Source: Bacteriovoracaceae bacterium (GTDB lineage: Bacteria; Bdellovibrionota; Bacteriovoracia; Bacteriovoracales; Bacteriovoracaceae). From it: a stretch of 33,363 bases of DNA. Position 1 is the stretch's first letter. Every line of letters starts with the position of its first letter. The position numbers and the translations under genes were made by a program. Where the stretch lies: NCBI GenBank assembly GCA_021732585.1, contig JAKFUR010000160.1, positions 1-33,363 on the forward strand, written 5' to 3'. Shown in pieces: positions 1-33,363 of this stretch. The notes under the pieces were generated by a model. That model made no database searches. It saw only the letters and a program-made list of their open reading frames with translations, and was not told the DNA's origin.

Positions 1-602
1 GCGGACGCCTTAGCATCTTTGGTTTGATTTCCATCAAAGGAAATGCCCACTACGACGTGGCCAAGATCATCAACACGAATCCCAAAGAAGTGGCGCGCTT
101 TAGCCAGATTCAAGAGCGTGACTTCCTAAAGCTGCAAAAGAAAATCAAAAAGCTCACTCTGAAGCACGAAGACGATCTCATTTTCGTTAAAATGATGAGC
201 GCAAAGTCCCTTGAACTGGCCGCTTTAGCGCCAGCAGAAGACATGGTCGACATCTACCCCAAGATCGCTCGTGTTGCCCAGAAGGTGACACAAGTGAGCT
301 TCATTGGAATTCAGAACGTTCTCTCTTGCACGACGACGGACTACGCCGATCGTTCTCGTGGAGCTGGTCTCAAGGTACGTGTGCTTTTTATCAGCCTTAA
401 ACTGTCAGCGAGCCAGCGCCAACTCGCCCACACGGCACGCGTTTGTTCGAGCCAAGAAGTCAGTATCACTCGCGATGCATTCACCGCGACGTCGAGCGCG
501 CTTCAAAGTGCTGACGAAGCCCTCGAGTACCATGGAAAAATTCTTTCTTTGAAAATGTTCACGGATGTAGAGGCCGAGTACTACCCCACTTGGAATCTCT
601 AG
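1..602 (+). CDS. Hypothetical protein, 5' end cut by window edge
   Basis: The reading frame is open from base 3 to the TAG at 600-602, and the first usable start (TTG at 24) lies inside it, so the gene most likely begins upstream of the window. About 200 residues are visible. The middle has a Lys-rich amphipathic stretch (QKKIKKLTLKHEDD) followed by alternating hydrophobic and polar residues. I see no signal peptide, membrane helix, catalytic motif or family I recognise. A strong hairpin directly after the stop suggests the transcript ends here. It could be a regulatory or structural cytoplasmic protein, but no function can be given. Confidence 0.6.
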   Translation, partial: GRLSIFGLISIKGNAHYDVAKIINTNPKEVARFSQIQERDFLKLQKKIKKLTLKHEDDLIFVKMMSAKSLELAALAPAEDMVDIYPKIARVAQKVTQVSFIGIQNVLSCTTTDYADRSRGAGLKVRVLFISLKLSASQRQLAHTARVCSSQEVSITRDAFTATSSALQSADEALEYHGKILSLKMFTDVEAEYYPTWNL

Positions 603-610
603 AACTGCTT

Positions 611-650
611 GTGACCAAAAGGTAGTCCCCCTGCCTTTTGGTCACTTCCT
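611..650 (+). terminator. Hairpin terminator after first gene
   Basis: GTGACCAAAAGGTAG at 611-625 pairs with CTGCCTTTTGGTCAC at 631-645 (15 pairs, one G-U) around a TCCCC loop. The tail is TTCCT, not a clean T run, so it is a strong stem with a weak U tract. It sits 8 bases after the stop codon, where a terminator would be expected. Confidence 0.65.
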
Positions 651-694
651 CAAGTAAAATTTTCACGCCCACCCTTGTGATCTCAATATCCTCG

Positions 695-700
695 TATACT
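695..700 (+). promoter_or_regulatory. -10 box (TATACT) six bases before a start codon
   Basis: TATACT matches the sigma 70 -10 consensus at 5 of 6 bases and ends six bases before the ATG at 707. No Shine-Dalgarno sequence lies between them. The -35 is poor (TTGTGA at 675-680, only 14 bases away). Transcription would start at or next to the A of the ATG, giving a leaderless message. Confidence 0.4.
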
Positions 701-706
701 CGCGCC

Positions 707-1075
707 ATGAAATTCGCACTTACTCTCTTGCTGATCGCTTCCTCTCAAATGTCTTGGGCCATGCCCTTCCGTTGTGTCTCTACCGAGCTCGTTGACGGGA
801 AACCTCTGATCAATGCAAAGATCAATCCCCCACGCCTCATCCAAGGATTTAACCGACATGTGGTGGGAGTCACGCCCGGGAAGGGCCTACGATGGGTCAC
901 CTACGGTTCTGGCTCAGCCAACAACGAAGAAATCAGCCTCACCTTCGTCGATGACAACTTCATCACCGGCACACTTTTGGCCTACGACAAAGGCGAAGCC
1001 GGAGTGCTTGAGGGTACGTTTCAGCATTCGAAAGCCAGAAGAGCTGCCCTCCAGGTCCGCTGCACTAAGCTCTAG
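707..1075 (+). CDS. Small exported hypothetical protein
   Basis: The product is 122 residues. The start was placed at the ATG of MKFALTLLL, not at the TTG at 638 that opens the longer frame, because this gives a clean signal peptide (basic n-region, hydrophobic core, SWAMP or AMP cleavage region near residue 18), and the longer frame begins inside the upstream terminator. The mature part has two Cys (FRCVSTE near the N-terminus and QVRCTKL at the C-terminus) that could form one disulphide, and otherwise looks like a small beta-rich domain. I do not recognise the family. It ends one base from the convergent gene at 1077. Confidence 0.6.
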   Translation: MKFALTLLLIASSQMSWAMPFRCVSTELVDGKPLINAKINPPRLIQGFNRHVVGVTPGKGLRWVTYGSGSANNEEISLTFVDDNFITGTLLAYDKGEAGVLEGTFQHSKARRAALQVRCTKL

Positions 1076-1076
1076 G

Positions 1077-1433
1077 CTATATTTTTGGACAGGATGCCCG
1101 TGACTTCATATCGATCGCCATCACGCGATAGTCCACGTCGGTAAAAAACTTCGTCGGATTTATTGTTTTCTTAAGAAACAGCTTTTTTCCATCAACGTTC
1201 ACTGGGATTCCGTCGAGTTCTTTCCTCCCAGTTATACTAGAAAAAATCTTCGTGTTCAAAGCTCTCGCTAACGGTTGCGTACAGGCATTCAGTTGGATGT
1301 TTTTTGTGAGTCGCACAGATGAAAACTTCAACATGTTATTATTGATCATTACGCTAGACTTGTACGGTCTTTGCTCAAAAACAAAAGTGTTGGCTTCAGC
1401 ATGAAAAATGAAAAGAAAGATCACAGTCCACAT
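1077..1433 (-). CDS. Small exported hypothetical protein coupled to a protease gene
   Basis: The product is 118 residues, starting at ATG 1433, which lies inside the end of the upstream protease gene (13-base overlap, different frame). This suggests translational coupling. The N-terminus MWTVIFLFIFHAEA resembles a short signal peptide. Two Cys (NACTQ, RASCPKI) could pair. The DNA is AT-rich for this window (about 32 % GC at 1141-1200, counted by hand). No family is recognised. Because it is made after a secreted zinc protease it could be that enzyme's partner, inhibitor or chaperone; this is inference from position only. Confidence 0.5.
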   Translation of the reverse strand: MWTVIFLFIFHAEANTFVFEQRPYKSSVMINNNMLKFSSVRLTKNIQLNACTQPLARALNTKIFSSITGRKELDGIPVNVDGKKLFLKKTINPTKFFTDVDYRVMAIDMKSRASCPKI

Positions 1434-2983
1434 GCAACTGGCCTCTCATCTTTTTGGCTCATGAGCTCTCTACACGATGAGTGCACCTCTTGTCCTTGCA
1501 CCATCCTCACGTGGAGCGCGCGGAAAAGCGCGTTCGAATGATTGTCGAGCGGGTTGGAGTCATAGAGCGAATCATTCACGGCCATACCGGGTTGGCCACT
1601 TATCAATTCTAAGAGGTGGCATCCGAGACCATCGCTGCGAGGAGAAATTCTCGCGGAAACCCAATCCGCGAAGTCCTCCTCTATGTACTGTTCGCTTCCT
1701 CCGTGCATCGAGCTCAGGCATGACCGAAATGCGGACAGCTCGCTCGCCGTTTCGGGGTCAAACGTAGTACGTCTCAAAATCCGAGAATAGCAGTGACCAA
1801 GCTCATGGTAGTAAACATCAGCACCACCGTAGACCAACGTACTCGTCGAGAGGCTAATCGTTCCTTCGCCTTCTGTTGAGACGCTTATACTATCCGTTGG
1901 AAGGGTTAAGGCTCTACACGCTTCTATGTTCCCGATTGCAATTTGAGCTTCGACGACTGGGGTTGTTGCATACCGATTTTCTTCTCGAAAGCCACCTCGG
2001 GAGACGACTTCGTTGACCGACGGAATCTGAACCTCGACGGAGCATCGCTGAGACTCAGTTAAGATATGTTCTCGAATGTTTTGCGGTAAACCGGTAAGCA
2101 CCCCTTCCGTAAAGCCCGCCCGAGCTTGGTTCTGCCAAGTTTGCAGAATACCCTCGCCAGCGACCGCTTGAGCACGTCTGCTGTAGTAATCACTTAAGTC
2201 GCATAAGAGACTGCCCTCTGATACAGCGGTATCGAGTGATTCCTGTAGCATATCTATGGATCTTTGTGCGATCTCTACAAATGTTGCATGCTGATCGTTA
2301 ATTTGTTTTTTTAGGATCTGGCCAACAATTCTCGCAAGCCTGTGTCTCTTGTTCGTAGAGTTGGTTCTTCTGCCCTCGCGAAAAAAATTTCTTGCAAATT
2401 CTAGGTCTGCAAGATTAGGCCCAGTTGAATTCACATCGAGAGTGACATTAAAAAAGGACTCAAATTTTGCCAGTTCTTCGTCCGAATATCCATCCAGGAA
2501 AGACCCTTCACTATCGTAGTTGATTAGATACTGGAACGTTTCACTGGTTCGCAAGTTGTCGTGAAAACGACGTAGTTCGACTCCCATCGACTCCGTCAGA
2601 CCTGCGCTCGAATTAATTACAAGCTCTTCCCCGTTGTCCAGAAAGATACTATTAGTATATTCAAGCAACGCTGCGTTTTGAGTATCAGAACCGTTTAAAA
2701 AATCATCGACCAATTGTCGGGCAGACACTCCACGAAGAAGCTGACGAGCTGCGCGTGCGCTATTGAGCTCATTCGAGGTTAGAGGGCTAAATGCCGGGAG
2801 TCCGTGCTGTGCCCGAAGTCGTGCTAGATCTTCGGTTGTTTGTGGAATTTCCAGCTCCCGAGTACAGAGATTGAGTTGGCATTGTCTGCTCAATTCTTGC
2901 TCAGTCGAAGTTGGATCGCTCTGCAAGCACAGTCCCTGACCAAATGCGGCTGATACTAGGATATGTAGAGACAGTAGAAGCAT
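1421..2983 (-). CDS. Secreted zinc metalloprotease-like protein (HELGH)
   Basis: The product is 520 residues when started at ATG 2983, which gives the signal peptide MLLLSLHILVSAAFGQG, a GGAG ribosome site 3 bases before the ATG, and a TACAAT -10-like box at 2998-3003. A TTG at 3019 would add 12 residues. Numbering from the TTG, HELGH is at 405-409 and EEDFADW at 447-453, the pattern of a gluzincin: two His and a catalytic Glu in HExxH, with a downstream Glu as third zinc ligand. The 400 residues before it are mostly helical with no recognised domain; this region may be a propeptide or a targeting part. Several Cys fit an exported protein. Substrate is unknown. The next gene overlaps its 3' end. 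GC is lower than in the neighbours. Confidence 0.65.
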   Translation of the reverse strand: MLLLSLHILVSAAFGQGLCLQSDPTSTEQELSRQCQLNLCTRELEIPQTTEDLARLRAQHGLPAFSPLTSNELNSARAARQLLRGVSARQLVDDFLNGSDTQNAALLEYTNSIFLDNGEELVINSSAGLTESMGVELRRFHDNLRTSETFQYLINYDSEGSFLDGYSDEELAKFESFFNVTLDVNSTGPNLADLEFARNFFREGRRTNSTNKRHRLARIVGQILKKQINDQHATFVEIAQRSIDMLQESLDTAVSEGSLLCDLSDYYSRRAQAVAGEGILQTWQNQARAGFTEGVLTGLPQNIREHILTESQRCSVEVQIPSVNEVVSRGGFREENRYATTPVVEAQIAIGNIEACRALTLPTDSISVSTEGEGTISLSTSTLVYGGADVYYHELGHCYSRILRRTTFDPETASELSAFRSCLSSMHGGSEQYIEEDFADWVSARISPRSDGLGCHLLELISGQPGMAVNDSLYDSNPLDNHSNALFRALHVRMVQGQEVHSSCRELMSQKDERPVACGL

Positions 2984-3046
2984 AAAACTCCAAAGTGATT
3001 GTATCAAAAAAGGGTTCAACTACGAAGTGGAGGGATTTTCCTCTAC

Positions 3047-3075
3047 TTGGTCCGATGCTTGGCCCGCACGATAAT
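3047..3075 (+). promoter_or_regulatory. Candidate promoter of the recombinase gene
   Basis: TTGGTC at 3047-3052, a 17-base spacer, and GATAAT at 3070-3075 (5 of 6 to consensus), ending six bases before the ATG at 3082. The -35 is weak. AAGAG between the -10 and the ATG might serve as a minimal ribosome site, otherwise the transcript would be leaderless. Confidence 0.4.
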
Positions 3076-3081
3076 AAGAGT

Positions 3082-4110
3082 ATGGCCCGCTCCAAGTCCC
3101 TCACCATAGTCAGCGATGCGAATCTGCCTTCCACAGCTGTGGATGAGAACCTCGCGCGTAAGTTTAAAGAGGCCCGTGAGCGCGGTATTCACATCGAAGA
3201 TTTCTTCAACGACTTCCTCGAGCGCTTCCTTTCGCTGGATACTCGCAGGGCCTACCAAGGCGATCTTGACGCCTTCTTCGCGTTTATCAAAAGTGGCGGC
3301 GAGCTGCTCCGCCATCCATCTGACTTGAAGGCGTTCCATTTCCAACTCTACCGCGACAAACTTATGTCCGAAGGTAAAGCGTCAGCGACTATTAATCGCC
3401 GTCTCGTGGCGATACGGTCCTTCATGAAGTGGGCCGTGTCCGCCAAACTCGTCGATCATAATCCGCTGGATGTGGTGAAACTTCCGAAAGTGCAGACCGA
3501 ATCTCCGACACAAGACTTTGACGATGAAGAAGTCACCCGCATGTTGGAAGCCCCGGATTTGAATACCCTGAGCGGAAATCTTCATCGCCTTTCCATGGTG
3601 CTCTTATTTCATTTAGGCCTTCGTCGCGCTGAACTTACGGGTTTGCGGCTAATGGACTTCCAAGAGCAACGGGGTCACTTCGTTTTACGCGTGCATGGCA
3701 AGGGCGACAAGGTTCGCCTCGTGCCGGTGACTGATACAGTCCGCAAAGAACTCCAGAACTACTGTGGTCGTCTAATGCGCGCAGGAGTGAAACTCGAGCC
3801 CGATGAGTGGCTTTTGCAGACGGACCCAGTGAAACGTCGCGGCCAGCGAGTAGATGGGTCGACGGTTTATCGAATCATTGAAAAATACGCTCGAGCACTT
3901 GAGATCAATAAGAAGGTCTCTCCCCACTCGTGCCGGGCGACAGTTATATCTCATCTACTAGACACACGATCAGCGCCGATCCGTGATGTGGCGATCTTCG
4001 CGGGGCATGCGAACGTGACCACAACAGAGCGCTACGATAAGCGCCGCCAGAATCTCGAGAAGAGCGCGGCCTATGCGGTGGATTTTGAGCTTGAGAAGAA
4101 AAAAGCTTAA
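3082..4110 (+). CDS. Tyrosine recombinase, XerC/XerD/XerH type
   Basis: The product is 342 residues, starting at the ATG of MARSKS; the upstream part of the open frame contains the promoter. A SAM-like N-terminal DNA-binding domain covers about residues 40-140 (LDTRRAYQGDLDAFFAF, TINRRLVAIRSFMKWA). The catalytic domain follows with all expected residues: R181 in GLRRAEL, K210 in GKGDK, H282 and R285 in HSCR, H309 in GHANVTTTERY and nucleophile Y318. The catalytic pattern is that of an active enzyme. It is longer than XerC/D (about 300) because of about 45 extra N-terminal residues, which recalls single-recombinase systems such as XerH. It acts on chromosome dimers or on integration sites; no dif-like site was seen nearby. 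Its stop overlaps the convergent gene's stop. Confidence 0.85.
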   Translation: MARSKSLTIVSDANLPSTAVDENLARKFKEARERGIHIEDFFNDFLERFLSLDTRRAYQGDLDAFFAFIKSGGELLRHPSDLKAFHFQLYRDKLMSEGKASATINRRLVAIRSFMKWAVSAKLVDHNPLDVVKLPKVQTESPTQDFDDEEVTRMLEAPDLNTLSGNLHRLSMVLLFHLGLRRAELTGLRLMDFQEQRGHFVLRVHGKGDKVRLVPVTDTVRKELQNYCGRLMRAGVKLEPDEWLLQTDPVKRRGQRVDGSTVYRIIEKYARALEINKKVSPHSCRATVISHLLDTRSAPIRDVAIFAGHANVTTTERYDKRRQNLEKSAAYAVDFELEKKKA

Positions 4111-5045
4111 GCCGACTTCGCCAAGAGCAATTGCTTCATGTGCGCCCGACCTGTTTTCACAAAGCGAGCAAAGTGCTGCGCCATCAAAAGATGAGAACTC
4201 TCCAGCGCCTTATAATCCACGAAAAGATAGACGTCTTGGGTTTGACCGAAATCAAAGCGTGAAGCGACCTGGAAGTCTGTGCAAGAAAGCGTGAACGCCT
4301 GCATCTTGTTGTGCGTGTAGAACGGATGAGTTCCCCACTCACCGATGGCCTGCTGAAAACTCTCCCAGTCACTGCTCTTATTTGCGTCATCAAGGGATGA
4401 GGTTTTAATCAACAAACGTAACTTACCATGCGGGCGCACTTGATTGAAGAACAAAGCCGCTGGGCACTTAAACAGCAATCCGGTAGATGTGATCTGTTGC
4501 AGATCAATCAGGCCTGCACCTGAAAAACCAGCACCAAACTCCATCAGTAAGCGACCCGGCACACGCAGTCTGAAATCTCGCTGCGGAAGTTTTCCCTCCA
4601 GCAAAAAATACTGCACGAAATCTTGATAGGTCTGAGAGTTCAAGCAATCAACGACCGCAAATTTTTTATAAGGGCCTGAGGGAGCAATAAACGAAACTTC
4701 GCAAGGAGCATGGCTTTCTTGGCCACACCAGTGACGCTCAAAGATCGCATCCTGATAAAGTTCAAAGAGTGTGGTCTGAATCACTTGATTGGACGGTGTC
4801 CGTAACCACACCGCCATGCCACGAAGCTTTTGCAGCTCGCTCGTTTTCTGATCAAACTCTGCTTTAAATACGGCATCCGTTTTTAAGCGTGCTTGGTTAA
4901 GCTGACAGGTTTCATGAAAATCGGTCCACTGAAAACTCACCGGGCCATTTGGATTCAGAACGATGGTTTCGTTCAAACCATTCCACCCTTGGGTCAGGAA
5001 TTTGGCGGCGACATTTTTATTGGGAAGTAGATTCAAACTACGCAT
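4107..5045 (-). CDS. Hypothetical protein with possible PilZ-like domain
   Basis: The product is 312 residues, starting at ATG 5045; the frame also has a TTG three bases upstream, but the ATG lies exactly six bases after a -10 box. There is no signal peptide. Residues about 156-195 contain RLRVPGR followed by ITSTGLLFKC, which resembles the RxxxR...(D/N)xSxxG pattern of c-di-GMP-binding PilZ domains in a degenerate form. The N-terminal 150 residues are not recognised, and a second region near the C-terminus (DVYLFVDYKALESSHL) is hydrophobic and polar mixed. A role as a c-di-GMP effector is possible but the motif is imperfect. It has its own promoter, so it is probably not part of the lolC/fad operon upstream. 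Confidence 0.5.
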   Translation of the reverse strand: MRSLNLLPNKNVAAKFLTQGWNGLNETIVLNPNGPVSFQWTDFHETCQLNQARLKTDAVFKAEFDQKTSELQKLRGMAVWLRTPSNQVIQTTLFELYQDAIFERHWCGQESHAPCEVSFIAPSGPYKKFAVVDCLNSQTYQDFVQYFLLEGKLPQRDFRLRVPGRLLMEFGAGFSGAGLIDLQQITSTGLLFKCPAALFFNQVRPHGKLRLLIKTSSLDDANKSSDWESFQQAIGEWGTHPFYTHNKMQAFTLSCTDFQVASRFDFGQTQDVYLFVDYKALESSHLLMAQHFARFVKTGRAHMKQLLLAKSA

Positions 5046-5051
5046 CAAAAC

Positions 5052-5079
5052 AGTGTAAAGCAGCTGGGATGAATTACAA
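5052..5079 (-). promoter_or_regulatory. Promoter of the PilZ-like gene, leaderless type
   Basis: On the minus strand TTGTAA (5079-5074), a 16-base spacer and TACACT (5057-5052) are followed by six bases and the ATG at 5045. There is no Shine-Dalgarno sequence in those six bases. A sigma 70 start would fall on or beside the A of the ATG. Confidence 0.5.
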
Positions 5080-5096
5080 GAAAGGTTTTTTTTCCT

Positions 5097-6257
5097 CTAT
5101 GAACTCTCGCCTGCCCCTCGTACCAACTGGATAAAACTAGGATTGTCGCGACGGAACTGCATGAATGAAAACGTTGAAAACACGAGTGAAACCAGGAAGG
5201 GAACGAAAAATGCGATACTTAGCCCAACGGCATCAATATGCACGGGAAGGCTGCGTTCGACAAAAATATCAGGCATCAGATGATGACCGAATCGTTCAAG
5301 TACAATAAGAAAAATTGTGCCTACGGCCACACCGAGACCACAACTCACAGCTGAGAGCTGTAAAACAAAAGTAAAAACCAGCCGCTCGATCTTCGGTAAC
5401 GATAATCCCAGCAACCAAAAACTCGCCAAATCAGGACGAATTTTTGTAAAGAATAAGAACAATCCCGTGGTGATCGCCAGGGCGACAAGCAAGGCCATGG
5501 CCGTAAAGAGCGCCAACATCACTCGCGTTTCAAGATTGAGCGCCCACACCAGTGTCTGATGCTGATCTTCCCACGTCTCGAACCGCAAACCTTCCGTGCC
5601 ACTGAGAAATGCTTTAGCTTTCTCCCAGTCTTTACGCTCAAAAAATCGCCAGCGCTCGGCCCCTCGTTGGCGCACCAGATTCTGCACCAAGGCCAAGCGC
5701 GCCCAGCCGTGCATGCTATCGAGTTCAGGAACATCAGTGAGCAAATAATCACTCACCGAAGTCGCCAGTTGACGAGGAATCTCCCCCATCAACGCTTCAG
5801 TGGTGCCCGGAGCAATGAGCAGAAGATCTGCAAAAAAAGTTGTACGTAACTTTTGGGCGAGATCCGCCCCGAGGACAATTCCCGTGACATCTTTATCAGC
5901 TAAAAACGGCGGACGCTGACCGCTGAAGTCAACACCGTGAAGAACCAGCGGAGCAACCTGCCCGCCATTGCGAACCAAGACTTCCGTCTGGCGCTCGCGG
6001 GACATGCTCCACTGCTCACTGCGCGCCTTTTCCCACAACTGCGGCTCCACAGATTCATCCACGAAGCGAACGACGCCGACGCCATGATAAGACTGCGAGC
6101 GCGCCACAAGACCGCGCTGAAGGCCGCCCATAATGCCTTGGATGATCATCAACGCCGATGACGAAAGAAACAACCCGGCCAGCGCCAAGAATAATAATCC
6201 CTGGCGCGTGCGGGCGTTAAACAGGTAAGCGAGGAAATAGCGTTGAAACGCTCCCAT
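5097..6257 (-). CDS. LolC/LolE-type ABC transporter permease (FtsX family)
   Basis: The product is 386 residues, close to the usual 400 of LolC/LolE. Layout: one membrane helix near residues 19-42, a periplasmic domain of about 200 residues, then three helices near 244-270, 293-325 and 345-372. This is the standard lipoprotein-releasing permease topology. In the Lol pathway such proteins work with the ATPase LolD to extract lipoproteins from the inner membrane. No LolD gene is in this window. Its ATG overlaps the fadJ stop by one base (TAATG), so it is translated from the beta-oxidation transcript. The exact role (Lol or another FtsX-family exporter) cannot be decided from the sequence. Confidence 0.7.
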   Translation of the reverse strand: MGAFQRYFLAYLFNARTRQGLLFLALAGLFLSSSALMIIQGIMGGLQRGLVARSQSYHGVGVVRFVDESVEPQLWEKARSEQWSMSRERQTEVLVRNGGQVAPLVLHGVDFSGQRPPFLADKDVTGIVLGADLAQKLRTTFFADLLLIAPGTTEALMGEIPRQLATSVSDYLLTDVPELDSMHGWARLALVQNLVRQRGAERWRFFERKDWEKAKAFLSGTEGLRFETWEDQHQTLVWALNLETRVMLALFTAMALLVALAITTGLFLFFTKIRPDLASFWLLGLSLPKIERLVFTFVLQLSAVSCGLGVAVGTIFLIVLERFGHHLMPDIFVERSLPVHIDAVGLSIAFFVPFLVSLVFSTFSFMQFRRDNPSFIQLVRGAGESS

Positions 6258-8383
6258 TACAGCTCGTAAAACTTACGGCGGGATTGCGCCAGTTCAACCA
6301 ACAACGGTGCCGGCGCATAACGCTCGGGAGATATTTCCGCTGCGAATTGTTGCATCATCGCCAGCATGCGATCTGCACCTTCCGTGTCCGCCCAGCTCAT
6401 AAGTCCGCCTTTGAAAGGTGGAAAGCCTGTGCCATAGATCATGCCCATGTCGACAGTGGCGGCCTTATCGACAATCTTATCCATCAAGCAGTACGCCGCC
6501 TCGTTGACCATGGGAAGGAACATGCGCATCTGCAGCTGTGTCTCATCCATGGAAATATTCTTCGATGGCAAGAGGGCCTCGATCTCAGGATTTTTTCCTG
6601 TGACCTTGCCTTTCTCGTCGTAGAGATAAAAACCTTTGTTGTTTTTGCGACCAAGCGCTCCGGTCTGCGTGAGTTTATGCGAGAGACCATTGGCGACCGC
6701 ACGCACACCAAGACCTTGCTGCATGATCTTGCCGACCTTCTCACACACATCGAGTCCGACTTCATCCATCAAACGGCACGGGCCCATAGGCATCCCGAAA
6801 TTGAGAGCGGCTTGATCGATATCAGCGATACTCACGCCGGCCTCAAGCAAGTAGGCCGCCTCATTCAAGTAAGGAGCGAGAATTCGATTCACTAAGAAGC
6901 CCGGGCCATCATTCACAATCACCGGTGTTTTCTTCACATCGAGCGCCCATTTATAAAGCGTCTGCAGAGTTTTCTGCGAAGCTCCTGGATGGGCGATGAT
7001 TTCCACCAAGGGCATTTTGTTCACGGGATTGAAGAAGTGCAAACCAGCAAAGCGCGATGAGTCTTGCAACGCCGACGCCATCTCTGTGACTGAGAGTGAT
7101 GAGGTATTCGAGGTCAGCAAACAATCCGGACGCACTTTGGTTTCAAGTTCAGCAAAAACTTTTTTCTTCACGTCCATGTTTTCAACGACGGCTTCCACCA
7201 CCAGATCAATACCTTTAAAACCATCAAAGCTGGTCGTCGGCGTGATCGAGCGCATTTTGCGATTGAAATCGTCTTCGCTCATACGACGTTTGCGCAACGC
7301 TGAAGCAAAATTACCTGAGGCCTGCTTCAATCCAAGCTCAAGGGCCGCTTGGTTCAAGTCTTTCATAATCGGCGCTTGCTCGCTGTTGGCAAAAAGCCAC
7401 GCGATCCCACCACCCATCACACCTGCACCAAGAACTCCCCCGCGCTTCACCGTTGGAAGTTCGTCTTTGTTATCGAGTTTTTTTGATTTATCTGTGAGGA
7501 AGAATAAGTGCTGAAGATTTTTTGAAACCACGGTTTGGGAGAGATCACCAAAGGCCTGGGCTTCCATCGCCAAATAGGCATCACGGCCTCGACCGGCACC
7601 CGCCTCAAGCACTTCGAGGATTTTTAAAGGAGCTGGGTAGAAACCTTTCGACTGCTCCAACACTTTCTCGCGCGCTTTTTGAAAGATGATCTTGCGAGTA
7701 AGGAAGTTTTCCGTAGCGACACGTTCAAGAGTTTTCTCAAAGCCGCCTTTCTTCGAAGGCACGGGCTTCACCAGCAATGCCGGTACCAATTCAAGCATAC
7801 GTTCAGTTGGAAGAATGGCTTCAACCAGACCCATCTTAAACGCCGCTTTGCCTTTCACTTGGCGACCCGTGAGGATCATATCAAGAGCGTTTGGCAGACC
7901 GACTTTTTTTGGCAAACGATAGGTTCCACCAAAGCCAGGTAGTACGCCGAGCATAACTTCAGGTAGACCCAATGCTGTCTTAGGATTATCAGAAGCGTAG
8001 ATACGATCGCAGGCAAGTGAGAGTTCAAGGCCACCACCTAAACATACCCCATCCACCACGGCGGCACTGGGAATGCGTAAATCTTCGATCATGTTATACA
8101 AGAACTGGCCCTGCTCAGCACCGCGCGCGGCTTCGGCTTCTGACTTCATGGAGTTGATCAAGTTCACATCCACACCGGCCAAGAACACACCGGGCTTGTG
8201 AGAGAAGAAGATCACGCCTTTGAGTTCTTTTTTCTTTTCGCGCACGCCGATCTCAGTCACGATCTGGCGCAACTCTTCCATGGCATCACGGGAGAGCGTG
8301 GTCATGGATTTTTTCTCGTGCTGACCAAAACCTACGTAGGCGATGGCGTCTTTAACTTCAAATGTGAGTTGAGTGAGCTGCAT
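6257..8383 (-). CDS. fadJ: Fatty acid oxidation complex alpha subunit (enoyl-CoA hydratase / 3-hydroxyacyl-CoA dehydrogenase)
   Basis: The product is 708 residues, near E. coli FadJ (714). The N-terminal crotonase domain has GGGLE with E120 and LPEV with E142, the two hydratase glutamates; the DNPKTALGLPEV wording is closer to FadJ than FadB. The Rossmann domain starts with GVLGAGVMGGG and the dehydrogenase His lies in LHFFNP. A C-terminal helical 3-HCDH domain follows. It catalyses steps two and three of beta-oxidation, giving 3-ketoacyl-CoA for the thiolase encoded 9 bases upstream. In a predator or lipid-eating bacterium it would serve the use of host fatty acids. It is the second gene of fadI-fadJ-lolC. 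Confidence 0.9.
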   Translation of the reverse strand: MQLTQLTFEVKDAIAYVGFGQHEKKSMTTLSRDAMEELRQIVTEIGVREKKKELKGVIFFSHKPGVFLAGVDVNLINSMKSEAEAARGAEQGQFLYNMIEDLRIPSAAVVDGVCLGGGLELSLACDRIYASDNPKTALGLPEVMLGVLPGFGGTYRLPKKVGLPNALDMILTGRQVKGKAAFKMGLVEAILPTERMLELVPALLVKPVPSKKGGFEKTLERVATENFLTRKIIFQKAREKVLEQSKGFYPAPLKILEVLEAGAGRGRDAYLAMEAQAFGDLSQTVVSKNLQHLFFLTDKSKKLDNKDELPTVKRGGVLGAGVMGGGIAWLFANSEQAPIMKDLNQAALELGLKQASGNFASALRKRRMSEDDFNRKMRSITPTTSFDGFKGIDLVVEAVVENMDVKKKVFAELETKVRPDCLLTSNTSSLSVTEMASALQDSSRFAGLHFFNPVNKMPLVEIIAHPGASQKTLQTLYKWALDVKKTPVIVNDGPGFLVNRILAPYLNEAAYLLEAGVSIADIDQAALNFGMPMGPCRLMDEVGLDVCEKVGKIMQQGLGVRAVANGLSHKLTQTGALGRKNNKGFYLYDEKGKVTGKNPEIEALLPSKNISMDETQLQMRMFLPMVNEAAYCLMDKIVDKAATVDMGMIYGTGFPPFKGGLMSWADTEGADRMLAMMQQFAAEISPERYAPAPLLVELAQSRRKFYEL

Positions 8384-8392
8384 ACGTATCCC

Positions 8393-9682
8393 TTAATTCT
8401 GCAAATTTTCAATAATGGTTGCGCCGCCTTGACCGCCACCGATACACAAAGTCGCAAGGCCATACTTCTTCTTACGACGACGAAGTTCATGAGCGAGTGT
8501 CACCACAAGGCGACTGCCGGTTGAACCCACTGGGTGACCGAGAGCAATCCCGCCGCCATTCACGTTCAATTTATCAGCAGAGATTTCGCCGATAGCATTC
8601 TCAAGTCCCCACTTGGCAGCAAGGGTTTTGTCTTTCATGACACGCTGACAGGCAATCACTTGCGCCGCGAAGGCTTCGTTCAATTCCACGAGATCCATTT
8701 GATCAAGGCTCAACCCTGTGCGCTTCAACACACCCGCGGTCGCGAGCACGGGACCAAGCCCCATGCGCTCAGGCTCGAGGCCGTGGAAGTGGAAGTCCGC
8801 CATGCGGGCCATGGGCTTTAGATTATATTTCTTCACGGCTTCTTCTGAGCACATCAACCAGACAGATCCACCATCAGTGATCGGACAAGCGTTACCCACC
8901 GTCACTGTACCGGTGCCTCTCTCAAAGTAAGGCTTCATCTTCGCAAGACCTTCAACTGTTGAGTTGGCACGAGGACCCACGTCTTCAGTGAGCACCTTAT
9001 CGAGCTTGGTCCCCATGGTGATCGGAAGGATTTCTTCAGCAAAGCGCCCTTCTTTCTGAGCGGCGATGGCGCGTTGGTGAGAACGGTTGGCGAACTCGTC
9101 TTGTTCTTGGCGTGAAATTCCCAACTCGCGAGCGAGTTTTTCTGCGGTGAGACCCATGTTCAATCCGCAGAAAGGATCCGTGAGACCTTGTTCAATAGCG
9201 ATGATGGGCTTTAAGTAATCCGGACGGAAGTGAGAAAGCAGTGCAAGTTTCTGCATGCCACTTTTCGCCTTCATCAAATCCACAAACAGCGCGGTCATTT
9301 TTTTACTGAACAAGAGCGGCATCTGGCTCATGCTCTCAGCGCCACCGGCGAAGATGATGTCCGAGCGGCCAGAGGCGATTTTGATGAAACCCTGTGAGAG
9401 TGCTTCCATGCCCGCCGCACAGTTACGATGAACGGTGTAGCCGGAGGTTTTTTTATCGAGACCAGCTTCCAGAGCGATCACGCGACCGACGTTGGGATAT
9501 TTCGCCGGGGTTCCCGTGTTACCGATGATCACTTCATCCACGGCATCAGATGGGATGCCATGTTTATCTGCCAAGTGACGAATCAAATAGTGCGCCAAAT
9601 ACGGGGCCGCAACATCTTGCAGATCAGCGCCGGATTTAACTTGGGGAGTGCGTTTGCCTTCAACGAGGTAGACTGGTTTCAT
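8393..9682 (-). CDS. fadI: Acetyl-CoA acyltransferase (3-ketoacyl-CoA thiolase)
   Basis: The product is 429 residues, close to FadI (436). Catalytic residues are all present: nucleophile C88 in HRNCAAGMEAL, NEAF at 335-338, H383 in GIALGHPVGSTG and C413 in LCIGGGQGG. It cleaves 3-ketoacyl-CoA with CoA to give acetyl-CoA and a shortened acyl-CoA. It is the first gene of the operon and is followed by fadJ after 9 bases. AAGGA lies about 10 bases before the ATG and sits within one arm of an inverted repeat. Confidence 0.9.
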   Translation of the reverse strand: MKPVYLVEGKRTPQVKSGADLQDVAAPYLAHYLIRHLADKHGIPSDAVDEVIIGNTGTPAKYPNVGRVIALEAGLDKKTSGYTVHRNCAAGMEALSQGFIKIASGRSDIIFAGGAESMSQMPLLFSKKMTALFVDLMKAKSGMQKLALLSHFRPDYLKPIIAIEQGLTDPFCGLNMGLTAEKLARELGISRQEQDEFANRSHQRAIAAQKEGRFAEEILPITMGTKLDKVLTEDVGPRANSTVEGLAKMKPYFERGTGTVTVGNACPITDGGSVWLMCSEEAVKKYNLKPMARMADFHFHGLEPERMGLGPVLATAGVLKRTGLSLDQMDLVELNEAFAAQVIACQRVMKDKTLAAKWGLENAIGEISADKLNVNGGGIALGHPVGSTGSRLVVTLAHELRRRKKKYGLATLCIGGGQGGATIIENLQN

Positions 9683-9688
9683 GGGGAG

Positions 9689-9742
9689 TTTTCCTTGAAA
9701 AGTGGATGCCTAGATTCTACGAATCCTGGCCCTCAAGGAAAA
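9689..9742 (-). promoter_or_regulatory. Nested inverted repeat over the fadI leader and ribosome site
   Basis: TTTTCCTTGA (9689-9698) and TCAAGGAAAA (9733-9742) are a perfect ten-base inverted repeat, and between them GATTC-TAC-GAATC (9713-9725) forms a second. Read on the minus strand, the arm next to fadI contains the AAGGA ribosome site. The structure could be an RNA hairpin hiding that site, or an operator for a repressor. A TAGAAT -10-like box overlaps the inner repeat, which would favour the operator reading. Confidence 0.5.
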
Positions 9743-9765
9743 CACTTAAAGCATTTTAGTCGGAG

Positions 9766-9794
9766 AAAAGAAAAAGGGCCCCCGAAGGAGCCCT
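9766..9794 (-). terminator. Rho-independent terminator of the outer-membrane protein gene
   Basis: On the minus strand GGGCTCC, a TTCG tetraloop and GGGGCCC (one G-U pair) are followed by TTTTTCTTTT. It begins about 23 bases after the stop codon at 9817 and is the cleanest intrinsic terminator in the window. Confidence 0.9.
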
Positions 9795-9816
9795 CTTGTG
9801 AGGATCTAGTCAGGAC

Positions 9817-10971
9817 TTAGAAGATAACGATGGCACCGGCGAAGATCGAGAGAGCGTTAGCTCCCATGATGTCTTCACTCAAATCTTCCAAACGACGTTG
9901 GTCTGGAGCGTTGAACGAGTCAACACCGTTGTCAGTGCTGCCTGCGCTGAAGCCACGTGAGTATTGGAACTCGACGTTAAGACCGAAGCCACGAGTGATC
10001 AAGATCTCTGTACCGCCTGACAAAGTCGCGTTGATGTAACCAGTGGTCGTCTCTTCGTCACCGAAGTTGTTACCAAATGAGTTACCTTGGAACTCGTTGT
10101 TATCTGTGTAAGTCAAAGTCATGCGGTTATAGCCGAGACCTGCACCTACGTACGGGCGGAAACGTTCACCCTTCGTGATAAAGAACTTACCGTAAGCGTC
10201 AACACCCATGCCGCGGAAGCGGATGTTACGGCCTTCGCCGAACGTGTTGCTGTAACCCCCACCGAAAACTTGGTTATTGTAATCACCACCAAAGTCTTCC
10301 GTGTTGAACTGGCCGTAGTTGAAACCCACACCCACGCTTAAACGATCGTTGATGTTACTTTCAATGCGCAAACCGCCAGCAAATTCTGTCTCAAGCTTCT
10401 CAGCGTCGCCTTGGAAATTCGTTACACCCGCATACGGGAGCAACTTGATTTCTTCAAACGGCTTCAAAGGAGCTGGCGCTGCTGGAGCCGCTGCTTCAAC
10501 GATAGTTGTTCTTGCCGGAGCCGCTTGTACGGTTTTGATTTCCTCGCGCACTTCCGGCTCAGCGCTACGGTTCTTTACGTATTTTGCGCAATCCGGAGAA
10601 GTTGACTCCTCCAACAAACACTTCAGCTTCTTTTCGTTTTCAGCTGATTTCTTGTTAAACTCTTTGATCGCCTTTTGAGACTCGATTTTTGAATCGATGT
10701 ACTCGTCTTGGCTTTCGAGAAGTTTTTCAGTTTGACCTGACAATTTGCCAAGTTCTTTAGCCTTGTCTTTGTTCAAACCAGTCATCGTCTTTTGTTTGCC
10801 CAATTCTGACTTGATGCCTTCAAGTTCGCCGTCAGTCGCTGGCTTCTCGTGGAGGTAGCCGTCGACGTTAATCGGATCAGAGTTCAACACTTGTTCATCC
10901 TGTGCGTACACAGAACCAAAGTTGAGACCTACGAGCACAGCAAGTGCGAGGGTCTGTTTTGAGAATTTCAT
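9817..10971 (-). CDS. Outer-membrane beta-barrel protein with N-terminal coiled coil
   Basis: The product is 384 residues. The start at ATG 10971 follows a strong GGAGGA site; the longer frame from 10992 adds only MSLSGGS. Signal peptide MKFSKQTLALAVLVGLNFGSVYA is followed by a Lys/Glu-rich, helix-forming region (about residues 30-125; ELGKQKTMTGLNKDKAKEL), an Ala/Pro linker (about 140-165), and an OmpA/OmpW-like barrel with alternating aromatic strands (GVGFNYGQFN, FRPYVGAGLGYNR). The last residue is Phe (AGAIVIF), the usual BAM recognition end. The coiled coil could span the periplasm. It is monocistronic with its own terminator and is probably abundant. Specific cargo or role is unknown. 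Confidence 0.8.
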   Translation of the reverse strand: MKFSKQTLALAVLVGLNFGSVYAQDEQVLNSDPINVDGYLHEKPATDGELEGIKSELGKQKTMTGLNKDKAKELGKLSGQTEKLLESQDEYIDSKIESQKAIKEFNKKSAENEKKLKCLLEESTSPDCAKYVKNRSAEPEVREEIKTVQAAPARTTIVEAAAPAAPAPLKPFEEIKLLPYAGVTNFQGDAEKLETEFAGGLRIESNINDRLSVGVGFNYGQFNTEDFGGDYNNQVFGGGYSNTFGEGRNIRFRGMGVDAYGKFFITKGERFRPYVGAGLGYNRMTLTYTDNNEFQGNSFGNNFGDEETTTGYINATLSGGTEILITRGFGLNVEFQYSRGFSAGSTDNGVDSFNAPDQRRLEDLSEDIMGANALSIFAGAIVIF

Positions 10972-11132
10972 ACTTCCTCCTGAGAGAGACACTTAATTTC
11001 TTAAGATGGGCTTACGCTTTGCGCCACATAATAGTCAGTTTGAGCTTCAGGTGGCGAAAAACAGCACGTACGTGTAAAATTGATAGGATTTTGGGATTTT
11101 CCTCGCGAATTTTTCTTTTGAAAGCAGACCTT

Positions 11133-12305
11133 ATGACGAAGTTTCTCACAGTTATCTTTTTCGCCTTCACAGCAGTTTCAACGGCCCACGGACAGTGGAA
11201 GCCGTCGATCATCGCCACCATGAAGGAACAAACTCCTAAAGCGATCCACCTAGACACCCCTGGACTAGGAACATTCTGGGGTGGATTCCGTCGTTACCTC
11301 CCGATCACCCATAATGATGGCGGGCTCGAGTCTCTTCCTTCGAAGCTCTTTGCTCGTGGGAAAATTGACATCTACATCTCCGAGAAAAAGACCAAGGCCC
11401 CTCTCTATGTCTTCATGCCCGGAATTTTCGGTCAGCCCTCGCGCGGCCTCTCTCCGGAAATGATCGACCATCTCGAAGCCATCGGCGGCCACGTTCTCGT
11501 CGTCCCTAACCTTCTCTCCACTCCCTATGTTCTGGCGCACCCACAGTACGGCGAAGATCCGGTCGCATTGGAGATTCAAGTGATGGAAGACGCCCTCTCT
11601 TATATGACGAAGCGACTCGGCAAACGGCTGGGGCGCATTCATCTCATCGCAGAAAGTTTGGGAACAGCGATCGGTTCGGCGTGGGCGGCCCATGATCGTA
11701 CCCATCAGCGTCGCTTGTATGACCTCACACTTTTTTCGCCCCCGCTCGAGCTCCCCGTTGCCATGGTGAATTTTGATAAGATCATCGATGATCATCGCCC
11801 GGCCGCGAAACGCTGCAGTTCCCCTTTCAAACTCTGGACCATGGTGCAGAATTTTGTTTTCCACGACTACCCAGGCCCGGTGAGTGCGAAAGGAAAAGAA
11901 TGCTTGGCCGCCATCGTCTTGGTCGATGGCTTCGTGAACTCAGCACAAAGATCCTGGGAAGCGCACGTGAAGGCGACACAGGCAAAGGGTCAGGAGCCAA
12001 ACGGCTTCGAGGCGTTTTTCCGACAGTACCGGACTGAGCTTTGGACCATGATTGAAAACAAAGACGAACGCCTCAATCTAGGCCACTGGATGAGCGGGAT
12101 AAAAGCAGACAAGAGTTTCCCCATCCGTATTATGACGTCGGCCGATGATTTTCTGAATGTGGGTTTAGATTGGGCCGTTTTTAAAACGACTCATGGACTG
12201 ACTGACGAAGAACTTCTCATTGTCCCTTGGGGCGGGCACTCCGGTGCGATCGGTGTGCCAGAATTTCGTGAGATCTTAAGAGAGACGTTCAGCGAGGGAG
12301 TCTGA
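11133..12305 (+). CDS. Secreted alpha/beta hydrolase
   Basis: The product is 390 residues, starting at the ATG of MTKFLTVIFF; the longer open frame runs backwards into the divergent outer-membrane gene. Signal peptide cleavage is likely after AHG or TAHG near residue 20. A nucleophile elbow AESLGT places Ser175 (first Gly replaced by Ala), D338 or D339 (SADDFLNVG) is the probable acid and H369 (WGGHSG) the His, in the correct order. The fold is therefore probably a lipase, esterase or thioesterase acting in the periplasm or outside the cell. Substrate is not evident. Its last 17 bases overlap the convergent pilin gene. Confidence 0.7.
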   Translation: MTKFLTVIFFAFTAVSTAHGQWKPSIIATMKEQTPKAIHLDTPGLGTFWGGFRRYLPITHNDGGLESLPSKLFARGKIDIYISEKKTKAPLYVFMPGIFGQPSRGLSPEMIDHLEAIGGHVLVVPNLLSTPYVLAHPQYGEDPVALEIQVMEDALSYMTKRLGKRLGRIHLIAESLGTAIGSAWAAHDRTHQRRLYDLTLFSPPLELPVAMVNFDKIIDDHRPAAKRCSSPFKLWTMVQNFVFHDYPGPVSAKGKECLAAIVLVDGFVNSAQRSWEAHVKATQAKGQEPNGFEAFFRQYRTELWTMIENKDERLNLGHWMSGIKADKSFPIRIMTSADDFLNVGLDWAVFKTTHGLTDEELLIVPWGGHSGAIGVPEFREILRETFSEGV

Positions 12306-12513
12306 AGCGCTTGTACTGCCCGCTCACTCCCGATGTTCCGCTGTCCGGCGATCCGAGTACATTTCGAAATCCACCCAGGTAGCGATTCACTATGCTGTCC
12401 GGATTATCCACGACGAAATCCGTGACCTTATTGAAAAACGTGATGCTCAAGGAGATCATCACGACCAACAACAGCACATACTCGACGGAGGTTTGACCTT
12501 TTTCGTTTTTCAC
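12289..12513 (-). CDS. Flp/class III-type pilin-like protein
   Basis: The product is 74 residues, starting at GTG 12513. The N-terminus has MKNEKG then QTSVEYVLLL: cleavage after Gly6 would leave Q, T, S, V, E at +1 to +5, the QxSxExxxL pattern of class III / Flp-type prepilin peptides, followed by a long hydrophobic helix (to about residue 28). Flp pilins are 50-80 residues, so the size fits. Such proteins are processed by a prepilin peptidase and assembled by a Tad or related secretion machine, but none of those genes is in this window. The remaining 40 residues are Gly/Ser-rich, so it could also be a minor pilin. The gene has its own promoter. Confidence 0.65.
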   Translation of the reverse strand: MKNEKGQTSVEYVLLLVVMISLSITFFNKVTDFVVDNPDSIVNRYLGGFRNVLGSPDSGTSGVSGQYKRFRLPR

Positions 12514-12519
12514 AGCTCT

Positions 12520-12547
12520 AGTATAGCGCGGGCCTTGCCGTGATCAA
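12520..12547 (-). promoter_or_regulatory. Promoter of the pilin-like gene, leaderless type
   Basis: On the minus strand TTGATC (12547-12542), a 16-base spacer and TATACT (12525-12520), then six bases and the GTG at 12513. There is no Shine-Dalgarno sequence in the gap. The -35 lies in the loop of the inverted repeat at 12529-12554. Confidence 0.6.
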
Positions 12548-12554
12548 AGGCCCG
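12529..12554 (-). repeat. Eight-base inverted repeat overlapping pilin promoter
   Basis: CGGGCCTT (12529-12536) and AAGGCCCG (12547-12554) with a ten-base loop. It starts six bases after the stop of the gene ending at 12560 and covers most of the pilin promoter spacer and -35. It may end transcription of the LPS operon (no T run follows) or bind a regulator of the pilin gene, or both. Confidence 0.5.
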
Positions 12555-12559
12555 GTAAA

Positions 12560-13924
12560 TCACGCCAAGTCCCAGCGTAATTCAGTCAGATACCCGAGCA
12601 CTCCAAAGCGCTGATTCATGAGCGGGCCCCAGTACTGCACGCCTGTCAGTGCTTCTTGGCGTTCACGGTCGACAATTTTGATCTCTCGTTTTTCATGCAA
12701 CATCAATGGGCCCTTGCTGGCGGCTCCCATGATGGTTTCTTCGACCCACACGTCCCAGGTGGTGCCATTCTTCGCACCTTCCCACCAAGCCGCAGGATGA
12801 AAGAGAGCTTCTTTCACAAACGGTAGCGCCAAATCACTGGTCTCCTGGCGATAAAATTCCGGCTTCGCTCCTGGTCGCTCCTCCACAAGAACTTGCAGTC
12901 GAGTGGCGCGCGGGCCTTCTTCTAAAATCATCATCGGAACATCCGTGCCCATCAAGCGCGCATCCGTGAGACAAGTCAGCTCCGCGCGTGGTTCTTCGAG
13001 AGCGCCGGTTTCAACATGGGGCCAGATAGTTTCAAGACCGCGGAAAACTTTTTCTTGAAACACACACTGGAGCGCGCCGGTCGCAGGAGGAAATCCGTAC
13101 ATCAACAAGCGTTCGTAACCAATGACACCTTCGTAGCTGTCTAAGAGAGCGGCTTCTACTCTCCCCTCACCAAGCTGCCAAGATTGGATGCCGGCCCGCT
13201 TGAAGTGGGCGCCTTGAGTCTGCAATTCACGCAAGAGTTCTCGTTCGAACCAGCGTACGTCGAGTTCCCACAGGGGTGAGAGCAAGCGCATCGCGATGTA
13301 GGCCGCTTCATGGGGAGCGAAGGTGTACTTCACCACCTGCCCTGTGGCCGTGCTGAAGGCGGCCACCAGCTGCGCTAGCCCACCGTCTTGCGGGTTCTTA
13401 TAGGGACGCGTGAGTTCGTCCGTCAGGACTTTTTGAAACTCCACAAACCACGGCACACCCGCCGCCGCGAAGGCCGGCGTACTCCGATGGCGCACTTGCT
13501 GCGAACGGAACCAATCTAAAAATGATTTCTGTACCTTCGAGAGATCGCTGGCAATATCCTGCTGCTCAAGTGCTGCTAGGAGGCCGGGTGTCTGAAAGAC
13601 TGTGAACTTGCGAATAAACTCGCGCAAATTATCGCGCGCATTAAGACTGGTCACCCACTGATACTGTGGAGTCTGAATTTTTAAGCGCGCCGGACGTAGA
13701 AATGAATCGAGTGCTAGCAGCGGTTCAATTTGAAATTTCTCACCAAGATCCTGGAGCGCACCCATTTCAAGATTCGTCAGCCAGCGGTGGCCACCTGAAG
13801 ACGTCGACAAAGCTTGATCGTCGATCACCAGCACTTCACGTCCCTTGAGGCGCCACAAAAGTGCGTGCAACAAGCTCCAAGGAGTTTTTCCCCAGAACAC
13901 AGAATGGTAGCGGCTCTTTAACAT
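12560..13924 (-). CDS. Hypothetical protein with degenerate dinucleotide-binding N-terminus
   Basis: The product is 454 residues and unrecognised as a whole. Residues 7-36 read like the FAD/NAD-binding unit of flavin amine oxidases: a hydrophobic strand, a WGKTPWSLL turn in place of GxGxxG, a helix, then GREVLVIDD ending in an acidic residue. The usual Gly residues are mostly replaced (W, K, T, P), so cofactor binding is doubtful. The rest has no clear motif; acidic and aromatic residues are frequent. It has no signal peptide, so it is cytoplasmic. Its ATG overlaps the waaA stop by seven bases, putting it last in the sufE-hemB-heptosyltransferase-waaA operon. A role tied to LPS core, haem or surface glycan is possible but not shown. 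Confidence 0.5.
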   Translation of the reverse strand: MLKSRYHSVFWGKTPWSLLHALLWRLKGREVLVIDDQALSTSSGGHRWLTNLEMGALQDLGEKFQIEPLLALDSFLRPARLKIQTPQYQWVTSLNARDNLREFIRKFTVFQTPGLLAALEQQDIASDLSKVQKSFLDWFRSQQVRHRSTPAFAAAGVPWFVEFQKVLTDELTRPYKNPQDGGLAQLVAAFSTATGQVVKYTFAPHEAAYIAMRLLSPLWELDVRWFERELLRELQTQGAHFKRAGIQSWQLGEGRVEAALLDSYEGVIGYERLLMYGFPPATGALQCVFQEKVFRGLETIWPHVETGALEEPRAELTCLTDARLMGTDVPMMILEEGPRATRLQVLVEERPGAKPEFYRQETSDLALPFVKEALFHPAAWWEGAKNGTTWDVWVEETIMGAASKGPLMLHEKREIKIVDRERQEALTGVQYWGPLMNQRFGVLGYLTELRWDLA

Positions 13925-15171
13925 TTTTCTACCTCTGCAAGGTTAAGCACCAGTCGCGCTTCTTGATTCTCTAGCCATTCTTGGCGGCGCTGGTGATCGG
14001 GAGATTCCCGCCGTACCCGCGAGTACGCCGTTTGTAGTTCGGCTTCATCATTCACCACCATGATTCCATGAGGTGAAACTTTTGAAATCAGTTCGACCTC
14101 CGTGGAACGCGTGACTTTCGGGCCACACACAACACGCGCGCCCGCCACGAAAGGCTCCATCACCGAGTGCACCGAGCGTCCAAAGCCCCCACCGACATAG
14201 GCAAACGTGGCTTCTGCGTAAAGTTCGCACAGCACACCCTTGAGTTTCAGCACCCACAATCCGCGGCCGGGATGGCTTCCGTCCCATCTCTCATCAATCA
14301 CATGCACAGGCATGTTGTACGGCGCGAGCAGAGCTTCCCAATCACCGTCCAGCTTATGCGGCACGAGCATGACTAGGGCCTGACCCGAGTTTACGTCAGA
14401 TTGGAGTTGTTCATTTTTTAGGAAGGCCAGATCTTGTGGCCAGCAACTTCCCATGATCCAGCGCTGTTCGCAGGGTGCCCGTTGCAAGAGGTCTTGGAAT
14501 TTATCCCAGTGAGGAAATCGACTTTTAAGCGTGTCTTGGCGACGCGCGAGACGCTTGATGATCTGCGGGACACGCATCTCGCTGTAAGGCATGACACGAA
14601 CGTTGCCTAAACGTGTGAGCAGATCAAAATCCGTGGGTGTGGCCGGAACTACCCAGGTATAGGCGCTATAGAGAAAGCGATAGAACATCCGCCAAGGGCC
14701 CGACGAAAAGCGATGGCGCTTATTCGTGAAACTCGCCCACACGATCCCCGCGCGCACGCCGGCGACAGAGGCCCGCGCCATCAGCGATGGGAAAAAATCA
14801 TACCGGCACATCACCAGCCGTGGGGCCGTGAGTTCGCGCACCATCACCCAGGGTGTGTGCGTGAGGAGTGGAAGAGGAAAAAGACGAATCTGACTCGGAT
14901 AGTGGCTCGCTAAGAAGGTCGCGGTTTTTTCCACGCTCGGAGAGGCGTAGATCAATTCAATTTTTTCACCGCGATCCAGAATCATTTGCACCCACGGGCG
15001 CACCTGTTCGAACTCTCCCTCGCTAGAGACTTCAAAAGACCACTGCGCCTCAATGCGCCGGCCGCGGGCCTTCTCAAACCGTACACGCTCTCTTCCCCAC
15101 GCTGTAAAGCGCAGCGGGTAACAAAACAAGGCGAGTAATGCATGAAACAGATCGACCACTCGCCAGATCAT
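13918..15171 (-). CDS. waaA: Kdo transferase (WaaA/KdtA-type, GT30)
   Basis: The product is 417 residues when started at ATG 15171, which overlaps the preceding gene by ATGA; the longer frame to 15255 lies within it. E. coli WaaA has 425. A hydrophobic N-terminus (VVDLFHALLALFCYPL) is a membrane anchor. SSEGEFEQ around residue 49-56 aligns with the SVGE segment, so E53 is the likely catalytic base, although the preceding His of the family is not present. The C-terminal YVGGGFGRSVHSVMEP and GARVVCGP match the nucleotide-sugar part. It adds Kdo from CMP-Kdo to lipid A precursor on the inner leaflet. The family assignment is good, the number of Kdo residues added cannot be read. Confidence 0.8.
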   Translation of the reverse strand: MIWRVVDLFHALLALFCYPLRFTAWGRERVRFEKARGRRIEAQWSFEVSSEGEFEQVRPWVQMILDRGEKIELIYASPSVEKTATFLASHYPSQIRLFPLPLLTHTPWVMVRELTAPRLVMCRYDFFPSLMARASVAGVRAGIVWASFTNKRHRFSSGPWRMFYRFLYSAYTWVVPATPTDFDLLTRLGNVRVMPYSEMRVPQIIKRLARRQDTLKSRFPHWDKFQDLLQRAPCEQRWIMGSCWPQDLAFLKNEQLQSDVNSGQALVMLVPHKLDGDWEALLAPYNMPVHVIDERWDGSHPGRGLWVLKLKGVLCELYAEATFAYVGGGFGRSVHSVMEPFVAGARVVCGPKVTRSTEVELISKVSPHGIMVVNDEAELQTAYSRVRRESPDHQRRQEWLENQEARLVLNLAEVEKC

Positions 15172-16211
15172 GCGCTCACCAACTTTTGTTCGAGCACCTG
15201 CCAGACTTTTTCTGGTTTCAGTTCTGTCATACAGAACTGCTCCGAGCGAAAACATTTACGGGAGCCTGTGGCCGAGCAAGGACGACACCACATCTCAACT
15301 GACAGCCCCGTGGAGGTAGATAAATGAGGAGCAAAACCAAAACCTTCGTGGGTCGGTCCAAACAAAGTGATCACCGGCACGTTGGCGGCTTCGGCGATAT
15401 GATTCATACCGGAGTCATTACCAACGACCACGCGGGCCTCTTGCATCCAGGCAATGGATTCTTTGAGTTTGGTTTTGCCTTGGAGATTCAGCATCCGGGG
15501 ATCTTGAATGACGTTGAGAGCTTCACAGTGCTTGTCTGTTGGGCCAGCAACAATAACCAGGTCGTAATGCTTCCAGCGTTCATCGTTGAGGAATTTCTGA
15601 GCAAGAGTGACGAAATAATCCATGGGCCAGCGTTTGGATTCAAAAGAAGCGACCGGTGCAAAGACCACATACGGCTTTTTATGATGAATGCGATCTACCA
15701 GTGGCATTTCTGTCAAAGGACGCGTCCCGCGCTTAAACGGCGCCATGAGAATCCCCTGCCAGTCTCGCGGGGTTCGCCCCACCTGAACTTCAAGTCCAAG
15801 AAACTTCCAGCGCGTCCACCCTTTCCAACCAGGCAAACGTACGAGAAAAAATCTTTCGATGCGACGTTTGTCCACCACCAGACGAGGGAACGTGGGCAGC
15901 ATCCATCGCAACAAGGTCGAACGCGTGGTGGAATGAAGATCGAGCAGCAATGTGATGGGTTCTTTTTCATGGAGCTCACGGATCTTGCGAGCAAGCCCCG
16001 AGAGTTTTTCACCGGAGCGACGATCGAAGGTCAGCACGCGCTGAATATCGGGATGACCAGTGACGAGATCTTTGAATTCATGAGAAGTAACAAAAGTAAT
16101 TTTTAATTCACGCGGGTAGGTTTGCTTTAGCCAAGTGATCACAGAGGTCTGCAGGACCACGTCCCCCAAACTGGAAAAGCGAATGATCACGAAGTGAAGC
16201 GGGGAACTCAT
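15168..16211 (-). CDS. ADP-heptose:LPS heptosyltransferase (GT9)
   Basis: The product is 347 residues. Starts with VIIRFSSLGDVVLQTSV, the GT9 signature in which D17 is the expected catalytic base, and contains VVGNDSGMNHIAEAA and ITLFGPTHEGFGF, the ADP-heptose binding end. It adds heptose to the LPS inner core, in the step after Kdo addition by the WaaA enzyme encoded directly downstream. WaaC or WaaF type cannot be decided from the sequence. Two C-terminal Cys (WCRPCSAT) with C-R-K-C-F close by are typical of one GT9 branch. ATGA overlaps join it to hemB upstream and waaA downstream. Confidence 0.85.
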   Translation of the reverse strand: MSSPLHFVIIRFSSLGDVVLQTSVITWLKQTYPRELKITFVTSHEFKDLVTGHPDIQRVLTFDRRSGEKLSGLARKIRELHEKEPITLLLDLHSTTRSTLLRWMLPTFPRLVVDKRRIERFFLVRLPGWKGWTRWKFLGLEVQVGRTPRDWQGILMAPFKRGTRPLTEMPLVDRIHHKKPYVVFAPVASFESKRWPMDYFVTLAQKFLNDERWKHYDLVIVAGPTDKHCEALNVIQDPRMLNLQGKTKLKESIAWMQEARVVVGNDSGMNHIAEAANVPVITLFGPTHEGFGFAPHLSTSTGLSVEMWCRPCSATGSRKCFRSEQFCMTELKPEKVWQVLEQKLVSA

Positions 16212-17191
16212 CCGCGCAAAAGCCTTGCCGCGTCTTTGGCAAAATACGTCAGTACAATATCAGCGCCGGCTCGTTTAAATGAGGTCAGCACTTCCATCAT
16301 GACTTTATCCCCATCGATCCAGCCTTTCTCGGCGGCCGCTTTCACCATGGCGTACTCGCCCGACACATTATAAGCGGCAATCGGCAGTGTGCTGGCTTGG
16401 CGCAAACGATAAATCACATCGAGGTACGGAAGCCCAGGCTTCACCATTAAGATGTCAGCGCCTTCGGCTTCATCGAGAGCTGCTTCACGCAGGGCTTCGC
16501 GACCATTAGCGGGATCCATCTGGTAAGTTTTTTTATCGCCTTTCTTAGGTGCTGAGGCGAGAGCATCACGGAACGGGCCATAAAACGCCGAAGCGTATTT
16601 AGCGGTGTAACTCATAATCAACGTGCGTTCGAATCCTTCTCCATCCAGCGCGCTTCTCATGGCGCCCACACGGCCATCCATCATGTCCGAAGGTCCCAGG
16701 ATATCAAAACCCGCTTTCGCTGAAGCAATCGATTGCTTGATCAAGGCTTCAATACTGGCGTCATTAAGAATCTCGCCAGACTTCGGATCCACAATGCCGT
16801 CGTGGCCATCACTTGAGTACGGATCAAGGGCGATGTCGCCCATGAGGAGTAGATCAGGCAAAGCTTCTTTCATTGCACGAGCAGCACGCAAATTTAAATT
16901 GTCGGGGTTCCACGCTTCACGAGCGTCACTGGTTTTTTTAGCATCATCAATCGCGGGAAAAAGAGCGACGGTGCGAACACCTAGAGAAAATAATTCGCGG
17001 GCCTCTTTAACCAGTTCATCAATACTCAAGCGTGCGTGGCCGGGCATCGACGTGATCGCGGTGCGCTCAGCCTTTCCTTCACGAACAAACAGCGGCGCGA
17101 TGAAATCAGTCGCTGTGAGTTGATTCTCGCGCACCATCGATCGTAGGGCTTCACTGGAACGGTTACGGCGAGGTCGTTGAGGAATGTTCAT
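16208..17191 (-). CDS. hemB: Delta-aminolevulinic acid dehydratase (porphobilinogen synthase)
   Basis: The product is 327 residues, the usual size. Schiff-base lysines are K198 in SYTAKYASAFYGPF and K251 in MVKPGLPYLD. The metal loop reads GDIALDPYSSDGHDG, with Asp and Ala where zinc enzymes have Cys, so it is the magnesium-using type known from Pseudomonas. It joins two aminolevulinate molecules into porphobilinogen in haem synthesis. The gene is joined by ATGA overlaps to sufE upstream and to the heptosyltransferase downstream, making one translationally linked unit. Confidence 0.95.
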   Translation of the reverse strand: MNIPQRPRRNRSSEALRSMVRENQLTATDFIAPLFVREGKAERTAITSMPGHARLSIDELVKEARELFSLGVRTVALFPAIDDAKKTSDAREAWNPDNLNLRAARAMKEALPDLLLMGDIALDPYSSDGHDGIVDPKSGEILNDASIEALIKQSIASAKAGFDILGPSDMMDGRVGAMRSALDGEGFERTLIMSYTAKYASAFYGPFRDALASAPKKGDKKTYQMDPANGREALREAALDEAEGADILMVKPGLPYLDVIYRLRQASTLPIAAYNVSGEYAMVKAAAEKGWIDGDKVMMEVLTSFKRAGADIVLTYFAKDAARLLRG

Positions 17192-17616
17192 GGGCCACCC
17201 ATACTTTTATAAACCAGAGCGTACATTTGGATTTGTTTCATCATACTCGCTAAACCGTTCGTGCGGTTCATGGATAAATGCTCGGTGATACCAATCGCTT
17301 TAAGAAAATCACCTTTGTCAGATAAGATTTCCGCCGGAGTGGCTCCGTCATAGACATGCACCAACAATCCCACGATGCCCTTCACTAACAGCGCATCTGA
17401 GTCAGCCTGAAAGCGCACGCGGCCCTCAACAAATTGTGGATAGAGCCACACTTGCGACTGGCAGCCTTTCACTTTGAATTTTTCGAGGCGCTGCTCTTCC
17501 GGAAACACGGGCATCTCTTTGCCCACTTGGATCAGTTCTTTATACCGATCTTCCCAGTCGGAAAAGGCCATAAACCGCGTTTGTATCCGAGCAATCCGCT
17601 CATTCATCTCTGACAT
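17188..17616 (-). CDS. sufE: Cysteine desulphurase-activating protein SufE
   Basis: The product is 142 residues when started at ATG 17616 (MSEMNERIARIQ), near E. coli SufE (138). A TTG at 17628 and a second ATG at 17607 are alternatives; GAGGGG lies 2 bases before the first ATG and 11 before the second. C52 in VKGCQSQVW is the sulphur-accepting Cys. SufE takes persulphide from SufS and passes it to SufBCD. No other suf gene is in the window. It leads an operon with hemB and LPS-core genes; a strong promoter lies just upstream. Confidence 0.9.
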   Translation of the reverse strand: MSEMNERIARIQTRFMAFSDWEDRYKELIQVGKEMPVFPEEQRLEKFKVKGCQSQVWLYPQFVEGRVRFQADSDALLVKGIVGLLVHVYDGATPAEILSDKGDFLKAIGITEHLSMNRTNGLASMMKQIQMYALVYKSMGGP

Positions 17617-17636
17617 ATCCCCTCGCAATCTTATGC

Positions 17637-17666
17637 ATTATGCCGCCCGGCCTCTCTCTCTGGCAA
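17637..17666 (-). promoter_or_regulatory. Promoter of the sufE-hemB-LPS operon
   Basis: On the minus strand TTGCCA (17666-17661, 5 of 6), an 18-base spacer and CATAAT (17642-17637, 5 of 6). It is the best sigma 70 match I found in the window. The transcript would start near 17630, leaving a leader of about 14 bases with a GAGGGG site. Confidence 0.75.
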
Positions 17667-17683
17667 GCCAATGACCCACTGCT

Positions 17684-17711
17684 TAAAGCTTGCTCTTCAT
17701 TAGACCGAAAA
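17684..17711 (+). promoter_or_regulatory. Candidate sigma 28-type promoter of the GYF-domain gene
   Basis: TAAAGCTT (17684-17691) matches the FliA -35 consensus TAAAGTTT at 7 of 8 bases. After 12 bases (consensus 11) ACCGAAAA (17704-17711) matches GCCGATAA at 6 of 8. The spacing is one base long, so this is a candidate only. An AAGAGGA ribosome site follows at 17719. Confidence 0.35.
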
Positions 17712-17732
17712 CAACTCTAAGAGGATATCCCT

Positions 17733-18848
17733 ATGATTGACCTGCAAGTCATGAGTGAAGAAGAGATCGCCCACCAGAACATAGAGCTCTCAGAGCTTTG
17801 GATGGTGCGAATCAACGACGAAGTCTTTGGCCCTTACCACGTTGAGGCGCTCAAAGAGTACGCCGGTCTTAAGCAAGAGTCTTTCGCTGATGCGGATGTC
17901 TGCAACATGGCCGATCAGAATTGGATCATGTTTCTCCAGTCACCTTTGCGTAAGGCGAAACCGAAGGCAGCACCTCAGCTCGTGTCGGCTTCGACTCTAC
18001 AGACTCACAATAACTATCACATCGAACGCCATGGTCACCGCCAGGGGCCACACACCCACGAGCACATTCAAGCTCTCGTCAAAAAAGGCGAACTGCTTCC
18101 GACTGATCTCATCTCCGATAATGATGGATTCACGTGGCACAAGATGTATCAAATGAAAGCGTTTGAAGCGCGTCCCCATCAGGTCGAGCTTCTCCCGTTG
18201 GCGCCCTCGGAAGACTCATTCACCCGCGCCCATGAAGAAGCGATGCTCTCCCTGATGACAGAGGAAAACCCTGTCAAAGAGGGCTTAGTGTCTCTCGCGC
18301 ACTATGGTCACAGTAAGGCGACAACTGCGCTTAATCTTGAAGAGCTCACGGCCCACAAAGCTAGCACTCCGACCATCACACCTTCTCCGCGTTCTTGGTG
18401 GGCCAGTGCGAGTGCCGCTACGGCCGTTCTTGCTGTGATGATCTGGTGGGCGCAAGCGCCTGCGCCGACCGAACTCGCCCTGGTTCAAACAGAAGAAGCT
18501 GTGATAAACGAAGGTGAATCTCTTCTCAACAACGCTTCTCCACGTCGTGCGCGTCAGCCGGCCAGCACGCGTCCTACGCGTATCATTACACCGAACGCGC
18601 GCGTGAATTCGCGCCAAGCTCTGATGGATTATCGCGACACTCACGATTCAGAGCGCGAAATTCCCGAACCGGCCGAACCGATGGACGTGGATCCTTATGG
18701 TGCTGATAGCCAAGTTGCCCAAGAAAACTTAGGCAACACCGATCAAGCCGCTGTTCGTGCTCCCGCCACACCAGATGATGGTTATCGCTTGGAAGAACCT
18801 GTGCCAGGTGAAACTGGTCCAGTGGTCGAAGAAGTTGGGGACTTTTAA
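17733..18848 (+). CDS. Tandem GYF-domain protein with one membrane helix
   Basis: The product is 371 residues, starting at ATG 17733 after AAGAGGA. Two GYF_2 (DUF4339) domains lie at about residues 22-72 (LWMVRINDEVFGPY) and 95-145 (YHIERHGHRQGPHT, with HGHRQGP in place of the GP-Y centre). A Thr/Pro linker leads to one membrane helix at about 222-241 (ASAATAVLAVMIWW), then a Pro/Glu-rich, low-complexity tail of 130 residues. GYF domains bind proline-rich partners, so the cytoplasmic pair could anchor a partner protein at the inner membrane. With no cleaved signal sequence the GYF half is inside and the tail periplasmic. It is divergent to sufE and may be FliA-controlled. Its function is unknown. 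Confidence 0.6.
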   Translation: MIDLQVMSEEEIAHQNIELSELWMVRINDEVFGPYHVEALKEYAGLKQESFADADVCNMADQNWIMFLQSPLRKAKPKAAPQLVSASTLQTHNNYHIERHGHRQGPHTHEHIQALVKKGELLPTDLISDNDGFTWHKMYQMKAFEARPHQVELLPLAPSEDSFTRAHEEAMLSLMTEENPVKEGLVSLAHYGHSKATTALNLEELTAHKASTPTITPSPRSWWASASAATAVLAVMIWWAQAPAPTELALVQTEEAVINEGESLLNNASPRRARQPASTRPTRIITPNARVNSRQALMDYRDTHDSEREIPEPAEPMDVDPYGADSQVAQENLGNTDQAAVRAPATPDDGYRLEEPVPGETGPVVEEVGDF

Positions 18849-18858
18849 GTCCCCCTTT
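18837..18858 (+). terminator. Hairpin overlapping the stop codon of the GYF gene
   Basis: GGGGACTTTTAAGTCCCC (18837-18854) is a perfect palindrome containing the TAA stop, followed by CTTTG. The T tract is short, so it should only partly end transcription; tmk 20 bases downstream may rely on leakage from it or on its own start. Confidence 0.6.
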
Positions 18859-18872
18859 GTTACGCTTTCTCG

Positions 18873-19550
18873 GTGAATTTAGAACCAGGTCTCTCCAACT
18901 TCAGTGATGTCTTTCGTCCGCCACCGCAGGGGCTCTTTCTGAGCTTTGAGGGTGTTGAAGGTTCTGGCAAAAGCACGCAAATCACGATCCTCGAACAACA
19001 TTTCAAATCGCTAGGTCATCAGGTTCTCCTGCTACGTGAACCGGGCGGTACGGCCTTTGGCGAAAAATTGCGCGCTACGATTTTGGGTCTGGATGATGCC
19101 ATTGACCCTTTGAGTGAGACTTTTGTTTTTCTCGCTTCACGCGCCCAATTGCTGAAAGAAAAAATTCTGCCCTTCCTGCAACAACCCAAAGCTGTGGTGC
19201 TGCTGGATCGTTACGTGGACAGTACACTCGTCTATCAAGGCCTGGCGCAGAAACGTCCATTAGAGATGATCTGGGCCCTGCATCAGTTTGCGCCTTTGAA
19301 CACGCTTCCTCATGCTACGTTCTTTCTTGATATCGATGTCGAAACCTCGCTCGCACGCCAGGACTCACGCGGCCAAGCGAAGGACTATTTCGAATCACGC
19401 CAGCGCGAATTTCAAGAGCAGTTGGTGCAAGGTTACCGCACCATCGCGCGCCTCTATTCTGAGCGCATCCATCGTATCGATGCCTCTCAAAACGAGAACA
19501 CCGTGGCAGCCTCTCTGCAAAATGTCATCACGGCGCGGGGCTGGGTATGA
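18873..19550 (+). CDS. tmk: Thymidylate kinase
   Basis: The product is 225 residues, starting at GTG 18873 with about 20 residues before the first strand. P-loop GVEGSGKS is at 27-34, REPGGT at 55-60, DRY at 112-114 with the DRYVDSTLVYQG segment, and a LID-like RQDSRGQAKDYFESR. It phosphorylates dTMP to dTDP for DNA synthesis. No clear ribosome site precedes the GTG. The last four bases (ATGA) overlap holB, so both proteins are made together, as in many bacteria. Confidence 0.9.
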   Translation: MNLEPGLSNFSDVFRPPPQGLFLSFEGVEGSGKSTQITILEQHFKSLGHQVLLLREPGGTAFGEKLRATILGLDDAIDPLSETFVFLASRAQLLKEKILPFLQQPKAVVLLDRYVDSTLVYQGLAQKRPLEMIWALHQFAPLNTLPHATFFLDIDVETSLARQDSRGQAKDYFESRQREFQEQLVQGYRTIARLYSERIHRIDASQNENTVAASLQNVITARGWV

Positions 19551-20320
19551 GTCCTGAACTTCTTCTCGAGAAACTTCTGCGCTCGGGCAGCAAAGAGCGT
19601 CTCGCCCATTTTTATATTTTCCAAGGCCGCGGTCTCGACAGCGAAGCGCAAAAAGAGTGGGCCAAAACATTCGTGCGCCGTTATTGGAGCGAGATCGAAA
19701 AACGCAAAACTTTGCCAAAAGATATTCTGAATGACTCAGACCTGCTGTGGGTTAGACCGTGGGATGAGGAAGAGCAAGATCTGCGCGATGAATACGTCGT
19801 CGCCGATCTCAAAGCTCTGACAACTTTTTTGGGTTATCGCAGCCTCGGCGGTCAGCGTCGTTTTGTGGTGCTGGAAGAAATGCATCGTCTCTCTGCGACG
19901 GTGGCCAACCGGATGTTGAAAATTCTCGAAGAGCCCCATGGCGATGTCACTTACCTTGGTTTGAACCCGATGGGCGTCAAACTTCTTCCCACCATTGAAT
20001 CGCGCGCCCTTAGTCATGCACTCGCGTGGCCCACTAAAATTCTTAGCACACCGCTCGTGACAGAACTCCAAACCAAAATGCAGGGTGATTACCCTCTAAC
20101 GCGCTTCTTAGAGGACGCTAAGAAATCTTGGTCGCTTGAAGACCTTCTCAAGCAACTCCTCGCCTATGAACAACAGAATGATGGTCCGATTGCGTTAAAA
20201 CAGGAATTGTTGACGCTCGTGAAGGGCCGTCAGAAAGCGCAAATTTTCAACCAAGGTGCGGGCCCGCAACTGCAAGGTTTGTACGTCTATTTAACTCATC
20301 GTTTCCGCAGCGGTCGTTGA
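19547..20320 (+). CDS. holB: DNA polymerase III delta prime subunit-like (HolB)
   Basis: The product is 257 residues, shorter than E. coli delta prime (334). It begins like the AAA+ core (LAHFYIFQGRG), but the P-loop is replaced by FQGRGLDSEAQ, and the zinc-binding Cys are absent. Later motifs fit: RRFVVLEEMHRLSATVANRMLKILEEP (Walker B region, DEAD-like residues lost) and LLPTIESRA (sensor 1, SRC position is SRA). Delta prime does not need ATP in most bacteria, so these losses agree with a stator role in the clamp loader. The tmk-holB-ricT order supports this call. An alternative would be a degenerate DnaX-like protein. Confidence 0.75.
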   Translation: MSPELLLEKLLRSGSKERLAHFYIFQGRGLDSEAQKEWAKTFVRRYWSEIEKRKTLPKDILNDSDLLWVRPWDEEEQDLRDEYVVADLKALTTFLGYRSLGGQRRFVVLEEMHRLSATVANRMLKILEEPHGDVTYLGLNPMGVKLLPTIESRALSHALAWPTKILSTPLVTELQTKMQGDYPLTRFLEDAKKSWSLEDLLKQLLAYEQQNDGPIALKQELLTLVKGRQKAQIFNQGAGPQLQGLYVYLTHRFRSGR

Positions 20321-20374
20321 CTTCTCCTCCCCCGACAGCGACCATGAGTGGCTTAGCCCAACCGTGGAAAATTT

Positions 20375-22093
20375 ATGGATTCATCCTCATCTGACACTCC
20401 GCAAAGCGCGGACGAAAATATGATCGAAACGCCGCAACCGACCGCTCCTGAAGTTCAGGAGCCAGCGGAGCCGCTGCACGAGCATGATATTTCTGACAAC
20501 GATCTCGCCGCAAAATTTCGTGACGGCCAAATCTTACGTTTTGTCCGCGTGCGTTTTCCAGGCAACAACAAGCCGATGCCATTTTTTATCGGTGACGTTG
20601 ATTACCACTACGGCCAAAAAGTGGTCGCGATGTCTGAGAAAGGCATGGCGGTTGGTTTCGTTAATTCCTTTGCCTACGAAGTAAAATTCCACCGCGGTCT
20701 CCTTCCGATCCGCAGTATCGTTAAGTTCGCCTCCGCGGAAGACGGCCAGGCCGACGAAGTCACCTTCCGCGAAGAGCGCCGCTTGCGTGAGATCGTCGAT
20801 CGCATGATCGAGAAGAGCCAACTCGACATGGTGGTCACACAGGTCGAACTCACTCAGCTCGGCAAAAAAGCTATCTTCTCTTTCACCGCTCCTACGCGCG
20901 TGGATTTCCGAGGTCTCGTCCATGAGATCGTCGGAGTACTCAAGATGCGCATTGAACTGCGCCAGATCTCAGTGCGTGATCGTGCCGCTGCGGTTGGAGG
21001 CCTTGGCCCTTGCGGCCGCGAGCTGTGCTGCTCAAGCTTCCTCGCCAAATACGGCAACGTGGGCATCAAGCTCGCGAAGAACCAAGACCTCTCACTCAAC
21101 TCGTCGAAGATCAACGGTGTGTGCGGTCAGCTTAAGTGCTGCCTCACCTACGAAGACGAAGTGTACCAAGAGAAGCGCAAGAAAATGCCACGGGATAATG
21201 CTTTGGTGAAAACCAAAGACGGCAATTGCGGTAAAGTCATTCGCTTGCATATTCTCTCCGAGCAGTTCGAAACCATTTCACCCGAAGGCATCATCCGTCG
21301 CTACGTCGCTGAGATGTGGGATGGTCTCGCTGAAGGTTTAGAGATTCCGAAGTTTTTCGAGAACGGTGTGACCGATCTTTCGAAAACCGTCATCGGCCTC
21401 GACCAAGTGGCCGCTCGTAAAGCAGAAGAGCACGAGCGCCATGTAAAAGAAGCTAAGGCCGAAGCGAAAAACTACGCTGATAAAATTTTTGAACAGCTCT
21501 TTGGTGAGAAGACCCTCGATTGGTCTTTGCCTGATGTGGCCGAACCGAATTCTCCTTTGCGCAAACTTGTAGTGCCTGAGGAAGAAGAAGAAATCGTTTA
21601 CGTCGCTCCCGAAGATGAATCTTTGGATGATGACGACGATGAAGAAGACATGGAAGGCGAAGAGTCGCACGCCAGCGCGGATGACGACGATGAAATGCCG
21701 GCCGCTCCTTCTCAAAGAGCACAGCCCACCTCACCACCTTTGCGCCAAGAGCATCGTCCAGATTACCACGCGAATCCTCGTCAGCAGGACAACCGTCCAC
21801 GCCAAGACGAGCGCCATCGCCAACAACAACCTCAACGCAATGATCAGCGCCCACGCGATGATCGTCCCCGTGATGATCGCCCACGTCAGCATGACAATCG
21901 TGGTCCACGCCCGGATCAACATCGTGGCCCTCATCGTGATCCTCAGCAGACCCAAGGCCCACGTCCGCAGCAACCTCCTCGTGAACCGGGACAACCAGGC
22001 CAGGCGGGTGAAGGCCAACGCCGTCGTCGTCGTGGCGGTCGCGGAGGTCGTGGCGGTGGTAACGGCGGACCTCAACGTCCTCCGCAAGGCTAG
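20375..22093 (+). CDS. ricT: PSP1-domain protein of the RicT/YaaT family with acidic and RGG-rich tail
   Basis: The product is 572 residues, about twice B. subtilis RicT (275). The PSP1 core spans about 50-315. Cys occur as CGRELCC (213, 218, 219) and CGQLKCC (250, 255, 256) plus C285, the pattern that in B. subtilis holds Fe-S clusters in the RicAFT complex. Residues about 412-445 are strongly acidic. From 470 on the tail is Arg, Gln, Pro and Asp-rich, ending in RRRRRGGRGGRGGGNGG (549-565), like an RNA-binding RGG box. The holB-ricT order is conserved in Bacillus. The complex there controls mRNA processing by RNase Y. Here the extra tail suggests direct RNA binding, which is inference. Confidence 0.75.
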   Translation: MDSSSSDTPQSADENMIETPQPTAPEVQEPAEPLHEHDISDNDLAAKFRDGQILRFVRVRFPGNNKPMPFFIGDVDYHYGQKVVAMSEKGMAVGFVNSFAYEVKFHRGLLPIRSIVKFASAEDGQADEVTFREERRLREIVDRMIEKSQLDMVVTQVELTQLGKKAIFSFTAPTRVDFRGLVHEIVGVLKMRIELRQISVRDRAAAVGGLGPCGRELCCSSFLAKYGNVGIKLAKNQDLSLNSSKINGVCGQLKCCLTYEDEVYQEKRKKMPRDNALVKTKDGNCGKVIRLHILSEQFETISPEGIIRRYVAEMWDGLAEGLEIPKFFENGVTDLSKTVIGLDQVAARKAEEHERHVKEAKAEAKNYADKIFEQLFGEKTLDWSLPDVAEPNSPLRKLVVPEEEEEIVYVAPEDESLDDDDDEEDMEGEESHASADDDDEMPAAPSQRAQPTSPPLRQEHRPDYHANPRQQDNRPRQDERHRQQQPQRNDQRPRDDRPRDDRPRQHDNRGPRPDQHRGPHRDPQQTQGPRPQQPPREPGQPGQAGEGQRRRRRGGRGGRGGGNGGPQRPPQG

Positions 22094-22101
22094 GACACAC
22101 C

Positions 22102-23304
22102 ATGGGTGCTCCGCTCAAGCTGCTGCACACATCGGATTGGCACCTCGGGAAAAAGCTCTTCAAACTCGAGCGGCTGCCTGAGCAAGAGCGATTCCTGGCT
22201 GAAATCTTGGAGATCATCAAACGCGAAGGCGTCCATCACCTGCTGGTTGCCGGTGATATCTTTGATGTGCCCCAACCACCGCACCGCGCTTTGCGCGTGT
22301 TCTACGACTTCATATCTACCCTGACGGCCACTACCACCTGCGAGATGTGGGTCATCGGCGGTAATCATGACTCAGGGACGCTGCTCGATGCACCTGCGGG
22401 TTTGATTGATGAAAAACGCATTCACTTGTTTGGAGCTTTACGCCCGGATGCCAGCACCCATTGGGTGAAGCTGCCACTGCCCTCTGGAAAGAGTCATGTG
22501 GACCTTTGTTTGTTGCCCTACTTCCGGCATCACGAACTCGCCCCATGGAAAGGTGACATCGACGTCACGCAACCGGGCTGGCCGGAAGAACTCGTTCGGC
22601 GTTTCCTTGCGACCCCTCCGGCCGCCACGTCTGCTGGGCGCATTCTCATGGCCCATCATCTCTTTGGCATGTTTGAAGCTGCGGGCTCAGAACAGGCCCT
22701 CGCTCTTTCAGGACTCGAAAGTATTCCTTTGGACTGGCTCGCAAGCTTTGACTACGCGGCCTTGGGCCACATTCATAAACCGCAAACGCTACGCAAGCAG
22801 AAACCTTTTGTGCGCTACTGTGGCTCTCCGATCGCCATGCGTTTTTCTGAAACCGCTCCTAAAGGCGTCGAGCTTCTAAGCTGGGATGAGTCGGGATTTA
22901 CTAACAAGACGTTGCCTCTAACGACCTGGCGCCCATTGATGTCTCTGAATCTCACGCAGGACAACTGGAAAAAATCAGTTGAAGACATCTCACCTAGTGA
23001 ACTTCCCGCGGCGATTGAGATTTATTTGAAGCTGAAGGCTCCCGTGCCAGGGCTGGTGGAAGAAATTCGCCTCGAGTGTGAGAGGCGCGGCCTGGAACTT
23101 TTAAGTGTCATGCCGCAGTTCGAAATCGAAGACAAAAAAGACGCGAAGGAAAACTGGACCACACTTTTAAAACTCACGCCGGAAGAGCTGTTCAATTCTT
23201 TCTACCTTTCTAAGTTTCCGGAAGAAACAGAAGTTCCTACAGATTTAGCACACGACATGCGTGCACTGTGGGAGGAGGCCCGACGTGCACCTCCATCAGC
23301 TTAA
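22102..23304 (+). CDS. sbcD: Nuclease SbcCD subunit D
   Basis: The product is 400 residues. The calcineurin-like phosphoesterase motifs are in order: SDWHLGK (D12, H14), GDIFD (D52), GGNHD (N88, H89, D90), a His pair in MAHHLFG, and LGHIHKPQ. These bind the two manganese ions. The C-terminal part is a capping domain. It pairs with SbcC to cut hairpins and DNA ends. The stop overlaps the sbcC start by 20 bases. An AGGA site lies 8 bases before the ATG. Confidence 0.9.
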   Translation: MGAPLKLLHTSDWHLGKKLFKLERLPEQERFLAEILEIIKREGVHHLLVAGDIFDVPQPPHRALRVFYDFISTLTATTTCEMWVIGGNHDSGTLLDAPAGLIDEKRIHLFGALRPDASTHWVKLPLPSGKSHVDLCLLPYFRHHELAPWKGDIDVTQPGWPEELVRRFLATPPAATSAGRILMAHHLFGMFEAAGSEQALALSGLESIPLDWLASFDYAALGHIHKPQTLRKQKPFVRYCGSPIAMRFSETAPKGVELLSWDESGFTNKTLPLTTWRPLMSLNLTQDNWKKSVEDISPSELPAAIEIYLKLKAPVPGLVEEIRLECERRGLELLSVMPQFEIEDKKDAKENWTTLLKLTPEELFNSFYLSKFPEETEVPTDLAHDMRALWEEARRAPPSA

Positions 23305-26300
23305 AGTCAAAAACCTCGCTTCTCTACGGGGCGAACACATCATTGATTTCGAAACACTCGCGGGGCAAGACCTGTTTGCCATCACCGGTGAGACGGGGGC
23401 GGGCAAATCGACCATCCTAAACGCGCTCTCTTTGGCGTTGTACGGCAAAGTCTACAAGCGCCAACTCATCCAATCGGACTTAGTCACCCTCGGTGAACGG
23501 GACGCCTCCATCGAATTGAATTTTTCTGTGCGCGGAGTTCGCCATCTGGCCCAGTGGTCGACGACCGTAAGGAAGAAAGACGGCGCGCTGTTAAATCACC
23601 CGCGCACGGAACGTTTCTTCTACCAACTCAATGAGGGCACTGAGGCCCGTGTACTCGACAGTGGCCCGGAAGAAATTCTCTCCTTAGATTTTGATCAGTT
23701 CTCAAAGTGTGTGGTGCTCAATCAAGGTGAGTTCGCACGTTTCTTAACCGCAAGCTTCGCTGAGCGCCGAGATATTCTCGAGCACCTTTACCCCAGCGAC
23801 AACCTGGAGGCCGTGGGCGGTCTTGCCAAACGTAAGTTTGAAGGGATGCAGGAAAAACTTCAGCGCTTAGAGGTGCAGGTCCACGGTCTCAACGAAGAGA
23901 CCCTCTTCGACGTCGAAGCCGCTCGCCAACAAGAAATGAAATGGCAACAAGCCCACGAGGCCACACAAGAAAAACTCAAAACACTCAGACCTTGGGCGCA
24001 GGCCATCCTAGATCTTAAGACCTACGCACAAAAACACCGTGAAGCGCAAGAAAAACTCGCCGGCCAGCAGGCGACGCTTAAAACCCGCACGGATGAATAC
24101 AATCTCACCATGACTACATGGCGGACCCATCAAGCCGAAGTGGAGATCTTTGAAGCACGATTGGAAAAAGAACGTCCGATTCATGAGACGATGGACAGCG
24201 AGGCGCGCACCCTGCAAGTGGCCCTCGGCACGTGGAACGAGCAGAATAAAAAGAGAAGCGAAGACTCCGCACGACTGGAGCGCGAAGAGCGCCGTTTAAA
24301 GCAACTACAGGAAGATGTGACAGCTGCGAATTTGGCGATGAGCAAACTCTCGATCGATCGTCAGTGGAAAACGGCAACAGATCTCGAAAGTATTGATTGG
24401 CCTTCATGGGAAAAGTTTCAGCGCGAGACACCGCTCTTAGAGCAGCAGCTTGCGCAGTTGCAAGAAACGCTTAAGAGCATGACCGAGAAAGGTCGTGATC
24501 TCGCAGCTGAAGAATCAAAGCTGCAGGCCGAACGCACAAAACTGATACAAAAGCTCCCCGTCGCCTTGCAGACTCTCGCAGGCAGCGCACGCTCACTCTC
24601 CTTGAAAGAAGCGCGGGACACGCTCACGCGCGCCGAATTCACCCAAGCCGAAGCGCTCAAGCTCACAGCAGACATCAAAACTTTGAGTGACGAACGTGCG
24701 CAGCTGGCGGCTCCGTTGCGTGAACTGACTCTCAAAGTTGAAAACGAAGCGCTCAAGCATGCTCTTCATTTGCTGCAAGGCCAGCTCGCTGCTCGAGCGA
24801 CACCAGAGGGTTGCCCTCTCTGCGCCCAGGCCATCAACGCCGCGAGCTGGGATCAGTTAAAACAGACTTGGCTTAAACCGCAGGAAGAGACCAGTTCACA
24901 AGAACAGCTCCTTAAATTGCAAAAGCAAGACGAACGCCTAGAAACAAAACTGCAGGATTTGCAAAAACGCCTCGCCACGCTTCCTGTTCTGACACAATCA
25001 CTCACGGCGACAGATCTAAAACTTCAAGAAGAAACCCACGAAGCGCTCACGCGCCTTGAAACCCAGGGCCAGCAACTCGAGAAGCAGTTGCAGGACTCGC
25101 GCGTGCAGTGGAAAACCACACAAGACAAGCTGACTCACCTAGAGGCCCAACTCCAGACGCATTTGAAAGCACGCCTTGAGCTTGTCGCTCTGACCGCGAA
25201 GGTCCTCAATGCTCCCCTCGAGTGGTCCGCCTTAACGTTTAAACAGCTCACCCAGGACCGTGAGATTTCTCGTCAACAGAGAGATAAAGAACGCGCGCTC
25301 GCGATACTCAAGCAACAAGAGACGCAACTCACGCAAGACATCACCTTACTTAAGACGTCGCTCGCTGAGCTGACCCAAATCGTCACAGCAACTCAAGCGA
25401 GTCTCACTGAGCGCCAACAAAAACTCAACGCCCAGTACCCCGGCACAACTCCCCAAGCAGTGCTCAAAGCACTCAATGATGAGCTCCGTGCGCGCATGGC
25501 GCGCGGCCAGGTACTACAGCAAGAAAATCGCCAGAAAGAAACACTTCTGAGCGAAGCCCGCTCCCAGCTCGGTCGTATCGAAGAACAGCTTTCTACCGTG
25601 GCGGTGCTCTACGCGGATTTGATTACGCGCATGAATCAAACACGACCTATTAGTGTGAGCATTCAAGAGGCCGAGTCTGTCCTGACTCCCCTTCTGCAAG
25701 AAGTAGAAACCGAAATCAAGACTTTCGAAGGTAAGGCCAGCGAAGCAGACTCTGAGCGCGGCAAGATCAAGACTCTTCTCACTGAAGACGAGAAGCGCAG
25801 AGAAAAGAAAGCGCTCTTTGAAAAGCAACAAAGCGAAGCCACCAAAGAGGCCCATCGCTGGAAGCGCATTCTGGATGTCTTAGGCCAGGACGACATGCGC
25901 ACTTATGTTCTTTCCTTAGTTGAAGCGGCCCTCATCCAACAAACGAACTTCGAGCTGGAAAAACTTTGCTCGGGTCGTTACGAAATTCAGCACAACGCCA
26001 AGAAAGGAAAACTAGTACCTGAGTTCTGGGTGATCGATCGCTGGCGTGATGGATTGCTCCGTAAAGTCACCACCCTCTCTGGCGGTGAAACCTTCATGGT
26101 GAGTCTTGCGATGGCACTGGCCCTCGCTGAAATGGCACGCGGCCGGGCCGACATTGATTGCTTCTTCATTGATGAGGGTTTCGGCACGCTCGATGAAGAT
26201 TCCCTCGAGGATGTCATGGAGATGCTGCAGCAGGTACGCTCGCGCGGCAAGCAGATTGGTCTCATCACGCACGTTAAAGCGTTGTCTCAACGCTTACCTA

Positions 26301-26362
26301 TTAATCTTAAGGTCACCAAAGACGCCCGCGGAAATTCCAGTGTGGGTGTGGTGTGGAACTAA
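23285..26362 (+). CDS. sbcC: Nuclease SbcCD subunit C (ATPase)
   Basis: The product is 1025 residues. The start chosen is the GTG at 23285 (VHLHQLKVKNLASLRGE), preceded by GGAGGAGG, and not the ATG at 23261, which would place eight extra residues before the usual N-terminus. Walker A GETGAGKST is at 35-43, the zinc hook CPLC at 510-513 between two long coiled coils, ABC signature LSGGE at 931-935 and Walker B ending DEG at 963-965. It is the Rad50-like partner of SbcD, working on hairpins and double-strand ends. The GST gene starts one base after the stop. Confidence 0.9.
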   Translation: MHLHQLKVKNLASLRGEHIIDFETLAGQDLFAITGETGAGKSTILNALSLALYGKVYKRQLIQSDLVTLGERDASIELNFSVRGVRHLAQWSTTVRKKDGALLNHPRTERFFYQLNEGTEARVLDSGPEEILSLDFDQFSKCVVLNQGEFARFLTASFAERRDILEHLYPSDNLEAVGGLAKRKFEGMQEKLQRLEVQVHGLNEETLFDVEAARQQEMKWQQAHEATQEKLKTLRPWAQAILDLKTYAQKHREAQEKLAGQQATLKTRTDEYNLTMTTWRTHQAEVEIFEARLEKERPIHETMDSEARTLQVALGTWNEQNKKRSEDSARLEREERRLKQLQEDVTAANLAMSKLSIDRQWKTATDLESIDWPSWEKFQRETPLLEQQLAQLQETLKSMTEKGRDLAAEESKLQAERTKLIQKLPVALQTLAGSARSLSLKEARDTLTRAEFTQAEALKLTADIKTLSDERAQLAAPLRELTLKVENEALKHALHLLQGQLAARATPEGCPLCAQAINAASWDQLKQTWLKPQEETSSQEQLLKLQKQDERLETKLQDLQKRLATLPVLTQSLTATDLKLQEETHEALTRLETQGQQLEKQLQDSRVQWKTTQDKLTHLEAQLQTHLKARLELVALTAKVLNAPLEWSALTFKQLTQDREISRQQRDKERALAILKQQETQLTQDITLLKTSLAELTQIVTATQASLTERQQKLNAQYPGTTPQAVLKALNDELRARMARGQVLQQENRQKETLLSEARSQLGRIEEQLSTVAVLYADLITRMNQTRPISVSIQEAESVLTPLLQEVETEIKTFEGKASEADSERGKIKTLLTEDEKRREKKALFEKQQSEATKEAHRWKRILDVLGQDDMRTYVLSLVEAALIQQTNFELEKLCSGRYEIQHNAKKGKLVPEFWVIDRWRDGLLRKVTTLSGGETFMVSLAMALALAEMARGRADIDCFFIDEGFGTLDEDSLEDVMEMLQQVRSRGKQIGLITHVKALSQRLPINLKVTKDARGNSSVGVVWN

Positions 26363-26363
26363 C

Positions 26364-26984
26364 ATGATCATCATTCACGACTTAGAAAATTCACGTTCAC
26401 AGCGTATCGTTTGGATGTTGGAAGAGCTCGGGTTGCCGTTTGAAGTGAAGCGCTACAAGCGCGATCCGAAAACGATGCTTGCACCAGCTGAGCTCAGGGC
26501 GATCCATCCTCTAGGAAAGTCGCCGCTCCTCACTGATGACGGGCGTGTGCTGGCGGAGTCGGGCTTTATCTGCGAATACTTTGCGCAGAAGACGGGAAAA
26601 CTTAAGCCGCAAGACAATTACTGGCTCCACTATGCGGAAGGCTCTCTCATGCCACCGCTGCTTCTCACATTGGTCTTCAGCAAAGTTGAGACCGGCGCGC
26701 CGTTCTTCATCCGCCCATTGGCGAAAGCGATTGCTCAGCAAGTTCGCAAAGCCTTCATCGGACCGCAGATGAAATTGCATCTTGATTATGTGGAAGCCCA
26801 TCTCGCAAAAAATGAATGGTTTAGCGGAGACTTCTCCATGGCCGACATCATGATGAGCTTCCCATTGGAAGCCGCAGCGACACGTGTGAAAGGCCCACGG
26901 CCTCACATCGCGGCTTTTCTAAAAAAGATTCAGGCACGGCCGGCGTATAACATTGCGATGAAGAAAATTTCAGATTCGAAATAA
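26364..26984 (+). CDS. Glutathione S-transferase family protein
   Basis: The product is 206 residues. The N-terminal thioredoxin fold has SRSQRIVWMLEELGLPF, with S10 or S12 as the likely catalytic Ser, and LGKSPLLTDDGRVLAESG, where the E-S pair binds glutathione. An alpha-helical C-terminal domain holds SMADIMMSFPLE, a GST hallmark. It likely conjugates glutathione or acts as a peroxidase; substrate is unknown. The ATG follows the sbcC stop by one base, so it belongs to that transcript. Confidence 0.85.
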   Translation: MIIIHDLENSRSQRIVWMLEELGLPFEVKRYKRDPKTMLAPAELRAIHPLGKSPLLTDDGRVLAESGFICEYFAQKTGKLKPQDNYWLHYAEGSLMPPLLLTLVFSKVETGAPFFIRPLAKAIAQQVRKAFIGPQMKLHLDYVEAHLAKNEWFSGDFSMADIMMSFPLEAAATRVKGPRPHIAAFLKKIQARPAYNIAMKKISDSK

Positions 26985-27112
26985 CTCTGCAATTTTTCTT
27001 CTCAGCGACGGTGGAACCTTTCTGCTAAATCTCTTTTAAATTTGGTCATTTCCACCCGTGAAAACGAGTGCCGTTGTGAATGATCTTCGTGAGTTACGAG
27101 TTCTGTTTCAGA

Positions 27113-27910
27113 TTAGAAATTTCGCGCATCATTCAAGCAATTCTGGTCGAACATCACCACGTTGCCTGTTTGATTCATTCGAATCGCGAATTGAATGAGA
27201 TCCGAGCGACCTTCATTGAGCCAATACATTACGCACTTATCGTTGTTGCAATGGGCCCCATGCCCCTCGGTATCTTTGTGGGCTTCGTTCATCGGCAATC
27301 CGTTGTCCACAAGCCCTAATGCGTGCCCGATTTCGTGGACGAGCGTCGCCTGCTCAACAAAGAGAGGAACAAAACCCGCAGCAGACATGCCGGACTGTCG
27401 CACCACTTCTTTAAAAATCGCCACCACTGTCGTCCCACCTAGCGAAACCCCAACAGTTGAAGGTTGATCCTTCTTGCCATCATTGAAAACACCGTCAAGG
27501 AATACGACCCAGAAGTAAGTTTCAGTCGCTGAAGATCGGCCCGTGCGATATTTCTCGGAGAGCTTCAGGATATCTTCGGGCGTCCAGCTGGTCTTACCTT
27601 GGACCGGCAATTCCTTCATCTCGGCGTGCGTTTTTGGCACCACGATCACGGGCAGCTGCGCACGCCCTTGATAGAGCGCATTCAAGTTTTCATCCAAGAT
27701 CTGCCAGATGGGAATACCTGCTCCAATGGTACTTCCATCGGCGTAGGGCCTTTGCCCCGACTCATAGGCCACCTCAACCGTGAGTTTGGTTGAAACCGTG
27801 AAGTAGTTCTTGGTGGTTTCGTACTTGTTGAGTGAGCGCGAACTGCGCACGTCCTCATCTTTACCGCAGCCAAAGAAAGCCAAACACGTAATTAATAGGA
27901 AAAGACGCAT
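27113..27910 (-). CDS. Metzincin-type metalloprotease lipoprotein
   Basis: The product is 265 residues. N-terminus MRLFLLITCLAFFGC ends in a lipobox (AFFGC) with Cys15 lipidated. The metal motif HEIGHALGLVD (192-202) is HExxHxxGxxD, with Asp as third ligand, as in snapalysin (M7), and the Met-turn is probably M228 in CVMYW; CNNDKC lies just before. It is thus likely a zinc endopeptidase at the cell surface or periplasmic face. A CCGATAA box six bases before the ATG looks like a FliA -10. Its substrate could be prey or envelope proteins, which is inference. Confidence 0.75.
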   Translation of the reverse strand: MRLFLLITCLAFFGCGKDEDVRSSRSLNKYETTKNYFTVSTKLTVEVAYESGQRPYADGSTIGAGIPIWQILDENLNALYQGRAQLPVIVVPKTHAEMKELPVQGKTSWTPEDILKLSEKYRTGRSSATETYFWVVFLDGVFNDGKKDQPSTVGVSLGGTTVVAIFKEVVRQSGMSAAGFVPLFVEQATLVHEIGHALGLVDNGLPMNEAHKDTEGHGAHCNNDKCVMYWLNEGRSDLIQFAIRMNQTGNVVMFDQNCLNDARNF

Positions 27911-27916
27911 GGAATC

Positions 27917-27943
27917 TTATCGGTAAGCGGGTTAGCATATTGA
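27917..27943 (-). promoter_or_regulatory. Sigma 28-like promoter of the metzincin gene
   Basis: ACCGATAA (27924-27917 on the minus strand) matches the FliA -10 GCCGATAA at 7 of 8 and ends six bases before the ATG. The -35 at the right distance (TCAATATG) matches TAAAGTTT at only 4 of 8. No ribosome site lies in the gap. Confidence 0.4.
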
Positions 27944-27962
27944 TATACACGGAGGACATCTC

Positions 27963-29222
27963 ATGAAAAATCACTGGAAATTACTTCTAGGGCTCGGACT
28001 TGGTATTGTGGCCGGCACCTTCGCCCACAGCTATCAGGATATCGGCTGGCTACAGACCATGAACCAGAACCTGATCTTTCCCGTCGGGCAAGTCTTTCTC
28101 CGCCTCCTCTTCATGATCGTAGTCCCGATGGTCTTCTCGGCGTTGGTTTTGGGTGTCTATGACCTCGCCAGCAATCAGGGCGTCGGCAAAGTCGCCGGCA
28201 TGACTTTGTTCTACACCATCATTGCTTCAACTGCTTCTGTGATCATCGGCATCGGTTTAGTAAACAGTGTGCGCCCCGGTGACGGCTTCAACGTCGACCG
28301 CTCGGTGTTCGAAACCGCCAAGGCCAACGTCGATACCATCAGCGCCAACGCCGGCAACGCCAAGAGCTTTGCGCAAGCGATGGTAGAAGTGATTCCAAAA
28401 AATCCTCTCGACGCTGCTGTTCGCGCGCTCGACGGCGAAATGCTTGCTCTCATGTTCTGTGCCCTGTTCTTCGGTTTTGCCTTTCACCTGTACCGCAAGG
28501 GCCGCGAAGGTGATCATCCCCTGTTGATCATGGGAATCTTTGATGAGATTTTCCAGGCGTCCCTCAAGATCGTTGAAGTTGCCATGAAGCTCGCGCCCTA
28601 CGCCGTCTTCGCGATCGTTTTCCAGACCGCTTTCAAGTTCGGGCTCTCGATCTTTGAATCCCTCATCTACTTCGCCGCCACAGTCGTGGTCGGTCTCTTG
28701 ATTCAGCAATTCGTGGTCTACTCGATCCTCTTGAAAGTCTTCGCGAAACGTAATCCGTGGGACTTCTTCCGTAAGTGCCAAGACGTTTACCTCTACGCGT
28801 TCTCAACCAGTTCATCGAACGCCACTCTTCCGAAGTCCATCGAAGTGGCCGAAACCAAACTGGGTCTCACGCCCTCGATCTCACGCTTCGTACTCACTGT
28901 GGGTGCCACCGCTAACCAAAACGGGACCGCGCTCTTTGAAGGTGTCACCGTGTTGTTCTTGGCGCAAGTGTTTCAGGTCGATCTCTCTATGGGCCAGCAG
29001 TTGCAAGTCGTCTTGATGTGTATCATCGCCGGTATCGGTACCGCGGGTGTTCCGGGCGGCTCATTGCCCCTCATCATGATCATCATGAACTCGGTGGGTA
29101 TTCCCGCTGAAGGGATTGCGCTGATTCTTGGCGTGGATCGTTTCTTGGATATGTGCCGCACGACTTTGAATGTCAGCGGTGACTTGGTGATTGCGGCCCT
29201 TGTTGATAAAAAACCTAGTTAG
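27963..29222 (+). CDS. Dicarboxylate/acidic amino acid:cation symporter (SDF family)
   Basis: The product is 419 residues with about eight membrane segments and the two re-entrant hairpins. Motifs: STSSSNATLP (HP1), GATANQNGTALFEG (usually NMDGT), GTAGVPGGS (HP2) and DMCRTTLNVSGD (396-407). R399 corresponds to the Arg that binds the acidic side chain in GltPh, so the substrate is probably glutamate, aspartate or a C4 dicarboxylate. N320 replaces the Asp of NMDGT that helps bind sodium, so the coupling ion may differ. GGAGGA precedes the ATG. Likely function is uptake of amino acids during growth. Confidence 0.85.
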   Translation: MKNHWKLLLGLGLGIVAGTFAHSYQDIGWLQTMNQNLIFPVGQVFLRLLFMIVVPMVFSALVLGVYDLASNQGVGKVAGMTLFYTIIASTASVIIGIGLVNSVRPGDGFNVDRSVFETAKANVDTISANAGNAKSFAQAMVEVIPKNPLDAAVRALDGEMLALMFCALFFGFAFHLYRKGREGDHPLLIMGIFDEIFQASLKIVEVAMKLAPYAVFAIVFQTAFKFGLSIFESLIYFAATVVVGLLIQQFVVYSILLKVFAKRNPWDFFRKCQDVYLYAFSTSSSNATLPKSIEVAETKLGLTPSISRFVLTVGATANQNGTALFEGVTVLFLAQVFQVDLSMGQQLQVVLMCIIAGIGTAGVPGGSLPLIMIIMNSVGIPAEGIALILGVDRFLDMCRTTLNVSGDLVIAALVDKKPS

Positions 29223-31341
29223 GATCTACTTCTAAGCAGGCGCCGAAAAAACCGGCGCCTGTATCTACTCTTCCTTCAGATCGCAACGGAACAGAACCAA
29301 GCACTCCCGTCGCCGAAGCCAGTGGTAAGCGCACCGTTGAGCCTAGGGTACCTGAGATTCCGTCGTTGAGCGCATTCATGACAGTTTGATTAAAGGCGGC
29401 GCCGTTTTGAAGCGCAAAGCGCGCTGTACCTGGCACTACGGACCAATTCACATTCGGACTTTCCGCGCAGAAATCGCCATTGTTGCAGGCCTTCGCTCGG
29501 AAGTTGTAATTGATATTCAAATCGCCTCCGAACTTCCCAATCCCAAGAAACCCATAGTGGAAACATTTCTCCATCTGCACAGAGGTCGCGTAACGGCGAG
29601 ACGAAGCAATGTAGCGCAGCTGTGGAGGTGACTTCAGGTAGCAGGTCATTCCGCTCATCTCGAGTTTGCATCCAGAGCCACGAGGCATGCCACTCGGATA
29701 AAACTGCGGCTGTCCTGCGCTGTCACGTTCAGGAACGAAAGCACCACGTCCCTCCGCACACATTTGCCCGTTTTCCCACATCCGGCCGAGAAGCGCATTC
29801 ATGTCCTTGAGATCCGAATAGACTTGAATCGGACAGTTTGGAATCGAGCGACCTTCGTGAGCAGAGGGCGTATTGGCATCACAAATATCAGGCAACGAAA
29901 GTCCCACACCTGTCATGCTCGTGCCAAGCTGTGCCTGCAACTCCATGAAGCGAGGGAGATTTGCGTTTGTCTGTGCGACTACAATCCCATCAATCATTTT
30001 ATCGAGATCTTCAATGTCGGTGCTAACCCAAAACGGATCTAGCTTCTGCAACTGCTCTTTGACACGTAAGAGTCTTTGGCGAATATTTTCAGATGTTATA
30101 TTGGTGGACCCATCCCGCCTCGCGAAGAGATCTCTCAACCGATTGACCGCAAAGAAATACTGAACAGGAGTTTGTTGGGTGATTGCGCCTGAAGAGGTTC
30201 CTACGTTAGGTAAGCCAAGACAGCTGTGGCCCGCCGGAATCTGCCCTCCTGCACGCTGGATCGTGGCACACTCGAGGACCGCAAGCGAATCTTGGGCACT
30301 CATGTTGGCCACACCCAACTCTGTCATGAGCGCTCCGGCATCGACGCGCATGACCCGTCCCTGGTCAAACTGTTGCCTTAGTTCAGCAACACTCTCTCTC
30401 ACATTTGTCCTCAGCACTTCGCTGAGACTTCTCTTGATCCCTTCTTCAATCGAGCTCCGCACGGGCTGGAACAGCACAGGGACAACTTCGTTTTGAATCG
30501 CCTGGATGTCGGTGGCCGAATAGCCGCTCAATCCTTCAATGCTCAAGCGTGGCGCGGCTTCTCTAAGGATAGAGTCAGAAATAAAAGGCCCTCCAGGCAC
30601 TTCAAGTCTGACGTCCTCCAGCGGTTCCGAACCATTGAAGTTCACTCGTGCACTGATACAAACTTCACGAGGCGCATCGAGACGAGGATTAATATTTCTG
30701 ATGGTGAGAGAGTCGTCAGCAAGCTGCGTGCCTTGGGTATTTAAGGCAAAAGCCGCGGACATGTTCAGCTCAAGCTCGGTGAGCTGCACACACATTTTCA
30801 CCCGACCGTTTTCGATTTTGACCTCTTTGGGTGTCGCAGATAATTTTTCAATTCGTAGAGGCTCAGGAAAAGAAATTTGCCCCGGGTAGATCATCTCCAC
30901 ACTTTGGCAGGCCCCTACTTGCAAGCTTCCTTCAAGCACTGGACATGGGAGCCTAAAACATATCTGCTCTCGGACCGTACTATTCAATGTGGGTAGCGCA
31001 CAAAGGCTCGGAGAATCACAATCGAGTTGAGCGTAGAGCGGATCTCCTTCACGCTTTTCTTGCAAGCAACGTTCTTTAGAATGCGGCATCCCCATAGGCT
31101 GCAGTTGCACCGGTGTTTGCGTTAACTGATTGAAGGCCGCGGAATCTGCGCCAGCTTCGAGAAGAGGTAACAAGAAGGACAAATTGCTTTCGTCACTTCT
31201 AGAAGACGCGAGGGCATTTCCTGCTACCGCCACACGTACCAGCTGGGAAGCACACTCGGCTTCCCCAAAACACGGCTGAGTGTGAGCCTCTTGGGTCATA
31301 AGAATGAGAGCAATCGCAATGACTGATTTTAAAGAAGCCAT
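29215..31341 (-). CDS. Large Cys-rich exported protein of unknown function
   Basis: The product is 708 residues. Signal peptide MASLKSVIAIALILMTQEAHT is followed by more than a dozen Cys spread in clusters (CFGEAEC, CDSPSLC, CFRLPCP, CLEVDPN at the end), pointing to disulphides in the periplasm or outside. A central region (SSIEEGIKRSLSEVL) is helical and amphipathic, and surrounding segments look like beta strands; a lipid-binding fold of the BPI/SMP type is one weak possibility. I recognise no family. A perfect FliA -10 lies six bases before the ATG. It overlaps the convergent symporter gene by eight bases. Confidence 0.65.
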   Translation of the reverse strand: MASLKSVIAIALILMTQEAHTQPCFGEAECASQLVRVAVAGNALASSRSDESNLSFLLPLLEAGADSAAFNQLTQTPVQLQPMGMPHSKERCLQEKREGDPLYAQLDCDSPSLCALPTLNSTVREQICFRLPCPVLEGSLQVGACQSVEMIYPGQISFPEPLRIEKLSATPKEVKIENGRVKMCVQLTELELNMSAAFALNTQGTQLADDSLTIRNINPRLDAPREVCISARVNFNGSEPLEDVRLEVPGGPFISDSILREAAPRLSIEGLSGYSATDIQAIQNEVVPVLFQPVRSSIEEGIKRSLSEVLRTNVRESVAELRQQFDQGRVMRVDAGALMTELGVANMSAQDSLAVLECATIQRAGGQIPAGHSCLGLPNVGTSSGAITQQTPVQYFFAVNRLRDLFARRDGSTNITSENIRQRLLRVKEQLQKLDPFWVSTDIEDLDKMIDGIVVAQTNANLPRFMELQAQLGTSMTGVGLSLPDICDANTPSAHEGRSIPNCPIQVYSDLKDMNALLGRMWENGQMCAEGRGAFVPERDSAGQPQFYPSGMPRGSGCKLEMSGMTCYLKSPPQLRYIASSRRYATSVQMEKCFHYGFLGIGKFGGDLNINYNFRAKACNNGDFCAESPNVNWSVVPGTARFALQNGAAFNQTVMNALNDGISGTLGSTVRLPLASATGVLGSVPLRSEGRVDTGAGFFGACLEVDPN
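29237..29261 (+). terminator. Hairpin after the symporter, inside the convergent gene
   Basis: CAGGCGCCG (29237-29245) and CGGCGCCTG (29253-29261) form a nine-pair stem with an AAAAAAC loop, 15 bases after the symporter stop. No T run follows on the plus strand. The same bases encode the last residues of the minus-strand gene (TGAGFFGAC), so the stem has to serve both. Confidence 0.45.
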
Positions 31342-31347
31342 GGTGTT

Positions 31348-31374
31348 TTATCGGCATAATCCATCAAAGATTCA
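31348..31374 (-). promoter_or_regulatory. Sigma 28-like promoter of the Cys-rich exported protein
   Basis: GCCGATAA (31355-31348 on the minus strand) is a perfect match to the FliA -10. Eleven bases upstream TGAATCTT (31374-31367) matches TAAAGTTT at 5 of 8. Six bases separate it from the ATG at 31341, with no ribosome site. Confidence 0.5.
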
Positions 31375-31392
31375 TTGATGTAAAACGCTCGG

Positions 31393-31857
31393 CTAATCGC
31401 GCTTATGAGCAATCCAGAGCGTTTTATCCACCTCTGCAATGGTCTGCCCCTCACTATTCATGATGAGAATGGGAAGCACTCGCTCAGTTTTCCCGCGCAG
31501 GGCCACGTCGGCCTTGATGGATTCAACCAACTCATCCGAAATTGCAAACTCCGCCCACACGCGGCCCTTGCCTGGTTTGCGAAAGCGGATGTTGGCGGCC
31601 TTGTCCCACACCACATAATCTCGCCCCAAGATTTCGATCAACATGAGCATGTACCAAGGATCCGTCATACTATAGAGCGAGCCGCCGAAGTGAACGCCGA
31701 CGTAGTTGGTGTTGAGTTTGGTGAGAGGCATCTCGACACGAATGAATCTGAAATCAGGGTCGAGCTTCGTGAGCCGAATGCCGGCCCCCAAAAATGGGGG
31801 CCACACATTAATAGCTTTGAAGAGAAGATGCTTAGGGATTTTTCGCCAGCTAATCAC
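31393..31857 (-). CDS. DUF4442 hotdog-fold protein (thioesterase-like)
   Basis: The product is 154 residues. HFGGSLYSMTDPWYML and DKAANIRFRKPGKGRVWAEF match the DUF4442 hotdog family, related to acyl-CoA thioesterases such as PaaI. Such proteins bind acyl thioesters; a catalytic acid is not obvious apart from D in SMTDP. The GTG start overlaps the stop of the upstream CAP gene (GTGA), so the two are coupled. It could serve lipid turnover; substrate is unknown. Confidence 0.75.
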   Translation of the reverse strand: MISWRKIPKHLLFKAINVWPPFLGAGIRLTKLDPDFRFIRVEMPLTKLNTNYVGVHFGGSLYSMTDPWYMLMLIEILGRDYVVWDKAANIRFRKPGKGRVWAEFAISDELVESIKADVALRGKTERVLPILIMNSEGQTIAEVDKTLWIAHKRD

Positions 31858-32345
31858 TGCTGAAGCAAAATCAAAGTCCAGTAGACGCGATTGAAACGAT
31901 CGGTTGCGACACCAATTCCGACGTAATTAAAACGTGGATCAAGCAAACGAGCACGAGTGCCTGGCATGCTAATCCAGCTGTTGAAAGCGGCTTCTGCGTT
32001 GTACTGGTCACGGGCCACCATCTCAGTGCACGCATTGCCTCCGCCGATGTTGCGGCGAGCGCGCATGCAGCGCTCTTGTGAACCGAAATGTCCGTAAGGA
32101 GTGCGGCCATCGCTCATGTCTTGGGCGTGGATATCGGCTTCATTGTCGATGATCGGCGCACGAAGCAAGCGCGGTGCACGGCCTGCTCTGCGATATTTAT
32201 CGATCAAACGCTGGAGGTCTTGTGTCGCGCCGCTCTCTTCAACGACTGGGTCTCTGAATCGATTGGTGCTGCTGCTATCACCGCTGGAATTTTTTCCGCA
32301 GCTGATAATGAATAAACCCATCAAAACAATGCTGAGATGCTTCAT
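31854..32345 (-). CDS. CAP-domain (SCP/PR-1) lipoprotein
   Basis: The product is 163 residues when started at ATG 32345, after an AAAGGA site. Signal MKHLSIVLMGLFIISC ends in a lipobox with Cys16. The CAP domain has ADIHAQDMSDGRTPYGHFG with H73 and H86, E108 in NACTEMVAR and a C-terminal YVGIGVATD strand, i.e. the conserved CAP cavity residues. The rest of the N-terminus is Ser-rich linker. CAP proteins outside bacteria bind sterols and lipids or act as proteases; in bacteria the role is mostly unknown. DUF4442 is translated from the same message. Confidence 0.85.
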   Translation of the reverse strand: MKHLSIVLMGLFIISCGKNSSGDSSSTNRFRDPVVEESGATQDLQRLIDKYRRAGRAPRLLRAPIIDNEADIHAQDMSDGRTPYGHFGSQERCMRARRNIGGGNACTEMVARDQYNAEAAFNSWISMPGTRARLLDPRFNYVGIGVATDRFNRVYWTLILLQQ

Positions 32346-32403
32346 AAAATGTCCTTTTGCTGATGTTGAACAGACTAGGAAACATATCCCGACTGTTCCA
32401 GTC

Positions 32404-32427
32404 AAAAAAACTTACTCTGCGCTAAGT
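32404..32427 (-). terminator. Weak terminator after asnS
   Basis: On the minus strand ACTTA, an eight-base loop and TAAGT are followed by seven T. The stem has only five pairs, so efficiency is probably low. It begins 4 bases after the asnS stop at 32431. Confidence 0.4.
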
Positions 32428-32430
32428 CAT

Positions 32431-33363
32431 TTAAAACTCAGCGTTTCTCGGCGTTCTTGGGAAAGGTATGACATCTCTGATATTCGTCATTCCAGTGATG
32501 TACATCACAGCGCGCTCGAACCCAAGGCCGAATCCTGCGTGTGGCACACTGCCAAAACGACGCAGATCCATGTACCACCAGTAGTCTTCTGGCTTGAGGT
32601 GCATCTCTTTCATGCGAGTTTCGAGTTTGCCGTGATCGTCTTCACGCTGGCTGCCACCGATGATTTCACCCACACCTGGAACCAAGATGTCCATGCAGCG
32701 CACAGTTTTGCCGTCGGGATTCTGCTTCATATAGAAGGCCTTAATGCCCTTCGGGTAATCCGTCACGATGGTCGGCTTTTTGTAATGAATCTCGCACAGG
32801 TAGCGTTCATGTTCCGTGGCAAGGTCGCCGCCCCATTCTGGTGCAGCGAATTCAAACTTATGACCAGCGCCTTGGGCCTTCTGCAAAATCTCCACGGCTT
32901 CAGTATAAGTCACACGGGCAAATGGCGAAGAGGCCACATGCGTGAGCGTCTCGAGCAATGCCGGATCATTTCTTTGAGAAAGGAGAGCGAGTTCGTCCGG
33001 GCATTTCTCCATGGCGGCTTTAATCATGAACTGAATGTAGTCACGTCCAAGATCGGCGACATCATCAAGATCTGCAAAGGCGACTTCCGGCTCGATCATC
33101 CAGAACTCAGACAAGTGACGAGCGGTGTTCGAGTTCTCTGCACGAAAGGTTGGACCGAAAGTATAGATTTTGCCGAGAGCAAGAGCGTAGCACTCCCCTT
33201 CCAGCTGACCCGTTACGTTTAAGAATGTCTCGCGCGCGAAGTAGTCTTTTGAGAAATCTGTTTTGCCGGCCACTTGAGGCGCGCCGTTCACGGGGAACGT
33301 CGACACGCGGAACATCTCGCCAGCGCCTTCACCATCGCTTGAAGTGATGATCGGCGTGTGGAG
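32431..33363 (-). CDS. asnS: Asparaginyl-tRNA synthetase, 3' part
   Basis: 310 residues are visible; the frame runs off the right edge, so the N-terminal anticodon-binding domain is missing and the ATG at 33315 is not the start. Class II motif 2 is [15 protein letters not shown] and motif 3 is [15 protein letters not shown], ending [15 protein letters not shown], the AsnRS C-terminal wording (AspRS ends differently). It charges tRNA-Asn with Asn in translation. It is the first of a minus-strand cluster with the CAP and DUF4442 genes, 85 bases away and with a separating hairpin. Confidence 0.95.

Follow-up and report, generated by a model that had tools for sequence, protein, structure and literature searches.

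Of 140 attack-phase promoters in Bdellovibrio bacteriovorus, 92 contain the sequence TTAAG-N16-CCGATA (PMC3627812). The Bdellovibrio attack phase has FliA as its master regulator, and FliA is essential in this genus (PMC5430801). Wide use of FliA-type promoters in the Bdellovibrio attack phase, invoked in the initial annotation of the DNA studied here, is correct for B. bacteriovorus (PMC3627812), and FliA promoters and their attack-phase role in Bdellovibrio are already known. The B. bacteriovorus FliA regulon includes non-flagellar surface proteins and proteases (PMC3627812, PMC5430801), a set akin to the one proposed below for a member of the Bacteriovoracaceae. The two organisms also resemble each other in their -35/-10 consensus and in having FliA and flagellins encoded in the genome, although the Bacteriovoracaceae are not Bdellovibrio and belong to another class of the phylum than B. 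bacteriovorus. MAT (mosaic adhesive trimer) proteins are displayed on the attack-phase cells of B. bacteriovorus (PMC10769870).

The flagellar class-3 promoters of E. coli, which depend on sigma-28, have the same TAAAGTTT-N11-GCCGATAA geometry as the promoters considered here. As far as is known, the class-3 mRNAs of E. coli have a leader with a Shine-Dalgarno sequence, and the boxes of the Bacteriovoracaceae genome, unlike E. coli class-3 genes and the flagellin genes of the same genome, leave no room for such a leader. In placing a -10 element 6 to 8 bases before the start codon and in lacking a Shine-Dalgarno sequence, the genes behind these boxes are like leaderless genes of other bacteria; what sets them apart is an apparent link with an alternative sigma factor and with exported products.

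Placement of the boxes at the locus and in the genome

The window, by which we mean the entire 33,363-nucleotide stretch of DNA that was analysed, is contig 14 of a MAG of the Bacteriovoracaceae (assembly 2.58 Mb, 77% complete). It contains two genes, P0001 and P0002, that are preceded by CCGATAA boxes on the minus strand (Table 1). The earlier observation that a box ends six bases before each ATG proved exact at both, a distance suited to a +1 position on the start codon. Promoter 1 reads CTTA-CCGATAA-GATTCC-ATG and promoter 2 ATG-CCGATAA-AACACC-ATG, their -10 elements being ACCGATAA and a perfect GCCGATAA, respectively. The G directly after the CCGATAA of promoter 1 is likewise found in 13 of 16 other sites of the genome. 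Both start codons fit, because a signal peptide or lipobox begins immediately after each ATG. The divergent symporter gene carries an ordinary Shine-Dalgarno sequence, ACGGAGG.

Table 1. Coordinates of the genes and putative promoter elements at the locus
Feature	Coordinates	Strand	Basis
P0001: lipoprotein (265 aa) carrying a zincin motif, HEIGH; first gene after promoter 1	27113..27910	-	ORF and translation
Putative -10 element of promoter 1, CCGATAA, 6 bases before the P0001 ATG	27917..27923	-	Motif search, PWM
Putative -35 element of promoter 1, ATCAATAT, 13 bases before CCGATAA	27937..27944	-	PWM match, 3.9 bits
Divergent sodium:dicarboxylate symporter gene, outside the FliA unit	27963..29222	+	PF00375, 4e-109
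P0002: secreted protein (708 aa) rich in Cys; TULIP (BPI/CETP-like) fold predicted	29215..31341	-	ORF, model
Putative -10 element of promoter 2, GCCGATAA, 6 bases before the P0002 ATG	31348..31355	-	Motif search
Weak putative -35 element of promoter 2, TGAATCTT, 11 bases before GCCGATAA	31367..31374	-	5/8 match to TAAAGTTT

CCGATAA itself is not rare in the window, where four copies occur and 2.3 are expected, so that its position is what counts. Within 801 kb sampled from the genome, CCGATAA has 86 copies, and 9 of these lie 6–8 bases before the ATG of an ORF of at least 75 aa, as compared with 1.0 expected (Poisson P ~1e-6), and the pattern CCGATAA-N4-9-ATG occurs 47 times in the whole genome, in which about 18 apparently leaderless genes with the exact CCGATAA were seen. 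The long ORFs that begin 6–8 bases behind the box mostly have a signal peptide, lipobox or membrane segment at the N-terminus. According to a simple rule, under which the 747 background genes were scored liberally, signal peptides are present in 14 of 19 CCGATAA genes and in 296 of the background genes (odds ratio 4.3, P 0.003); the 19 include a pair with the same upstream sequence at contig ends, possibly a single gene. At these ends (L071, the start of C8, and L132, the end of C149), the same box and gene start are followed by reading frames that soon diverge, and the two probably represent a single locus in which the assembly introduced a frameshift. Other genes of the class in this genome encode a protein with an amidase domain, as well as several products that match no known family. 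The product of another gene with this layout (L079, 1260-2231, minus strand) is secreted and matches the Pfam ATLF zincin domain family weakly, below cut-off.

In 129 genomes of the family, plain counting found CCGATAA 6–8 bases before ATG 4030 times and 20–22 bases before it 2788 times (an excess of only 1.45x), the former count exceeding the latter in 113 of the genomes. The other distance (20–22 bases), together with tests at ORF starts, served as the control. A reversed-pattern control was dropped as too lenient, since CCGATAA-N20-22-ATG beats its reversed control as well and the effect is thereby overstated.

Conservation in related genomes

When the 110 bases before each of 24 P0001 homologues were scored with the matrix, 19 had their best site at a distance of 6 or 7 bases from the start codon (null mean 1.6, maximum 6, in 300 rounds), and five had no matching site there. 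These sites stand before GTG as well as ATG starts and include the variants GTCGATAAG, CCGATTAG and CCGAAAAG. For P0002, whose family members were left out of matrix training, the best site lay 6–9 bases before the start in 11 of 13 genes that are single or head a tandem cluster (null mean 0.8, maximum 4), and none of six second genes of such clusters had such a site. The divergent symporter gene, considered as a cause of the conserved upstream region, was rejected: it adjoins only in same-genus loci and cannot explain conservation in other genera.

The positional peak of CCGATAA before starts appears in three genomes. In 400 kb from another genus of the family (G105), taken as stretches at even spacing except for one chosen to cover its P0001 homologue, long-ORF starts follow CCGATAA by 7 bases in seven cases and by 8 bases in four, 11 in all, where the background is 0.40 per distance (P ~1e-9). 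In a single-contig genome from another class of the phylum (G186), the distance from box to start is mostly 7; most stretches of this genome were picked around known matches, and the weight of this result rests on six unbiased stretches and a whole-genome pattern count. Because the preferred distance differs between the genome of the window (6–8) and G186 (7), a leader of one or two bases is possible.

Five full-length proteins behind putatively leaderless CCGATAA boxes in G186 carry an S74 domain. A PDB sequence search with the longer fibre proteins of this genome matched two of them to solved MAT structures, and the same kind of search gave no match for a 385-aa fibre protein. Several putatively leaderless CCGATAA genes of G186 encode S74-tailed fibre proteins, and the layout stands before homologues of the MAT fibres of B. 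bacteriovorus; P0001 and P0002 are not MAT proteins. That two classes of the phylum retain this layout suggests that they share a mechanism, not reported to date, for turning on surface proteins of the attack stage.

Promoter class and competing explanations

Both boxes at the locus are very probably sigma-28 (FliA) -10 elements, with transcription predicted to start within a base or two of the start-codon A and to yield leaderless mRNAs as part of a FliA regulon rich in exported proteins. De novo EM on 16 other sites of the genome, from which both window sites were left out, recovered CTCAAGTT 13–14 bases before CCGATAAG with a score of 119.9, ten standard deviations above shuffles (mean 77.6, sd 4.0, maximum 86.8). 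This spacing equals that of sigma-28, TAAAGTTT-N11-GCCGATAA, and TTAAG-N16-CCGATA of B. bacteriovorus (PMC3627812) closely resembles the motif. The -35 element, (T)AAAG/TTAAG-like and 15–16 bases from CCGATA, is present for the class as a whole, moderate at P0001 (ATCAATAT) and weak at P0002. The latter promoter had been described as a perfect GCCGATAA with TGAATCTT as the -35 at 11 bases; its -10 is perfect and the spacing right, but the -35 matches only five of the eight positions of TAAAGTTT, and its best alignment to the PWM scores -1.1 bits. It is weak in the nearest orthologue too. A matrix trained without the two window sites ranked promoter 1 14th and promoter 2 164th of 113,278 scored positions.

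The genome encodes FliA (C5:18982-19650; TIGR02479, 270 bits, over the curated cut-off) and six flagellins. The same promoter motif stands before two of the six flagellin genes, 24 and 71 bases ahead of the first ATG, and the gene with the motif at 71 bases has a Shine-Dalgarno sequence. The same promoter is therefore usable with a leader, and the flagellin genes constitute a positive control. Together, the positional statistics, the de novo -35 element, the flagellin controls and the footprinting across many genera strongly support, at the level of sequence, the FliA-type and putatively leaderless layout put forward in the initial annotation.

It is quite unlikely that these are instead leaderless promoters of the housekeeping sigma factor, in which GATAAG would be a sigma-70 -10 element and the CCG incidental. 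Leaderless initiation does seem to be general in the genome of the window, as TA(T/C/G)AAT before the ATG of long ORFs peaks at 6 bases in the sample examined (18 versus a background of 2.4; L047-L066 and L097-L116). In G186, where TATAAT-like boxes at the start number 3 versus 0.9 in biased stretches, leaderless initiation looks largely tied to the FliA class. Yet the CCGATAA class possesses its own -35, CTCAAGTT at 13–14 bases, the same motif precedes flagellin genes, and among the homologues the CGA varies less than the TAA end does, as in CCGAAAAG, CCGATTAG and GTCGATAAG, which suits sigma-28 and not TATAAT.

An ordinary FliA promoter with a short leader, from which transcription would start a few bases past the box and translation at a later in-frame start, is quite unlikely. 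Variation in the box-to-start distance, from 6 to 9 bases among genes and species, would agree with such an arrangement, but signal peptides and lipoboxes begin right at the ATGs, and the position of the box is kept even when the start codon is GTG. We consider it very unlikely that a second factor of the sigma-28 family, rather than FliA, reads these promoters. Such a protein is encoded in the genome (L015, C149:906-1517, 228 aa) and matches TIGR02479 nearly over its full length, at 154 bits and below the 189.6 cut-off, whereas the motif is identical to the one established for FliA in B. bacteriovorus and stands before the flagellin genes of this genome. Chance matches to a 7-base word, with which the copy number in the window is compatible, are a negligible explanation given position and -35 coupling, and are refuted in practice by the footprints.

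Gene products and the proposed FliA regulon

Homologues of P0001, found in 26 genomes of the family, share an invariant lipobox C15 and invariant H192, E193, H196, G199 and M228. The HExxHxxGxxH/D region reads HEIGHALGLVD in P0001, with N at the last place in most homologues. The earlier description of this protein as a metzincin agrees with the HExxH motif, the conserved Gly and the invariant Met, but metzincin identity is unproven because the third metal ligand of this group is not conserved. Zincins in Pfam reached only E 0.06, below cut-off, and nothing significant was found for P0001 in Pfam or PDB sequence searches.

The P0002 family consists of secreted, Cys-rich proteins of ~700 aa, often in tandem, that occur in 7 of the 129 genomes of the family; its loci include P0002 itself, L025, L032 and L039. 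The named genomes with homologues are MAGs classified as Bacteriovoracaceae, Halobacteriovoraceae, Bdellovibrionales or Proteobacteria, and the organism of the window is on this basis Bacteriovorax-like rather than a Bdellovibrio. One paralogue, on C10 (L025, 1492-2739), has an in-frame TAA after 416 codons beyond which homology continues, and may be a pseudogene, a split gene or an assembly error. P0002 has no Pfam family, and Pfam and PDB sequence searches gave nothing significant. A model of moderate quality (pLDDT 72, pTM 0.48) has CETP (6e-9) and BPI (1e-8) as its best Foldseek matches, followed by many other TULIP proteins, but the global TM-score is only 0.25–0.35. P0002 may be like the TULIP superfamily (BPI, CETP, SPLUNC, Takeout) in its predicted fold; it differs from that superfamily in having no sequence similarity, in being bacterial and secreted, and in its tandem paralogues and ~20 Cys residues. 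A secreted lipid- or LPS-binding protein acting in predator-prey contact is a reasonable guess from this model, and no more.

From the sequence of the P0001 and P0002 promoters we infer that FliA-holoenzyme would bind CTCAAG/CCGATAA, that transcription would begin 6–8 bases downstream of the box, on or beside the start codon, and that the resulting leaderless mRNA would be translated without a Shine-Dalgarno sequence. Both genes would then belong to a FliA regulon rich in exported, envelope and secreted proteins. By analogy with B. bacteriovorus, the products of this regulon would be synthesized by free-swimming attack-phase cells, with synthesis ceasing in the growth phase, and P0001 and P0002 may accordingly be attack-phase proteins involved in host interaction. 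A broader proposal, somewhat short of an even chance in our estimation, is that FliA in the Bdellovibrionota drives a large leaderless regulon of predation proteins, whether secreted or on the surface. Leaders and Shine-Dalgarno sequences would be retained by the flagellins, and the predator would thereby have a separate translational channel in its non-growing stage.

Start-codon-fused promoters are not described for the B. bacteriovorus FliA regulon in the accessible portions of PMC3627812 and PMC5430801, and a literature search, with many subscription papers and all supplements outside its scope, found, at the level of titles and abstracts, no report of leaderless FliA promoters in Bdellovibrio or the Bdellovibrionota. 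Within the same scope, no description was found of such promoters as a layout often used for exported proteins, as seen here in two classes. A native FliA promoter joined to an added ribosome-binding site would, as a warning, be one whose normal mode of use has been changed. If non-flagellar FliA targets are systematically leaderless, the regulon would be readable from any genome of the phylum, uncultured members included, by the pattern CTCAAG-N15/16-CCGATAA-N6-8-start, and many candidate prey-interaction proteins that match no known family, those of the BPI-like P0002 group among them, would become listable. If this is true, translation of the attack proteins in these predators would follow a route that needs no Shine-Dalgarno sequence.
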